Source: Planctomycetaceae bacterium (GTDB taxonomy: Bacteria; Planctomycetota; Planctomycetia; Planctomycetales; Planctomycetaceae). Taken from it: 64,000 nt of DNA. Where the stretch lies: NCBI GenBank assembly GCA_021732415.1, contig JAKFVC010000047.1:102830-166829 (forward strand). Reading direction: 5' to 3'. Below are positions 1 through 64,000 of this stretch, piece after piece; the first letter of the stretch is position 1; each line of letters starts with the position of its first letter. Under the pieces are notes generated by a model, which saw only the letters and a list, made by a program, of their open reading frames with translations, searched no databases and was not told where the DNA came from. A program made the translations under genes and the position numbers.

Positions 1-1535
1 GATGACGGCACCCTGTCGGCGAGCAACACCGTCACGATCAACCTGACCAACGTCAACGAAGTGCCGACGATTGCCCCGCAGACCTTCTCCCTCGCCGAGA
101 ACACTGCCAATACGGTGACGGTCGGAACGGTCCTGGCCAATGATGTCGATGCCGGCGATCACCAGGCCTTCTCGATTACGGGTGGGAACAGTTCGGGGGC
201 CTTCGCCATCAGTAGTGCCGGTGTCATCACCGTCGCCGATACGACTAAACTGGACTTCGAAACCACTCCCACCTTCAGCCTCACGGTCACCGTGACCGAT
301 GACGGCAACCTGACGGCGAGTAACACCGTCACCATCAACCTGACCGACGTCAACGAAGTGCCGACGATTGCCCCGCAGACCTTCTCCCTCGCCGAGAACA
401 CGGCCAATAACGTGACGGTCGGGACGGTCCTCGCCAATGATGTCGATGCCGGCGATCACCAGGCCTACTCGATCACCGGTGGGAACAGTTCAGGGGCCTT
501 CGCCATCAGCAGTGCGGGTGTCATTACCGTCGCTGACACGACCAAGCTGGACTTCGAAACCACTCCCTCATTCAGCCTCACGGTCACCGTGACGGATGAC
601 GGCAGCCTGACGGCGAGTAACACCGTCACCATCAACCTGACCAATGTCAACGAAGTGCCGACGATCGTCCCGCAGACGTTCACCATCGCTGAGAACACGG
701 CCAATAACGTGACGGTCGGGACGGTCCTCGCCAATGATGTCGATGCCGGTGATCACCAGGCCTTCTCGATTACGGGTGGGAACAGTTCGGGAGCCTTCGC
801 CATCAGCAGTGCGGGTGTCATCACCGTTGCGGATACGACCAAGCTGGACTTCGAGACCACTCCCACGTTCAGCCTGACTGTCACCGTGACGGATGACGGC
901 ACCCTGTCGGCGAGCAACACCGTCACGATCAACCTGACCAACGTCAACGAAGTGCCGACGATTGCCCCGCAGACCTTCTCCCTCGCCGAGAACACTGCCA
1001 ATACGGTGACGGTCGGAACGGTCCTGGCCAATGATGTCGATGCCGGCGATCACCAGGCCTTCTCGATTACGGGTGGGAACAGTTCGGGGGCCTTCGCCAT
1101 CAGTAGTGCCGGTGTCATCACCGTCGCCGATACGACTAAACTGGACTTCGAAACCACTCCCACCTTCAGCCTCACGGTCACCGTGACCGATGACGGCAAC
1201 CTGACGGCGAGTAACACCGTCACCATCAACCTGACCGACGTCAACGAAGTGCCGACGATTGCCCCGCAGACCTTCTCCCTCGCCGAGAACACGGCCAATA
1301 ACGTGACGGTCGGGACGGTCCTCGCCAATGATGTCGATGCCGGCGATCACCAGGCCTACTCGATCACCGGTGGGAACAGTTCAGGGGCCTTCGCCATCAG
1401 CAGTGCGGGTGTCATTACCGTCGCTGACACGACCAAGCTGGACTTCGAAACCACTCCCTCATTCAGCCTCACGGTCACCGTGACGGATGACGGCAGCCTG
1501 ACGGCGAGTAACACCGTCACCATCAACCTGACCAA
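1..1535 (+). repeat. Higher-order 891-bp tandem duplication within the cadherin gene
   Basis: Bases 1-644 and 892-1535 read identically; the first mismatch is T at 645 against C at 1536, and similarity stays high for about another 75 bases. The offset of 891 bases equals three 297-base units, so a block of three repeats has been copied recently, either by unequal crossing-over or by replication slippage. Because the identity already holds at base 1, the copied block may extend upstream of the window. Confidence 0.9.
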
Positions 1536-4500
1536 CGTCAACGAAGTGCCGACGATCGCCCCGCAGACGTTCACCATCGCTGAGAACACGGCCAATAACG
1601 TGACGGTCGGCACGGTCCTGGCCAATGACGTCGATGCGGGTGACTCCAAGTCCTTTACGATCACCGGCGGCAACAGCCTGGGAGCGTTTGCCATCAGCAG
1701 CACGGGCGTCATCACCGTGGCGGACGCGACGAAGCTCGACTTCGAGACGACCCCGACCTTCAACCTGACGGTCACCGCCACCGACGCCGGCAGCCTGACG
1801 GGCAGCAACACCGTCACCATCAATCTGACCAATGTTAATGAAGTGCCCACGCTGGCTCCGCAGACATTCTTCGTTGCCGAAAACACGGCGAATGGGGACA
1901 CGGTCGGAACCGTCATCGCGAATGATGTCGATGCGAGTGACACCCAGTCGTTTACGATCACCGGCGGTAATAGTTCGGGTGCCTTCGCCATCAGCAGTGC
2001 CGGTGTGATCACGGTTGCCGACACGACCAAGCTCAACTTCGAGACCACCCCGAACTTCAGCCTGACGGTGCAGGTCGTCGACGCCGGCAGCCTGTCGGCC
2101 AGTAACACCATCACGATCAGGCTCACGAACGTCAACGAAGCTCCCACGATTGCCCCGCAGTCATTCACCATTGCCGAAAACACGCCGAATGGGGTGGCGG
2201 TCGGCTCCGTGCTCGCCAATGACGTCGATACGGGCGACACCAAGACCTTCACGATTACCGGCGGTAATAGCTCGGGCGCCTTCGCCATCAGCAGTGCCGG
2301 CCTGATCACGGTGGCCGATGCGACCAAGCTGGACTTTGAAACCACCCCGACCTTCAGCCTGACGGTCCAGGTCACCGATTCCGGAACACTGTCCGCCAGC
2401 AACACGGTCACCATCACCCTCACCGATGTCAACGAAGTGCCGACGCTCGCCCCGCAGACGTTCAGCGTCGCGGAAAACACGGCGAACGGGGTCACCGTCG
2501 GGACCGTGCTCGCGAACGACTTCGACGCCGGTGATACCAAGTCCTTTGCGATCACGGGCGGCAACAGTTCGGGTGCGTTCGCCATCAGCAGTGCCGGCGT
2601 GATTACCGTGGCCGACACAACGAAACTCAACTTCGAGACGACCCCGACCTTCAGCCTGACAGTGCAGGTCACCGACAGCGGCAGCCTGTCCGCCAGCAAT
2701 ACGGTGACGATCAACCTCACCAACGTGAACGAGGCCCCGACCATCGCACCGCAGACGTTTAGTGTTCCGGAGAACACGACCAACGGCGTGACGGTGGGAA
2801 CCGTGATCGCCAGCGATGTCGATGCGGGTGACACGAAGACCTTTACGATCACCGCCGGCAACAGCTCGGGCGCCTTCGCCATCAGCAGTGCGGGCGTGAT
2901 CACCGTGGCCGATGCGACCAAGCTCAACTTCGAAACGAGCCCCACATTCAGTCTGACGGTTAAAGTCACGGACGGGGGCACCCTCTTCGCCAGCAACACC
3001 GTGACGATTGATCTCACCAACGTGAACGAGGCCCCGACCATCGCCCCGCAGACCTTCAGTCTCGCGGAGAACACGGCGAATGGCGTGGCCGTCGGGACCG
3101 TGCTGGCGAGTGACGTTGACGCGGGAGACACGAAGACCTTTACCATCACCGCCGGCAACAGCTCGGGCGCCTTCGCCATCAGCAGTGCCGGCCTGATCAC
3201 CGTCGCCGACGCGACCAAGCTCGACTTCGAGACCACTCCGTCGTTCACGTTGACGGTCAGGGTCACGGATGCCGGTAGCCTATTTGCCAGCAATACCGTG
3301 ACCATCAATCTGACCAACGTCAACGAAGTGCCGACGATCGCTCCGCAGGCCTTCAGTATTGCGGAAAACACGGCCAACGGGGTAACCGTGGGGACCGTGC
3401 TGGCCAGCGACGTCGATGCGGGCGACACCAGGACGTTCTCGATCACGGGTGGTAACAGCCTGGGGGCCTTCGCCATCAGCAGCGCCGGTGTCATCACCGT
3501 GGCCGATACTACGAAGCTCAACTTCGAAACCAACCCGACGTTCACCCTGACGGTACAAGCCACTGATGCGGGGAACCTGTCGGCGAGCAACACGGTCACC
3601 ATCAGCCTGACCAACGTCAATGAAGCACCGGCACTCGCCCCGCAGACGCTCAGCGTGGCAGAGAACACGGCCAACGGCGGCACGGTTGGAACCGTGCTCG
3701 CGAGTGACGTCGATGCCGGTGACAGCAAGACCTTTACAATCACCGCGGGCAACGGGCTGGGGGCCTTCGCCATCAGCACTGCCGGCGTGATCACGGTGGC
3801 TGATACGACTAAACTGGACTTTGAGACCAACCCGACGTTTACGCTCACCGTCCTGGTCACGGATGGCGGCGGACTGTCGGCGAGCAACACCGTCACCATC
3901 AATGTGACCAACGTCAACGAAGCACCGGTTGCGACCGCGGGCACGCTGTCGACTCTCGAGGACACACCCGCCTCGGGCACGCTGTTCGCAACGGATATCG
4001 ATACGCCGACACTGACCTACAGCGTTGCGGCGGGGGCCAGCCACGGGATCGTGTTCATCTCCAATCCGACCTCCGGAGCCTACACTTACACCCCGGCCGC
4101 CGACTACAACGGCCCAGACAGCTTTACCTTCAAGGCCAGCGACGGCACGAACAATTCCAACATCGTGACCATCTCGATCACGATCGGCGCCGTGAACGAC
4201 GCACCCACCTTCACCGCTGGACCGAATCAAGTGGTGCTGGAAGATGCGACATCCCAGACGCTCAACAACTGGGCCTCCAACATGTTCGCCGGCCAGAACG
4301 AGGCGGCCCAATTCCTCAGCTTTGTCGTCACCAATGACAACAACGCACTCTTCACGACTCAGCCCACGGTGAATGCCGCGGGGTCCTTGACCTACGCTCT
4401 GGCTGCGAATGCCAACGGCGTGGCCAACGTGACGGTCGTTCTGCACGATGACGGAGGGACCGCATCCGGCGGCGTGGATGCCAGCGGTCAGAAGACGTTC

Positions 4501-6504
4501 ACGATTACCGTCCAACCGGTCAACGATGTCCCGTCCTTCACCAAGGGTCCCAACGTCGTCGTGCCTGAAGGATCCGGATCCTCCAGCACGCCGGGCTGGG
4601 CCACCAACTTGAGTGCCGGCCCGACCAACGAGGCGGCTCAGGTCCTGAACTTCTTGACGTCGGTCGATCAGCCAGCCTTGTTCTCGGTGGCCCCGTCGAT
4701 CTCGTCCAACGGCACGCTGAACTTCACGCCGGCCCCGTTTGCCAGCGGGACCGCCACGGTCACCGTCCGGATTCATGACAATGGTGGCCAGGGCGCGGGT
4801 GGTATCGATCTCAGCTCTTCGCAGACGTTTACCATCCAGATCACAGCGGTGAACGATGCTCCCACTGATATCAGCCTCGATCATTCGACAATCGTGGAAA
4901 ATGTCGCGGTGGGCTCGGCGATTGGACAGTTCTCCGCCACTGACCCCGATGCGGGTGATACCGCGACCTTCTCCCTGGTGGCTGGTGCAGGGAGCACTGA
5001 CAACGGGCTGTTTGTGATCAACGGCACCACGCTGTCGACGAACGGGCCCATCGACTTCGAAACGCACCCGACCTACTCCATTCGCGTGCGGGTCCAGGAT
5101 TCCGCCGGTGCCACGTTCGATAAGGTCTTCTCACTGACCGTCGTGGATGTCAACGAGGCTGCGACGCAGATCACTCTGTCCAGCAACACGGTGGCCGAAA
5201 ACCAACCCGCCCTGACCCAGGTGGGGATCCTCTCCGCCAATGACCAGGACAGCGGCGACACACTGACGTTCGTGCTGGTACCGGGAGCCGGGGCGACCGA
5301 TAACGGCCTCTTCTCCATCGCCGGCAATGTCCTCAAGACGGCCGCCAGTTTTAACTTCGAAGCCCAGTCGACGTATTCGATCCGCGTGCGGGTGACCGAC
5401 TCGGTCAATCACACGTTCGAGCAGAGCCTGACGATCCAAGTCACCCAGGTGAACGAAGCCCCGTCGAATATCGGGCTCTCGAACGCCACGGTGGTGGAAG
5501 GGATGCCGGTCGGAACTGCGGTGGGCCTGCTCTCATCGACTGATGCGGACCAGGGAGATGCCTTCACCTATGCTCTCGTCGCAGGCTCGGGAGCGACCGA
5601 CAACGGCTTGTTCCGGATTGTGAATGACGAACTGCAGACCAACGCGATTCTCGACTTTGAAACGAAGTCGACGTACTCGGTTCGCGTCTCCAGCACTGAC
5701 GCCGGCGGCCTGAGCACCGAGAAGACGTTTACCATTACGGCCACTAATGTCAATGAGACTCCGCTGTCGGTCGCCCTGTCGGCCAATGCTGTGTTGGAAA
5801 ATCGGAATGCGGGTACGGTGGTCGCGACGCTGTCGACAACCGATCCCGATGCCGGCAACACGTTCACCTACACGCTGGTCGCCGGAACGGGCGACGAGGG
5901 CAACGCAGCGTTCTCCATCGTGGGGACCGAACTGCGAACCAACGCCATCTTCGACTTCGAGACTCAACCGAGTTACTCGATCCGTGTCCGGTCCACTGAC
6001 GCTGGCGGTTTGAGCGTCGAGCGGTCCTTCACGATTAACGTGACGGATGAAATCGATGCTCCGATCGTCACATTGACGCCGGGGGCGGTGACATCGACGA
6101 CCGGCAAGGTGATTCCAGTCGATGCGGGCATCACGCTGGACGCTCAAGACTCTCCCGATTTCCACAACGGGAAGGTTCAAGTGACGGTCTCGGCCGGATT
6201 CCAAAGTGCCGATCAATTGCGTCTGCTGACCAACGGCAAGGGGGCAGATCGCCTGAAGGCCGCCGGTGGAAATCTGAAGCTGGGCAAGACGGTAGTCGGT
6301 ACGGTCACGGGCGGCCGCAGCGGACAGCCGCTGGAAATCAAGTTCACCGGGACGACCTCGGCCGCTCTGGTCGAACGGGTGTTGAAGAACATCGAATTCC
6401 GAACCCAGAAGTCTCGAACGGGAACGCGAACCCTGGAATTCCAGGTCTTCGATGCCGCCGGACGCGGCAGCCGGCCGGTCTTCAAGGACGTCGTGATTGG
6501 GTAG
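1..6504 (+). CDS. Giant cadherin-repeat surface protein, 5'-partial
   Basis: The frame is open from base 1, so the gene begins upstream; the visible part is about 2167 residues and ends at TAG 6502-6504. From base 61 to 3921 there are 13 tandem repeats of exactly 99 codons (297 bases), each starting P-T-I-A-P-Q-T-F, with A-E-N, D-V-D-A-G-D and a closing N-V-N-E, typical of bacterial cadherin-like domains that bind calcium at domain boundaries. Next come an Ig-like domain (about 3922-4200), two related domains beginning near 4201 and 4525 with W-A-x-N, four more divergent cadherin repeats (about 4858-6055), and a distinct C-terminal domain (6056-6504). No membrane anchor or sorting signal is visible at the C-terminus. 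A role as a secreted adhesin or matrix protein is inferred. The same C-terminal domain type closes the giant protein at 38964-45626. Confidence 0.9.
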   Translation, partial: DDGTLSASNTVTINLTNVNEVPTIAPQTFSLAENTANTVTVGTVLANDVDAGDHQAFSITGGNSSGAFAISSAGVITVADTTKLDFETTPTFSLTVTVTDDGNLTASNTVTINLTDVNEVPTIAPQTFSLAENTANNVTVGTVLANDVDAGDHQAYSITGGNSSGAFAISSAGVITVADTTKLDFETTPSFSLTVTVTDDGSLTASNTVTINLTNVNEVPTIVPQTFTIAENTANNVTVGTVLANDVDAGDHQAFSITGGNSSGAFAISSAGVITVADTTKLDFETTPTFSLTVTVTDDGTLSASNTVTINLTNVNEVPTIAPQTFSLAENTANTVTVGTVLANDVDAGDHQAFSITGGNSSGAFAISSAGVITVADTTKLDFETTPTFSLTVTVTDDGNLTASNTVTINLTDVNEVPTIAPQTFSLAENTANNVTVGTVLANDVDAGDHQAYSITGGNSSGAFAISSAGVITVADTTKLDFETTPSFSLTVTVTDDGSLTASNTVTINLTNVNEVPTIAPQTFTIAENTANNVTVGTVLANDVDAGDSKSFTITGGNSLGAFAISSTGVITVADATKLDFETTPTFNLTVTATDAGSLTGSNTVTINLTNVNEVPTLAPQTFFVAENTANGDTVGTVIANDVDASDTQSFTITGGNSSGAFAISSAGVITVADTTKLNFETTPNFSLTVQVVDAGSLSASNTITIRLTNVNEAPTIAPQSFTIAENTPNGVAVGSVLANDVDTGDTKTFTITGGNSSGAFAISSAGLITVADATKLDFETTPTFSLTVQVTDSGTLSASNTVTITLTDVNEVPTLAPQTFSVAENTANGVTVGTVLANDFDAGDTKSFAITGGNSSGAFAISSAGVITVADTTKLNFETTPTFSLTVQVTDSGSLSASNTVTINLTNVNEAPTIAPQTFSVPENTTNGVTVGTVIASDVDAGDTKTFTITAGNSSGAFAISSAGVITVADATKLNFETSPTFSLTVKVTDGGTLFASNTVTIDLTNVNEAPTIAPQTFSLAENTANGVAVGTVLASDVDAGDTKTFTITAGNSSGAFAISSAGLITVADATKLDFETTPSFTLTVRVTDAGSLFASNTVTINLTNVNEVPTIAPQAFSIAENTANGVTVGTVLASDVDAGDTRTFSITGGNSLGAFAISSAGVITVADTTKLNFETNPTFTLTVQATDAGNLSASNTVTISLTNVNEAPALAPQTLSVAENTANGGTVGTVLASDVDAGDSKTFTITAGNGLGAFAISTAGVITVADTTKLDFETNPTFTLTVLVTDGGGLSASNTVTINVTNVNEAPVATAGTLSTLEDTPASGTLFATDIDTPTLTYSVAAGASHGIVFISNPTSGAYTYTPAADYNGPDSFTFKASDGTNNSNIVTISITIGAVNDAPTFTAGPNQVVLEDATSQTLNNWASNMFAGQNEAAQFLSFVVTNDNNALFTTQPTVNAAGSLTYALAANANGVANVTVVLHDDGGTASGGVDASGQKTFTITVQPVNDVPSFTKGPNVVVPEGSGSSSTPGWATNLSAGPTNEAAQVLNFLTSVDQPALFSVAPSISSNGTLNFTPAPFASGTATVTVRIHDNGGQGAGGIDLSSSQTFTIQITAVNDAPTDISLDHSTIVENVAVGSAIGQFSATDPDAGDTATFSLVAGAGSTDNGLFVINGTTLSTNGPIDFETHPTYSIRVRVQDSAGATFDKVFSLTVVDVNEAATQITLSSNTVAENQPALTQVGILSANDQDSGDTLTFVLVPGAGATDNGLFSIAGNVLKTAASFNFEAQSTYSIRVRVTDSVNHTFEQSLTIQVTQVNEAPSNIGLSNATVVEGMPVGTAVGLLSSTDADQGDAFTYALVAGSGATDNGLFRIVNDELQTNAILDFETKSTYSVRVSSTDAGGLSTEKTFTITATNVNETPLSVALSANAVLENRNAGTVVATLSTTDPDAGNTFTYTLVAGTGDEGNAAFSIVGTELRTNAIFDFETQPSYSIRVRSTDAGGLSVERSFTINVTDEIDAPIVTLTPGAVTSTTGKVIPVDAGITLDAQDSPDFHNGKVQVTVSAGFQSADQLRLLTNGKGADRLKAAGGNLKLGKTVVGTVTGGRSGQPLEIKFTGTTSAALVERVLKNIEFRTQKSRTGTRTLEFQVFDAAGRGSRPVFKDVVIG

Positions 6505-6544
6505 GATGGGACTAAATAGCCTTACGTGAAGTTGGGACAAAGCT

Positions 6545-6673
6545 CGTGCCACTGTTTCATGACCGTACTCGGTCATTAAGCAGTGCTCCCCCAGCGACTA
6601 GATGCAGATCCGCGAATCAAAATTGAAGACAGCACTGCTTAGCGACTGAGTACAGTCGCGAAACAGTGGCACG
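6545..6673. repeat. Imperfect inverted repeat, 43-base arms
   Basis: The arms 6545-6587 and 6631-6673 are reverse complements with a handful of mismatches; the outer end reads CGTGCCACTGTTTC and returns as GAAACAGTGGCACG. The loop is 43 bases. It lies between two convergent genes, so it may end transcription from both sides. It resembles a REP/MITE-like element; no ORF is inside. Confidence 0.75.
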
Positions 6674-6748
6674 GAAATGGGTTAGTTCCAAAATCGCGCA
6701 AGGTTATTTAGGCGAGTTTTGACCGCGAGGGGTGGCGTAGGGTAGCGA

Positions 6749-7858
6749 TCACACCAAGGCATACACCACGATCAAGATGTTGACCGTCACGTATCCGAGG
6801 CCCAGGATCACAAACGAGATCCGGTCATAGAGTCGAGAAAGAGCAACCTCGCCCCGGATATCGTACAGATACAGGGAAATCGTCGATTGCACGATCGACA
6901 GGAAGATGGTGATCATCCCGAGTCCATTGACGACATCCATGAGGGCAAACAGGCCACTATCAGGCACCATGGCAGCAGCCACGAGCGTATTGGCCACCGC
7001 ACCAAAAAAGCCGCCGACTCCCAGGCCGAACCGAGGATCGACGTCCGTCGGCTTGATGAAGAAGGCCAGCATGGAAATGGCGATCGCCGCATAGAGCCCG
7101 ATGAAGACTTTGAACCACGTCCCCAGGCCGGGCCGTCGGTTCCAGATTCCATAAATCAGTTGCGAGCACGTCCTGCGCGACTCGGTCGCCCGGCGGGGAT
7201 CTCCAAAGCCGCTCTTATAAGTATGCGGCTTCACCACCATCCCCGTCTTATAGATTCGATACCCGGGCATCTTGGCTCGTGAACTGATATTCGTACCGGT
7301 CATGTCGGCGACGTACTCGAGTTCGCTCCAGGGGAGTTTGCCATCCTCAATGGCGATCGTCAGTAAGTGATCATCCGCAGGAAAGCGGGAATCGTCGAAG
7401 TACTTGGTCAATTGCGCTTTCACGAGATACAACGCATAGTGTTCACCATTATGAACAACTTCATCGAGCTTCTCCTTGGAACTGATCTCTCCATCCACCA
7501 GCCGGAACGTCTCACCGGGGTGCATGTCGTCCCCTTTCCATTTAAACCACACGTACATCACTGGACTCCAACTGGATTCCAGAATTGAGATCGCAGCAAT
7601 GCCTTCGAGGTAAATGCCAACGGTAACCTGTCGCGGTTTTGCCTCGGCCGGCAACGTGTCTTCCGGGGGCGTTCGTCCCGGTTCGACCGCAAACCGATCG
7701 ATTCGCGCATTGTGGCGGACATTCGATTCCACGCGGTACCGATTGACCATGACCACAGTGGGTACACCGAGTCCGATGAAGACCAGGACGAGCGCTGTGC
7801 TCCACACGATGAGAAACGTGCGTCCGCCGCGAGTGACTGAAGGTGCTATCGAACCCAT
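6749..7858 (-). CDS. Pentameric ligand-gated ion channel-like membrane protein
   Basis: A 369-residue protein with the plan of a prokaryotic Cys-loop-type receptor. Residues 14-38 form an extra N-terminal membrane segment. Residues 78-190 look like the beta-sandwich ligand domain: V-T-V-G-I-Y-L (78-84), W-F-K-W (104-107), and a Pro-loop F-P-x-D at 159-162 followed by L-L-T-I, the place where animal receptors carry the Cys-loop. There are no flanking cysteines, as in GLIC-like bacterial members. Four C-terminal helices follow: M1 about 248-268, M2 about 276-298 (starting R-F-G-L-G-V), M3 about 303-331, M4 about 347-368. The M1-M4 spacing, with a short M2-M3 linker containing a proline, fits the family. 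The ligand and ion selectivity are unknown, and the N-terminal anchor is unusual because these proteins normally start with a cleaved signal peptide. Family assignment is from motif reading only. Confidence 0.72.
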   Translation of the reverse strand: MGSIAPSVTRGGRTFLIVWSTALVLVFIGLGVPTVVMVNRYRVESNVRHNARIDRFAVEPGRTPPEDTLPAEAKPRQVTVGIYLEGIAAISILESSWSPVMYVWFKWKGDDMHPGETFRLVDGEISSKEKLDEVVHNGEHYALYLVKAQLTKYFDDSRFPADDHLLTIAIEDGKLPWSELEYVADMTGTNISSRAKMPGYRIYKTGMVVKPHTYKSGFGDPRRATESRRTCSQLIYGIWNRRPGLGTWFKVFIGLYAAIAISMLAFFIKPTDVDPRFGLGVGGFFGAVANTLVAAAMVPDSGLFALMDVVNGLGMITIFLSIVQSTISLYLYDIRGEVALSRLYDRISFVILGLGYVTVNILIVVYALV

Positions 7859-8352
7859 ATCGGCGCTCTATCTCCTGAATTCTTGGAATGGATCGGAATT
7901 GTGAAGACGGTCTACACCTGAGACAACGACCCGCCTTGGGAAACGGATTAGCCTTAACGCAATATTCGCAACAGTAACAGCTCAAGAGATAGAGCGCTCA
8001 ACCGAGATACCCTGTTTTCCAGGCACGATGGCGTGATACGACGCACAGATTTGCCGTACAAGTCGGTTGTAGTCTAGCGAATCAACCCAGTTTCAACTGC
8101 CGCTCTTTCAAAACTTGGCTGATCGACTGCCAACATCGACAGAATGTCTGGCAACTTTGAACGGAGCGGCGCAACTCCAATCATTGGAAAGACGATTGGG
8201 GCACCGGAGACATGGTTACCTTCTTCGTCAGACTTTCACAATTCGTACATTATGGCTTCATCCCGATGGCTTATTTCTATTCTCCGAGCCGGAATGAATC
8301 TGGCCAACCGCAGTCTTAGAGTCATCCCTACTGTTTCGCGGAGAGGATCCCC
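7859..8352. other. Divergent intergenic region, no gene seen
   Basis: This 494-base gap separates the minus-strand channel-like gene from the plus-strand DUF1559 gene. It must carry both promoters, but no convincing -35/-10 pair stands out. Only the leader motif just before the DUF1559 start (8328-8344) is recognisable. Confidence 0.5.
8328..8344 (+). promoter_or_regulatory. Shared DUF1559 leader motif with Shine-Dalgarno
   Basis: CTACTGTTTCGCGGAG lies 8 to 9 bases before the ATG at 8353. Nearly the same string precedes the DUF1559 gene at 10403, and a shorter form precedes the one at 30449. It contains GGAG as the ribosome binding site, but the conservation extends about 10 bases upstream of it. 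Confidence 0.55.
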
Positions 8353-9363
8353 ATGCCCCAGCTTAGCCCCCGAAAACTCGCAGGTCGCGGCCGACAAGCC
8401 TTTACCCTGATCGAGTTGTTGGTCGTCATCGCCATTATCGCGGTGTTGATTGCTCTACTGCTGCCGGCAGTCCAGCAGGCGCGTGAAGCGGCTCGCCGCA
8501 CCCAGTGCAAGAACAACATGAAGCAGCTGGGTCTGGCCATCCACAATTACCACGACGTCCACAACACATTCCAGCCCGGATACACGCAGCAAAAAAGTGG
8601 CACGAGCACTTTCCAGGGCCATTCCGGGAACTATTTCATTCTGCCCTATCTGGAGCAGACCAATCTATATAACACATTTAATGACATTCTTCCCATGAAT
8701 AACAAAACCACCGTACCCGGTGTGTTTGGTGCCACGATTGTCCCTGGTTTTCTCTGCCCGAGCGATCCCGGTACCGAGGGTCTCTCGACCTATGGTGCTG
8801 GCGTCCTGCAAGCCAAGACCTGCTATCGCATGTGCGCAGGTTCGCGACCGTTCTACGCAACATCATCGTCCAATGACGGTGTCTTCATGTGCGTGGGCCC
8901 CAATGCACGCAAGGCAACGGGTGCTCCAGTCGGAACCTCGACCAAGATCGCCAACATCACCGATGGTCTGTCCAACACGATCGCGTATGGCGAACACTTC
9001 CTCTATGACCCCAATTTCGATACCTACTTCTCTATGAATAGTAGCTCGCTGATCAAGGACTGGGCTTGGTGGTATCCCGCGGGTGTGGGCGACAACGGGA
9101 TCCAGGATCTGTTCTGCGGATCCTTTGCTCCCGTCGGTTACATGACCCCCTTCAAAATGGGTGATCCCGGAGCACCCACGACTTCAACTGTCTGGTTCAC
9201 CTATCAGGACATGCGGTTGAATGCCATCGGAAGTGCTCACACGGGCGGAGCCAACGTCACCCTCTGCGATGGTTCCGTGCGATTTGTGTCGAACTCCATG
9301 TCGCAACTGACGCTGGGGTATCTGTGCCAAAAGGCCGATGGAAATATCGTCGCCGAATATTAA
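8353..9363 (+). CDS. DUF1559 domain-containing prepilin-like protein
   Basis: A 336-residue member of the DUF1559 (SBP_bac_10-type) family, massively expanded in planctomycetes. The N-terminus carries a type IV prepilin/pseudopilin signal: basic residues, cleavage expected after Ala16, then F-T-L-I-E with Glu at +5, and a hydrophobic helix to about residue 40. The helix is followed by the family's A-R-E-A-A-R-R and C-K-N-N-x-K-Q-L-G motifs. Near the C-terminus is the H-x9-D-G motif ([12 protein letters not shown]). It is probably handled by a prepilin peptidase and placed in the envelope; its function is unknown. GGAG lies 9 bases before ATG. A lipoprotein gene follows after a terminator. Confidence 0.93.
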
Positions 9364-9494
9364 TCCGGTTGGCAATGAGATCTTCATGTGGTCCGCGATG
9401 CGAGTCGAGCCCCCTGTTTTCGTCCCTGGGAATCTGGGGCTCCGGATACTCGATCGAGCCGAGGATCAAACCTAACATTGAAGAAACAAGTTCA

Positions 9495-9543
9495 GGGCGG
9501 ATCTTGCACTTTTCTTGAGGAAAAGACAGGTCCGCCCTTTTTT
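9495..9543 (+). terminator. Rho-independent terminator after DUF1559 gene
   Basis: AGGGCGGA (9495-9502) pairs with TCCGCCCT (9532-9539), with a nested CTTTTC/GAAAAG hairpin in the loop, followed directly by a run of T. Confidence 0.85.
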
Positions 9544-9594
9544 CACCAGTCCGGTCACTGCCATTCTACCTTGGTCAGCGGCCTATTCTTCAGG

Positions 9595-10053
9595 ATGAAA
9601 TCACCGATGACGTCGCCTCGAAAACGCTACGCAACTCTGCCCCTGATCTGCGCATCATGGAGCATCGTCGCCCTGCTCGCTGGCTGTGGAATGGGAATGA
9701 AAGACCCTGAGTTAGCGCACGCCGAAGGCGTTGTCAAAATCAACGGGACACCAGCGGCCAATATCTTGGTCCAGTTTCTGCCTGTCGTGAAAGAAGGAGA
9801 TCCGGGCCCGACATCATCCGGTACCACCAACGAGAAGGGTGAGTTTCATGTGGAAACGTCCGATGGCAAGCTGGGTGCCGTCGTCGGCCCGTGCAAAGTC
9901 TTGTTCATCGATCTGATGGAAGAACGTGTCCCTCAGGGACAGACTGCTAAGCCCCCCCGGCTGCCAGCTAGCGCGACCATGCTCAGCGCAGGGACTCAAC
10001 AGGTCGAGGTGAAGTACGAAAACTCACCCTTCGATTTCGACTTCAAGAAATAG
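9595..10053 (+). CDS. Small lipoprotein with carboxypeptidase-regulatory-like fold
   Basis: Starting at ATG 9595 gives 152 residues with an N-terminal basic region, a hydrophobic stretch and the lipobox L-A-G-C (Cys31), so a lipid-anchored envelope protein is expected. The mature part has the pattern G-V-V-K-I-N-G-T-P, then F-L-P, then G-T-T-N-E-K-G-E-F, matching the transthyretin-like/carboxypeptidase-regulatory-like beta-sandwich of planctomycete lipoproteins that accompany DUF1559 genes. ATG 9607 is an alternative start with AGGA further upstream; the longer open frame before 9595 lacks signal-peptide character and is not used. It sits downstream of the DUF1559 gene, past a terminator, so it may have its own transcript. 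Function unknown. Confidence 0.82.
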   Translation: MKSPMTSPRKRYATLPLICASWSIVALLAGCGMGMKDPELAHAEGVVKINGTPAANILVQFLPVVKEGDPGPTSSGTTNEKGEFHVETSDGKLGAVVGPCKVLFIDLMEERVPQGQTAKPPRLPASATMLSAGTQQVEVKYENSPFDFDFKK

Positions 10054-10402
10054 CCCGAGTCCACTGCACGTTGGCGAGATTGGGCTTGCTGTTTCATTGA
10101 TGATCTCGATCAGTCACTCCAGCGGCCCACTCCAGTTTGCCAAGTTGCGGTGCTGCTCGAAGTTGGAGCGACTTTGCTCAATGTTTGCCGGATCGACGCG
10201 GTGTCAGAGTTTCATTGAGTATCAGTGAGGGAGTCACTTTACTGCCTGAAATGCGGCCCGCCGACAGAATTCACAGTTTTTTCACAATTCAATCACAAAT
10301 AATTCACTCCGGTCGCATAGTTATTGCGGGTTGCGGTCTCGCTCGTGTTTTTTCTGGCCGCACCTTTTCATTCGTAACTATTGTTTCGCGGAGTAACCAC
10401 AA
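10054..10402. other. Intergenic region before the second DUF1559 gene
   Basis: These 349 bases hold no ORF with coding character. The stretch around 10270-10310 is AT-rich and may hold a promoter, but no well-spaced -35/-10 pair could be fixed. The leader motif occupies its 3' end. Confidence 0.5.
10376..10393 (+). promoter_or_regulatory. Shared DUF1559 leader motif with Shine-Dalgarno
   Basis: AACTATTGTTTCGCGGAG, with 9 bases between GGAG and the ATG at 10403. It matches the motif at 8328-8344 over TGTTTCGCGGAG. Confidence 0.55.
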
Positions 10403-11443
10403 ATGTCCGACTTCAGTCCCCTCAACCACGCACATCGGAAACGACGCGGCTTCACACTCATCGAATTGCTGGTGGTGATCGCGATTATCGCGGTGCTGAT
10501 TGCCCTGTTATTGCCTGCTGTCCAACAGGCACGCGAAGCGGCTCGACGCTCGCAATGCAAGAACAATCTCAAACAGATTGGACTGGCACTGCACAACTAT
10601 CATGACCAAAGTCAGAAGTTCCCCCCGGGTGCCGTGATTCTGCTCGGGACGGCTGCCGCAGGTGGTGGCGACGGGACACTCGGGGCGGCTAGCAGCGGTG
10701 GTTACGATATGCTCTGGCGCGCCGAAAATGGAGACCGTTGCCAGAGCTGGATGGTGCTGATTTTGCCCTTTATGGAGCAAACGGCGCTCTACAACAGCTG
10801 GAACTTCGGAGCCGATGTTAAGTCCAATAAGTTGACCGCTTCCGGCCTGCCGCTGGCCAGCGCGGTGATACCGGCCTATCTGTGCCCCACGCGACCATCC
10901 ACGAAGCATGAAAACTGTCCGATGGGCTTCAAGTCGATTCCCAAGTGGAATGGCGGCTACAACGACTATGGCGGTTGCTTCGGTGCCGGAAATCTCGCCA
11001 TTAATACAGCCAGCGCAGTCGGGGATCGCACGATGTATTTCGGCACGGCTCCCACAACTGCCATGGGAACCAAAACCGATAATGGCGGAATTTTCTACGG
11101 CAATAGCGATACAGGCATACGAGACGTGATGGATGGAACGTCGAACACGATCCTCGCAGGTGAAGTTCAAAGGTTAAATAACGGTTCACTTGGCCCGCAA
11201 TCGAGTTTCGATGGCTGGGCGGTTGGCGGACTGCCCACCTTGTTCACGACTGCCGATGGTGTTGTTCAATCGAAAATGGGAATCAATGGCGACCAGCGAG
11301 AAACGGCCGGTTCGGATCACGAAGGCGGCGCCCATTTTTGTCTCGGTGATGGTTCGGTTCGTTTTCTGAGCGAAAACATGGACCTCGGGGTCTACAACAA
11401 GTTGGGGACGAGCGGTGAGGGTGAAGTCAATGGCGAGCTTTAA
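10403..11443 (+). CDS. DUF1559 domain-containing prepilin-like protein
   Basis: A 346-residue paralogue of the 8353 gene. The prepilin-type N-terminus has basic residues H-R-K-R-R, a cleavage site after Gly16, F-T-L-I-E, and the same hydrophobic helix leading to [18 protein letters not shown]. The H-x9-D-G motif near the end reads [12 protein letters not shown]. The stop codon lies inside the next gene, so this protein and its lipoprotein partner are translationally coupled. Function unknown; a pseudopilin-like role at the envelope is inferred from the signal only. Confidence 0.93.
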
Positions 11444-11864
11444 TTCCACCGCAAAAAAAGGGCCCTTGAATAACTTGCTGCAACCGCTAGTGCGATGCTG
11501 TCTGTTGGCAGTCGTTATCACATTGCTGGGGTGCGGCGGTGGTGATCGACCAGAACTCGGAGTGGTCACCGGTACGGTGACACTGAATGGCGAGCCCCTG
11601 AAGAACGTGGAAATCAGTTTTATTCCTGAAACAGGACGCCCCTCATACGGGAAGACTGATATCGAGGGGCATTACGACCTCGATTATATCCGCGACATCA
11701 AGGGCGCTAAAATCGGAAAACACACAGTTCATGTGTATTCAGGGAAAGTCGACAACGCTCAAAATAAGCCAGTCGATGTCGTGGCTGGAGACAATGAGAT
11801 CAACGTTGAATGCGTCGCGAAGTCGGGCAAACCCGCGCCGAAAACAGACGATGACGCAGAATGA
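11430..11864 (+). CDS. Small lipoprotein, DUF1559 partner
   Basis: A 144-residue protein with lipobox L-L-G-C (Cys35) after a hydrophobic segment, followed by G-G-G and the domain pattern [24 protein letters not shown] and G-K-H-T-V. This is the same carboxypeptidase-regulatory-like layout as at 9595 and 31606. ATG 11430 is chosen over GTG 11415 because GAGG lies about 10 bases upstream; the gene overlaps the DUF1559 end by 14 bases. Its TGA overlaps an ATG at 11861, although the next gene more likely starts at 11936. Probably an envelope protein; role unknown. Confidence 0.85.
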
Positions 11865-11935
11865 CTCGTTGCCAGAACGACTCCATTCCTATGGAGTCGT
11901 ACTGGTGTCGAGCCCTGAAATTTGGAGCGAACGTT

Positions 11936-13132
11936 ATGCGGTTGCAGATTTGCTGCTTGATTCTGGCCACGTTGATTTCGAACTCGGTCGCGGCCGCCGA
12001 TCCCGCCACTAAGCCTGCAACTAAGACCGTGCGGGTCGCCACCTTTAACATCCTGGAGCTCACAGCGAAGAAACTCGCGGCGGTGGATACTCAGGGACAT
12101 GGCAACCATCCGCAGCTGATGAAAGCGGCGGAGATCCTGCAGCGGATTCGGCCCGATATCGTGTTGATTAACGAGATCGACTACGACGGCCCCGCCGATG
12201 GTGGGGCGTCGACAGATCGTCCCCATGCTGCCCGGTTGTTTCTGGACCGCTACCTGAAGGTCGGGCAGCCAGGGTTGGAGCCGCTGGACTATCCCCACCT
12301 GTTTTACAAACCGGTGAATACCGGGGTTCCCACGGGGCTCGATCTGGACAACGACGGTCGAGCGGATGGTCCGGCCGATGGTTATGGGTTTGGTCGTTAC
12401 CCGGGGCAATATGGAATGGTGCTGTTGAGCCGGTTCCCGCTGGATGCCGAACAGGCTCGGACTTTTCAACTGTTTCGCTGGATCGATATGCCGGGAGCAT
12501 TGATTCCGGATGGGAAATCGGAGAAGCCGGCGTTCCTGTCGGCTGAAGAAGTGGCCCGCTTCCGCTTGTCGAGCAAGAGTCACTGGGATGTTCCGGTGAA
12601 GATCGGCGAACGGAGCATTCATCTGCTCTGCAGCCACCCCACGCCCCCTGTCTTCGATAAGGAAGAAGACATCAACGGGCGTCGCAATTTCGATGAAATT
12701 CGACTGTGGGCCGATTATATCTCGGGGGGCCAGGGCGCTGCCTACTTGAAAGATGACCGGGGGCGCACGGGAGGTCTGGCGGCCGATGCGGACTTCATCG
12801 TCCTCGGCGATCTGAACTCCGATCCCACTCGCAGCGATGCCACCTACGGCAAGGTCCCGATCCAGCAGTTGTTCGACCTGCCCCGGTTGTCCGACCCTCG
12901 CCCCGCAAAAGTCCTGTCGGACAAAGCAGGTTCTGACGCTGCCGCAAAGAATCCCGATCTCTTGAAGACATCCCACTTCGGTCGCCTGGATTATGTCCTG
13001 CCGGCTCGAAGTCTGAAGACCAAGGCGTCAGGAGTCTTCTATCCTCCACAGGGAGATCCTTTGAGGAGACTCGTGGACAAACCCGATCCGGCGAGCGACC
13101 ACGATCTCGTCTGGGTTGATCTGGAGTTGTAG
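11936..13132 (+). CDS. Secreted endonuclease/exonuclease/phosphatase-family protein
   Basis: About 398 residues. A signal peptide (M-R-L-Q-I-C-C-L-I-L-A-T) with a likely cleavage near A-A-A-D predicts export. The EEP fold's metal and catalytic motifs are all present: F-N-I near residue 38, N-E-I-D, S-H-P-T-P-P with the catalytic His, G-D-L-N-S-D-P, R-L-D-Y-V-L, and the C-terminal S-D-H-D-L-V. It should be a Mg-dependent phosphodiesterase acting on DNA, RNA, a nucleotide or a lipid phosphate; the substrate cannot be told. The open frame runs back to an ATG at 11861 that overlaps the lipoprotein stop, but GGAG 8 bases before ATG 11936 and the signal peptide favour the inner start. It ends the DUF1559/lipoprotein series and may share its transcript. 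Confidence 0.85.
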   Translation: MRLQICCLILATLISNSVAAADPATKPATKTVRVATFNILELTAKKLAAVDTQGHGNHPQLMKAAEILQRIRPDIVLINEIDYDGPADGGASTDRPHAARLFLDRYLKVGQPGLEPLDYPHLFYKPVNTGVPTGLDLDNDGRADGPADGYGFGRYPGQYGMVLLSRFPLDAEQARTFQLFRWIDMPGALIPDGKSEKPAFLSAEEVARFRLSSKSHWDVPVKIGERSIHLLCSHPTPPVFDKEEDINGRRNFDEIRLWADYISGGQGAAYLKDDRGRTGGLAADADFIVLGDLNSDPTRSDATYGKVPIQQLFDLPRLSDPRPAKVLSDKAGSDAAAKNPDLLKTSHFGRLDYVLPARSLKTKASGVFYPPQGDPLRRLVDKPDPASDHDLVWVDLEL

Positions 13133-13163
13133 TTTTCTGAGAGCGTGGTTGAAAGCCCGTATT

Positions 13164-13296
13164 TGGGAGGGCGAGGCTCCCGCCGAGCCTAATACGAGCT
13201 TTAGCTCAGCGTCCGCCGGAGGCTATTCAACACTCGGGCCTCCGGCGGACGCCGACCTGCGGTCGTCTTAGGCTCGGCGGGAGCCTCGCCCTCCCA
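13164..13296. repeat. Palindromic intergenic repeat, family A, copy 1
   Basis: The outer arms read TGGGAGGGCGAGGCTCCCGC and its reverse complement; inner arms contain CGTCCGCCGGAGG and CCTCCGGCGGACG. Two more copies lie at 38586-38713 and 59641-59781. All are intergenic. No ORF inside. Confidence 0.85.
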
Positions 13297-13445
13297 TCAA
13301 ATCGAATCGCGAATCGCAGCGGACTCACGCATCGTTCATGGAAAATTAACATGAACTGTGAGTTGTTCCTGTTACGATGAAGTAGGCTTGGTCGCAGCGT
13401 TCTCGGAGAAATCCGAGTGCCGGTCGGCCGAGCATCATCACAGTC

Positions 13446-15704
13446 ATGAAAGCCGTCCTGCATGATCCGCTGGAATGTGGTCTGCGCCCGGACTTTCATG
13501 AAACTGGTAAATTGATGATCAGTACCCCGACTTTAAGATCGCCCCCTTGCCAGCAGCCGCGCTCGGCCGCGACGGAGACTCGCAAGTTGACTCCGACTCT
13601 TGACGATGTCAGATCCGACATGACGGTCGGTGAACTTCCCGTGTTCGACCACCAAGTCTTGCCGGAGACACCGACCTCAGCCGTCGCCGATCTGTTTGAG
13701 CAGCAATCCAATCTGGTCGGCGTCATTATTGCCTCCGACGAGGGACTGCTGGGGGTGCTGCCGCGGTCCACATTTCTCGAGCGACTCAGCCAGCCATTTG
13801 CTCGTGAACTCTATATTCGCCGTCCGATTCGCACGATGTACCAGGCATTCTGCACCGATCCGGATGTCATCTCGGCCAACCTGCTGATTCAAGATGCGGC
13901 CCATGCCGCCCTCGGTCGCCCCAAAGCCAAGGCCTTCGAACCGATCGTCATCATGAACGACGATGGTGCGTTCCGGTTGCTCGATGTGCATACGCTGCTG
14001 CTGGCCCAATCACGCCTGCTGGAACTGGCCAACGAAGAGATCAAGTCGGCCAAGGAAGCAGCCGAAGCGGCCAGCGTCGCCAAAAGTCAATTCCTGGCCA
14101 ACATGAGTCACGAGATCCGCACGCCGCTGACCGCCATCCTGGGATTCGCCGAGAGCCTGCTGGACCCCACACTCCCCGAGCCGGAGCGCCGGTCCTACAT
14201 CAGAACGATCTCCCGGAATGGCGAACATCTGCTGGATGTCATCAACGACATCCTGGACATTTCGAAGATCGAAGCGGGTAAACTGGTCATCGAACGCCTG
14301 CGAGTCTCGCCCGTCGAGATTGCGTCGGACGTGGTCTCGGTGATGCGCGTCAAAGCCAACGCCAAACAACTGCCGCTGCAATTAACCCTGGGGAGTCCGC
14401 TGCCCGCCACGGTGCTCAGCGATCCCACGCGCATCCGGCAGGTACTGCTCAATCTGGTCGGGAACGCCATAAAATTCACCGAACAAGGCCGTGTCGAACT
14501 CGCTGTCGATTTCATTCAGGATGCCTCAGACGCTCCCCACGTGCGATTCAGCGTTCGCGATACGGGGATCGGCCTGACTCCCGAACAATCAGGCAGACTG
14601 TTTGAATCGTTCATTCAAGCCGACGGTTCAACGGCCCGAAAGTACGGTGGAACAGGACTCGGACTGGCCATCAGCCGGCGTCTGGCACGCATGCTCGGGG
14701 GGGATGTGACCGTCTCCAGCCAACCCGGCTGCGGCAGCGTTTTTTCCTTCTCCATCGATCCTGGATCCCTGGATAATGTCCAACTCTTGACGGATCCGTG
14801 TGCGGCCATTGGCCAAGCCGAGGCATCCGCGGCAGACGATCTGTCCACGACTCGGATCGAAGCACGCATCTTGCTGGTCGACGACAGTCCCGACAATCAG
14901 ATCTTGATTTCGTCCTTCTTAAGAAAGCTGGGGGCCGACGTCACCATCGGAGGGGACGGGCAGCAGGCGGTCGAACTGGTCCTGGGGTCCGCACAGAGCG
15001 ACCGGCCGTTCGATCTCGTGTTAATGGACATTCAAATGCCCATCATGGATGGTTATGAGGCGACGCAGCGGTTGCGTCAGGCGGGCTGGTGCGGACCGAT
15101 TATTGCGTTGACGGCCAACGCCATGGGAGGCGATCAACAGAAATGCATCACCGCAGGCTGTTCTGATTATGCGTCGAAACCCATCAATCGCCGTCGGCTG
15201 ACACAACAGATTCGCGAACAACTCGATCAGCAACCAGACCGTACTGCGACAACGCCCCGGCCCATTTCCGCGTCCACTCCCGAGACCACACGGGACGACA
15301 CCGCAATAGAGAGCACTGCCATCTCACCGTCCACTAACCGCATCGAGATCGAAGACATTCCTCCCCAGGAAATCGTCGACTATGAGCTCGCCCTTTCCCG
15401 AGTCGACGGCGACATGGAGCTGATGCAGCAACTGTCCGACATGTTTGTGGACATGGTCCCGCAATGTGTCGCCGAAATGGGTCAGGCACTGGCGGCATCT
15501 GACATAAAATCACTCCGTCGGTTCGCCCACACGTTGAAGAGCACCGCCGACAATATGGGAGCCCGCAGGTTAGTGGCGGCCGCGTATCGACTCGAACGCC
15601 AGACCATCGACAACACGCTCACCAACGCCGATGTCGCACTGGGAGAAATCGAAACGGAACTGGACCGCGTCTTAAGGACGCTGGCTCGACCAGCCAAAGC
15701 GTAG
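13446..15704 (+). CDS. Hybrid sensor histidine kinase with receiver and HPt domains
   Basis: A 752-residue cytoplasmic phosphorelay kinase with no membrane segment. Residues about 55-185 resemble a CBS-like sensor pair ([10 protein letters not shown], then G-V-L-P-R-S-T-F), a module also seen in front of GGDEF proteins. A short coiled linker leads to HisKA with S-H-E-I-R-T-P-L (phospho-acceptor His222). The HATPase core has [15 protein letters not shown] and G-G-T-G-L-G-L-A. The receiver has L-V-D-D-S and phospho-acceptor Asp near 527 in L-M-D-I-Q-M-P, with the conserved Lys in S-K-P. A C-terminal HPt domain carries H-T-L-K-S near 695. This gives a complete His-Asp-His relay. No output regulator lies next to it. 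The start is uncertain: ATG 13446 lacks a clear ribosome site, and ATG 13515 is possible. Confidence 0.9.
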
Positions 15705-16153
15705 GGTGTGTTTGACAGATTGAAACGTGGATCGATGCGAAGATCAATTTCACGTTAAAGGCGATCAAGTCCACGTTCATTTGGCAATCTTCGCTGCCCA
15801 AATGTGCCGATTTATCTAACACACCTTGACGCACCGCTCTCCCAGTCGGTCCAGCGTTTTACTCTCAGTGTGTCTCTGCCCGCCTCAGCGTCCGATGATC
15901 GTTTTCTTGAGAATTGCCCGACCGTAGGACCGGCCGCCAACCCTTATTAACACATTTTTCGCAAGGAACCTCACTTAATCCTTATTAATGTAGACTACTT
16001 TTCCCGCGTCGGAGCTCAGCGTTGAATGGATGAACCGAGCCTCGATGTGCTCGTCGGACTTCGCGACCACTCCTCTTGGAGCGCGAATTTCTGTCGAGCC
16101 ACAGTTAGTGCGTTGTAGTGCATCGCCCCTTACCTCTAGCGGTGAGAAAAGGA
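15705..16153. other. Intergenic region with imperfect inverted repeat
   Basis: From about 15706 to 15828 the ends GGTGTGTTTGACAGAT and ATTTATCTAACACACC are imperfect reverse complements. The rest (15829-16153) has no recognised feature and should hold the promoter for the following cluster. Confidence 0.45.
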
Positions 16154-17095
16154 ATGATCCATCGCGCTCGCGACGAATTCGGGACTCCACTTCGAGTCAG
16201 AACAGTTTTTTTAAGCGACACCCACCTTGGTTGTCGCTATGCCCGAGCTGAGTCACTGCTCGAGTTTCTCAACAGTGTCGAGCCCGATCGCTTATATCTG
16301 GTCGGCGATATCATCGACGGTTGGCGACTGCGCAAGTCCTGGTTCTGGGATGATACGTATACGTCAATCGTGCGGCGCATCCTGGAGCTCCTGGATCGCG
16401 GTACCCAGGTGTACTATACCCCGGGCAATCACGATGAATTCCTGCGGCAATTTGTCCGCGATCTCGGCATGGTGTCGCTCTCCGACGAATTCATCCATGT
16501 CACAGCCGACGGCCAACGGCTGCTGGTCATTCATGGCGACCAGTTCGACACCGTGGTGCGTCATGCCCGCTGGTTGTCGCTCGTCGGCGACGTGGGATAT
16601 AACTTTTTGCTCTGGGTAAATGGCATCTTTAATGCCTGTCGCCGTCGGCTGGGATTTGGTTACTGGTCACTTAGTGCCTACATCAAACACAAAGTCAAAC
16701 AGGCGACATCCGCGATCGCGCGCTTTGAAGATGCGGTCGTCCGACATGCTCGAGACCGCCAGTGTGATGGTGTCGTGTGCGGACATATCCACACTCCGAC
16801 GATTCACGAGCGCAATGGTTTAATGTACTACAACACTGGCGATTGGGTCGAGAGTTGCACGGCACTGGTTGAGCAATTCAACGGCGACTTGCAATTGATT
16901 CGGTGGTCGGGCGATGGCCATCGGCCACCGCGTACTGCTCGAAAAGCATCTGCGATGGGGCAACTTGCGGAGAAGGTGCCCCCACTCACGGAACCAGCAT
17001 GGAGCAATCATGGGGAAGATCTTCTACAGTCTGTCGGGGGAAGGCAGAGGCCACGCCACGCGCGTGCGGACCATGGTGGAGGCCTTGCGGAATGA
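16154..17095 (+). CDS. LpxH-like metallophosphoesterase
   Basis: About 313 residues of the calcineurin-like phosphoesterase superfamily, closest in layout to UDP-2,3-diacylglucosamine diphosphatase. All five metal-site blocks are visible in order: F-L-S-D-T-H-L-G, V-G-D-I-I-D-G-W, P-G-N-H-D, H-G-D-Q-F-D and C-G-H-I-H-T-P. ATG 16154 is chosen over GTG 16118 because GGTGAG lies 8 bases upstream. The last 86 bases overlap the glycosyltransferase gene in another frame, so the final 29 or so residues are a low-complexity tail rich in Arg and Gly with no family match expected. The pairing with a glycosyltransferase suggests a role in an envelope glycolipid, but true LpxH activity is not shown. Confidence 0.85.
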   Translation: MIHRARDEFGTPLRVRTVFLSDTHLGCRYARAESLLEFLNSVEPDRLYLVGDIIDGWRLRKSWFWDDTYTSIVRRILELLDRGTQVYYTPGNHDEFLRQFVRDLGMVSLSDEFIHVTADGQRLLVIHGDQFDTVVRHARWLSLVGDVGYNFLLWVNGIFNACRRRLGFGYWSLSAYIKHKVKQATSAIARFEDAVVRHARDRQCDGVVCGHIHTPTIHERNGLMYYNTGDWVESCTALVEQFNGDLQLIRWSGDGHRPPRTARKASAMGQLAEKVPPLTEPAWSNHGEDLLQSVGGRQRPRHARADHGGGLAE

Positions 17096-18134
17096 GCACG
17101 AGATTGTGCTCTTCGCGCCCGGTGATGCCTATGAAATGCTCGCCCCGCGCTACGCCGGGACCAGCGTCCGCATCTATCGGATTCCGGGCCTGCACTTTCA
17201 CTACGACGACCGGCACGTGCTCAGCTTCTGGCAAACAACTCAGGAGACGGCCCGGTACCTCTGGAAATTGCCGAGACTGATTGCGTGGCTGGAAATCTTA
17301 ATTCGCAAAGAGTGTCCAGACTTAGTGATCACCGATTTTGAACCGGCCCTCCCCCGGGCCGCACAACGCGTGGGCGTGCCGTTCATCAGCCTGGATCACC
17401 AGCACTTTCTCGTCGCCAACGATCTGACTTGCCTGCCGTCGTGGATGCAGCTGCCCGCTCAAGCGATGGGCGTCCTGGTTCGCTGCTTTTATTCAGGCCA
17501 GGCAGAAACCATTCTCTCGCAATTCTACGCGCCACCGATTCGCCGGGGCCTGTGCAACGTCACTCAAACCGGAGTGTTGCTGCGACCCGAGATCGTGCAG
17601 TCCCAGGCGACAAACGGCGAACACCTGGTCGCCTATCTGCGTCGCAAGACCAGCGATGCGGTCCTGACGTCGCTACAACAGCTCAGAAGTCCGGTCCATG
17701 TTTACGGCTTGGGTGAACGGCCATCGCAAGGCAACGTGCAGTTCCTGCGCATTGACGAACTGGGGTTTATTGCCGATCTCGCCAGTTGTCAAGCAGTCGT
17801 CTGCACAGCGGGCAATCAACTTGTCGGTGAAGCGCTGTATCTAGGAAAACCTGTGCTGGCCATGCCCGAAGCGAACAACTTTGAACAGTTTATCAATGCC
17901 TGGTTCTTGCGAGATGGAGGCGGGGGTGACTGGGTCGATCCAGAACGCATCACCGTCCGCCATCTGCGGCGGTTTCTCGCACAACTTCCGGACTTCGCCG
18001 ACGGGATCGATCGCGAGCGAATGAACGGGACCCCTGCGGCCCTGGAAGTGATCTCGCGGTACTTACCGCACTCGTCAGTGACACCGTTTGCCAGGGAACA
18101 GGAACACGAGCTGGAGCCGGCCACGATCTCTTAA
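17010..18134 (+). CDS. MJ1255/UGT-like glycosyltransferase
   Basis: A 374-residue GT-B type protein. The N-terminus Y-S-L-S-G-E-G-R-G-H-A-T-R is the glycine-rich loop of the UDP-glycosyltransferase/MurG superfamily, specifically the MJ1255/VC2487-type family. The C-terminal half has C-T-A-G-N-Q-L-V-G-E-A-L-Y-L-G-K-P-V-L, the nucleotide-sugar binding segment, followed by an E-x-x-N-F-E-Q motif. No signal peptide; a cytoplasmic or membrane-face enzyme is expected. ATG 17010 has GGAG 5 bases upstream, and the longer frame to 16914 is shadow of the preceding gene. It overlaps that gene by 86 bases. The donor and acceptor are unknown; context suggests a glycolipid. Confidence 0.83.
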   Translation: MGKIFYSLSGEGRGHATRVRTMVEALRNEHEIVLFAPGDAYEMLAPRYAGTSVRIYRIPGLHFHYDDRHVLSFWQTTQETARYLWKLPRLIAWLEILIRKECPDLVITDFEPALPRAAQRVGVPFISLDHQHFLVANDLTCLPSWMQLPAQAMGVLVRCFYSGQAETILSQFYAPPIRRGLCNVTQTGVLLRPEIVQSQATNGEHLVAYLRRKTSDAVLTSLQQLRSPVHVYGLGERPSQGNVQFLRIDELGFIADLASCQAVVCTAGNQLVGEALYLGKPVLAMPEANNFEQFINAWFLRDGGGGDWVDPERITVRHLRRFLAQLPDFADGIDRERMNGTPAALEVISRYLPHSSVTPFAREQEHELEPATIS

Positions 18135-18279
18135 GGTCGCCCGATGTTCCAAACGGAACATCGAGTGCCTGCCAGATCGCTTCGCCCCGGCAACTAACTC
18201 TGCACTGCAAATTTCGAGAATCTCAATCACAGTTCACAATACAATTCGGCCGTTGTCGACTGATCTGGAAAGCCCTGAT

Positions 18280-19368
18280 ATGCGTCTGCTCACATTTCTT
18301 CGCGACGTTTGGCGAAATCGCCAGGGTCGACGCACGTTGCCACGCTTCTTGACGTACACCGTTACCTTCGGCTGCAACGCTCGCTGCATCATGTGCGATT
18401 CCTGGAAAATGCCCTCCCCCGAAGATTTGACTCTCGAAGAGGTCGAACGCATCTTTTCGCAATTGCCGCGCATGGATGCCGTCCGGCTGACAGGTGGCGA
18501 ACCATTTGTGCGGCGCGATTTAGTGGAAATCTCTGAAGTCGTGCGCAAGCAACTTAAACCATTGGTCCTGCATGTCACGTCCAACGGTTTTCTGACGCAA
18601 CGCATCGTCGACTTCTGCGAACGCCGCGATCGTCGGTTGCCGCTGCAGTTGCTCTTATCGATGGACGGCATGAAGGAAAAACACAATCACGTCCGAGGAC
18701 ATGATTCAGCCTGGGACATGGTTACAAAGACCCTGACGGAACTCGCACCGCGGCAGAAGGAACTCAAGCTGCGACTGATGGTCAACCAGACGATCGTCGA
18801 TGCCGAAGGGGCCGAGCAATATCTCAAACTGCGAGATTTCCTGCGACCTCACGGTATCTATAACAATGTGGTCCTCGCGTATGATCAAAGTGCGACATAT
18901 AACCTGGAAAGTGCAGTTGACGTCGCCCCCAAGGAAGTGGGGCAATTCACAACATTCGGTGAATTCACACCGGAGCAATATCGCGAACTCTTTTCTGAGG
19001 TCGAAGCTGGCCTGACGCAGCTTCCCCTCATGGAACGCATGGCAAAACGCTACTACCTGCGTGGCATCGCCAATCGAATGCTGGATGCCAAAAGCAGCCC
19101 GAATCCAAAGTGCGTCGCGCTCAATTCTCACCTGCGGATCTTCCCCAACGGAGATGTCCCTACCTGCCAGTTTAATACAAAGCTCGCGGGCAACCTCCGT
19201 CGTCAGACCTTCCAGGAAGTCTGGCACAGCGCGATGGCTCGCGAACTGCGAGATTGGGTCAAGAAGTGCCCCGGCTGCTGGGCCGAATGCGAAGTCCTGC
19301 CAAGTGCCATCTACACCGGTGAACTGGCCTGGGAAGGCTGGAAAAGGACCAGCCTCCCCGCCGCATAA
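18280..19368 (+). CDS. Radical SAM/SPASM protein
   Basis: A 362-residue radical SAM enzyme. The [4Fe-4S] SAM-binding motif C-x3-C-x2-C is Cys32, Cys36 and Cys39 (C-N-A-R-C-I-M-C), followed by the G-G-E-P motif (L-T-G-G-E-P-F). The C-terminal part has C-V-A-L-N, C-Q-F-N and C-P-G-C-W-x-E-C, giving the cysteine set of a SPASM or twitch domain that holds extra clusters. ATG 18280 has GGAAAG 7 bases upstream; the open frame back to 18088 overlaps the glycosyltransferase and is not coding-like. It follows the glycosyltransferase by 145 bases and may form one operon with it. The substrate is unknown. Confidence 0.85.
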   Translation: MRLLTFLRDVWRNRQGRRTLPRFLTYTVTFGCNARCIMCDSWKMPSPEDLTLEEVERIFSQLPRMDAVRLTGGEPFVRRDLVEISEVVRKQLKPLVLHVTSNGFLTQRIVDFCERRDRRLPLQLLLSMDGMKEKHNHVRGHDSAWDMVTKTLTELAPRQKELKLRLMVNQTIVDAEGAEQYLKLRDFLRPHGIYNNVVLAYDQSATYNLESAVDVAPKEVGQFTTFGEFTPEQYRELFSEVEAGLTQLPLMERMAKRYYLRGIANRMLDAKSSPNPKCVALNSHLRIFPNGDVPTCQFNTKLAGNLRRQTFQEVWHSAMARELRDWVKKCPGCWAECEVLPSAIYTGELAWEGWKRTSLPAA

Positions 19369-19405
19369 CGAATTCTCAAAGATCTCGCGGGATGCAGCGC
19401 ATCGC

Positions 19406-19463
19406 CCCCGTGGCAGACGCTGCTAGCGTCTGCGATCCGACGCTGGCAGCGTCGGCCACGGGG
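19406..19463. repeat. Palindromic intergenic repeat, family C
   Basis: CCCCGTGGC (19406-19414) pairs with GCCACGGGG (19455-19463), enclosing CAGACGCTGCTAGCGTCTG, itself a hairpin. It sits between convergent genes and may act as a bidirectional terminator. A related copy is at 48931-48988 and partial ones are near 35275 and 63114. Confidence 0.75.
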
Positions 19464-19487
19464 ACGAAGACCTGAAGTGAAACCGTT

Positions 19488-20306
19488 CTAGCCGACGCAC
19501 TCGCGAATCAATTTCAACACAGGTTCTGCAAAGTGCAAATTGGTGGCGACCGCGTTGCCGGTGCGGATCGATGCGACGCCTTGCCAATCGGTGAAATGAC
19601 CGCCTGCCCCCTGAATCACGGGGAGCAATGCCGCCAGGTCCCAGACGTTGATCAGCAGATCAACCATGATGTCGGCACGACCCGTCGCCACCAGCAGGAA
19701 GCCGTAGGCATCCCCCCAGGTGCGGGTGACTCGGCACGATTTTTCCAAGTGATCATAGATGCCGCGGGCTCCCCCGCCGATCCGATTGAACTTGTTGACT
19801 TCCGTAACCACGAACGTCGCTTCCGCAAATTTTTCGGTCGACGACACGCGAGCCCGCACGGGTTCTCCATCGCCAACGGCAAACCAAGTCTGCCCGCCCA
19901 TCGCAGCGTAGACGATTTCTCCGGTGGCCGGCGCATAGATCACGCCGATTAGGGGTTGTTCGTCCTTGAGCACCGCCACCAGCGTGGTATATAGGGGCAC
20001 TCCGGCGATAAAACTCTTCGTCCCATCGATCGGATCCAGCACCCAGCGATAGGGCGACGTCCCAGGCTTCTCGCCCAGTTCCTCACCGAGGATCGCGTCA
20101 TCGGGAAAGTTGGCCGAGATTTCGTCGCGCAGCAGGGTCTCGGAATGACGATCGGCCGCGGTCACCGGCGAACCGTCCCCCTTCCGTTCGACTGCGATGG
20201 TAGATCGGAACCATGCCAACGTTGAAGCTCCAGCGCGACGGGCGGCACCAACAGCCAGATCAAGCCGAGCTTGGGTTTCTGGATCGAGAACTGGGGAATC
20301 GAGCAT
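19488..20306 (-). CDS. hisN: Histidinol-phosphate phosphatase, HisN/inositol monophosphatase family
   Basis: A 272-residue inositol-monophosphatase-fold enzyme. Metal-site motifs are G-E-E-L-G-E near 70, D-P-I-D-G-T-K-S-F (residues about 91-99) and W-D-L-A-A-L near 221. The segments P-L-Y-T-T-L-V-A-V, T-W-G-D-A-Y-G and G-R-A-D-I-M-V-D match the HisN-type subgroup, which removes phosphate from L-histidinol phosphate in histidine synthesis. No other his gene is nearby, so inositol- or nucleotide-phosphate activity cannot be excluded from sequence alone. It is convergent with the radical SAM gene. Confidence 0.85.
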   Translation of the reverse strand: MLDSPVLDPETQARLDLAVGAARRAGASTLAWFRSTIAVERKGDGSPVTAADRHSETLLRDEISANFPDDAILGEELGEKPGTSPYRWVLDPIDGTKSFIAGVPLYTTLVAVLKDEQPLIGVIYAPATGEIVYAAMGGQTWFAVGDGEPVRARVSSTEKFAEATFVVTEVNKFNRIGGGARGIYDHLEKSCRVTRTWGDAYGFLLVATGRADIMVDLLINVWDLAALLPVIQGAGGHFTDWQGVASIRTGNAVATNLHFAEPVLKLIRECVG

Positions 20307-20588
20307 AAAAGTGGCAGACCCTTTGACAAAGCAATATTGAATTCAATCCAGGCGGTACCGTGCGCGCCCGCGAATTGTCGCGACCGAGTCCCGCAGAATC
20401 AACAGATGCACCCATTCGCCGGCCCCACCCTGGCTGGCATCCAATCGCAGATTAAGATATGACAGCGGATGAGTTGTCGTACGAATCAAGTGTCGCGTAT
20501 TTCGATTCGTTTATTTCTCATTGCGGTTGCCTTCTGGGTCTACCAGGTGCATCCCACGGTAGCGTTGCCCGGCACGTGAGTTGTTCTG

Positions 20589-20999
20589 ATGAAAACCAGA
20601 CCCAAACAATCCAAGCCGCCTGCTCGCCAGAGGTTGGCTGCGACAGCACCGAGCGTCACCGCCCCGCGTCGTCGTGCCACTGCGGCGCGGTCGCCCGTGC
20701 CGGCCCCGAAAGCGCCAGGTTCGCAATGGACATTTCTGACGAACCATTCGCACGTGCTCATTATTTTGGCTCGTAACCCCTCCGTCGTGCTGCGCGAAGT
20801 GGCACTGCAAGTCGGAATTACCGAGCGCGCCGTGCAGCGGATTGTTGCAGACCTGGAAGCCGTCGGTGCGATCAAACGCGAAAAGATCGGCCGCCGGAAT
20901 CAATACCAGATCCAAGGCAACCAGAAACTACGGCATACTGTCGCGTCCCATCGGACAATTGGTGAGCTCCTCGCCTTCATCGATCATCCCGATGCCTGA
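20589..20999 (+). CDS. Small winged-helix transcriptional regulator
   Basis: A 136-residue protein. The first 45 or so residues are basic and rich in Ala, Pro and Arg with no expected fold. Residues 46-115 form a MarR/ArsR-like winged helix: [27 protein letters not shown] as the helix-turn-helix, and R-R-N-Q-Y-Q-I as the wing. This matches a small stand-alone family seen in actinobacteria and planctomycetes. The target is not known, and no obvious partner is adjacent; the efflux operon begins about 690 bases downstream. ATG 20589 has only a weak ribosome site. Confidence 0.75.
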
Positions 21000-21687
21000 T
21001 GCCTTCTGGCAGCTGACAGTGCTCGCCTGTTCCGGTCGGTATTGGTGCTCAGCCCAAGCTTGAGGTTTTGTTAGAAACCAGTGCTGGAATTGGCATTGCG
21101 TGTGCATTATCGCCATCGTGTCCCAAAGCAATCCGCACAGTTGCTTCAGAACTTACGATGACCTCTGGTTGTGGTGGCTCGCAATTCATGATGCAGAAAA
21201 ATGTTACGGCATTTTGGCAAAGAAGTTTGCGGCTCCAAGGAAAGTGCGTTGACCGTGTGGAAATCTTCCTGAGTGCAGGCAGGTGGATAAAAATTGGTCA
21301 CGAGTCTCACCGAGCCGGAAACGTTCCATGTTGCCCTGACGGGGGTTCGCTGGTGGATCAATAGTTGGGATTCTGATTGCAGAGTATCGGGCCATCTTGC
21401 TCGTCCGCAATCAACAGGTGGTCAAATGAAGCCATCTCCCCGTGAACTCGCTTGGCTCAGCTGAATTCTTCGTAATCAATTGTGACGGATCATGAAACAA
21501 GTTGCAGACTGAAGGATACACGACTAATACTACGCGACATTTTTGTCATGACACATAATTCGCACTGTGATCTACAGAGCGCTGCTGTGCATGGCGGAAT
21601 CAGCCGCAGCGAATGTGCAAACACGTGACATCTCAATTGGTTTGGGGCGACCCGCGCACTACCGCCCATTTTACGGACGAAAGTACT
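21000..21687. other. Long intergenic region before efflux operon
   Basis: These 688 bases contain only short ORFs without recognisable protein character on either strand. Composition is lower in GC than the flanks. It presumably carries the promoter of the efflux genes. No repeat family or RNA gene was recognised. Confidence 0.45.
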
Positions 21688-22779
21688 ATGAAAAACACTG
21701 CCATCAATACCCTCGTCATCGCGACGATTACCCTGTGTCTGTCTGGATGCAACACACATAAAGAAGAGCATCATCACGAGGCTCATAAGATTGTGGCGAC
21801 GACCCCTCAATCGAAGCCTGTGACGATTACTCAGCGATATGTCTGTCAGATTCGCTCGCAGCGCCATATCGAGGTGTGTGCCTTAGAGCGAGGGTACTTG
21901 GAGGAAGTTAAAGTCAAAGAGGGACAGCTGGTGAAGGCCGGCGAGGAGCTCTTCACGATCATCCCAGTTCTCTATCAGACCAAACTGGATGCGGAAAATG
22001 CTGAGGCGCGCGTCGCGGAGATGGAGTGGAAATTCAGCAAGACCTTGTTCCAGAAGAAGGTCATTTCAGAGAATGAAACGATGTTGCTGGAAGCGAAGAT
22101 GGCCAAGGCCAAGGCCAAAGCGAGCCAGGCTGAGGCAGAGTTGGCCTTCACGAAAGTGAAAGCCCCGTATGACGGCATTATTGACCGCCTTAAGCATCAG
22201 CACGGCAGCCTCGTGGAAGAAGGGGCGAAGCTGACCACGTTATCTGATAACAGCGTCATGTGGGTCTATTTCAATCTCCCCGAAAAGGATTATCTCGAAT
22301 ACATGACCGATTTGAGCAAGCACAAGGAACTGAAAATCGAACTCGAACTGGCGGGTGAGAAGAAGTTCAATCACCTCGGCACCATCAACGCGATTGAGGC
22401 GGAGTTCAATAACGAGAACGGAAACATCCTCTTCCGCGCCGATTTCCAGAACCCGGACCGCTTGCTCCGCCACGGTCAGACCGGGACCCTGCTGATCAGT
22501 CACGTGGAAAACGACAATATCGTCATTCCTCAGCGTGCAGTGTTCGAGATTCTGCAGAAGCGATACGTGTACGTTGTGGACAAGGATCACGTCGCACATC
22601 AGCAAGAAATTGACGTCAAGAACGAGATGGAAGACCTCTATGTCATCAAGAATGGCTTAGGCGTCAAAGACACGATCGTGCTTGAGGGAATTCTGCAGGT
22701 TCGCGACGGTGAAAAAGTGGAATTCGAAGACCGCAAGCCAGCAGAGGTGGTCGCCAACCTGAAATACCACGCGGAATAG
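21688..22779 (+). CDS. RND efflux periplasmic adaptor lipoprotein
   Basis: A 363-residue membrane fusion protein (HlyD/AcrA type). The signal has lipobox L-S-G-C (Cys21), followed by a His-rich stretch (H-K-E-E-H-H-H-E-A-H). The order is: lipoyl-like half motif G-Y-L-E-E-V-K-V-K-E-G-Q-L-V-K-A-G, an alpha-hairpin of about 70 residues rich in Ala, Lys and Glu, the second lipoyl half A-P-Y-D-G-I-I-D, a beta-barrel domain, and a membrane-proximal domain with V-I-P-Q-R-A-V. It would link the inner-membrane pump at 23019 to the outer-membrane factor at 27435. ATG 21688 is chosen for the signal peptide; the open frame back to 21613 does not look coding. Substrates are unknown. Confidence 0.92.
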   Translation: MKNTAINTLVIATITLCLSGCNTHKEEHHHEAHKIVATTPQSKPVTITQRYVCQIRSQRHIEVCALERGYLEEVKVKEGQLVKAGEELFTIIPVLYQTKLDAENAEARVAEMEWKFSKTLFQKKVISENETMLLEAKMAKAKAKASQAEAELAFTKVKAPYDGIIDRLKHQHGSLVEEGAKLTTLSDNSVMWVYFNLPEKDYLEYMTDLSKHKELKIELELAGEKKFNHLGTINAIEAEFNNENGNILFRADFQNPDRLLRHGQTGTLLISHVENDNIVIPQRAVFEILQKRYVYVVDKDHVAHQQEIDVKNEMEDLYVIKNGLGVKDTIVLEGILQVRDGEKVEFEDRKPAEVVANLKYHAE

Positions 22780-22820
22780 GCCGCTGCGTTGTCCTTATTC
22801 AAGTTTCGAAAAGATTGAAG

Positions 22821-22915
22821 GTATGAGAGTGCGAGTGTGTGAGGGTATGAGAGTAATGAAAAGTCCAATCGAGTTCAGGATGCCCTCTTACTCCGTTACT
22901 CTCGCACTCTCATAC
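22821..22915. repeat. Inverted repeat between adaptor and pump genes
   Basis: GTATGAGAGTGCGAG (22821-22835) is the reverse complement of CTCGCACTCTCATAC (22901-22915). The left side also repeats GTATGAGAGT directly. It lies inside the 239-base gap of the efflux operon and may lower expression of the downstream genes. Confidence 0.7.
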
Positions 22916-23018
22916 TCTCGGACACTTTCGATTGCATAAACATCAGTTGAAACAGCTCAAGTGTAGTGACATTTAGAACCCTGCCCGCACTCTTCAAGCC
23001 CCCCACGCAGATCGAATC

Positions 23019-26000
23019 ATGTTCTCACAATTTCTCCGCCGCCCGGCGCTCGCGATCGTTATCTCGATCATCATCTTGTTCCTGGGAGGGTTGTCGATCA
23101 AGACCCTCCCTATCTCCCAGTTTCCCTCGGTCGCACCGCCGAGCGTGGTTGTCACGGTGGCTTACCCTGGCGCCAGTGCGAATGTGTTGGTCGACTCGGT
23201 ATTGGTCATCCTGGAGCAAGCCATCAACGGCGTTCCGGATATGCGTTATATGGCGTCGGCCGCGACCAGTGCCGGCGAGGCCACGATCCAGATCGTCTTC
23301 GAACCGGGCACCGATCCGAACGTCGCGGTCTTGAACGTGCAGAACCGTATTCAAACGGTGAAAAACAGACTCCCACCGCTGGTGGAGCGTGAAGGCATCA
23401 TCGTCATGCAGGCGATGACGAGTATGTTGATGTATGTCAACATTTACAGTACGGACAAGAACCACGACCAGAATTTTCTCTACAACTACACGTTCGTTAA
23501 TCTTCTGCCTGAAATCAAGCGCGTTCGCGGTATCGGTAGTGCCACCATTCTGGGAAGCCGCCAGTATGCCATGCGCGTCTGGCTGAATCTCGATCGCATG
23601 CGGGCCTACAAGCTGGGCTCTGATGATATTATGAAGGCGATCGGCGATCAGAGCATGATCGGTTCGCCCGGACGACTCGGCCAGGCGACGGGTAAAACGT
23701 CGCAAACGGTGGAGTACGTACTCACCTGGGTCGGACGCTATAACAAGCCAGAGCAGTACGAAGAAATCATTATCAAGAAGAACTCCGATGGGCAGCTGCT
23801 GCGGCTCAAGGACGTTGCCAAAGTCGAACTGGGACCATCCTACTATAACATTTACTCGGACATTAACGGTAATCCTTCTGCGGCCATTGTGCTCAAGCAG
23901 TTACCCGGCACGAACGCCGCGACCGTCATCGAAGAAGTCAAGGAGCTACTGGAAGAAGTCAAGGAGAAGTCATTCCCGCCGGGGATGACCTTCGAAGTGA
24001 GCTATGACGTGTCGAGCTTCCTGGAGGCGTCCATCGAGCAGGTGCTGCATACATTGCTCGAGGCCTTCATCCTAGTGTCCCTCGTGGTCTACCTGTTCCT
24101 GGGAGATTGGCGTTCCACGCTGATCCCGACGCTGGCCGTTCCCGTATCATTGATCGGGACATTCTTCTTCCTGCAGTTACTGGGCATGTCGATCAACCTG
24201 ATCACGCTGTTTGCCCTCGTGCTGGCCATCGGCGTCGTGGTCGACGACGCCATCGTGGTGGTGGAAGCGGTCCATGCCAAGATGCACGAGAAGCACCTGT
24301 CGCCCTATCTGGCTACGAAAGAAGTCGTCAATGAGATCAGCGGAGCCATTATCGCGATTACGCTGGTGATGACGGCGGTGTTCGTGCCCGTGACCTTCAT
24401 GACGGGGCCGGTCGGTACCTTCTACCGCCAATTCGGTATCACGATGGCCACATCGATCGTGCTCTCCGGCGTCGTCGCCTTGACGCTGACGCCGGTGCTC
24501 TGTGCGATGATTCTCAAGCCTCACACCGGTCCTAAGAAAATACGCGGACCGCTGGCGCTGTTTCTGCATCTATTTGATCGTATGGTCGAGAAGGTCACTG
24601 GAGGGTACGCGGCGTTTCTGCGGCCGATTGTGACACGCCGCTTTCTGACGTTGGGGATCATCGGGGGCTTCTGCTTTGCGATCTATGTCGTGAACACGAA
24701 GTTGCCGGCGGGCTTCATTCCGCTCGAGGACCAGGGCATGATCTATGGGATCATCCAGACGCCACCCGGTTCGACGATCGAATACACGAACGCCAAGTCT
24801 CAAGAACTGCGTGCGATCGCGAGAAAGATTGATGGAGTCAATTCGGTCTCCTCATTGGCCGGCTATGAAGTTCTCACCGAAGGCCGCGGCTCGAATGCGG
24901 GAACCTGTCTCATCAACTTAAAGCCCTGGTCGCAGCGGAAGATGACTTCTAAAGAGATCATCTCGCAGCTGGAGCACGACTGCAGCATCATGTCCAACGT
25001 GAAGCTGGAGTTCTTCGAGCCGCCGGCTGTACCGGGCTTCGGTGCCGCGGGCGGATTCTCTTGCCGCGTCCTGGATAAGACCAACTCGACGAACTACAAG
25101 CAGTTGGGTGAGGTGACCGACAAGTTCATGAAGACCCTGGCGAAACGCAAAGAGGTGAAAGGCCTGTTCACATTTTTTGCGGCGAACTACCCGCAATACG
25201 AGCTCGTCGTGAACAACGACATGGCGATGCAGAAGGGCGTCTCGATCGCCGACGCCTTGAACAACCTCTCCATCGTGGTTGGCAGTACCTGGGAACAGGG
25301 CTTCATCCGCTTCGGCCAGTTCTACAAGGTGTTCGTCCAGGCCAATCCCGAGTTTCGACGGTACCCGGAAGATCTGGAGAACATGTTCGTCAAAAACGAT
25401 AGTGGCGATATGGTCCCCTACTCTTCGTTCATGTCGATTAAGAAGCAGCAGGGTTTGAACGAAATCAACCGGTATAACCTCTATCTGTCGGCGGCCATTC
25501 AAGGCGCACCCGCCCCAGGGTATAGCAGTGGTGAAGCCATCCAGGCCATCAAGGAAGTTGCGGCCGAGACGCTGCCTCGCGGTTACGACGTCGGTTGGGA
25601 AGGCCTCTCCTTTGACGAAGCCAACAAGGGAAATCTGGCGATCTACATATTCCTGGTCGTCGTGATCTTCGTGTATCTGGTGCTGGTCGGGCAGTATGAA
25701 AGTTTCATCCTGCCGCTGGCAGTTATCCTGTCGCTGCCGGTTGGAATTTTCGGATCGTTCGCATTCCTGCAGCAGATGGGCCTGGCCAACGACGTTTACT
25801 GCCAGATCGGTCTGGTCATGCTGGTCGGTCTGCTGGGCAAGAACGCCATCTTGATCGTCGAGTTTGCGGTGCAACGACATCACGAAGGCATCAGCCTGAA
25901 AGAAGCCGCGATTGAAGGGGGAAAGCTCCGCTTCCGCCCGATTCTGATGACCTCGTTCGCCTTTATCGCGGGTCTGATTCCGCTGGTGCGAGCCAGTGGC

Positions 26001-26216
26001 CCGGGTGCCATCGGCAACCGTACCATCGGGACGACCGCGGTCGGTGGAATGTTGATCGGTACCGTCATCGGGGTCCTGGTGATTCCAGGCCTGTACTACC
26101 TGTTTGCTCAGTTGGCCGAACGGGGCGGCAAATTCATCCAGGACGAGGTGGATGAACCGCTGAGTGAAACCGTCGAGCACCACCCCCATTTGCCTACTGA
26201 CGAACACCACTTGTAA
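23019..26216 (+). CDS. RND multidrug efflux pump, AcrB/HAE1 type
   Basis: A 1065-residue inner-membrane proton-driven transporter of normal family length. The N-terminus F-L-R-R-P-A-L-A-I-V is the typical first membrane segment of HAE1 pumps. Proton-relay residues are present: the Asp pair in V-V-V-D-D-A-I-V-V-V-E in TM4 and the Lys in L-L-G-K-N-A-I-L-I-V-E in TM10. Two large periplasmic loops (about residues 35-330 and 560-860) match the porter and docking domains. The C-terminal tail carries D-E-V-D-E-P-L-S and a His-rich end (E-H-H-P-H). It works with the adaptor at 21688 and the outer-membrane factor at 27435. The substrate cannot be predicted. Confidence 0.95.
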   Translation: MFSQFLRRPALAIVISIIILFLGGLSIKTLPISQFPSVAPPSVVVTVAYPGASANVLVDSVLVILEQAINGVPDMRYMASAATSAGEATIQIVFEPGTDPNVAVLNVQNRIQTVKNRLPPLVEREGIIVMQAMTSMLMYVNIYSTDKNHDQNFLYNYTFVNLLPEIKRVRGIGSATILGSRQYAMRVWLNLDRMRAYKLGSDDIMKAIGDQSMIGSPGRLGQATGKTSQTVEYVLTWVGRYNKPEQYEEIIIKKNSDGQLLRLKDVAKVELGPSYYNIYSDINGNPSAAIVLKQLPGTNAATVIEEVKELLEEVKEKSFPPGMTFEVSYDVSSFLEASIEQVLHTLLEAFILVSLVVYLFLGDWRSTLIPTLAVPVSLIGTFFFLQLLGMSINLITLFALVLAIGVVVDDAIVVVEAVHAKMHEKHLSPYLATKEVVNEISGAIIAITLVMTAVFVPVTFMTGPVGTFYRQFGITMATSIVLSGVVALTLTPVLCAMILKPHTGPKKIRGPLALFLHLFDRMVEKVTGGYAAFLRPIVTRRFLTLGIIGGFCFAIYVVNTKLPAGFIPLEDQGMIYGIIQTPPGSTIEYTNAKSQELRAIARKIDGVNSVSSLAGYEVLTEGRGSNAGTCLINLKPWSQRKMTSKEIISQLEHDCSIMSNVKLEFFEPPAVPGFGAAGGFSCRVLDKTNSTNYKQLGEVTDKFMKTLAKRKEVKGLFTFFAANYPQYELVVNNDMAMQKGVSIADALNNLSIVVGSTWEQGFIRFGQFYKVFVQANPEFRRYPEDLENMFVKNDSGDMVPYSSFMSIKKQQGLNEINRYNLYLSAAIQGAPAPGYSSGEAIQAIKEVAAETLPRGYDVGWEGLSFDEANKGNLAIYIFLVVVIFVYLVLVGQYESFILPLAVILSLPVGIFGSFAFLQQMGLANDVYCQIGLVMLVGLLGKNAILIVEFAVQRHHEGISLKEAAIEGGKLRFRPILMTSFAFIAGLIPLVRASGPGAIGNRTIGTTAVGGMLIGTVIGVLVIPGLYYLFAQLAERGGKFIQDEVDEPLSETVEHHPHLPTDEHHL

Positions 26217-26455
26217 GAAGCTGAATGCCGGAACGGGGAGATGGGAAAGCTCGGCCGGAGCCTTGCCCTCCATGGGCCGCCATAGCCTGAGAAATGAATT
26301 ATATTTTGTTCGCCGTAGTGTCTTAGATTGACACAAGTGGCATCGCGAGAACTTATAATCATTTCGGGCCAGCTGTCCGATCGACGAGCAATTCAGGGTT
26401 TTCTATTGAAGGCCGGCGAGAGATTTTCGCCACTGAAGAAGTCTGACACTCTCCC

Positions 26456-26848
26456 ATGAATTCGGAAGACTCTATTCGCGAAGTCCGTAAGAAATATCGA
26501 CTGCTCGGTCAGGTTTTGAACGAGCTGCAACGCCGTCATTGGGCCGCGAAGGAAGCGTTGCAGCTTGGACGCGGCGGAATTGCCGTTGTCAGCAAAGCTC
26601 TGCGAATTTCTCCCAACACCGTCAAGCGGGGCATTCAAGAAATCTCCACCGGCCAGGCTGACGCACATCTACTGGCGATCACTCGTATCCGCAAACCAGG
26701 CGGTGGCAGAAAGTCAAATACCACATCCCAGGATCTCTCTCCGGAATTCGATTCCCCTCGGGCGGACTCCAAACCCGAGTCTGCAGGGGAGCCCCACGCA
26801 ACGATCCATGATGATAGCGGCGACCAGACCTGCGGCAGGCAGGGTTGA
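26456..26848 (+). pseudogene. ISAzo13-type transposase, N-terminal remnant
   Basis: A 130-codon ORF whose first 85 residues match the N-terminus of ISAzo13-family transposases: R-R-H-W-A-A-K-E-A-L-Q-L-G-R-G-G-I (L-W-A-A-x-E-A in intact ones), a helix-turn-helix with V-S-K-A-L-R-I-S-P-N-T-V, and R-I-R-K-P-G-G-G-R-K. After this the frame becomes unrelated and stops; the catalytic part (several hundred residues) is missing and was not found downstream in other frames. No terminal inverted repeats were recognised. It marks an old insertion between the pump and its outer-membrane partner. Confidence 0.65.
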
Positions 26849-27274
26849 TCTCCTCTGATCGATCGCCACATCCTCGCTCAGACATTCTTCATTGCCCGCC
26901 CCCTTTTGCACCAGGCGGATAGCTCATCGGTCTCGCCATTTGGCGACCTCACGGCGATCTGTCGCGTATCACTTGCCGGCTTGTACTGCAGCGCACCCAA
27001 TCCATCATCTCAGGACGATTGCATCACCCTTCCGACGACATCCGGCCAGCTTTGCGCGCTATGATTTTCAGATCCTCTACCGGCTCGGAAAAGACATTAC
27101 ACTACTGCCCATAAGGGCATGTGTTGGTTCACTTGCGATGCTTCAGGTGTGATCCATCACATGCGAAGTCTATGCCGGAATGCATACTTTTGCGTACCGA
27201 CTCGTCAAGTTATTTAGACTTTTCCGTGTTAAGTGGCTTAGGGTTTTGCGTTACGTCTTCTTAGTCGATGAATC
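26849..27274. other. Degenerate intergenic region in efflux locus
   Basis: About 430 bases with no recognisable gene. It lies between the transposase remnant and the decayed pump tail and is probably debris of the same rearrangement. Confidence 0.4.
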
Positions 27275-27460
27275 GAGTGCGGGCCAACCTGAATCAGCGA
27301 ACCCTCGATCTGCGCCAGGATCGTAATCGATGGGATGCTGGCCGGGACCCGTGACGGGGTCGTTCGAATGTGCGACCTCCATCACTTGTTGGGCAAGGCT
27401 GCCGGCAAGCACAAATTCATCAAGGATGAGACGGATGAACCTCTTCTTAAAATTCTCGGA
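27275..27460 (+). pseudogene. Relic of an RND pump C-terminus
   Basis: From 27335 one frame reads G-M-L-A-G-T-R-D-G-V, then H-H-L-L-G-K-A-A-G-K, then K-F-I-K-D-E-T-D-E-P-L-L. This aligns with the tail of the intact pump at about 26046-26163 (G-M-L-I-G-T-V-I-G-V, then F-A-Q-L-A-E-R-G-G-K-F-I-Q-D-E-V-D-E-P-L-S). The DNA also matches around AAATTCATC and GGATGAACC. Upstream, GTGCGGGCCA resembles GTGCGAGCCA of the pump but in another frame, indicating a frameshift. The outer-membrane factor's ATG (27435) lies inside the D-E-P-L region of the relic. Confidence 0.55.
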
Positions 27461-29126
27461 CACGACGCGTCGACGGGCTTTTTCGACCGCGGTTATTTGC
27501 AGCCTCATGACGGTACTGCCGTCCTGTCGGATCCCGGGCCTCCGATCGCCTGACGCGACGCCCAATCTGCCCGACAGCTTCAATGGCGTGGCCAGCCCCG
27601 ATAACTCGGCGAACGCCAGCATTGAAGAGTTCTTCCCAGATCCGATGCTCGTTAGCCTGATCCATCAGGGCCTGTCTGGCAATCAACAATTGAAGATCCT
27701 GGGTGAAGACATCCAGATTGCCAACAACGAAATCCTGAAGAAAAGCGGTACATACCTGCCGTTCGTGAACTTCGCCAACAGGTCGAGTCTGGAAAAGCCC
27801 AGCGCGTACACTCCGCTGGGAGCCGTCGACGACCAACTGTTTTCACCCAACGGTCACCACTTTCCGACCCCGTTGCCCAATTTCATGGTGGCCGCAAATC
27901 TGTCATGGCAGTTGGACGTCTGGCGGCAGTTACGAAATGCCAGAGACGCGGCCAACCTGCGGTACCTCGGCACCATTGATGGACGGAACTACGTCGTGAC
28001 TCGGCTGGTTGCCGAGATCGCCGAAAATTACTACACCCTGCTGGCACTCGACAGAACCATCGAAAACCTGGATCGGATCATCATCCTGCAGGAGGAAAGT
28101 CTCATCAAGGCCGAGGCCAAGCGAGATTTTGCCTTGGGGAATGATCTGGCTGTCCAGCGTTTCAGGGCAGAGGTTCGCAAGAACCAGAGCCAGAAGCTGA
28201 TCGTCCGGCAGCAGATTATCGAGGCCGAGAACAAGATCAACTTCCTCTGTGGCCGTTTCCCACAGACAGTCGAACGCTCGGCGGAATTCTACAATCTGGC
28301 TTTGCCGCCACTGGCCTTGGGCGTCCCTACTGACATGTTGATGAATCGGCCCGATGTCCGACAGGCCGAACGCCAACTGGAAGCAGCGGGACTCGACGTG
28401 CTGGTTGCCAAAGCGAACTTCTACCCGAAGTTCAACATCTCGGCCGGTGTTGGATATGAAGCGTTCAACGCCAAGTACCTGATCAGAACACCTGAATCAC
28501 TCATCTACGGAGTGGCTGGCGATATCGTCGCGCCGTTGATCAATAAGCGGGCCATCCGGGCCGACTACATGTCTGCGAACGCCATGCAACTGCAAGCCGT
28601 CTATGACTACCAGCGGACCGTCCTTAACGCGTTCACTGAAGTCATCAACCGGATCAACAAGGTGCAAAACTACAGCGAGAGCCTCGAGGTCAAGAAGCAA
28701 CAATTGGATGCCCTCGAGAAATCTGTCGAGAGAGCCACCGATTTGTTCGTGAATGCCCGCGTCGACTACATTGACGTCCTGCTCGCCCAGCGTGACCTCA
28801 ATGACGCGAAAATCGTCTTCATCGACACTAAGAAAGAGCAGTTATCCGCCATCGTCAATACCTATCAGGCCCTCGGCGGCGGCTTGATCTCCTTTGAATA
28901 TCCCGACGGAAACTACACACCGAACGGATCTATGCCTATCCAATACGGCGATCCACAACCACAACAAGGTGGCATCGGGGTGCCGCCGGTGCTCGAACCA
29001 CTGCCACAGCTTCCCGAACAGGTGCCAGCGGCCCCGACCGAAGCCCCAGGGGAACCTCGACAAGTGCCGCCCGAACCGAAGGCAGCAACACCGGAACCCA
29101 AACCAGCCGACGACAAAAAAGAATGA
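27435..29126 (+). CDS. Outer-membrane efflux lipoprotein, TolC/NodT type
   Basis: A 563-residue outer-membrane factor. The signal R-R-R-A-F-S-T-A-V-I-C ends in lipobox L-P-S-C (Cys31), as in OprM/NodT lipoproteins. Two repeated outer-membrane-efflux halves follow, with Y-Y-T-L-L-A-L-D-R-T-I-E-N-L, L-P-P-L-A-L-G-V-P-T-D-M-L, N-R-P-D-V-R-Q-A-E-R-Q-L and V-D-Y-I-D-V-L-L-A-Q-R-D. The last 75 residues form an extra Pro/Gln/Glu-rich tail that standard members lack. It completes the tripartite pump but is separated from the pump gene by 1218 bases holding relics. AAGGATGAG lies just before ATG 27435. The frame is open to 27330, but that region is the pump relic. Confidence 0.9.
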   Translation: MNLFLKFSDTTRRRAFSTAVICSLMTVLPSCRIPGLRSPDATPNLPDSFNGVASPDNSANASIEEFFPDPMLVSLIHQGLSGNQQLKILGEDIQIANNEILKKSGTYLPFVNFANRSSLEKPSAYTPLGAVDDQLFSPNGHHFPTPLPNFMVAANLSWQLDVWRQLRNARDAANLRYLGTIDGRNYVVTRLVAEIAENYYTLLALDRTIENLDRIIILQEESLIKAEAKRDFALGNDLAVQRFRAEVRKNQSQKLIVRQQIIEAENKINFLCGRFPQTVERSAEFYNLALPPLALGVPTDMLMNRPDVRQAERQLEAAGLDVLVAKANFYPKFNISAGVGYEAFNAKYLIRTPESLIYGVAGDIVAPLINKRAIRADYMSANAMQLQAVYDYQRTVLNAFTEVINRINKVQNYSESLEVKKQQLDALEKSVERATDLFVNARVDYIDVLLAQRDLNDAKIVFIDTKKEQLSAIVNTYQALGGGLISFEYPDGNYTPNGSMPIQYGDPQPQQGGIGVPPVLEPLPQLPEQVPAAPTEAPGEPRQVPPEPKAATPEPKPADDKKE

Positions 29127-29183
29127 CGTCGTGAGGACCGCAGCGTCGTTCTGGTTGCTTGCAGCCTGAGCAATATATGATGG

Positions 29184-29226
29184 GGTCAGGTCTCTTTGAA
29201 CGCGATCAAAGAGACCTGACCTTTTT
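29184..29226 (+). terminator. Strong rho-independent terminator
   Basis: GGTCAGGTCTCTTTGA (29184-29199) and TCAAAGAGACCTGACC (29206-29221) form a perfect 16-bp stem with a 6-base loop, followed by five T. It closes the efflux locus. Confidence 0.9.
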
Positions 29227-29235
29227 GTTTTTCCC

Positions 29236-29264
29236 TTGGATTGAAGCCACCTGCGCCATATAAA
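29236..29264 (+). promoter_or_regulatory. Sigma70-type promoter candidate
   Basis: TTGGAT (29236-29241) and TATAAA (29259-29264) are spaced 17 bases apart, 61 bases before the start at 29325. Confidence 0.4.
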
Positions 29265-29324
29265 ATGCCTGTGGCAAGTGACGGCCCCTGGTTCGATTCC
29301 AAAATCCTCGAAGGACCCCAGTGA

Positions 29325-30110
29325 ATGCGATACGATCACTACGTGGAAAATGATTCGGGGGCGTACAGCATCTTACCGTCGTGGATCGTCCAAAAGGTCA
29401 TCGATGACGAGCGGGAGAACGACGCTCGTTTCGTGAAGAAGCATCAGGCGCTCTTGCAGTCCCTGGTCGGGGATGATTCCTTCATCGCACGAGTCGTCGT
29501 CGACGAACCACTCACCGAGGCCGAGCGGGAAGAATGGATCTCGCGCGTCCGCTGGCCGCTGGTGGTGAAATGCGGCAAGCTGCTGATTAGTGGAGGTTTT
29601 GACCCCGATACCATCTCCGATCTGGCCGAAGAAGAAGCCTCGTTTATCGAAGTTCCGCCAGGCGAATATGTGGTCGAGGTACTGACCTATCTCAACACGA
29701 TGAACGGCCGCGTCCACCGCGGCCAGTGGGGTCCAGACGGACTCCTGGGAGCCTGGTTCCGTCGAGACTGGCCCGGTCGGAAATTCCCCACGTGGGTCGC
29801 ATCCGAGTTATTCTGGTCCCCCGAAGAAGACCCCGGCCACGAGGCCGAATGGAACGACTTCGCTGGTTCCGTACGCGCTGGAAAACTCCAGATCGAATCC
29901 GGCCCCATGTCCTGGGTGGGCGTGGTCGTGCATTTGATCCCCGGCAGCGTAAAAACTGCGACCGATCTGTCGCGCCCCGATGAAGACGGCTTCTTCGCCG
30001 CGGATGCCGGCCTGCGTCGCCTCGAACGGTTCCCCCTGGGAATCCCATCCGACAGCGATGTCTCGATGGTCTCCAGCGAGGTGCAGAATGTCATCGCCCC
30101 GGATTCGTGA
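29325..30110 (+). CDS. Conserved-looking hypothetical protein
   Basis: A 261-residue soluble acidic protein, not assigned to any family. There is no signal peptide or membrane segment. It is rich in Trp and acidic residues, with W-I-S-R-V-R-W-P-L-V-V near 75 and a compact alpha/beta look; the middle part contains G-E-Y-V-V-E-V-L-T-Y-L, which resembles a short beta-strand pair. AAGGA lies about 11 bases before the ATG. It has its own candidate promoter and lies between a terminator and the third DUF1559 unit, so it is probably monocistronic. Base composition matches the neighbours. Confidence 0.7.
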   Translation: MRYDHYVENDSGAYSILPSWIVQKVIDDERENDARFVKKHQALLQSLVGDDSFIARVVVDEPLTEAEREEWISRVRWPLVVKCGKLLISGGFDPDTISDLAEEEASFIEVPPGEYVVEVLTYLNTMNGRVHRGQWGPDGLLGAWFRRDWPGRKFPTWVASELFWSPEEDPGHEAEWNDFAGSVRAGKLQIESGPMSWVGVVVHLIPGSVKTATDLSRPDEDGFFAADAGLRRLERFPLGIPSDSDVSMVSSEVQNVIAPDS

Positions 30111-30313
30111 CGGCCGGTCAGCCACGTAGGTCAGGCTGTGCCTGAAGTGATTGGCTTTAAATAGCTTGGCATTCAAACCAGTGCCACCCTGCCCCTGCAA
30201 CGCTTGCCCAGACGGCATACGGCCACCAGGAATTCTTACTTTCTGCGTACCAATGCAGCGAACAGGCAAACTAGATACGCGCTGGGAAACTCTCTCTGGA
30301 AATCAATCCTTAA

Positions 30314-30342
30314 TTGACGATACGTCTGGAACATGTGATAAT
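30314..30342 (+). promoter_or_regulatory. Sigma70-type promoter candidate
   Basis: TTGACG (30314-30319), a 17-base spacer and GATAAT (30337-30342) lie 107 bases before the DUF1559 start, giving a 5' leader of about 100 bases. Confidence 0.5.
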
Positions 30343-30428
30343 CACCGACTGAACATAATTCGGCCTGCATCACATCGGGTGGGCCAAATACCTCGCCAAT
30401 TCGGCGTTTCTGTCGCGGTCACACAATC

Positions 30429-30441
30429 GTACTATTCGGAG
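30429..30441 (+). promoter_or_regulatory. DUF1559 leader motif, short form
   Basis: GTACTATTCGGAG, 7 bases before ATG 30449. Compared with the copies at 8328 and 10376, it lacks the central GTTTCG segment but keeps ACTATT and CGGAG. Confidence 0.45.
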
Positions 30442-30448
30442 TCCTTTC

Positions 30449-31462
<1,014 letters not shown>

Positions 31463-31511
31463 TCTCGGTACTGTCTACGTAAGAGCATAGCCTGGGCAAT
31501 TCTGATTCTGC

Positions 31512-31546
31512 GAGGGGCAGTCATCGAACGACTGCCCCTCTTGATT
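31512..31546 (+). terminator. Rho-independent terminator after DUF1559 gene
   Basis: GAGGGGCAGTC (31512-31522) pairs perfectly with GACTGCCCCTC (31530-31540) around a 7-base loop, followed by TTGATTT. Confidence 0.8.
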
Positions 31547-31605
31547 TCAACGAGTGGCACTCCACCACAGATCAACCTGTGGTTCAGCCTGAAAGAGATC
31601 CTCGA

Positions 31606-32064
31606 ATGGCGACCAGGTTCATCGGAATTTGCGGTCTCGCACTAATTCTCAGCTCGCTTGGCTGCCGAGGTCAGGCGCTCCCCCAGGCGGTGGCGGTGAC
31701 GGGAACGATCACCTACCAGAGCAAGCCGGTCGCAGGAGCTCAAGTCGTCCTCAACAGCACTGATCCTGCCGGTAAGCCCGCCTCAGGAACGACGGATGCC
31801 CAGGGTAAGTTCGCGGTGCAGACTTACGTGGACCCGGCGACTCAAGTGCAGGGCGCCCTGCCGGGGAACTATAAGGTGACCGTCACGAAAGTGGAAAAGA
31901 GTACCATGTCGTCGGAAGACATGATGAAGGCCTCCTCGGGAAAAAAACCGGTCGGCCCCAAACATTTACTCCCTGCGAAATACTCCAGCCCTGCGACGAC
32001 CGATCTGCCGGTTGAAGTCAAAAAGGGAAGCAATCCGCCACTGGCGCTGGAGCTTAAGGATTAG
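31606..32064 (+). CDS. Small lipoprotein, DUF1559 partner
   Basis: A 152-residue protein. A short signal peptide ends in S-L-G-C (Cys20). The mature part has V-T-G-T-I-T-Y-Q-S-K-P-V-A-G-A-Q-V-V-L, T-T-D-A-Q-G-K-F and G-N-Y-K-V-T-V, a carboxypeptidase-regulatory-like beta-sandwich as in the lipoproteins at 9595 and 11430. A loop insert (K-S-T-M-S-S-E-D-M-M-K-A) followed by P-A-K-Y-S-S-P-A-T-T-D-L distinguishes it and is common in this lipoprotein group. ATG 31606 is preferred over 31579 because the signal peptide begins there. Role unknown. Confidence 0.83.
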   Translation: MATRFIGICGLALILSSLGCRGQALPQAVAVTGTITYQSKPVAGAQVVLNSTDPAGKPASGTTDAQGKFAVQTYVDPATQVQGALPGNYKVTVTKVEKSTMSSEDMMKASSGKKPVGPKHLLPAKYSSPATTDLPVEVKKGSNPPLALELKD

Positions 32065-32076
32065 TGCGGATCCACG

Positions 32077-32154
32077 TGCGTAGCGGAATCTCGTTAGAGT
32101 TCCGCCCAGACGTCTGGAGACTATCGCGGATCTCTGACGAGATTCCGCTACGCA
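32077..32154. repeat. Palindromic intergenic repeat, family B, copy 1
   Basis: TGCGTAGCGGAATCTCGT pairs with ACGAGATTCCGCTACGCA across a loop containing GACGTCTGGAGAC. A closely related copy is at 45621-45696. It lies between convergent genes. Confidence 0.8.
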
Positions 32155-32179
32155 GCTCGTCGAAACGCTCGCGACCATC

Positions 32180-35100
32180 CTACTCGCGAGCGACAAGCTG
32201 GCTTCGGCCTTCGATCACAGTCCAGGCGGTGTTCGTCGGCAGATCTGCAAACGATTGAGTCAATCCGCTCGGCCAGGAGACGATCAACTGATCGATGCGA
32301 GTCGCGGGGCCGACGCCCATCACCAGGCGGCGTTCGTTGCTGGCCTGATATCCGTCTCCAGCGATCAACTGGTGATGCTGAATGTCGCTCCCCATTCGCA
32401 GTGCGACACGAGCACCGATCGCATCTCGGCTCGATGTGGACCCGCGGAGTTCCAGCGCCAGGAATCGTCCGGCGGGCTGCGTTCGATTTGTCAGCAACGC
32501 AGCCGATGAGCCGAGATGACCGATCACTAAGTCGTCCAGTCCATCTCGATTCCAGTCGACGCGGGCCACTGCGCGACCGAGATACTTGCCCTCAAAATAA
32601 CTCCCCAGGCCGGTCGCCGGCAGCTCACGAAACACACCGCCTCCCTTGTTGCGAAAGAACTGGGGTGGCATGCGGTACGCAATTCCCCGTCGAGTAAAAT
32701 CATCGATATGCCCGTTGGCGACAAACAGATCCGGCCAGCCGTCCAGATCGGCATCGAGAAACTGGGTACCGAAGCCCAGCATCAGGTAGCCGGCGTCCTG
32801 CAGCCCCGACTTCGCGATGGCATCGGTGAACTGCCCCGCCGCCGGCTGCAAGTACAGGTTGTTATATTCCCGCTCAAAATTCGTGACGAACAGATCCAGC
32901 CGACCGTCCCGATCCACGTCCGCCGCCGCGACCCCCATGCTGGCCTGAGCCTGGCCCGACGAATCAAACGCCAGGCCCGATGAGACGCCCTCTTCACTGA
33001 ACTCGGCGAGTTCGCCAGCCTTGACGGTGCTGTTACGGAAATAGAAGTTGGCCGTCGTGTCATTGGCGACGAAGAGATTGAGCCGCCCGTTGCCTTCGAA
33101 GTCCGCGGCGACGATTCCCAATCCCCGGCCGGTCGTGTCCTGAACTCCGCTGCGTGTTGAGGATTCCTCAAAAGTTCCGTCTCCGCGATTCACATAGAAC
33201 TGATCGGCCGCCGCGGGAAAGACCTGCGGATAGCACAGGCGCGGACTGCCGTCGGGATCTCGACAGACGCGGTTGTAGACATCGTCCCCGGTCAGGTAAT
33301 TCACGACGTACAGGTCGGGCAGACTATCAGCGTTCATGTCCGCCAGAACACAACTGGTAGACCACGAATTTCCGGCCGTGCCCGTCTCGGTCGAGACATC
33401 TTGAAACGTCCCGTCTCCATTGTTCCGCAGGAAACGATTCGGACCGATATTGGCCACGTACAAATCGGGGAAGCCGTCCGCATCGTAGTCCCCCACGGTC
33501 ACTCCCTGGCTGAAGCGATCCTCCACGATGCCACAGGCGGCCGTGACATCCTGGAACCGTTGCCCCTGCACGTTGCGATAGAGCCGGTCGAGGAATTCGT
33601 GCGGGATCTGCTGATCCTTCTCTGGCAGACGACACCCCTGGGTGAAGTACAGATCAGGCCAACCATCCCCATCAAAATCGAGCACCGCCACCCCGCCACC
33701 GGTGAACTCAAACGATCGCTCTCCCGATCCATCGTGCGGACAATTGAAATAGTGGAAGTCGAGTCCCACCTCGCGCGACTGGTCCTCGAACCGAATCGCA
33801 GCCGTAGCGGACGGGGTGCCGTGTGATCCGTGCGGAATAGCTGTATTTAGTAGACTCCAGTCTGGTAATGGATACGGTGCGCGATCCAGCCCTGCGATTG
33901 GATTCGCCTCCGGCAGCACACGCTCGGGCTGTTCCGTATCCAATCGCTTCCGCAACCGCGTCGCATTTTGCCAGGCCCATTCCGTCTTAGGTTCCACCGC
34001 CAGAACCATGCGATACCAGCCCCAGGCCTCCCACAATCGGCCTAATGCTTCCGTCTGTTCGGCGGCCTGACGCAATAGTCCGACATGCTGGCGATTGTCA
34101 TACAGCAGGTTGGTGATCCGAAATAGCTCGCTCAACTGTGCCGCCCGCCGCACGCACTTTTCGGCCACCGAATTCTGCGTCTCACGTGGCAGCAGTTGCC
34201 CCAGTTGATAATTGGCAGACTGTTGGTCCGGATTGAGTCGCAACGCCTCGGCAAAACACCGAATGGCGGCGCGGGATTGTTCCCTCGCCAGAAACCATCG
34301 CCCGCGCAACGTCCAGAGATCCGGATGACGATCCCTGTCGGCCATGCCGGGTGAAGAATGCCAGCGCAGGAAGGCCTCCGTCGCCCGCTGTCGCCATAAT
34401 TGCATCTCTTCCGCGGATTTGTCGGACTCACCAAGTTCCAGTGCGGCTCGGCCCAGTTGAATTCCAACCTCCACACATTCCGGGTGCGCGATCGCCAACG
34501 GGACCAGTCGTCGTGCGGCGTCGATCGGATTGTGTTGCGCGAGCTTCCGAGTAGCGGTCCCCAGCTTCGGTCCCAACCCGTCAGGATCAAGCTTGGTCCA
34601 GGATTCCAACCGCTCCTCGTCCCCTACGATGGCTTGCAGATTTCCCAGCCACAGCAATTGATCGACCGAGGTTTGCCCGTGCTTCAACTGCTCCATAAGA
34701 TGCGGAACCGCTTCCCAACGCCGCCCCTCGACCGACAGTAAGAATGCCAGCCGGGTATGTGCGGGCTGGAACGTTACCTGCTTGAACCTGACGCTTCGGC
34801 GAAAACATTGTTCTGCCAGATCGACATAGCCCGCCTGAAAGAACGCCTCGCCAGCCAGTTCCATTGTCGATAGGTAATCCGCAGGCAGCGGAGCGTCTTT
34901 CTCTTGATCGGTCGGATCCCCACATCGACGTAAATAGCCTGCGGCCTGTTTCCATTCTTTTCGCTTAATCGCAACCCGGATGGCTCGCCACAGCATTTCC
35001 TGATCGTGCGGATGTTGAGCGAGTATCTGATCCGCCATGGACGCCGCTCGCGCGAGATCGCCGGCGTGCTCTGCCTGCTCGGCCTCCCACTGCAACGTCG

Positions 35101-35206
35101 ACAACGACCGAGCCACCACCAGGAACCAGATCCCCAACGCGCTGATCCCCGCCAGGCCGATGATCGCCATCCACACCCCACAGTTGGCTCGGCTTATGGA
35201 CGTCAC
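32180..35206 (-). CDS. TPR plus FG-GAP/ASPIC-UnbV (CRTAC1-type) protein
   Basis: A 1008-residue envelope protein. Residues 11-33 form a membrane anchor or uncleaved signal. Residues about 40-430 are helical TPR-like repeats, including A-I-R-C-F-A-E-A-L-R-L-N-P-D-Q. Residues about 470-900 contain FG-GAP/VCBS repeats with many calcium-binding D-x-D-x-D-G segments such as D-F-D-G-D-G-W-P-D-L-Y and D-Y-D-A-D-G-F-P-D-L-Y. The end is an ASPIC/UnbV domain with S-R-D-A-I-G-A-R and W-P-S-G-L-T-Q. It should form a beta-propeller outside the cytoplasm. The start is GTG, with GGAG 9 bases upstream. It is read divergently from the related protein at 35389. Confidence 0.88.
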   Translation of the reverse strand: MTSISRANCGVWMAIIGLAGISALGIWFLVVARSLSTLQWEAEQAEHAGDLARAASMADQILAQHPHDQEMLWRAIRVAIKRKEWKQAAGYLRRCGDPTDQEKDAPLPADYLSTMELAGEAFFQAGYVDLAEQCFRRSVRFKQVTFQPAHTRLAFLLSVEGRRWEAVPHLMEQLKHGQTSVDQLLWLGNLQAIVGDEERLESWTKLDPDGLGPKLGTATRKLAQHNPIDAARRLVPLAIAHPECVEVGIQLGRAALELGESDKSAEEMQLWRQRATEAFLRWHSSPGMADRDRHPDLWTLRGRWFLAREQSRAAIRCFAEALRLNPDQQSANYQLGQLLPRETQNSVAEKCVRRAAQLSELFRITNLLYDNRQHVGLLRQAAEQTEALGRLWEAWGWYRMVLAVEPKTEWAWQNATRLRKRLDTEQPERVLPEANPIAGLDRAPYPLPDWSLLNTAIPHGSHGTPSATAAIRFEDQSREVGLDFHYFNCPHDGSGERSFEFTGGGVAVLDFDGDGWPDLYFTQGCRLPEKDQQIPHEFLDRLYRNVQGQRFQDVTAACGIVEDRFSQGVTVGDYDADGFPDLYVANIGPNRFLRNNGDGTFQDVSTETGTAGNSWSTSCVLADMNADSLPDLYVVNYLTGDDVYNRVCRDPDGSPRLCYPQVFPAAADQFYVNRGDGTFEESSTRSGVQDTTGRGLGIVAADFEGNGRLNLFVANDTTANFYFRNSTVKAGELAEFSEEGVSSGLAFDSSGQAQASMGVAAADVDRDGRLDLFVTNFEREYNNLYLQPAAGQFTDAIAKSGLQDAGYLMLGFGTQFLDADLDGWPDLFVANGHIDDFTRRGIAYRMPPQFFRNKGGGVFRELPATGLGSYFEGKYLGRAVARVDWNRDGLDDLVIGHLGSSAALLTNRTQPAGRFLALELRGSTSSRDAIGARVALRMGSDIQHHQLIAGDGYQASNERRLVMGVGPATRIDQLIVSWPSGLTQSFADLPTNTAWTVIEGRSQLVARE

Positions 35207-35388
35207 CGCATGGCTCTCCGCGACGGCAAACGATGATTTGCAGGTGGCGACTTGGGGTACCTGATTGGAGATCTCCCCGGTAGCAGACGCTACCAGCGTC
35301 GGTTAGAGTATATGAGTCAGAGCCGCGCCTGCCAACCCGCTTAATTCCCGTCACGATCGCGTGGGCCGCGCCTCATTGGAGTTCCTGC

Positions 35389-37128
35389 GTGAGATTCCCG
35401 TCAACGAAAACAGACCTGCCCTGGATACTGGCGGTACTGCTGTTTTCCTTGTCCGGCTGCGGTTTCTCGGCCAATTCATCGCCCCTGCCGGAGCCTGGTA
35501 AGGCCGTGCCTGCGCTCAATACCCCCGTCGCGTCGAAAGACCAGGACGTCGCTACGGTTGCCGGGACGTCGTCCTTGAAGTTTGCCGAACGTCCTTTGGA
35601 AGCTGACGTACGCTATTCCAACGGCTCGGCTGCGAAGGTCAACAGCATCGTCGAAACGCTCGGCGGAGGCGTGGCGTTGTTCGACTACGATCGCGACGGC
35701 TGCCTGGATCTGTTCGCCACGGGAGGCGGCCGGTTTACGCCGCAACGTACCGTCGAGGGTCTGCCGTCGCATCTGCTCCGAGGAAACGGAGCCGGTGATT
35801 TCACCCCGGTCATCGCGGGGGTGGAAGCGTCGCGGTACTTTTCGCACGGTTGCTGGGCTGCAGATCTGGATAACGATGGATTCGGAGACTTGCTGGTCAC
35901 GGGCTACGGCGGACTGCAATTGTTTCACAACCAGGGAGACGGCACGTTCACCGAAATGGCCGACGCCGCGCAGTTGCATGATCCCTCGTGGAGCACCGCG
36001 GCCGCGTGGGGGGATCTCAATGGCGACGGCTTTCTGGACCTTTACGTCGCCCACTACGTCGATTGGAGTTTTCAAAAGCACCGGGCCTGCAACGATCCCC
36101 AAGGGGGCCAAAACGAAATCTGCGGCCCCAAGAATTACGGCCCGCTTAATGATCGCATGTTTCTATCTCGTGGTGACGGCACCTTTGAAGACGTCACTAC
36201 CGCGGCCGGACTGGTTGCTGGTGGCAAGGGATTGGGAGTGCTGATGGGTGATGTCGATCTCGACAATGATCTGGATATCTATGTCGCCAACGACACCACG
36301 GAGAACTTTCTGTATCTCAACCGCGGTGATGGTCACTTCGACGAAGTGGGCCAACCGAATGGGGCCGCGGTGGATGACGCCGGGCGTCCCACCGGCAGCA
36401 TGGGCGTGGACCTCGCCGACTTCGATAGCGACGGACTACCTGACTTGTGGACGGCAAACTACGAACATGAGATCTTCGGCCTGTATCGCAACCTGGGCCA
36501 CGGACAGTTTCTGCACGTCAGCCGCACGACCGGATTCGCCACCATCGGAGATCAGTTTGTCGGTTGGGGGACCGGCTTTGCCGATTTCGACCGTGATGGA
36601 GATCTGGACGTCATCGCCACCACCGGCCATGTAAAACGGTTTCCCAGCGAAACCCCCGTGAAGCAACTGCCACTCGTCTGGCTCCAGGACAACGGGCGTT
36701 TCATCAGGCAATCCTTTGATCCGACGACCTACCTGGGAACGCCTCACGAGGGACGCGGCCTGGCCCTCGGCGATCTGGACCGCGACGGAGACCTGGATGT
36801 GGTGATCGCGCATAACGACCGGCCAGTGGCCATTCTGTCGAACGACACAGCCGCCACCAGCCAGTGGCTGCGAATCCACTTGACCGGCCGCACGAGCTGC
36901 CGCGACGCGATCGGTGCTCGACTGGGCCTGAAAGTAGGGAGCCAAACCGTCTGGCGGCAGATCCTGGGGGGTGGCAGCTATTTATCGCAAAGCGAGCTTA
37001 ATCCGTACTGGGCCATTCCCACCGGTGCCGAGGTGGGAGGACTCACCATCCACTGGCCCTCGGGGCGGACCCAAGTCGTGCAAGATTTGTTATTGAATAC
37101 CAATGTGTTCATAGTTGAGCCAGACTAA
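35389..37128 (+). CDS. FG-GAP/ASPIC-UnbV (CRTAC1-type) lipoprotein
   Basis: A 579-residue protein starting at GTG 35389 with GGAG 7 bases upstream. The signal ends in lipobox L-S-G-C (Cys24). FG-GAP repeats run through most of the protein: F-D-Y-D-R-D-G-C-L-D-L, D-L-N-G-D-G-F-L-D-L-Y, D-V-D-L-D-N-D-L-D-I-Y and D-L-D-R-D-G-D-L-D-V. The C-terminal ASPIC/UnbV domain has S-C-R-D-A-I-G-A-R-L-G and W-P-S-G-R-T-Q. It is the compact relative of the 32180 protein without the TPR part, and a separate TPR protein follows at 37265. Binding of calcium and a protein-interaction role are inferred. Confidence 0.88.
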   Translation: MRFPSTKTDLPWILAVLLFSLSGCGFSANSSPLPEPGKAVPALNTPVASKDQDVATVAGTSSLKFAERPLEADVRYSNGSAAKVNSIVETLGGGVALFDYDRDGCLDLFATGGGRFTPQRTVEGLPSHLLRGNGAGDFTPVIAGVEASRYFSHGCWAADLDNDGFGDLLVTGYGGLQLFHNQGDGTFTEMADAAQLHDPSWSTAAAWGDLNGDGFLDLYVAHYVDWSFQKHRACNDPQGGQNEICGPKNYGPLNDRMFLSRGDGTFEDVTTAAGLVAGGKGLGVLMGDVDLDNDLDIYVANDTTENFLYLNRGDGHFDEVGQPNGAAVDDAGRPTGSMGVDLADFDSDGLPDLWTANYEHEIFGLYRNLGHGQFLHVSRTTGFATIGDQFVGWGTGFADFDRDGDLDVIATTGHVKRFPSETPVKQLPLVWLQDNGRFIRQSFDPTTYLGTPHEGRGLALGDLDRDGDLDVVIAHNDRPVAILSNDTAATSQWLRIHLTGRTSCRDAIGARLGLKVGSQTVWRQILGGGSYLSQSELNPYWAIPTGAEVGGLTIHWPSGRTQVVQDLLLNTNVFIVEPD

Positions 37129-37157
37129 GTCTGTAGACAGAACTACCAAATTGGGCT

Positions 37158-37190
37158 GGCGAGCCCCGTCCCGTAAGGGCGGGGCTCGCC
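37158..37190 (+). terminator. Hairpin, likely terminator
   Basis: GGCGAGCCCCG (37158-37168) pairs perfectly with CGGGGCTCGCC (37180-37190). No T-run follows, so termination would be weak or the hairpin may instead be a repeat. Confidence 0.55.
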
Positions 37191-37264
37191 TGAGCAATTC
37201 ATTTTAGCATCCTCCTTATAGGAGTGCCGGCCAACCAACGTCGCCACGATCAGAAAATTCCACT

Positions 37265-38488
37265 ATGTCCACTAACACACCGAACATCAGAAGGATCCGC
37301 GGCGTGCGAATCGCAATCGCCGTCTGCCTGATCGTCGGTGTGGCCGGTTGGAGTCTCTGGCAACCATCCCCCAGCCAGCAGTTTCACACCGGATGGGAAG
37401 CGTTGGTAGCCGCTGATCTGCGGCGCGTCGACGCGTTGGCCAGCAAGCTCGCCAAGCAACGCGGGTTCGAATCGCATGCACACTTGTTGCGGGGCGGATA
37501 CCTACTGCGTCTCGGTCGTCCACGAGAGGCCCTCGAAGAGCTGCGTCAGTCCCTCGATAACGACAAGACCCGCGTCCGGGCGCAGGTTCTGGCGGGCGAG
37601 GCCCTCGCCACACTGCACCAATCGCTCCGGGCCACCGAAGTCTTGCGTGAGGCACTGGCGAAGGACCCCGACAATATCGAGGCTCACCGCTGGGCTGGAG
37701 CGGCATTTTACGATCTCGGTGCCATGGAACCCGCCGTGCATCACCTGGAGAAGCTGGCCACACTGGCCCCCAATGACCCGCGTCCGCATCGAGTCCTCGG
37801 CCTGATCTACAAGGATCTCGAAAATGACCAATTGGCGGTGAACTGCTATCAGGAGTCACTCAAGCGCAGCGTGAATCAGCCGGACATCGAATCGATCCGG
37901 ACAGAACTGGCCGAAGTCCAGATCCGCCTGAACCGTCACGCCGCGGCCAAAGATACCTTAAGCCTCTGCTTACCTTCAGCCCGAGTCCTCGCGTTGCAAG
38001 CCGAATGCGAATCGGCTCTGGGAAATCAAACTGCTGCAAAGGATTTATTAGCCGCGGCCTTGAAGCAGGATCCGCACGAAGCCTCCGCACTCTTGTTGCA
38101 AGGCACATTCGCTCTGAATGACGGTCAGCCGAAACGGGCGATCGTTCCCTTCCAAAAAGTTGTCCAACAGAATCCGACCGACTTCACCGCCCGCTTCAAA
38201 TTGTCGCGAGCATTCGCGCAGTCCGGCGACGAGGCCCGCGCGGCCGAGCAATTGGCAACCATGAATCAGATCAAGGCGATTCGCCGCGAAGCCAACGAGG
38301 TCTATCAACACGCCGTGGGCCACCCCCGCGACGCAGACGCCCGCTTTCGCCTGGGAATCCTCTCCGAAAAACTCCACCGCCCGGACCTGGCACGGATGTG
38401 GTACCAGGCCGTCCTGTCGATCGACCCAACCCACGCTCCGGCCCAAACAGCTCTCGCCGGTCTCGCTCCCAGACCCGTAACTAAGTAG
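37265..38488 (+). CDS. TPR-repeat protein with N-terminal membrane anchor
   Basis: A 407-residue protein. Residues 13-31 (R-I-A-I-A-V-C-L-I-V-G-V) make one membrane segment, and the rest is a tetratricopeptide solenoid with repeats such as P-R-E-A-L-E-E-L-R-Q-S-L-D, A-T-E-V-L-R-E-A-L-A-K-D-P-D and A-V-N-C-Y-Q-E-S-L-K. TPR proteins mediate protein contacts. The gene follows the CRTAC1-type lipoprotein on the same strand after a hairpin, which suggests that the pair acts together much as the fused TPR/FG-GAP protein at 32180 does alone. This is inference from domain content. Confidence 0.85.
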   Translation: MSTNTPNIRRIRGVRIAIAVCLIVGVAGWSLWQPSPSQQFHTGWEALVAADLRRVDALASKLAKQRGFESHAHLLRGGYLLRLGRPREALEELRQSLDNDKTRVRAQVLAGEALATLHQSLRATEVLREALAKDPDNIEAHRWAGAAFYDLGAMEPAVHHLEKLATLAPNDPRPHRVLGLIYKDLENDQLAVNCYQESLKRSVNQPDIESIRTELAEVQIRLNRHAAAKDTLSLCLPSARVLALQAECESALGNQTAAKDLLAAALKQDPHEASALLLQGTFALNDGQPKRAIVPFQKVVQQNPTDFTARFKLSRAFAQSGDEARAAEQLATMNQIKAIRREANEVYQHAVGHPRDADARFRLGILSEKLHRPDLARMWYQAVLSIDPTHAPAQTALAGLAPRPVTK

Positions 38489-38963
38489 ATGCGCAAAAGA
38501 AACCGCGCTGGTGAGCCGGCTTCAGTCCATTTGCGTTTCAATCAACCCAGCGCGACGTCCATGCTAAAAAGCTGGATTAAGCAGGTGGGAGGGCTAGGCT
38601 CCCGCCGAGCCTAAGACGACCGCAGGTCGGCGTCCGCCGGAGGTTCCGGAACAGCCTCCGGCGGACGCCGAGCTAAAGCTCGTCTTAGGCTCTGCGGGAG
38701 CCTCGCCCTCCCATCTGCGCCAACTTACAAATTAAGCTTGGACTACACACTAGGGTTCCTGTGAACCGATTCTGTTTGCGTTTGGTGGTGGAGCCCTCTA
38801 AAATCGCGTCTGGTCAGTAAAACAGTATTCACCTGCTCCGTGATGCTGCCCGATCCGATGGATTGGTATCTGCTGCCTCAAACCATTTGCCCACATGCCC
38901 TTGGAGACCGCGCGACTCCGGGGGACGCCATGCAGCGCGACAGTCGTCCCGAAAGCCCGCCCC
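38489..38963. other. Intergenic region with family A repeat
   Basis: Contains the palindrome at 38586-38713. The remaining sequence up to 38963 holds the upstream region of the giant gene. An in-frame ATG at 38895 could extend that gene. Confidence 0.5.
38586..38713. repeat. Palindromic intergenic repeat, family A, copy 2
   Basis: Same arms as the copy at 13164, with CCTCCGGCGGACGCCGAGC in the inner stem. The orientation of the inner part is reversed relative to copy 1. Confidence 0.85.
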
Positions 38964-41900
38964 ATGATTTTTGATACCTATTGGAGTTGGCTGGGAAAGC
39001 TTTCTCACGCCGCACGATTTTCCTGTGGGCGGACGCACCTGGCGGACAACGCCCGTCGCAAGGTCCGGCGTGCGTGCGGTTGGACGATTGAGCAACTGGA
39101 TCGGAGGATCGTGCCGACGCAGTTGATCCCCCTCTCCAACCATCACGACATCATCTACAACGATGCCGATCACATCCTCTATGTCACAACGCAAATGGGG
39201 ACGATCGAGAGATATAACACCGACACCCAAACGTCGCTGACCCCGTGGACCATTAACGGCGCCCTGTACGGCGCCGACATCACGCCCGATGGCCACTGGA
39301 TGTATGTCGCCGATAAGACCCAACTCAGCTCGACTCAAGCGGTCATTCACAAAGTGAATCTGCTTACTGGTCAGGTCACAGATCTGACCTACCCGATTCA
39401 TGGCGGCGAAGGGGGCTCGTATGATGTCACCATCCTGCCGAACGGAATCGCGCTGTTTTCTTCGGACACCGACGGGCCATCGGGCTTCGTCACCATGCGG
39501 CAGATTAACTTGGCCACGGATGTCATAACTGAACGCACCGACCTCGGAGGGATTACTGAGGGAACGCGATTCGACGTGAGCCCCGACCGCTCGCGGGTCT
39601 ATGTAAAGTCGGCTGGACCGTACGGTGGTGGCGTCCAGCTCTATTCGACTGCCACGAACTCCATCATCGGCCAGTTTAACGCCCACACCGACACTGGACT
39701 TTCGATGGGCTCGTTCAGTCGGGACGGCAGTCAGTATGTGTTTGAATTTGGCGAGTACCCCGCGCTGATCAATTCCGCAGGCGATACTCTCCGCGTTTTT
39801 CAGAACCTCACCGCCGGCGTGGCGTTTGATCCACAGCGCGACATACTGTACATCGGAGACGACACCGGAGACGAACTCCGGGCCTACGACACGCATACGT
39901 GGAGCCTGCTATACTCGATGTCTGCCGGCGAAAACTTAATCAATTCGGTACAGCTCGAGCAGGGGGAAATCCGATTTGGCAACGGTAAAATTTTCATGGA
40001 GACTCCCCAGGGGGTGCGTATTTTTACGCCTCCGACCCCCACTGCGAACGGCGTCCACTTGCAGATCGACGGTTTCGACCGCCGGGTCGCGATCAATTTT
40101 AACTCGCCGATCACGGTGAGTGTTCGAGATGCCAACGGAAACATAGTGCCCAACTACACAGGCACTGTCCATTTTACGGCCACCGGGACCTCAACCCTGC
40201 CGGCCGACTACACGTTCACTGCGACTGACGCTGGAACCCATACCTTTCCAATCATCTATTCCACTTTGGGATTTCAATCGCTGACCGTCACAGATACGGT
40301 CACGGCCAATTTGACCACCCGTGTCGGTGGAATTTCAGTCGAGGCCTTCACCGCGCAACCCAATGTGCTGCCGATCATTGGCACGCAAGATCTGCTCTAC
40401 GAGGCCAGCCGGCAAGTTCTTTATATGCCGACGGTGACCGGCTACATCGAACGCTACGATGTCGCAAACCAAACGATGCTGCCGGCATGGGCGATTGGCG
40501 GACATCCGTTTCAAGGCGACATCTCGCTCGATGGGCAGTATCTGTACGTCACCGACGATGCCAAGTTCGGCCGTGACGGGCTCATTCATAAGATCGATCT
40601 CGATACGGGCGAAGACGTCAATCTGGCGTTTAGCATGAACAGCTACGAAGGAGGGGCGTTCGATCTCTCGATCGGCGAGGATGGCATCGCACTGGTCACC
40701 GCCTCGTTCCTGGGATCGGGGCCTGTCTACTTGCGGCACCTGGACACCGCGACCGATACCATTATCGTCGTCGAGAGTTCCCCGGGAAACGGGGTCGAGA
40801 TCCCGCAGAACACGTATCTCACGCGGGGCGAGGATCGGAGTGTCCTGTTACTGGCAGCGGGATTCGGAACAGGTTTCTGGCCTTATTATGCCGACACTCA
40901 GACATATGGCCCGGGCGTCAGTATTGGCCGTTATCTCGATGGCGCTCCGATGGCCATCAGCCGTGATGGCAACCTGATTGCGGTTTCGCATCAGTCACCC
41001 ATCGTGGTTTACGACCGGAATATGCAGCCGGTCACGACACTGGCGGGACAAGGCACAGACGGCGCCGTCGCCTTTGATCCGTTCCGCGACATCATGTATG
41101 TCGTGAACTCGGATCTGGACGAGTTCCGGGCCTACGACACCAACACCTGGGCGCTGCTCTTCACCCAGCCATTCGGCGAAGACATTCATGTCTACGGACA
41201 GATGATCGTGTCGTCGGACGGCGCCCACGCCTTTTACACGCGTCAAGAACTCGTCCGCATGTTCGATTTGCCGGCCACTCCCAGCCTGCGAATCGGCAAC
41301 GCGACAGTCACTGAGGGGCAGAGTGCTCAGAAGTCCATTCAGTTGACTGTCACTCTTTCTGTTCCAGTTTCATCGCCCGTGACCGTCGACTACTCGACAA
41401 TCAGTGGAACGGCGACGGCCGGTTCTGACTTCGTGGCCGCCACGGGGACGATTACATTCGCCCCCAACCAGACCACTCAGACCATTACGGTGTTGATTAA
41501 CGGAGACAACGCGGCCGAAGCGGACGAGACCTTTCAGGTTGTCCTCTCGAATTCGCAGAACGCCGTGATCGCCGACGGGAAGGCGATCATCACCATTCTC
41601 AATAATGACTCCGGAATTCTCCCTTCGATCTCGGGGCTCGACTCGCAAATTACGGTCTTGGAAACTGCGGTGAACTCTGCACCGCAGTTGATTGATGGCA
41701 ATGCCACCTTCTCCGACCCTGATACTCCCAATCTGCTAGGCGGGAATCTGAACGTCGCGATCACCTCCGGCGGTTCTGCGGATGATCAACTGGCCGTCAG
41801 GAACCAGGGAACCAGTGCCGGACAAATTGGAGTCGTCGGTACGGCTGTGTCGTTCGGTGGGGTGTCGTTTGCGACGATCACTAATGATGGCGCTAACGGG

Positions 41901-44900
41901 GGCATGCTCGTCGTGTCGTTCACGACATCTGCCGCTACGCCCGCCGCGATCCAGGCCTTGATTGAAAACTTGACATATGGCAATACATCCGACGCACCCC
42001 GACAGACGCGAGTGATTTCGCTCGTCGTCACAGACAACTTTGACACCCCCGGCCCCGCCTCCACGACAACCCTGACCGTCACACCGCAAAACGATCCGCC
42101 GACTCTTTCCACAATCGCCAATCGTACAACCACTGAAGACACGTCAGCGCCGATCTCTTTCACGGTCGGCGATGATGAGACTCCCTTGGGATCGCTAATC
42201 GTCACCGTCACGTCGTCGAATCACGCCCTCCTGCCGGACGCCAATGCCGTACTGACAGGCTCGACCGGCACCCGGACTGTCACCGTGACGCCGCTCTTGA
42301 ACCAATCGGGGACATCGACCATTACGGTGACCGTGAATGACGGAACACTGCAAACCGTTCAGACTTTCCTGTTGACCGTGACTGCCGTGAATGACACGCC
42401 CACGATCAGTGATCAGGGCAACCAGTCGACGAACGAAGACGTCGCCTTGCCGTCGCTGCCGATCACCATCGGAGACGTCGACTCGCCGCTGGCGAACCTG
42501 ACAGTGACAGCCTCGTCTTCAAATCTGGCCCTCGTACCGTTGAGTGGCATCGTCATCACCGGATCTGGCGCGACTCGCGCGGTCCAGGTGACGCCGAGCA
42601 CGAATCAGTCGGGTGTCACGACCATTACGTTGACCGTGAGCGACGGAAACACCTCGAGTTCTGATTCATTCGTCCTGACCGTGATCGAACTTCCCGATGC
42701 TCCGACGATCTCCGATATACTGGATCGTACGACGAATGAAGACGTCCCGCCCCCGGCCCAGTCCTTCGTGATCGGCGATACCGATTCTCCGTTCAACACG
42801 TTGACCGTTACCGCCCATTCCTCGAACCCCGCCGTCGTGCCGGATGCCAACATCCTCTTGACCGGCAGCGGGGCGTCACGCACGTTGAACGTGACTCCGC
42901 TCCCCAACCAATTCGGCACGGTCATCGTGACGTTGACGGTCAGCGACGGAGTCCTCTCTTCGCAAGATACGTTCACGCTCACGATACTGCCCATCGACGA
43001 CGCGCCGACCATCGGTCAGCTTAGTGGACGCGCCATCATCGAAGACACTGTCGCGGGTCCCTACCCGTTTACCATCGATGATATCGACACAGCCCTCAAT
43101 TCGCTGGTCGTGACGGCATCGTCGTCCAATCCGAGTCTCGTTCCCAATGAAAATCTCCTCATTGCGGGCACGGGTGCGAATCGTACGATCAAGGCCACGC
43201 CAGCCTCCAACACGAATGGCGTCACCACAATTACCATTTCAGTCAGCGACGGCGTCTCGACAGCGACACGTTCCTTCCAATTGTCTGTCCTGGCCACGAT
43301 CGACCCACCGCAATTTGGTCCCATTCCCAATCAGATCATTGACGAAGATCACTCGACCGCCGCCCTGGTCCTGTCCCTCACCGCAGGGGATACCCCGCTG
43401 GACGGGTTGTCCCTCAGCGCCGCATCGTCGAATCCAGGATTGCTCCCCGAAGCCAATATCGTCTTCGGTCATAGTGGCGCAAATCGCACACTGATTGCGA
43501 CGCCGTTAGCCAATCAATCAGGAGTGGCGACGATCACGATCAGCGTCAATGATGGCACGTCGACCGTCTTCCAGACGTTCAGCGTAACGGTCAACGCGGT
43601 CAATGATCCCCCAACCCTTGCGTCTTTCCCACCCCAGACAATCAATGAGGATACGTCAACATCCGTGCTCGGCTTCGTCATTGGCGATGCCGAATCGGCC
43701 TCCAGCGGCTTGACGGTTACTGCGACGTCATCGAATCCGTCGTTGATTCCCGACTCCAACATCTTGCTGTCGGGAACCGACGCCAACCGCACGATCAAAT
43801 TGACGTCGGTGGCGAATGGGTTTGGCACCGCCAACATCACGGTGACGGTGAGCGACGGCACGTCCACTACCAGTCAAGTCCTGCAGTTGACCGTGCTCCC
43901 CATCAACGATTCGCCGTCCATTAGTGACGTTGCCAATCTGACGACCGATGAGGATGTCGCCACGGCAGTGATCCCCATCACGGTGTCCGATCCGGATGTC
44001 GCGCCGGGAACTTTGATCCTCACGGCCACGTCATCCGATCCCTTGCTTGTACCGAGTTCGAACATCACCCTGGGTGGCAGCGGCGGCTCGCGGACGGCGG
44101 TCATCACTCCCGCGACGAACAGATCGGGGACAGCGACCATCACGCTGACCGTCAGCGATGGGATCACGACGGCGTCCGACACATTTGTGCTGACCGTTAA
44201 TACCATTAGCGATGCGCCGCTCATCACCGGACTGGCGGACCTCACAATTAATGAGGATACGTCCACTCCCATATTGAGTTTCTCGATCACCGACGCCGAG
44301 TCCACCTCTAGCACGCTAACAGTCACCGGAATATCGTCCAATACGGGCCTTGTGCCGAGTTCGAATATTACGTTCGGCGGCTCGGATTCGACGCGGTTCA
44401 TGACAATCACGCCGCGAGCAAATCAGTTCGGTTCAACGATAATCACAGTCAATGTCAGCGACGGCGTCACGACCGGCACTGCGACATTCGTGTTGACCGT
44501 CACGAATATTAATGATGCCCCGACACTCAGCGCGATCTCGACACAGACGATCAACGAAGACAACGTGCTCCAGGCGCTGCCGTTCGTGATCGACGATTCC
44601 GATACGGCCATTGGAGATCTGGTCATCACGGTGTCGTCGTCGAATCCGTCGCTGATTCCGACCGCGAACGTCGTCCTGAATGGAACCGGAACTAATCGCA
44701 CGCTGTCGATCAGCCCTCTCGCGAATCTCTCGGGCGTGTCGCAGATTACGATTAGTGCCAATGACGGCAAAGTGACCTCCAGCAGTTCGTTCCTGGTGAT
44801 TGTCAACTCGGTGAACGACGCCCCCCGTATCACGCTGGGGAGCGACCAGGACCTCGACGAGGACGCAGCCCCCGTATCCCTGCCCCACTGGGCGATCAAC

Positions 44901-45626
44901 ATTTCCGCCGGACCGGCCACCGAGACGGCACAATCGCTGTCGATTCTGGTCTCCACGGATCATCCCGAGCTCTTCTCAATCCCACCAACGATCAACTTGG
45001 ATGGGGACTTGACGTATAAAGTAGCACCCAACGCGCACGGTCAAGCCGTCGTGACAGTGGATTTGATCGACGACGGAGGCACCAGCCACGGCGGTATCGA
45101 TACGGCCGCATCACAAACCTTTCACATCACCATCCGCTCTGTGGCCGATCCATTCGCGTTTTCCACATCGAACCAGGTCCGGCAAGTTGTGCTGGGCCAG
45201 TTGTTGACCGTCGATTCGCAACTCACTGCCCATAGTGTTGATCATCCGAATATCGATTTTTCGAATGGCCTGTTGACGGTGAGCATTAGCAGTGGCGCCC
45301 TGAAAACTGACGCGCTATCTCTGCCGATCGTTAAGAAGAAGCTACTGCCCCAGGCAGAAATCTCGTTGGTGGGCACTGCGGTTTACGTCCGCAATCATCA
45401 GATTGGCGTGTTGCAGGGGGGCGTGGGAACAACTCCGCTCCAGATCAAGTTTGGAGCAGGCGTAACTGAGGCCGAGGTCAACACGGTCCTGAAATCGCTC
45501 AACTTCAAGACGAAAGGCAAGCAGCCGACACCTTCGACACGGACGTTCCACATCGTCTTGCAAGATGCCACCAATGCGATCCATGCGGAGACCACTCGTT
45601 CCGCACAGATTGCGAAGAGCCGGTAG
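38964..45626 (+). CDS. Giant surface protein: two beta-propellers, Calx-beta, nine Ig-like repeats
   Basis: About 2220 residues. The N-terminal 50 residues are basic and lead to T-I-E-Q-L-D-R-R-I-V-P-T, a form of the L-E-x-L-E-x-R leader end common on large planctomycete surface proteins. Domains follow in order: a YVTN/SMP-30-like beta-propeller (about 39130-40030), an Ig-like domain (40040-40350), a second propeller (40360-41270), a Calx-beta domain with D-Y-S-T-I-S-G-T-A-T-A-G-S-D-F (41280-41610), a C-terminal-type domain (41640-42080), nine tandem Ig-like repeats of about 101 residues (42088-44816) with T-N-E-D or T-I-N-E-D, a W-A-I-N-I-S-A-G domain, and a final domain related to the end of the 1-6504 protein. 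ATG 38895 is an alternative start. Export and adhesion are inferred. Confidence 0.88.
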   Translation: MIFDTYWSWLGKLSHAARFSCGRTHLADNARRKVRRACGWTIEQLDRRIVPTQLIPLSNHHDIIYNDADHILYVTTQMGTIERYNTDTQTSLTPWTINGALYGADITPDGHWMYVADKTQLSSTQAVIHKVNLLTGQVTDLTYPIHGGEGGSYDVTILPNGIALFSSDTDGPSGFVTMRQINLATDVITERTDLGGITEGTRFDVSPDRSRVYVKSAGPYGGGVQLYSTATNSIIGQFNAHTDTGLSMGSFSRDGSQYVFEFGEYPALINSAGDTLRVFQNLTAGVAFDPQRDILYIGDDTGDELRAYDTHTWSLLYSMSAGENLINSVQLEQGEIRFGNGKIFMETPQGVRIFTPPTPTANGVHLQIDGFDRRVAINFNSPITVSVRDANGNIVPNYTGTVHFTATGTSTLPADYTFTATDAGTHTFPIIYSTLGFQSLTVTDTVTANLTTRVGGISVEAFTAQPNVLPIIGTQDLLYEASRQVLYMPTVTGYIERYDVANQTMLPAWAIGGHPFQGDISLDGQYLYVTDDAKFGRDGLIHKIDLDTGEDVNLAFSMNSYEGGAFDLSIGEDGIALVTASFLGSGPVYLRHLDTATDTIIVVESSPGNGVEIPQNTYLTRGEDRSVLLLAAGFGTGFWPYYADTQTYGPGVSIGRYLDGAPMAISRDGNLIAVSHQSPIVVYDRNMQPVTTLAGQGTDGAVAFDPFRDIMYVVNSDLDEFRAYDTNTWALLFTQPFGEDIHVYGQMIVSSDGAHAFYTRQELVRMFDLPATPSLRIGNATVTEGQSAQKSIQLTVTLSVPVSSPVTVDYSTISGTATAGSDFVAATGTITFAPNQTTQTITVLINGDNAAEADETFQVVLSNSQNAVIADGKAIITILNNDSGILPSISGLDSQITVLETAVNSAPQLIDGNATFSDPDTPNLLGGNLNVAITSGGSADDQLAVRNQGTSAGQIGVVGTAVSFGGVSFATITNDGANGGMLVVSFTTSAATPAAIQALIENLTYGNTSDAPRQTRVISLVVTDNFDTPGPASTTTLTVTPQNDPPTLSTIANRTTTEDTSAPISFTVGDDETPLGSLIVTVTSSNHALLPDANAVLTGSTGTRTVTVTPLLNQSGTSTITVTVNDGTLQTVQTFLLTVTAVNDTPTISDQGNQSTNEDVALPSLPITIGDVDSPLANLTVTASSSNLALVPLSGIVITGSGATRAVQVTPSTNQSGVTTITLTVSDGNTSSSDSFVLTVIELPDAPTISDILDRTTNEDVPPPAQSFVIGDTDSPFNTLTVTAHSSNPAVVPDANILLTGSGASRTLNVTPLPNQFGTVIVTLTVSDGVLSSQDTFTLTILPIDDAPTIGQLSGRAIIEDTVAGPYPFTIDDIDTALNSLVVTASSSNPSLVPNENLLIAGTGANRTIKATPASNTNGVTTITISVSDGVSTATRSFQLSVLATIDPPQFGPIPNQIIDEDHSTAALVLSLTAGDTPLDGLSLSAASSNPGLLPEANIVFGHSGANRTLIATPLANQSGVATITISVNDGTSTVFQTFSVTVNAVNDPPTLASFPPQTINEDTSTSVLGFVIGDAESASSGLTVTATSSNPSLIPDSNILLSGTDANRTIKLTSVANGFGTANITVTVSDGTSTTSQVLQLTVLPINDSPSISDVANLTTDEDVATAVIPITVSDPDVAPGTLILTATSSDPLLVPSSNITLGGSGGSRTAVITPATNRSGTATITLTVSDGITTASDTFVLTVNTISDAPLITGLADLTINEDTSTPILSFSITDAESTSSTLTVTGISSNTGLVPSSNITFGGSDSTRFMTITPRANQFGSTIITVNVSDGVTTGTATFVLTVTNINDAPTLSAISTQTINEDNVLQALPFVIDDSDTAIGDLVITVSSSNPSLIPTANVVLNGTGTNRTLSISPLANLSGVSQITISANDGKVTSSSSFLVIVNSVNDAPRITLGSDQDLDEDAAPVSLPHWAINISAGPATETAQSLSILVSTDHPELFSIPPTINLDGDLTYKVAPNAHGQAVVTVDLIDDGGTSHGGIDTAASQTFHITIRSVADPFAFSTSNQVRQVVLGQLLTVDSQLTAHSVDHPNIDFSNGLLTVSISSGALKTDALSLPIVKKKLLPQAEISLVGTAVYVRNHQIGVLQGGVGTTPLQIKFGAGVTEAEVNTVLKSLNFKTKGKQPTPSTRTFHIVLQDATNAIHAETTRSAQIAKSR

Positions 45627-45696
45627 CGGAATCTCGTAAGAGTTCCGCGCGGACGTCTGCAGACTATCGCGGAACTCTTACGAGATTCCGCTACCG
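45621..45696. repeat. Palindromic repeat, family B, copy 2, carrying two stop codons
   Basis: CGGTAGCGGAATCTCGTAAG and onward (arm about 28 bases) pairs with the mirror arm ending CGCTACCG. The left arm contains TAG 45624-45626, which ends the giant gene, and the right arm contains TAG (minus, 45693-45691), which ends the PP-loop ATPase gene. Both proteins end Arg-stop from CGG-TAG. It probably also terminates both transcripts. Confidence 0.88.
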
Positions 45697-46365
45697 CTGT
45701 GGTTCAATATCAGCATACGTGAATCCGTCACGATCAACGATCTTGCCTGCTTGAACTTCAATCGGATGCTGAAAGCTCGGTGCGTCGTAGCAAAAGGTAT
45801 GAAACTCTCCGCGTTCGCCGCACGGATCGGCTGTGGGCGGTAGCTCTGCGAGTAGTGTCTTATCGAATTCCCGCCCGGCGAATTGGACGTCGAGCTGTTT
45901 TGGATCGATGCAGGTTAGGACTGCTCGCAGGCCCGATTCGATCATTCGATTGGCGAGGCCCGCCGTGTCTGACTCGGTCCCCCAAATTGGGAATAGCGGT
46001 TGGATGTTTGTCCCCGCGAGCTGTCGTTCTCGATAGGCGCGGACCTCTTCCAGGAACAGGTCGCCAAATGCGAAGTGGGTGATCCCGAGGTCTGTGGCTC
46101 GCGCGATGACGGCTTGCATTCGCTGCTCGTAGATCTCGTTCGCACAAGGCCAAGGGAGCGGGACTTGCCATAGCGGCAGGCCCACCGCGCGAGCTTGCGC
46201 CTCGACCAGTTCCATTCGCACGCCGTGCATTGCGACTCGATTGAAGGCCTCGTTGTAGGTGGTCACGAGTCCGACGACTTCGAACTCGGCCTGTTGTTGG
46301 AGCGTATGCAACGCCCATGTGCAGTCTTTGCCGGAACTCCAGGATAATAAGGCTTGAGGTTTCAT
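45691..46365 (-). CDS. PP-loop ATP pyrophosphatase, Dph6/DUF71-like
   Basis: A 224-residue adenine-nucleotide alpha-hydrolase. The PP-loop S-S-G-K-D-C (residues 10-15) is the Dph6-type variant of S-G-G-x-D-S, followed by A-L-H-T-L. Further family motifs are H-G-V-R-M, F-G-D-L-F-L-E and P-L-F-P-I-W-G, which match the diphthine-ammonia-ligase-like (DUF71) group. Bacteria lack diphthamide, so the substrate is different and unknown. The start ATG overlaps the TAA of the upstream UvrA-like gene as TAATG, so the two are translationally coupled. The open frame further upstream lies within the uvrA-like gene and is not coding. Confidence 0.85.
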   Translation of the reverse strand: MKPQALLSWSSGKDCTWALHTLQQQAEFEVVGLVTTYNEAFNRVAMHGVRMELVEAQARAVGLPLWQVPLPWPCANEIYEQRMQAVIARATDLGITHFAFGDLFLEEVRAYRERQLAGTNIQPLFPIWGTESDTAGLANRMIESGLRAVLTCIDPKQLDVQFAGREFDKTLLAELPPTADPCGERGEFHTFCYDAPSFQHPIEVQAGKIVDRDGFTYADIEPQR

Positions 46366-48617
46366 TAGTTTTGCTTCAAATACTGACTTGTTAGCGAACC
46401 CTTGACTGTCAGGAGGGCTTGAGGAGTCCCTTCGAAGATCACCCTGCCACCCTTGTTGCCGCCCTCGGGGCCCATGTCGATGATCCAGTCGGCGCTGGAG
46501 ATCACGTCGAGATTGTGTTCGATCACGATGACCGTGTTGCCCCCTTCGACCAGTCGGTTCAGGATTTCCAGAAGATGAGTGATGTCCGACATGTGCAGGC
46601 CTGTCGTTGGTTCGTCCAGGACGTAGACGCTGCCGGCCTTGTGTAGTTCGCTCGCCAGTTTGATGCGCTGGCATTCGCCGCCTGAGAGCGTGCTCAGCGG
46701 TTGGCCCAGCGTCAGGTAGTCCAGCCCCACGTCGCTGAGTGCCTGCATTTTCGATTTGACCGCGGCTAGTGTAAAGAATGCCAGAGCCTGCCGTACTGTC
46801 ATGCCGAGCACATCGACAATCGACTTGCCGTTAAAGTGGTACGCCAGGACCTCGTCTTTGAACCGCTTGCCGTGACAGACTTCGCAGGGGAGTGCCACCT
46901 CCTGCAAAAATGCGAGATCCTGGTAGATTTTGCCCGCTCCCTGGCAGTTCTCGCACGCACCTTTGGAGTTAAAACTGAAGAGCCCGGCGTCGACCTTGTT
47001 CGCTTTGGCGAACGCCTTCCGGACATCGTCCATGATTCCTGTGTAGGTCGCGGGGTTCGAACGGCTCGACACGCCGATCGGCGTCTGATCGATCACAATC
47101 GCATCGGGATGTTGCTGCAAGAATACGGCGTGAATCAGCGAACTCTTGCCGGAACCGGCCACGCCCGTAATGACCGTCAACACCCCCACCGGCAGGTCGA
47201 CGCTGACATCTTGCAGATTGTTTGCCTTCGCATGCTCGATCGGCAGTTTGCCCCTGGCTTGGCGGAACTTGTCCTTGATGGCCACGTTTCGCTGCAGGAA
47301 TTGTGCGGTGAGTGTGTTGCTCTGGCCTAGTCCTGCGTACGTCCCTTCATAGACCACCCGGCCCCCTTCGCTCCCCGCACGCGGTCCCATGTCGACGATG
47401 TGGTCGGCGACCTTCATCACCGAGGGATCATGCTCGACGACAATGACTGTGTTGCCCTTATCTCGCAGAGATTGCAGCAGTTCGTTCATCCGATGGACAT
47501 CGCGGGGATGCAGTCCCACGCTGGGCTCGTCAAAGATATACAGCGCGTCAACGAGGCCACTCGTCAGGTGCTTGACCATTTTCACGCGCTGCGATTCTCC
47601 GCCCGAAAGCGTGTCGGTCTGACGGTCCAGGCTGAGATATTCTAATCCGATATTCACTAATTGCTGCAGCCGGTGAGTCAGCTCCTTCACCAGTGGCGCG
47701 GCGGCGGGAGTGGCGATCTCTTGGACCACCGGAATCAGCTCGTCCACTTCCATTGCCGAGAGTTCTGCGATGTTTCGTCCGCTGATTTTGCAATTCAGGG
47801 CCGCCTGGCTCAGCCGTGCGCCCTTGCACAGCGGACACGGTCCCATCGAGATGAACGGTTCCACCATCTTCTGGGTCCGCTCGGACATCGTTTTGACGTC
47901 GCGGGCGATGTACTTCTGGTAGAACTTATTCGCGATCCCTTCGAAGGTGAGATTGATATCCTTGCCAGCCACTTGCGACTTCACTTTGTGTGGTTCGCTA
48001 TAGAGGAGCAAATCCATTTCGGCCTTCGAGAAATCTTCTAAGTTCTTATTATTGTCGAGAAGTCCCGATTGCGTACAAATACTCCAGCCCCAGGAGTCAA
48101 CCTGGTATTCGGGAAGCAGCATGGCCCCCTTGTTGAGCGACAGCGACAGATCGAGCGCCTTATCGAGGTTGAGGCCAACCTTGCGTCCCAGGCCGTTACA
48201 CTCGGGGCACATCCCCTGCGGATCGTTGAACGAAAACGCGTTCGCGTAACCCACGTACGGCGTCCCCACGCGAGAAAACAACAGCCGCAGCAGCGTCGCA
48301 ATATCTGTTACGGTCCCCACCGTCGAATGAGAACCGCCCCCCAGTCGCTTCTGGTCGACGATCACGGCCATACTGAGATTCTCAATCGCGTCCGCATCCG
48401 GCTGCGGATAGCGCGGCAGAAAATTCCGCACGAAGAAGCTCAGATTTTCATACAGGCGCCGCTGTGCTTCCGACGCGAGCGTATCAAATACCAGCGAAGA
48501 CTTGCCCGACCCTGACACGCCCGTAAAGATGGTAATCTTGCGTTTGGGAATCCGGAGCGACACGTCCTTCAGGTTATTTTCACGAGCTCCGCGCACCTCG
48601 ATAAACTCTTGCGACAT
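46365..48617 (-). CDS. UvrA-like ABC ATPase (short UvrA2/DrrC type)
   Basis: A 750-residue paralogue of excinuclease subunit A, about 200 residues shorter than housekeeping UvrA (near 940). It has two ABC cassettes: Walker A G-V-S-G-S-G-K-S-S-L (33-42) and G-V-A-G-S-G-K-S-S-L, signatures L-S-G-G-E-S-Q-R-V and L-S-G-G-E-C-Q-R-I, Walker B segments I-F-D-E-P-S-V-G-L-H and V-L-D-E-P-T-T-G-L-H, and zinc motifs C-P-E-C, C-P-L-C, C-E-N-C and C-E-V-C. The UvrB-binding insert seems absent, as in UvrA2/DrrC proteins linked to tolerance of DNA-binding drugs. GGAG lies upstream of the ATG. It is coupled to the PP-loop ATPase. Confidence 0.9.
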   Translation of the reverse strand: MSQEFIEVRGARENNLKDVSLRIPKRKITIFTGVSGSGKSSLVFDTLASEAQRRLYENLSFFVRNFLPRYPQPDADAIENLSMAVIVDQKRLGGGSHSTVGTVTDIATLLRLLFSRVGTPYVGYANAFSFNDPQGMCPECNGLGRKVGLNLDKALDLSLSLNKGAMLLPEYQVDSWGWSICTQSGLLDNNKNLEDFSKAEMDLLLYSEPHKVKSQVAGKDINLTFEGIANKFYQKYIARDVKTMSERTQKMVEPFISMGPCPLCKGARLSQAALNCKISGRNIAELSAMEVDELIPVVQEIATPAAAPLVKELTHRLQQLVNIGLEYLSLDRQTDTLSGGESQRVKMVKHLTSGLVDALYIFDEPSVGLHPRDVHRMNELLQSLRDKGNTVIVVEHDPSVMKVADHIVDMGPRAGSEGGRVVYEGTYAGLGQSNTLTAQFLQRNVAIKDKFRQARGKLPIEHAKANNLQDVSVDLPVGVLTVITGVAGSGKSSLIHAVFLQQHPDAIVIDQTPIGVSSRSNPATYTGIMDDVRKAFAKANKVDAGLFSFNSKGACENCQGAGKIYQDLAFLQEVALPCEVCHGKRFKDEVLAYHFNGKSIVDVLGMTVRQALAFFTLAAVKSKMQALSDVGLDYLTLGQPLSTLSGGECQRIKLASELHKAGSVYVLDEPTTGLHMSDITHLLEILNRLVEGGNTVIVIEHNLDVISSADWIIDMGPEGGNKGGRVIFEGTPQALLTVKGSLTSQYLKQN

Positions 48618-48707
48618 CTTCTCTGTCTCCAGGCGTCCGTAGTTTGGAGATGGCTTTATAACCTCCCTCGCTCATTCCCTGAAGGCAAACGACGTCTTGG
48701 CCGCGAG

Positions 48708-48908
48708 TTAAGAACGTGTGCGGATAAAATCCGACTGCGAACCATCCCAGCCGCATTTCGCGCATCGTCCAGCTTGGAAGAAATGTTCACAATTCGGGTA
48801 ACCATAGAGTCGGTGAGCGCACTCGGGGCAGAGTACAGCCATACGGGACGATTCAGCGAAATAGCTGCTGCCGCACTCATCACATTGTTTGGTCGGCTGC
48901 TCGTCCAT
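48708..48908 (-). CDS. Small zinc-ribbon protein
   Basis: A 66-residue protein with three metal-binding pairs: C-D-E-C-G, C-P-E-C-A-H and C-A-K-C-G-W-D-G, plus Cys and His in Y-P-N-C-E-H. The spacing suggests two zinc ribbons. The inner ATG at 48908 is used because the longer frame to 48995 runs through a family C repeat. Function unknown; it lies 90 bases upstream of the UvrA-like gene on the same strand and could share its transcript. Confidence 0.6.
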   Translation of the reverse strand: MDEQPTKQCDECGSSYFAESSRMAVLCPECAHRLYGYPNCEHFFQAGRCAKCGWDGSQSDFIRTRS

Positions 48909-48930
48909 CGCTGTTTGTTTCCGTGGTGCG

Positions 48931-48988
48931 CCCCGTCGTCGACGCTGCCAGCGCCGGAGCGCAGACGCTAGCAGCGTCTGCCACGGGA
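48931..48988. repeat. Palindromic intergenic repeat, family C
   Basis: GACGCTGCCAGCG on the left and CAGACGCTAGCAGCGTCTG with CCACGGG on the right resemble the element at 19406-19463 in reverse orientation. Confidence 0.65.
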
Positions 48989-49002
48989 GTTTCACGATGC
49001 CT

Positions 49003-49476
49003 TTAAGATTTTTTCGGACTCTTCGTTGTGCGGGCAGGGCGAGCGGTCGCCGACTCCGACGTGTTCAATGCCACGGCAGCGCGAATCAGTGCCTTCAACG
49101 CCTTTTCATTGATCTTGTCGCCCTCATGAAAATCGATGGCCCGCCGGGTGTTGCCTTCGAGGCTGGAGTTGAACAGGCCGGTTGGATCCTCTAACGAGGC
49201 CCCCTTGGTGAACGTCATCTTCACGGCACTCTTGTAGGTCTCACCGGTGCAGAGGATTCCCGCGTGCGACCATACCGGAACTCCTAACATCGAGTTCGAC
49301 GGCTTTCTCCATTTCACTTCCTCGATCACTTCGGGATCGGCTTGCTTGATGAGCGTTCGGATCCGAGAGAGTGTCGCACCCCGCCAGTCAGTCTGCGCCT
49401 GGATTTGCGCATCGATCAACTGAGAGGGAGAGTCGTCTTCGCTGCCTTCCGTCGATTCGCTTTTGGCCTTCTTCAC
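49003..49476 (-). CDS. DUF1801 domain protein
   Basis: About 157 residues from a GTG start. The N-terminus is Lys-rich (V-K-K-A-K-S-E-S); the rest is a DUF1801 fold with D-W-R-G-A-T-L-S-R-I-R-T-L-I, D-P-E-V-I-E-E-V-K-W, V-P-V-W-S-H-A-G-I-L-C-T-G-E-T-Y-K, F-T-K-G-A-S-L and L-E-G-N-T-R-R-A-I-D. These are small soluble proteins of unknown biochemical role, distantly related to frataxin-like folds. AAGAAGG precedes the GTG by about 11 bases. The open frame runs back to 49830 over the neighbouring gene; that part is shadow. It lies just downstream of a second DUF1801 gene. Confidence 0.78.
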   Translation of the reverse strand: MKKAKSESTEGSEDDSPSQLIDAQIQAQTDWRGATLSRIRTLIKQADPEVIEEVKWRKPSNSMLGVPVWSHAGILCTGETYKSAVKMTFTKGASLEDPTGLFNSSLEGNTRRAIDFHEGDKINEKALKALIRAAVALNTSESATARPARTTKSPKKS

Positions 49477-49528
49477 GATTGATGTCGCCTTCTTGATGCT
49501 GATTGTACTCGCCGCAATTTGAAGCCGC

Positions 49529-50113
49529 TTACATTCGTTCCCCCGGCAACTGGCTGGCTTGCAATATCCAATCGGCGAGCTGAGCTTCGTCGAGCGGATC
49601 GTCTTCGCGGATGTCGAGGTAGCGCGTATCCTTGCTCTTGGACTCGCCCGGGGGCACTGGATTGAGCGACGCGCCGCGGAAGAAGGCCACCTTAATGTAC
49701 TTCGTGAAGCAATGAATGCCGACGAACCAGCCCTCGCCCTCGATTCCGTAGAAGGGTGAGTTCCATTTGACCGCCTTGTACACGCCGGGAACGGTTCGCT
49801 CGATGAGCGCGTCGAGGCGGCGGCCGACATCGCTTTTCCAGCCGGGCATGGCCGCGATGTAGGCCTGCACGGGGGCTTCGCCGTAGCCCTTCGCGATCTG
49901 TGGATTTCCGCCGGAGAGGAGTTTCACGCGCTTGGCCGCAGGGGCCTTACGCTTGGTCGCCGCGAGTTTCGGCGCAGCATTTTGCGCCGGCCCATTCTTC
50001 GCCACTGCTGACTTGGTGACCTTCTTCTGCGATTTGGACTCCTTCGCCGTGGCTCGCTTAGCCGCGGACTTTTTAGCGATTTTCGACGACTTCTTGGACG
50101 TCTTGTCAGCCAT
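49529..50113 (-). CDS. DUF1801 domain protein with Lys/Ala-rich tail
   Basis: A 194-residue protein. The first 65 residues are a Lys/Ala-rich, histone-H1-like or AlgP-like tail that may contact nucleic acid. Residues about 70-194 are DUF1801: Q-A-Y-I-A-A-M-P-G-W-K, V-K-W-N-S-P-F-Y-G, F-F-R-G-A-S-L and D-T-R-Y-L-D-I-R-E-D-D. ATG 50113 begins the tail. It lies 52 bases upstream of the other DUF1801 gene and 5 bases downstream of the small membrane protein, so the three may be one operon. Confidence 0.8.
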   Translation of the reverse strand: MADKTSKKSSKIAKKSAAKRATAKESKSQKKVTKSAVAKNGPAQNAAPKLAATKRKAPAAKRVKLLSGGNPQIAKGYGEAPVQAYIAAMPGWKSDVGRRLDALIERTVPGVYKAVKWNSPFYGIEGEGWFVGIHCFTKYIKVAFFRGASLNPVPPGESKSKDTRYLDIREDDPLDEAQLADWILQASQLPGERM

Positions 50114-50118
50114 TGTGT

Positions 50119-50340
50119 TTACTCCGAAGCGGCCGGCGCGCTTTTCCAAATCAGACGTTTCACCCATTGGCCTTTCCACATCCACAATCCCGTCAGGATC
50201 AGGATCGGCAGGAAGACATACCGAGTCGGCGCGGCATAGTTGGGAATCTCTTCGAACGGACTGTAAATATAACCGATGATCGGAATGCTGAAAACAATGT
50301 GAATCCAACGGAGAATGGAACGTTTCGTACTTTGGTTCAT
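50119..50340 (-). CDS. Small two-helix membrane protein
   Basis: A 73-residue protein with segments I-L-R-W-I-H-I-V-F-S-I-P and V-F-L-P-I-L-I-L-T-G-L-W-M-W as two membrane helices joined by a short loop (S-P-F-E-E-I-P-N-Y-A-A-P-T). The C-terminus is basic. ATG 50340 is preferred; the frame to 50529 crosses a repeat element. Function unknown. It leads the DUF1801 pair. Confidence 0.72.
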   Translation of the reverse strand: MNQSTKRSILRWIHIVFSIPIIGYIYSPFEEIPNYAAPTRYVFLPILILTGLWMWKGQWVKRLIWKSAPAASE

Positions 50341-50452
50341 AATGTTGTATTGCCTGATCGTGTAATGGAGTGATGAAATTGCAAAACCGCGAGACTCCAG
50401 CGGCATCGCGTGAGCTCGGGCGTTCGCATTTATCCCGGAGGGATTAAAGAGA

Positions 50453-50630
50453 GTAGCCGGTGGTTGAGCGCAGCGACACCACCGGCTAACTGCTTCCGCG
50501 TTCTCGACCCTGGAGGGGTCGCAGATCAACGTTTCTGCGACCCCTCCAGGGTCGGATTTCCCTCATTTAAGCTTTCTGGTGGTGTCGCTCCGCTCAACCA
50601 CCGGCTACCCTCTGCGACCCCTCCGGGGTC
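50453..50630. repeat. Compound palindromic intergenic element
   Basis: Outer arms 50453-50486 (GTAGCCGGTGGTTGAGCGCA and onward) and 50578-50608 are reverse complements. An inner pair, 50506-50525 and 50534-50553, forms a perfect 20-bp hairpin containing GACCCTGGAGGGGTCGCAGA. A third copy of the inner arm lies at 50611-50630 with one base change. No coding potential. Confidence 0.8.
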
Positions 50631-50686
50631 AAAACACATGCCGCCTGCAGATAGCGCACACACAACCACCATCCTTGTGTGTACTC

Positions 50687-51130
50687 TTAATGGTGATCTG
50701 CCGCCGGACCCGCGATTACGGCGCGAAGTTGCTCCAGCATCTTCGCCCAGCCGTACTGGGCACCGCGGAGGGCCTGAGTGCCTCCTGGTTGCGAGAGATC
50801 GAAGCCGGCATGTTCGAAGAGGACCCGTGTGCCTTCGCCGTCTGGTTCGAGCTGAAAGCTGACCCGCGTATCGACGACCGGTCCGCCGGCCGACCAGGAG
50901 AACGCGAGACGATTGGGCGGTTCGCATTCCAAGACCTCGCAGTGGACCGTTAAGCCGTCGAAGCCGACCTTCGGATTGCCCGGCACGCGAAATGTGAACT
51001 GATGGCCGATGCGCGGCTCGAAGTCGTTCGGGAACATCCACTCGGCCAGCGAGGTGCTGTCGGTGATGGCTTGCCAGACTTGCTCGCGCGGTTGCGGAAC
51101 CAGGATTTCTCTGCGAATTGTGTTACTCAT
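50687..51130 (-). CDS. SRPBCC/AHSA1-family protein
   Basis: A 147-residue START-like domain protein (activator of Hsp90 ATPase 1-like). The pattern I-R-R-E-I-L-V-P-Q-P-R-E-Q-V-W-Q-A-I-T-D, L-A-E-W-M-F-P-N-D-F, V-L-E-C-E-P-P-N-R-L-A-F-S-W and the C-terminal helix G-W-A-K-M-L-E-Q-L are characteristic. These proteins form a hydrophobic cavity for an unknown ligand. Its ATG overlaps the TGA of the ArsR gene as ATGA, so the pair is an operon, an arrangement seen often. Confidence 0.9.
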   Translation of the reverse strand: MSNTIRREILVPQPREQVWQAITDSTSLAEWMFPNDFEPRIGHQFTFRVPGNPKVGFDGLTVHCEVLECEPPNRLAFSWSAGGPVVDTRVSFQLEPDGEGTRVLFEHAGFDLSQPGGTQALRGAQYGWAKMLEQLRAVIAGPAADHH

Positions 51131-51471
51131 TTTTTACTCATTTTGGATAGCTGCTGCTGCAGTAGTTCGAGGCGTTCATCCCAGAATTGCTCGTAGAATG
51201 CCAGCCACTGTTTGGCTTCCTGCATGGGCTTGGCATTGACCTGCACAAATTGAAATGCGCCACGCTTCTCACGAAGAATGAGCCCTGCCCGTTCCAGGAC
51301 CTTCAAATGTTTCGATACGGCCGCCAGTGACATCTGGTACGGGACGGCAATCTCACTGACCGTCTTTTCCCGGCCGGAGACATCCCGCAGAATCGAACGT
51401 CGCGTCGAGTCCGACAGGGCATGGAAAACGGAATCCAGACGCGAAGACGGTGTTGAAACGCGTCTTACCAT
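51127..51471 (-). CDS. ArsR-family transcriptional regulator
   Basis: A 114-residue winged-helix regulator: F-H-A-L-S-D-S-T-R-R-S-I-L, then helix-turn-helix V-S-E-I-A-V-P-Y-Q-M-S-L-A-A-V-S-K-H-L-K-V-L. There are no cysteine metal-binding motifs, so it belongs to the non-metal ArsR subgroup that controls SRPBCC partners. GGAGG lies 9 bases before the ATG. It is probably self-repressed through the two operators at 51496-51552. Stop and start overlap with the downstream SRPBCC gene. Confidence 0.92.
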   Translation of the reverse strand: MVRRVSTPSSRLDSVFHALSDSTRRSILRDVSGREKTVSEIAVPYQMSLAAVSKHLKVLERAGLILREKRGAFQFVQVNAKPMQEAKQWLAFYEQFWDERLELLQQQLSKMSKK

Positions 51472-51495
51472 GCGTTGTTACCTCCAACAGAGTGC

Positions 51496-51511
51496 TCAAC
51501 CAATTGGTTGA
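51496..51511 (-). promoter_or_regulatory. ArsR operator, proximal site
   Basis: TCAACCAATTGGTTGA is a perfect 16-bp palindrome just downstream of the -10 box, covering the expected transcript start of the ArsR/SRPBCC operon. Confidence 0.75.
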
Positions 51512-51540
51512 ATCATAACACCGGCGAACCCACGAGTCAA
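51512..51540 (-). promoter_or_regulatory. Sigma70 promoter of the arsR-SRPBCC operon
   Basis: On the minus strand TTGACT (51540-51535) and TATGAT (51517-51512) are separated by exactly 17 bases. The -35 box overlaps the distal operator and the -10 abuts the proximal one. Confidence 0.8.
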
Positions 51541-51552
51541 CCATTTGGTTGA
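51537..51552 (-). promoter_or_regulatory. ArsR operator, distal site
   Basis: TCAACCATTTGGTTGA repeats the proximal site with one central change; the two sites are 41 bases apart, about four helical turns, and this one overlaps the -35 box. Confidence 0.7.
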
Positions 51553-51935
51553 ATGCGATTTCCCGCGATCCAAGGATCGTGCTCGCGCGAGATCAAGTGT
51601 GCCGGGTGCCGTGAGGCCCTGGACAATTCTTGAGTCGAGCAAACTCCCGGTCCGGGGCCTTACGGCATACGCATACCCGCGTCGCGCAGTGCAACCTGCG
51701 AAAGAGACTCGCAAATGACATGCACGACGACTTCGGGGCAGTAAGTCTGTGCGGAGGACCGTCCTTAGGAATCGTTTTCCGTCAAATGGATCGCCGATCG
51801 CCCAGCGAGATCGTCTCCAAACCAGTAGTTGAGTCGATTCGCATTTGCGGCTGGCATCGAGTGCGGATTGCGTCAAACCGGCAGTCCGCCTATCGTATCG
51901 GCGTGGAGAAGAATTCACCGGAGAGAACAGCCGTC

Positions 51936-52196
51936 ATGGAAGATAGGCGAAAATCGAGTTCGTGGTGCTTGTGGGCAATTGCCGCCAGTGTGCTGCTGGT
52001 TTTTGGCTACCCAATCAGTGTCGGTCCGGCAATCTGGTTGTGTAATAAGGGCTATGTTCCTTACGAAACGGTGAATGCATACGAGTGCCCGCTGGAATGG
52101 GTCATTGATCATGTTCCGGAACCGTTGGCTGAAATTCTAAAGTGGAGCTACCGCTGGGCGTCCACCAATTCGTTCGATCATGTCCCAAGTGAATAA
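51936..52196 (+). CDS. Small membrane protein
   Basis: An 86-residue protein from ATG 51936. One hydrophobic segment (W-A-I-A-A-S-V-L-L-V-F-G-Y-P-I) is followed by W-L-C-N-K-G-Y-V-P-Y-E-T and a C-terminal region with P-L-E-W-V-I-D and L-K-W-S-Y-R-W. The shape resembles small membrane proteins common in planctomycetes, though no function is known. The frame is open back to 51630, but that part is Arg/Ser-rich with no protein character. Confidence 0.6.
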   Translation: MEDRRKSSSWCLWAIAASVLLVFGYPISVGPAIWLCNKGYVPYETVNAYECPLEWVIDHVPEPLAEILKWSYRWASTNSFDHVPSE

Positions 52197-52275
52197 ACAA
52201 AACCGACTCTGTCAGGAACTGACAGGTTCCGCAACAGAAGACGGCCGGGGCGGCCATCCTACAAGGCCGTCAAAA

Positions 52276-52328
52276 CAAAACGCCGTTCAGAAGTGCTTGG
52301 CTGTCAAGCACTTCTGAACGGCGTTTTG
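52276..52328. terminator. Perfect 24-bp hairpin, bidirectional terminator
   Basis: The arms 52276-52299 (CAAAACGCCGTTCAGAAGTG and onward) and 52305-52328 are exact reverse complements around a 5-base loop. The A-run and T-run at the ends allow termination in both directions. It lies just after the 3' end of the minus-strand tRNA and after the small membrane protein gene. Confidence 0.85.
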
Positions 52329-52336
52329 CGTCGAAG

Positions 52337-52423
52337 CGGAGAGGGAGGGATTCGAACCCTCGGTGAGCTTGCACCCACACTAGTTTTCGAGACTAGCACA
52401 ATCGGCCACTCTGTCACCTCTCC
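52337..52423 (-). tRNA. tRNA-Ser (anticodon CGA)
   Basis: An 87-base cloverleaf: acceptor GGAGAGG/CCTCTCC, discriminator G as usual for serine, anticodon stem CTAGT/ACTAG with loop CTCGAAA (anticodon CGA, reading UCG), a long class II variable arm (GTGGGTGCAAGCTCACC region), and the T-arm GGGTTCGAATCCC. The 3' CCA is not encoded (CTT follows). Confidence 0.93.
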
Positions 52424-52444
52424 GGGTGCGGCGTCCGCTTCAGG

Positions 52445-52472
52445 AGTCTAGCAAATTGGTAGCCGTTGACAA
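52445..52472 (-). promoter_or_regulatory. Promoter candidate for tRNA-Ser
   Basis: On the minus strand TTGTCA (52472-52467), a 16-base spacer and TAGACT (52450-52445) lie about 22 bases before the tRNA 5' end. Confidence 0.45.
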
Positions 52473-52653
52473 GCCTTCAAATGCGATTCCCTGATCTGCC
52501 GCTCACGGTTCTATCGGCCATCCAGCATGATCGGCGAACATGGCTTTTTCTCGGAATCACTCAAGGTTTCAATGACGAAATAAGACAGCTCGTTATCGGG
52601 ATGTGGATTGCAGATTTCAGATGGACAGGCAGGATGCCTATCCTACAGGGACC

Positions 52654-53097
52654 TCAGGCGTCTTCCTGGGGGGCTCCGGGGAGGTTCATCGCTTCGCGGC
52701 GTTCGGGCGTGATCAGACGGTCGAGGATTCCGTTCACGAATTGCGCGGATTGGCCTGAGCCGAAGAGCTTGGCGAGCTCCAGGGCTTCATCGATGACGAC
52801 TCGCGGGGGCGTTTGCGTGTAGAGCAGTTCGTACGCTCCTAGTCGCAACGCGTTGCGGTCGGTCGGCGCCATGCGGCGGAGGGACCAGTTCTGGGCGATG
52901 ATCTCGATCTTCGAATCGAGTTCCTTGCGGTGTTCCATCGCCCCGATAAACAGGTGCCAGGCGAATTCGTTTAAATCATCATCCGGTAACCGCTCTCTGA
53001 TCTGGGCTCGGACCGTGTGGAAATCCATGTCTGGATTCAGGTCCTGCTGGTACAGCATCTGGAGTGCGGCTTCCCGGGCTTGTCTGCGACGCGACAT
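52654..53097 (-). CDS. nusB: Transcription antitermination factor NusB
   Basis: A 147-residue all-helical protein of normal length. The N-terminus R-R-R-Q-A-R-E-A-A-L-Q-M-L-Y-Q is the RNA-binding arm, and the C-terminal P-P-R-V-V-I-D-E-A-L-E-L-A-K-L-F-G and F-V-N-G-I-L-D-R-L are the family's strongest motifs. NusB with NusE binds boxA RNA and supports rRNA antitermination. It follows ribH on the same strand after a 379-base gap; nusB and ribH adjacency is common in bacteria. Confidence 0.96.
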   Translation of the reverse strand: MSRRRQAREAALQMLYQQDLNPDMDFHTVRAQIRERLPDDDLNEFAWHLFIGAMEHRKELDSKIEIIAQNWSLRRMAPTDRNALRLGAYELLYTQTPPRVVIDEALELAKLFGSGQSAQFVNGILDRLITPERREAMNLPGAPQEDA

Positions 53098-53476
53098 AAA
53101 TGGAAAGCCAATTGTCTTCTAGCGAAAAATTCCCGGCCGAGGCTCCGGAATGTTTTCATTGGTCAATGAATCAAAGGTTTTGGTTAAGGTGCTGAGACCT
53201 CGCACTCGACCGTGTTTGATGAATCCATTTCTCAAGAAATCAGGGGATCAGATTCACCACGGAGACACGGAGAACACAGAGAAATCTCAAATCAGGTCTC
53301 CGTGCTCTCCGTGTCTCCGTGGTGAAATCCTCTGTGTGCAGATTCATCAAACACAGCCCACGGTCATTATAACCGACCGCAGGAAGCCGACGCCCTACCA
53401 AATGTGAAATGAAAGATCTCCGGCCTGTGCGGAGATCAATCGTGCGTCTGGAAAGCGTCACTCTGCAGACGGGGGA
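53098..53476. other. nusB-ribH intergenic region with inverted repeat
   Basis: The gap contains an inverted repeat, TTCACCACGGAGACACGGAG (53253-53272) with its mirror CTCCGTGTCTCCGTGGTGAA ending at 53326, plus internal AGAGCACGGAG-like half-sites. The rest shows no gene. Confidence 0.65.
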
Positions 53477-53971
53477 TTATTTCGACGGGCCGTTCGTTTT
53501 CAAGGGGCCGATCGTTTTCAAGAGTTGGACCATTTCGATCGCCGCTAAGGTGGCCTCGTGTCCTTTGTTGCCCGCTTTGCCGCCGGCTCGGTCGAGGGCC
53601 TGCTCCATCGACTGACAGGTGAGGACACCAAACGTCACCGGCATGTCGTGTTGATGGTTCAGCTCCATGATGGCGGCTGCCACCTGGTGGTTGATGTATT
53701 CGTGATGCGTGGTCTGACCTTGAATCACGGCCCCCAGGCAGATGATGGCGGCGTACTTGCCGGTCTTCGCCAGGCGATCGGCGGCGAGGGGGATTTCGAA
53801 CGAACCGGGGACCCAGGCGACTGTGATTTGCTCGTCGCTGACGCCGTGACGCAGTAGGGTATCGACGGCTCCGTCGAGGAGTCGCTGGGTGATCAGATCG
53901 TTAAATCTGGCCACAACGATGGCATACGATTCACTGCCGGCAATCAAGCGGCCTGAGAGGACTTGTGGCAT
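53477..53971 (-). CDS. ribH: 6,7-dimethyl-8-ribityllumazine synthase
   Basis: A 164-residue lumazine synthase, which condenses 5-amino-6-ribitylaminouracil with 3,4-dihydroxybutanone phosphate in riboflavin synthesis. Family motifs are A-R-F-N-D-L-I-T, V-P-G-S-F-E-I-P-L-A-A, L-G-A-V-I-Q-G-Q-T-T-H-H-E-Y with the catalytic His, F-G-V-L-T-C and N-K-G-H-E-A. The last 15 residues repeat G-P-L-K-T and are an added tail. Such subunits form pentamers or 60-mer capsids. Confidence 0.96.
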   Translation of the reverse strand: MPQVLSGRLIAGSESYAIVVARFNDLITQRLLDGAVDTLLRHGVSDEQITVAWVPGSFEIPLAADRLAKTGKYAAIICLGAVIQGQTTHHEYINHQVAAAIMELNHQHDMPVTFGVLTCQSMEQALDRAGGKAGNKGHEATLAAIEMVQLLKTIGPLKTNGPSK

Positions 53972-54075
53972 GGGTGCTCAGCTGGAGTTTTCAATATCAA
54001 CTTGGAATAGGCGAAGAATCCGTGGGCTTACGCCGCCCGGCTCGCCTGGATTCATTTAGGGATGAGCCAACTGGT

Positions 54076-55638
<1,563 letters not shown>

Positions 55639-56057
55639 GATAATTACTCTTTAACAATGGGACTCAGAATGCCCAGGGGTACCTTGACGTGTCGGACTCT
55701 TGTGCTCGTAAGTGCGTCATATGGGACGCAGAGCGGATGCAGAATGGGGACTTCGATTATCTGATATCTGATACGGTTTGCTCATCAAATTGTCTGTGAT
55801 GCCCAGCGACTCGGGAAGTGACAACCTTTGGCACTACGGAGTTTTCCGATCACGACGGATGACGATTTGATGATGTGTTTCGGTCAACTAACTAAAACTG
55901 GGGCAATAATTGGGGAAGGGTCGATTTATGGTTTCAGGACTGCATAAGAACGCTGCCGTGTTTTGCAGTTTGACGCACCCCGCTGCCACTTTGGCGAGCA
56001 GCCGAATAGTCAAAATGGGGTCAACAACGGGTCGGAAACAATCGTGGGAGGTGGCTC
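55639..56057. other. rho-coaE intergenic region
   Basis: About 420 bases with no gene on either strand. It is the presumed promoter and leader region of rho. A Rho-controlled leader would be plausible by analogy with other bacteria but is not visible as a defined structure. Confidence 0.45.
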
Positions 56058-56693
56058 TCAGAGGGTTTCATCCGTGATGCTGTTCAGCACTTGCAAACAC
56101 TGCTGGGCCACCTCATCCTCGGAGCCCACATTTCGCACTATATAATCCGCCGCGGCCCGCTTGTCTGCCACTGACATCTGATTCGCTTCCCGCGAGTCAA
56201 ATTCAGCACGTGACCAGCCGCGAGTCGTTTGAACGCGTTGCCATCTCAATTCGGAGGGGACATCGATCATCACCACGGCGTCGCAAAACTTGCGCCAACC
56301 GGCTTCCAATAAAATCGCAGCATCGAGGATGATTGCGTCAGCTTGACCTGCGGCCTGCGCCTCAAGGATTTGTCGGTGGAGTTCAGCAGCTAAGGGGGGA
56401 TGAACGATGGCTTCGAGATCGGTTTTGGCACGCACGTGATCGGGAGTCTTTCCGAACACGATCTGTCCCAACGCACGTCGATTGATGTTACCGTCTGCCG
56501 CAATCACGCCATCGCCGAAACGTTCCTGGATTCGCTGGCGAATCTCGGGACGTTCCAGCAGCATGTGGCCTACGGCATCACCATTCACGATAACGAGATT
56601 TTTCCGCTTAGCAAGAGTCTGTGCAAAAAAACTTTTACCGGATCCAATTCCTCCGACGACACCGATCACGGGAATTACGTTTGGGGAAGACAT
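56058..56693 (-). CDS. coaE: Dephospho-CoA kinase
   Basis: A 211-residue P-loop kinase for the last step of coenzyme A synthesis. Motifs: G-V-V-G-G-I-G-S-G-K-S (Walker A), V-N-G-D-A-V-G (the D of the usual D-A-D-x-I), H-P-P-L in the CoA domain, and L-D-A-A-I-L-L-E. The usual start of these proteins (I-G-V-x-G-G-I-G-S-G-K) lies soon after ATG 56693, which is preferred over a TTG nine bases upstream. It is the first gene of a minus-strand series with rho. Confidence 0.93.
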   Translation of the reverse strand: MSSPNVIPVIGVVGGIGSGKSFFAQTLAKRKNLVIVNGDAVGHMLLERPEIRQRIQERFGDGVIAADGNINRRALGQIVFGKTPDHVRAKTDLEAIVHPPLAAELHRQILEAQAAGQADAIILDAAILLEAGWRKFCDAVVMIDVPSELRWQRVQTTRGWSRAEFDSREANQMSVADKRAAADYIVRNVGSEDEVAQQCLQVLNSITDETL

Positions 56694-57217
56694 GAGGCAC
56701 AAACATCACCACGACTGATGAGAGCAATCAACTTGTGGCGGGAGCGAGGTTTTTTCGAAACGAACGGCAGTAGAAATGATGTCGATGCACGAGGGGATAC
56801 GCAATGCACTGTGATAACAGTTTGTCATGGAAGAACAAAAGGTGTCGGGAAATTCGCGAAAGTTCTCGTGTTTTTAATGTCAATTTGTGGAAGAGATGGG
56901 CACGCAGTGCCTTGTAGCCCGACTCTCCGAGTCGGGTGCCTTTCAGTTCAGCGTTCGTTTCAAAATAGGACAGCCTGACTCCAGCTGAACCGCGATGTCG
57001 TCCGACCGCCTGAGTCGGATACGTAGAACGAAGAGCACCCGACTCGGAGAGTCGGGCTACAGGCTCGGCGGAGCCTCGCTTCTTTTCAAGATGAGGCATT
57101 TGCGAAACGAAGCCGGCGGCTCAATAATCAGTAACCGATCGCCGCCCTGCCGTTACAGGCCCGGCCGCGATCTCAACCAACAGTACCCCACCCGCCTTTT
57201 CTGCCAGGAGAATTCTG
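56694..57217. other. Intergenic region with 26-bp inverted repeat
   Basis: GTAGCCCGACTCTCCGAGTC and onward (56914-56939) is an exact reverse complement of 57035-57060, with 95 bases between. Each arm is also a small hairpin (CCCGACT/AGTCGGG). The remaining sequence holds the two divergent promoters and no gene. Confidence 0.7.
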
Positions 57218-57679
57218 ATGTCTGCCGAAGCCCGCGTTAAAGAGTTGAAGCTGAACCTGCCCCCCGCCCAGACTCCGGCCGGGACCTACGTCCCCGTCGT
57301 GCGGACTGGCAACTTGATTTACGTTTCCGGTCATGGCCCGAAGCTGGCCGACGGAACATACCTGACGGGCATCGTCGGTAAAGAGATCTCGGAAGAGCAA
57401 GGTCGCGAGGCAGCTCGGCAGACGGGGCTGTGCATCCTGGCGACCGTGCAAAATTATCTGGGGACTCTGGATCGGATTGTCCGGTTGGTCAAAGTGTTGG
57501 GAATGGTAAACGCCGCCCCGGACTTTGAACGACATCCCAGCGTGATGAATGGCTTCAGCGATCTGCTGGTGGAAGTCTTCGGTGAGAACGGCAAAGGGGC
57601 GCGGAGCGCGGTCGGCATGGGTTCGTTGCCCAGCCGGATCGCCGTGGAAGTCGAAGCGATCTTTGAGATTCGCGATTGA
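57218..57679 (+). CDS. RidA/YjgF-family protein
   Basis: A 153-residue protein of the YjgF/YER057c/UK114 family, in the longer subgroup with an N-terminal extension. Motifs: V-R-T-G-N-L-I-Y-V-S-G-H-G-P, G-L-C-I-L-A-T-V-Q-N-Y-L-G-T-L-D, and the C-terminal G-M-G-S-L-P-S-R-I-A-V-E-V-E-A. RidA proper hydrolyses reactive enamine/imine intermediates using a C-terminal Arg that contacts the carboxylate; the S-R segment may provide it. The biochemical role in this subgroup is not established. Confidence 0.88.
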   Translation: MSAEARVKELKLNLPPAQTPAGTYVPVVRTGNLIYVSGHGPKLADGTYLTGIVGKEISEEQGREAARQTGLCILATVQNYLGTLDRIVRLVKVLGMVNAAPDFERHPSVMNGFSDLLVEVFGENGKGARSAVGMGSLPSRIAVEVEAIFEIRD

Positions 57680-57708
57680 TCGGTGTTTGCAGTTCATAAA
57701 TCCCGGCC

Positions 57709-57765
57709 GTCCCATAAGTCCCATCGGCTCGACTGGACTTCAGTTAGGAATGGGACTTATGGGAC
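57709..57765. repeat. Inverted repeat after ridA-like gene
   Basis: GTCCCATAAGTCCCAT (57709-57724) is the reverse complement of ATGGGACTTATGGGAC (57750-57765). The string ATGGGACTTATG occurs once more near 57777. It may terminate the RidA-like gene. Confidence 0.65.
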
Positions 57766-57951
57766 CAATGGGACGGATGGGACTTATGTTCCATTGATCC
57801 ACGTTGGATGAAGAATTGCCTAACCCAAAGAATGCAGCAAGGGGTGGGAAGATTGCTCTTCCCACCCCTTGTTTCTTTGGACTTAACTCTTCATTACCTC
57901 ATTACCTCTGCGTTGACCGCGATCGGGTTCTGGTCCTGGACGGGGGACCGG

Positions 57952-59340
57952 TTACCGAACGGCGGGGACGGCACAGGATGCGGCGGCCGGTGCTGCGGGA
58001 GCTGGTGTGGCTGGTCCACAGGCGGCTGCAGCGGGCGGGTCGCAGGGAACTTGACGGCACACGACGCGGGGTACGCAGCGGGTGGTCGTGTAGTTCACTT
58101 GTTGCGGCACACAGCGGGTCACGGTGCGTGTCGACTGGTAGCATTCCTGACGGCAGGTCGTGTAGGGCACCCGGCGGGTCACCGTTTCACAAGTGTAGCT
58201 GCAGGTCGTGTACGGAATCCGACGGGTCACGGTTTCGCAGGTGTAGCTGCAAGTCGTGTACGGAATCCGGCGAGTGATGCACTGTCGTTCCATCCGGCAG
58301 GTGGTGTAAGGGATGCGGCGAGTGACGCATTCTTTCACGTAGCTGACGGTCGTGTACGGAACCTGTCGAGTCTTGCATTCACGCACCATCGTGCAGGTCG
58401 TGTACGGAATTCGCTTCGTCGTGGTGCAAGGAACCCGAGTGCAGGTCGTGTAGGGAACCTGCTTCTGCTGCGTTTCGCAGACCCAGCTGGTGCAGCACAC
58501 CTGGCGGTTTTCGACGGTCGGGCACCATGTCCGGCGGCAGCAGGTCGTGCCGGGGCATTGAACCTGAACCTGGCGGCAGCAACCGGGCTTGTAGCAGCAG
58601 CAACCAGTGCACGGATCCAATTCCCACGTTCCCGGATCCTGCACGCACTTGGTCACGCAGGGACCAGGCACATGGTAGGATTCGTTCTTCCAATATCCGC
58701 CGCACACTTGGACCGTCTTGGTCGTGTGAACTGGGCGACGCACTGTGCAGCAGACGGTCTTGTAGCAAGTTTGCGTCTGGGTCTGCCAGGTCGTGCAACA
58801 CACATCGCGGTAGCAGGTGTTATACACAGGTCGGCAGACCGTGTAGTTACACGTGCGGTAGCAGGTGTTGTAGACCGGGCGGCAGATCTGCTGAGTGCAT
58901 TCACGATAGCAGGTCGTGTAAACTGGCCGGCAAATCGTTTGTGTGCATTCACGGTAGCAAGTCTGGTAGACCGGCCGGCGCACCGTCTGAGTGCATTCGC
59001 GATAGCAGGTCGTATAGACCGGCCGGCGAATCGTGCTGCAGACGTCACGGTAGTGAGTCTCATACACATTGCGTGTGCAGGTCACGGGGACTTGCTCGCT
59101 GCATTGGGTCATGACCGTCTTGCAGCAGGTGATTTCTTGTTTGTCCCAGACAACCTCACGGACGGTGCGGTAGGTCTGGCAGCTCGCTTGTGCTTGACAA
59201 TAATCGCCGCACGGAGCGCACGCGGCAGATGGGCAGCGATTGAAGCCTCCACCACCACAGTACCCCGCTTCCGCGGTTGATCCCGTCCCCAACGCGATGA
59301 GCAGCGCGGCAAGGAGAGGCATCCAGGGCAACTTCCTCAT
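57952..59340 (-). CDS. Cysteine-rich YTV-type repeat protein, likely cell-wall protein
   Basis: A 462-residue exported protein. The signal peptide (M-R-K-L-P-W-M-P-L-L-A-A-L-L-I-A-L-G) likely ends at A-E-A before G-Y-C. The mature part is exceptionally rich in Cys, Tyr, Thr and Arg. The first half has repeats of R-P-V-Y-x-T-C-Y-R-x-C-T-Q at about 18-20 residue spacing, and the second half has repeats of R-I-P-Y-T-T-C-x-x with C-E-T-V-T. The Pro-Tyr-Thr-Thr/Thr-Val core matches the YTV domain proposed for planctomycete cell-wall proteins. It probably forms a disulfide-linked sheet. The C-terminus is Ala/Pro-rich. ATG 59340 with AAGGA 8 bases upstream is preferred over GTG 59358. Confidence 0.85.
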   Translation of the reverse strand: MRKLPWMPLLAALLIALGTGSTAEAGYCGGGGFNRCPSAACAPCGDYCQAQASCQTYRTVREVVWDKQEITCCKTVMTQCSEQVPVTCTRNVYETHYRDVCSTIRRPVYTTCYRECTQTVRRPVYQTCYRECTQTICRPVYTTCYRECTQQICRPVYNTCYRTCNYTVCRPVYNTCYRDVCCTTWQTQTQTCYKTVCCTVRRPVHTTKTVQVCGGYWKNESYHVPGPCVTKCVQDPGTWELDPCTGCCCYKPGCCRQVQVQCPGTTCCRRTWCPTVENRQVCCTSWVCETQQKQVPYTTCTRVPCTTTKRIPYTTCTMVRECKTRQVPYTTVSYVKECVTRRIPYTTCRMERQCITRRIPYTTCSYTCETVTRRIPYTTCSYTCETVTRRVPYTTCRQECYQSTRTVTRCVPQQVNYTTTRCVPRVVCRQVPCDPPAAAACGPATPAPAAPAAASCAVPAVR

Positions 59341-59803
59341 TTTCCGATGTCCTTTCACTGATAATCCTGTTACACCGTCTAGTTCCGTCCAGGCGGGCCT
59401 CGCCCGTCGCTGCTATAGTTTCGTCGCTCCCATCTTCGCCACTTGAGCTACTGCACCCATCCTATGCACTCGTCTCAAGTTTCTTGACTGTTTAACTACA
59501 CGTAGTCTGCAATGTCGATACAAACGGACGACGCTACCAATGACGATTGGACCGATCTGAGGGTTAAGCCTTAGATCAAAGAATGTAACTGCCCGGCTGG
59601 GTACACAACCGGGCAACGTCGAAAACCAAATTACGGCTGATGGGAGGGCGAGGGACCCAGAGGGTACCCCGCCGAGCCTAAAGCGACCGCAGGTCGGAGT
59701 CCGCCGGAGGCCCTTTTGGATGCCTCCGGCGGACGCCGAGCTAAAGCTCGTATTAGGCTCGGCGGGAGCCTCGCCCTCCCATCCGCCTGTATCTGAATTC
59801 GAA
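59341..59803. other. Intergenic region with family A repeat
   Basis: The region contains the palindrome at 59641-59781; otherwise no gene is seen. The sequence just upstream of 59358 should hold the promoter of the YTV gene. Confidence 0.5.
59641..59781. repeat. Palindromic intergenic repeat, family A, copy 3
   Basis: Same arms as at 13164 and 38586 (TGGGAGGGCGAGG with CCTCGCCCTCCCA, inner CCTCCGGCGGACG). It carries a small insertion near the left arm. Confidence 0.85.
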
Positions 59804-60829
59804 TTACTGCAAGATCTTCGGATCCACATCGTGGGAAATACACGCCACACAATCTCCTTGGGCCACCATTGACGGCCCGCGTGTCGCCAGCAGAACTCCC
59901 GCGGTCGGAGCCACAACTTGCACTGGTTCGCGATCGGGACGCTCGACAAAGTGCAACTGCCCGACCGGCTGCCCGGCCGCAACATCTGATCCCAGATCGA
60001 CTAACGTCTCGTACAAACCCGATTCCGGAGCAAACCGATAATCCTGCCAGTCGAGCGATTGCACCCAGCGAGTCGGCGGCAGCCCCATCTGGGCCCGGGT
60101 TTGAACCTCGCCCTGGACGACTCCCAGATGAATCAAGACGTTTCGCAATCCTGATTGGCAGAGACGGTGGACCTTGGCGGAAATCGGTTCTCCGCCCCCC
60201 ATTTCAGTGGTAATGACAACCTTGTTTTGACGCTCCGCTTCAACGGGCAGCAAGCCGTGACCGGCGATGTCGGCATAGAGAAATGCGAAGTCGGTGTTCC
60301 AGGCCAGGGTGCCGCCGACCATCTTCCGGCGCTGCTCGCGATCCTCAACTAAGTGCATATGAGCACACGGGTAGAAGTCGACGCTGCGACCGCCGGTATG
60401 AATATCGATAACGATGTCCGCTCGCGGGAATAGCTCAGTCGTCAGGTAATGGGCAATCATGTCGGTCACCGTCCCATGCGGGTTACCCGGGAACGAACGG
60501 TTCATGTTCTTGCCATCAAGCGGAGACAACCTAGTTGAGGCCTTCACCGCGGGCATACTGAGGGCCGGCAGCAGGATGACTCGCCCCACCACTTCGTCCA
60601 ACTTGAGCTTCCGCATCAGATGCATGATGGCCACGGGGCCGGGATATTCGTCTCCGTGATTCCCCCCAATTACCAAGGCGGTCGGGCCCTTACCCCCATT
60701 GATTACGGTGACGGGCAACATCACATTGGCCCAGCCCCCGAGATTGTAAGAGTAAGGAACGTAAAGGTTTCCGTGTTGAATTCCCGACTTTTCAAAATCG
60801 ACGGAGGCCCGGATTTGGGATTTTTCCAC
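59804..60829 (-). CDS. Succinylglutamate desuccinylase/aspartoacylase-family zinc deacylase
   Basis: A 341-residue M14-type zinc hydrolase starting at GTG 60829, with AAGGAG 6 bases upstream. The frame extends to 60991 but that part has no family character. Zinc ligands are visible in G-G-N-H-G-D-E-Y (His and Glu) and D-I-H-T-G-G (His), with N-R-S-F-P-G in between. The layout, with Y-V-P-Y-S and V-M-L-P-V, resembles DoeB, the N-alpha-acetyl-diaminobutyrate deacetylase of ectoine breakdown. The C-terminal domain (V-Q-V-V-A-P-T-A-G-V-L) is a beta-barrel as in AstE relatives. No ectoine genes are adjacent, so the substrate is open. Confidence 0.83.
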   Translation of the reverse strand: MEKSQIRASVDFEKSGIQHGNLYVPYSYNLGGWANVMLPVTVINGGKGPTALVIGGNHGDEYPGPVAIMHLMRKLKLDEVVGRVILLPALSMPAVKASTRLSPLDGKNMNRSFPGNPHGTVTDMIAHYLTTELFPRADIVIDIHTGGRSVDFYPCAHMHLVEDREQRRKMVGGTLAWNTDFAFLYADIAGHGLLPVEAERQNKVVITTEMGGGEPISAKVHRLCQSGLRNVLIHLGVVQGEVQTRAQMGLPPTRWVQSLDWQDYRFAPESGLYETLVDLGSDVAAGQPVGQLHFVERPDREPVQVVAPTAGVLLATRGPSMVAQGDCVACISHDVDPKILQ

Positions 60830-61128
60830 GAAGAGCTCCTTAAGGTGCGAAGGGTAGGCAATCAAGCCGTATTGTCGACAATCCGAGAGCAGATTGTTTC
60901 CGGACGCGGGAACGCTTGCAAGCGAGCAGCCCATAGCCGGATCGCCAATCTTCGGGGCGATCCCCAACAGGGCCGGAGCTAGTCGGTCCAACCTGCCCGA
61001 ATAATCGTTCTTTCAGGCATCTTCGCTACATTCGTCAAAGTTGATGCCGTCGTCTCGTCGATATCGAGATTAAGGCTCTGCCCACTGCAGGGTCCGAGGA
61101 GAGTTCGTTTCGTTCGAATGGTAATCCC
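60830..61128. other. Divergent intergenic region
   Basis: About 300 bases between the zinc deacylase and the exopolysaccharide locus. No gene is supported, and no promoter could be fixed. Confidence 0.4.
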
Positions 61129-61857
61129 GTGAAATCACCTTCAGTCAATCAACCGAATCGTCCGTTGGTACACCACGCCGCCGGTACGGATGCTGACGTG
61201 GACGGCGAAATGGCGACTGTGCCCATGGTGAATTCCAGCGTCATTTTTTCAATTCCCAGTCTGAATGCTGTTGGTGATGAGTTGTTTACGACACCCCATT
61301 TCGAGCATGACGGGCCGGTGGCGGACATCCCGCTGGAGACCGCATCAGCCGCCATTGTGCCGTTGAGCGTTCCGGAAGCGAGCGGCTTACAGAACTTCAT
61401 CCAGAGCACCAAGCAACGGTTCATTGAAGTTGCGGGCGGCTCACTGATGTGGCGCCTGTTTGTCGGGAGTGGCGTGGCAGTCTTAATCGGGGCCGTCACG
61501 CTGGTGCTGCTGGGCCCGAATCCAGAGCAACTCAAGAGCGACGAGACCGTGTCCGCGGTTTCGAAACTGAGTTCTGTGGATCAAGGTTTAGTCGCCGGTG
61601 ATCGTGGACCAGACGCGGGGAACTCGGCCGTGCAATTGACCGTGAGTACCTCGGAAAACGGAGACCGCCCTGTCCCGGCGGAATTCGACGACCCGTTCAC
61701 CGAGGCCAATCAAGTGCCGGCCAAAGTGACGCGTGCCATGCACTTCGCCGATCAATCGAGCGACTGGGACAAGACCGAAATTCAACCCGTCTCGCACCAA
61801 CGGGCCGGCAACCAGCCAGCCTGGTTGAGCGGGACGATCGACTTCGAGGAAGACTAG
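61129..61857 (+). CDS. Single-pass membrane protein of unknown function
   Basis: A 242-residue protein, not recognised. The N-terminal 100 residues are polar and low-complexity. A single membrane helix lies near residues 107-129 (F-V-G-S-G-V-A-V-L-I-G-A-V-T-L-V-L-L), followed by a polar, probably periplasmic segment ending in acidic F-E-E-D. It precedes the CpsD-like gene by 25 bases, so it is probably in the same operon and may be an anchor or partner for that ATPase. That role is inferred from position only. Confidence 0.7.
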   Translation: MKSPSVNQPNRPLVHHAAGTDADVDGEMATVPMVNSSVIFSIPSLNAVGDELFTTPHFEHDGPVADIPLETASAAIVPLSVPEASGLQNFIQSTKQRFIEVAGGSLMWRLFVGSGVAVLIGAVTLVLLGPNPEQLKSDETVSAVSKLSSVDQGLVAGDRGPDAGNSAVQLTVSTSENGDRPVPAEFDDPFTEANQVPAKVTRAMHFADQSSDWDKTEIQPVSHQRAGNQPAWLSGTIDFEED

Positions 61858-61882
61858 GATTCGGTGCCGTTGTAGAGGAAAC

Positions 61883-63112
61883 ATGAGCGTTCTCGACCGA
61901 GCTATCATCAAGGCGTTCCAACGCCGCCGCGACTTAGAAGCTGTTGCCAAGACAACGGCCGTAGAGCGTCGCGCGGTCGAAGCATCGCCATCGAAGCCTG
62001 TCGTAGAAACGCCTGTCACTGCACCGGTCTCTCATACGGTCGCGACTTCTGATTCCGACGTCGATTTTAGGCGGCCCTACACGGAATCGATCAAACCGTC
62101 AGTTTCTGAGCCTGAGCCTGTCTCAAGCACTGTTGAGCTGAATTCGGAACCGACTCCATATAGCTCTTATCAGCAGCGAATTGAGCAGCCTGTTCCCCCA
62201 CCACTGCCGCCTCAGCCTATCGACAGGCATCCCGCGGTACCGCCGGAACTCCCGCCATATCGGTCTGAACCCGAGTTGTCACCGCCGGTGGTCCAAGTGC
62301 AAACAGCACCGGTTGCCAACGGCAGGGCCTCGTATACGTCGAGTTTCACACGCACATCAGAACCGGCGCCGTACATTGAAAACGCGGCGGCAAAAGCGCC
62401 CTCGCCAACGGTCGGCTATTCCGTCACGGAAATGTCTGCTGTTGCCGCTCCACAAGCGCCTCCGGTCATCGAGCGACCGACTCCGCAAACTTGGAAGTGG
62501 CCGGAAATCTGCGAACAACTCGACCAGTTTACGGGCGAGGGATTCCGTCAGTTGGCCAAGCATCTGCAGTTCGCGGCCGAGCAGGGTCACAAGGCTTTGG
62601 CGTTTGTAAGCTCTGCTCCTGGTGCAGGACGGACTTCGGTGCTGCTGACGCTGACACGCATCCTGGCATTGGAAGGTCAGACCGACGTGTTGTTGATCGA
62701 CGCCGATCGACGGCATCCGCAGTTGGCGTCGCTCACGGGACAACACGCCAACGTCGGCCTTCGCGAAGTTCTGCACGGCCAGTTGAAGATGGATCAAGCC
62801 GTGATACCGATGAACCCCGGTCGCGTCTCAGTCCTGCCTCTGAATGAAAACCTGACTGATAAAGAATGGTCGAAACTCGTGGCACCGATGCGCGTGCTGC
62901 TGAAGCAGGCTCGTCGCGACTACGACATGATCCTGATTGACGCCGGTGTTCTGGGCCCCGAAACCAGGCTGGCCGATTGCTGGCTGCGTGGTGCCGCCGA
63001 TGCGGTGATTACGATTTCGCGGCAGCTGACGGGCAAGCAGACGGAACACGAAGTCTTGGATTGGAAACAGATCGGAATTGAATCGTTGGGAGTCATCGAA
63101 ACATTTGCCTAG
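61883..63112 (+). CDS. CpsD/BY-kinase-like ATPase with Pro-rich N-terminus
   Basis: A 409-residue protein. Residues 1-195 are Pro/Glu/Ser-rich and probably disordered, after a short basic start. Residues about 200-405 form a MinD/ParA-type ATPase resembling the kinase of polysaccharide co-polymerases. Deviant Walker A S-S-A-P-G-A-G-R-T-S has Arg where Lys is expected. Walker A' is V-L-L-I-D-A-D-R-R-H-P, and Walker B is Y-D-M-I-L-I-D. The C-terminus lacks the tyrosine cluster of BY-kinases. GGAA lies before the ATG. Neighbours suggest exopolysaccharide assembly. Confidence 0.8.
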   Translation: MSVLDRAIIKAFQRRRDLEAVAKTTAVERRAVEASPSKPVVETPVTAPVSHTVATSDSDVDFRRPYTESIKPSVSEPEPVSSTVELNSEPTPYSSYQQRIEQPVPPPLPPQPIDRHPAVPPELPPYRSEPELSPPVVQVQTAPVANGRASYTSSFTRTSEPAPYIENAAAKAPSPTVGYSVTEMSAVAAPQAPPVIERPTPQTWKWPEICEQLDQFTGEGFRQLAKHLQFAAEQGHKALAFVSSAPGAGRTSVLLTLTRILALEGQTDVLLIDADRRHPQLASLTGQHANVGLREVLHGQLKMDQAVIPMNPGRVSVLPLNENLTDKEWSKLVAPMRVLLKQARRDYDMILIDAGVLGPETRLADCWLRGAADAVITISRQLTGKQTEHEVLDWKQIGIESLGVIETFA

Positions 63113-63113
63113 C

Positions 63114-63147
63114 CCCGCGGCAGACGCTGCCAGCGCCTGTTGGCCTT
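63114..63147. repeat. Partial family C repeat
   Basis: GCCCCGCGGCAGACGCTGCC matches the left half of the family C palindrome at 19406; the mirror half is missing. Confidence 0.5.
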
Positions 63148-63236
63148 CGCTGACTTCAGATTCGAAACCGCAGGAAATACGTCAGAGTTCTCACGAATTC
63201 TGCAACAGATAGAACACAGCCTCAAGGACGAGACCA

Positions 63237-64000
63237 TGTACGAAGCCTATTGGAGCCTGCGGCAAAATCCCTTCGAAGGGAGTCCTGACGCCAAATTCTT
63301 CTACGAGAGCGAAACCCATCAGGCCGCATTGCTGAAGCTACGTTATCTCGTGGAAAACCGCAAAGGGGCCGGTCTGTTGATCGGCGGCGGTGGCTACGGC
63401 AAGAGTTTTTTATTGCAGGTCCTGGCACAGGAACTGGGTGAAGACCACGGCCCGGTGATCCCCGTGTTGTTTCCCCAGATGTCGGCCCCGGAACTGCTGG
63501 CCTACATCGCCGCCGAACTGGGAGCCAAGTCGGATCTGCCCCACGAGACGCCATCGTTAGACCGAACCATCCGTCAGATCCAAGAGGTGCTCGCTCTCTA
63601 TGCCGAACAAAAGCGGCATCCGGTGATCGCCATCGAAGAAGCCCATTTGATTGACGACCCGCAGGTCTTCCAAGCCTTGCGCCTGTTATTGAACTTCCAG
63701 CCGCGATACGGCGGAGCATTTACGCTGATCCTGTCAGGTCAACGCGACCTGCTGAGCCGCATACGCCGACTGCCACAATTGGAAGAACGCCTGACGGTCA
63801 AGTGCCTGCTGCGACCGTTATCCTATGAGGAAACGCTCGGCTATGTGACGCATCGTTTGCAGGTGGCCGGAGTCAACGAATCGCCGTTTGAGCCGTCAAC
63901 TTTCGATACTCTCTACGAGCTATCAGGAGGCATCCCACGCCGCATCAATCGCCTGTGCGATCTGGCATTGCTGGTGGGATTTGCAGACAGCTCGACCTCG
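63237..64000 (+). CDS. ExeA-like AAA ATPase, 3'-partial
   Basis: The frame is open from ATG 63237 to the window end (254 codons). The N-terminus M-Y-E-A-Y-W-S-L-R-Q-N-P-F matches ExeA/GspA-type and XrtA-associated ATPases (the usual motif is Y-x-x-F-x-x-x-P-F). Walker A is G-G-G-G-Y-G-K-S-F-L, and Walker B is V-I-A-I-E-E-A-H-L-I. Sensor motif S-G-Q-R-D-L and arginine-rich G-G-I-P-R-R-I-N-R-L-C close the AAA core. In exopolysaccharide clusters such an ATPase is often located with a CpsD-like protein, as here. The C-terminal peptidoglycan-binding part, if any, lies outside. Confidence 0.85.

Follow-up and report, generated by a model that had tools for sequence, protein, structure and literature searches.

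A planctomycete Pro-loop receptor gene with an inherited N-terminal hydrophobic segment that may form a fifth membrane helix

Can a bacterial pentameric ligand-gated ion channel (pLGIC) carry a membrane helix ahead of its ectodomain, in addition to the four that follow it? The question is raised by a gene at 6749–7858 of a 64,000-nt stretch of the genome of a Planctomycetaceae bacterium (hereafter the window), for which a preliminary description had proposed a channel of this kind with an N-terminal anchor at residues 14–38. Bacterial pLGICs serve as structural models for neurotransmitter receptors, and the titles and abstract openings of the literature matches listed mention no N-terminal membrane helix in a bacterial pLGIC. 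If true, a natural lineage of five-helix subunits would represent a new architecture among pLGICs, and a branch bearing this additional helix (TM0) would offer a new way to ask how such receptors are built and opened.

The open reading frame (ORF) exists as first described and lies on the minus strand, which had been left unstated. Its 369 codons run from an ATG at 7858 to a stop at 6749, and stops interrupt the plus-strand frame read from 6749. A contig search recovered a locus with 66% identity to the query (L002), and pN is lower than pS against this relative in all eight segments compared, which identifies the gene as coding. From the N-terminus onward, pN/pS is 0.65 (residues 1–13), 0.58 (N-terminal helix), 0.41 (linker), 0.29 (ectodomain), 0.25 (M1), 0.11 (M2), 0.30 (M3), and 0.45 (M3–M4 region plus M4). 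Hydropathy reveals five hydrophobic segments in the protein (residues 14–32, 250–268, 280–298, 305–323, and 347–365), the last four of which bear out the four C-terminal helices proposed earlier (Table 1).

Table 1. Features of the pLGIC gene and its surroundings, in window coordinates
Feature	Position	Strand	Basis
pLGIC (Pro-loop receptor) gene, 369 aa	6749..7858	-	ORF and profile matches
Possible ribosome-binding site (AGGAG), 13 nt ahead of the start codon	7872..7876	-	sequence reading, weak
TM0, N-terminal hydrophobic helix, residues 14–38, putative uncleaved signal anchor	7745..7819	-	hydropathy, N-terminal profiles
Basic stalk and linker, residues 39–77, with R48 and a conserved PGxT-type motif	7628..7744	-	
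Ectodomain, residues 78–245, predicted beta-sandwich by homology to GLIC	7124..7627	-	
Pro-loop FPAD, residues 159–162	7373..7384	-	
M1, residues 249–268, conserved kink proline absent (column holds G254)	7055..7114	-	
M2 pore segment, residues 274–299: D-2', R0', G2', G6', F9', A13', P23'	6962..7039	-	
M3, residues 304–330	6869..6949	-	hydropathy, profile match
M4, residues 347–366	6761..6820	-	hydropathy, profile match

Searched alone, the query matches no Pfam family (single-sequence search) and nothing significant in NCBIfam or PHROGs (NCBIfam LIC at E 2.6), and its three PDB matches are weak (E 0.85 and above), all of them being pLGIC structures or chimeras. Its relatives are far more informative. 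When alignments that include the query are run against PDB chains with hmmsearch, a 25-row profile matches the GLIC-GABAA chimera 5osa (E 4.9e-40) and GLIC 6hja (E 7e-40; profile positions 13–331 of 336). Restricting the profile to the 9 closest rows gives matches to a GLIC-GlyR chimera (E 9.4e-17), 6fl9 (E 8.8e-16, over profile positions 143–352 only), and GLIC (E 5.7e-15; positions 61–353 of 356). Among the 25 profile members, Pfam at E up to 0.1 finds Neur_chan_LBD in 17 (best E 3.7e-8) and Neur_chan_memb in 8 (best E 2.2e-9), with neither found in the query. As such, the pLGIC identity put forward earlier holds at the profile level, GLIC being matched from the ectodomain to M4, and membership of the query in the superfamily is settled by sequence through its relatives and not through the query alone. 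The ectodomain is likewise expected to be beta-rich by homology to GLIC; AlphaFold models of the query, run together with L002 (mean pLDDT 42.0 for the full sequences and 40.4 for the core), are too poor to add to this and are uninformative either way on the fold.

The residues that characterize the superfamily can be compared with the frequencies given by Jaiteh et al. 2016 (PMC4795631). There, the Pro-loop [F/Y]PxD has P in 100% and D in 93% of cases (their Table 1), and the pre-M1 Arg is present in 94%, the M2-M3 Pro in 88%, a cationic residue at M2 0' in 79%, and Leu or Phe at 9' in 75% and 13%, respectively. The M1 14' proline is found in 77% (Gly in 5%) and is not an absolute criterion, and the beta9 Trp, found in 71%, may be replaced by Phe or Tyr. 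The query has the Pro-loop signature (F159, P160, and D162, with A161 between), the pre-M1 Arg (R242), the M2-M3 Pro (P299), a cationic 0' residue (R276), and Phe at 9' (F285). Its beta9 position holds Y200, a substitution listed by the same authors, and its M1 14' position holds G254, so that the kink proline is missing. The Cys-loop pair typical of metazoan receptors is absent, and because C231 is the only cysteine of the protein, no cysteine pair flanks the Pro-loop, in agreement with the preliminary description.

Comparison with GLIC itself sets these features in context. Like GLIC, the query can be followed by profile from beta1 to M4 and has an FPxD Pro-loop, a pre-M1 Arg, an M2-M3 Pro, and an acidic -2' residue. 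In prime numbering, GLIC has an acidic residue at -2', Ser at 6', and Ile at 9', and mature GLIC has its signal peptide removed. The query, unlike GLIC, has Gly at 6', Phe at 9', and a conserved TM0 module, and it lacks the M1 kink proline that GLIC has. The core is also shared with 6fl9 and 6v4a, which we take to be sTeLIC and DeCLIC, respectively, and both entries are among the matches of the 9-row profile. At its N-terminus, DeCLIC carries two periplasmic lobes rich in beta structure (PMC9897478), and wherever the pLGIC papers cited here describe N-terminal additions, these are folded periplasmic domains. The addition to the query, by contrast with the folded lobes of DeCLIC, would be a membrane helix.

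Judged by sequence comparison, the N-terminal hydrophobic segment (residues 14–38) is an inherited feature of one group of pLGICs. From residue 1 onward, the alignment of the query with L002 is free of gaps, and identity is 52% in the helix and 54% in the linker. Further proteins with matches beginning at query or model residue 1–18 include L008, L043, L044, L045, L057, L059, L060, and L061. The module follows a recognizable pattern, in which the helix is preceded by an Arg and has a Trp near its start, and a basic stalk (R or RH) and a DP...PGxT-like linker come next. Start codons of the relatives were chosen from the alignment and the upstream sequence. L058, an otherwise open module-bearing member with an in-frame TGA inside its N-terminal helix, was used downstream of that TGA, and L069 covers only the beginning of its gene, which runs off the end of a contig. 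Leave-one-out N-terminal profiles, each built from 11 members and tested on the 12th, give 13.4–76.0 bits for all 12 held-out sequences, whereas the N-termini of 33 other pLGICs never exceed 7.9 bits and shuffled sequences (500 each) never exceed 8.0 bits. The query, when held out, scores 71.2 bits, with 7.7 bits as the top score among the 33 other N-termini and 3.8 among 500 shuffles. The weakest score is that of L045 (13.4 bits), which in an earlier 6-member set reached 7.6 bits vs 10.6 for its own shuffles and was not separable.

Core-only trees, which start at query residue 76 and thus leave the N-terminal module out, place the rows with the module on one side of a branch, both among 35 rows (6 rows; support 100/98) and in a larger tree of 44 (11 rows; support 100/99). 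Calling these rows a clade assumes a root outside them, since the tree is midpoint-rooted, and as the module label derives from alignment span, the tree tests inheritance of the module and not its discovery. The module is less conserved than the core, with a mean pairwise identity of 0.24 in TM0 vs 0.40 in the ectodomain. Nine near relatives without the module (L009–L013, L035, L005, L063, and L064) are 30–33% identical to the query, have the same M2 signature, and lack the M1 proline (0/9). Against the N-terminal profile, all nine fall short of the module-bearing rows, and they differ further in that eight of the nine (not L035) have a strict AxA motif, which resembles a signal-peptidase site.

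We consider it quite likely that TM0 is retained uncleaved in the query. Within the first 60 residues, a strict AxA near the end of the hydrophobic segment is found in 4 of 12 module-bearing rows (L057, L058, L060, and L061) vs 29 of 33 other pLGIC rows, three PBP-fused rows included (P = 7e-4), and the query is without one. This count supersedes a contrast of 0/6 vs 22/26 (the three PBP-fused rows left out), which the larger set weakens. In addition, the 15 residues after the hydrophobic window contain 2–5 Lys and Arg (K+R) in module-bearing rows and 0–3 elsewhere (P = 1e-6). A longer uncharged run was also considered as a mark of the module-bearing helices and was dropped, because rows without the module also reach 20–30 residues (26 in the query).

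These data bear on a simpler reading, in which the query is an ordinary bacterial pLGIC with a long and atypical yet cleaved signal peptide and a mature protein of four helices like GLIC. According to Tasneem et al. (PMC549065), the bacterial members then known and examined all begin with a signal peptide, some of them then continuing with extra domains. A loose cleavage-site rule separates nothing (candidate sites in 12/12 module-bearing and 33/33 other rows), uncharged-run length does not distinguish the groups either, and among the four module-bearing rows with a strict AxA, LLARA|QR in L061 looks cleavable. The query, however, lacks such a site and has basic residues directly after the hydrophobic segment, as do all module-bearing rows, and homology extends through the group for segment and linker alike, which would be unusual for a disposable signal peptide. 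On this mixed evidence, we regard cleavage as unlikely. Of the anchor proposed earlier, the hydrophobic helix is present and homologous across the group, while its non-cleavage is something we infer.

The pore poses a second question, namely whether the protein conducts. The 44-row tree has two sides, of 23 and 21 rows (separating branch 95/100), and the M1 proline is found in only 2 of the 23 rows on the side of the query (L059 and L007), which count three long-branch rows (L006, L007, and L017) besides the 20 nearest, vs 20 of 21 on the other. Phe at 9' shows the reverse, with 23/23 vs 1/21. In GLIC, replacement of the M1 proline by Ala, Leu, or Gly abolishes the response (PMC4813548, where it is numbered 203; 204 in Jaiteh et al., PMC4795631). 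Because a proline needed for GLIC function is absent, the query may gate differently or may be non-conducting. That the M1 proline is nearly lost on one side of the tree amounts to a natural experiment on whether this residue is needed for gating generally, or only where it is kept. The branch marked by this near-loss and by 9' Phe extends well beyond the module-bearing subgroup and takes in plasmid copies from Azospirillum and from Streptomyces; L007, from Streptomyces, keeps the proline.

Loss of the M1 proline would suit a non-conducting receptor, in which the pLGIC fold serves signaling through TM0 and a short tail. We find, however, that conservation is highest in M2 (mean pairwise identity 0.68, and the lowest pN/pS), which speaks for a working pore. 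The 20 rows nearest to the query, of which 11 have the N-terminal module and 9 lack it, all have Arg at 0', Gly at 6', Phe at 9', and Ala at 13', and 18 of them have Asp at -2'; the long-branch rows L006, L007, and L017 deviate at 6' and 13'. The tail available for signaling in the query is also only about 13 residues long. Gene context is no help here, as no partner gene common to most of the 12 loci compared was found, and on the evidence of M2 and the tail we find a non-conducting role very improbable.

Charge distribution suggests how a conducting receptor would sit in the membrane. In 11 module-bearing rows, K+R number 1–2 in the M1-M2 loop and 1–4 in the M3-M4 loop, vs 0–1 in the M2-M3 loop and 0 at the C-terminus; in the nine near relatives without the module, the corresponding values are 1–3, 3–4, 0–1, and 0–1. 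By these counts, the loops on the inner side of the membrane are M1-M2 and M3-M4, which fits an ectodomain outside and an N-terminus inside, and the strict AxA in most module-less near relatives suggests that their ectodomains are presumably exported. The cytoplasmic tail that the preliminary description placed ahead of the anchor would be very short, and the outward-facing side of its proposal agrees with the loop counts. TM0 of the query is flanked by two K+R before and two after, and a basic stalk on the outer side fits poorly with the positive-inside rule for an N-in/C-out TM0. An inverted receptor, with TM0 placed N-out/C-in by its basic C-flank, the sensor domain in the cytoplasm, and M1–M4 flipped, could draw on this stalk (K+R after TM0 equal or exceed those before it in 4/6 members measured, and number 2–5 in 12/12 module-bearing rows), but it is scarcely credible given that the M1-M2 and M3-M4 loops are basic and the M2-M3 loops and C-termini are not, as in the module-less near relatives, of which 8/9 have a strict AxA.

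We return to the outward-facing arrangement, and regard the query as probably a five-helix subunit, with TM0 uncleaved, of a homopentameric and probably cation-selective Pro-loop channel in the cytoplasmic membrane. In such a subunit, the targeting sequence would be kept, TM0 staying in the membrane as a signal-anchor helix, and would be followed by the basic stalk and then by a linker of roughly 40 residues leading up to where the ectodomain begins, at its membrane-distal end. The ectodomain would face outward, in the periplasm, and M1–M4 would form the channel, with M2 lining a pore in which D-2' would supply an acidic ring and the phenylalanine at 9' (F9') a gate. Retention of TM0 and its linker would give each subunit five membrane helices and an ectodomain tethered at both ends. 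Cation selectivity is suggested by the -2' acid, by analogy with GLIC, and the channel may be gated by a periplasmic small molecule or by pH. More tentatively, and with some doubt on our part, the gating architecture could itself be distinct, with the fifth helix tethering the top of the ectodomain to the bilayer and the M1 proline, regarded as necessary for gating in other lineages, dispensed with, in which case the channel could respond to the state of the membrane or to where TM0 sits.

Matches to the query, counted at E up to 1e-3 with the centre genome included, are found in few genomes: 3 of 59 relatives, 7 of 170 in the family of the host, and 19 of 392 in the phylum sample. Around L002, the counts are 3 of 396 in the phylum of its genome and 2 of 72 in its order, while both genomes in the order of G428 have a match (2/2). 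A profile search of the class sample finds 28 of 397 genomes. The query is the only match within its own genome, and three other genomes of its genus, 85–97% complete, have no match. Ten plasmid records match (8 Azospirillum and 2 Streptomyces), and viral contigs yielded no relatives, four pattern matches there (L037–L040) being without a profile match at E up to 10.

The module-bearing form, corresponding to the proposed anchored form for which a search of planctomycete genomes had been suggested, is found in 10 of 397 class genomes (G000, G957, G960, G962, G1227, G1116, G1014, G1064, G1223, and G1016), with a remnant in G1041, and outside the class in G428 and in the genome of L002. On the 44-row tree, the query lies nearest to L002 instead of to the copies from its own family. 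This points to transfer, or to the metagenome-assembled genome (MAG) that holds L002 being misbinned. The planctomycete branch proposed earlier stands as one tree group with a homologous module, but not as a group of purely one phylum, since that MAG is titled Holophagales. The remnant (L068; G1041:C1:8682500-8685000), in an eleventh class genome, is a decayed module-bearing pLGIC with pieces of the N-terminal helix, M2, and M3-M4 in three frames; model ectodomain positions 79–278 were not found in it.

Other arrangements are seen among the wider relatives. For example, in L018 (1459-3366, minus strand) and L030 (1435-3372, minus strand), both from genomes of the same phylum, the pLGIC is fused to an NMT1-like (PF16868) periplasmic binding domain that precedes it, and L026 and L031 resemble them by eye. 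Two adjoining pLGIC genes are found in G353 (L022/L028 on C111) and five pLGIC matches in G138, which makes heteropentamers conceivable in these genomes.

In the window, the pLGIC gene stands by itself, with a giant repeat ORF on one side and a PF07596 (DUF1559) gene from 8353 on the other, both on the opposite strand. An all-against-all comparison of 12 loci, several of them cut by contig ends, reveals no ORF match common to more than two loci besides the pLGICs themselves (that of the L060 locus was missed in ORF calling). The cross-locus matches are between two DUF1559-like ORFs of the window and one ORF of L070, and between a pair of ORFs of ~244 aa in L071 and L072 (37% identical), which in both loci take the third ORF position counted from the pLGIC. 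At L050 (8107-10372, minus strand), the pLGIC L008 shares its strand with a PAS-SpoIIE phosphatase gene and starts 22 nt after it by ORF calling, slightly more from the ATG used.

Just downstream of the pLGIC gene lies an imperfect palindrome of ~200 bp (window 6512-6711), whose arms (6545-6587 and 6631-6673) are 86% complementary. It has 11 further copies in the genome, with 81–92% identity over about 175–203 bp, plus many shorter part copies, and looks like a dispersed element of the MITE or BIME type. Beyond it, the repetitive ORF at 61-6504 (plus strand) encodes 2147 aa from its first start codon, and its near-identical repeats look cadherin-like by eye.
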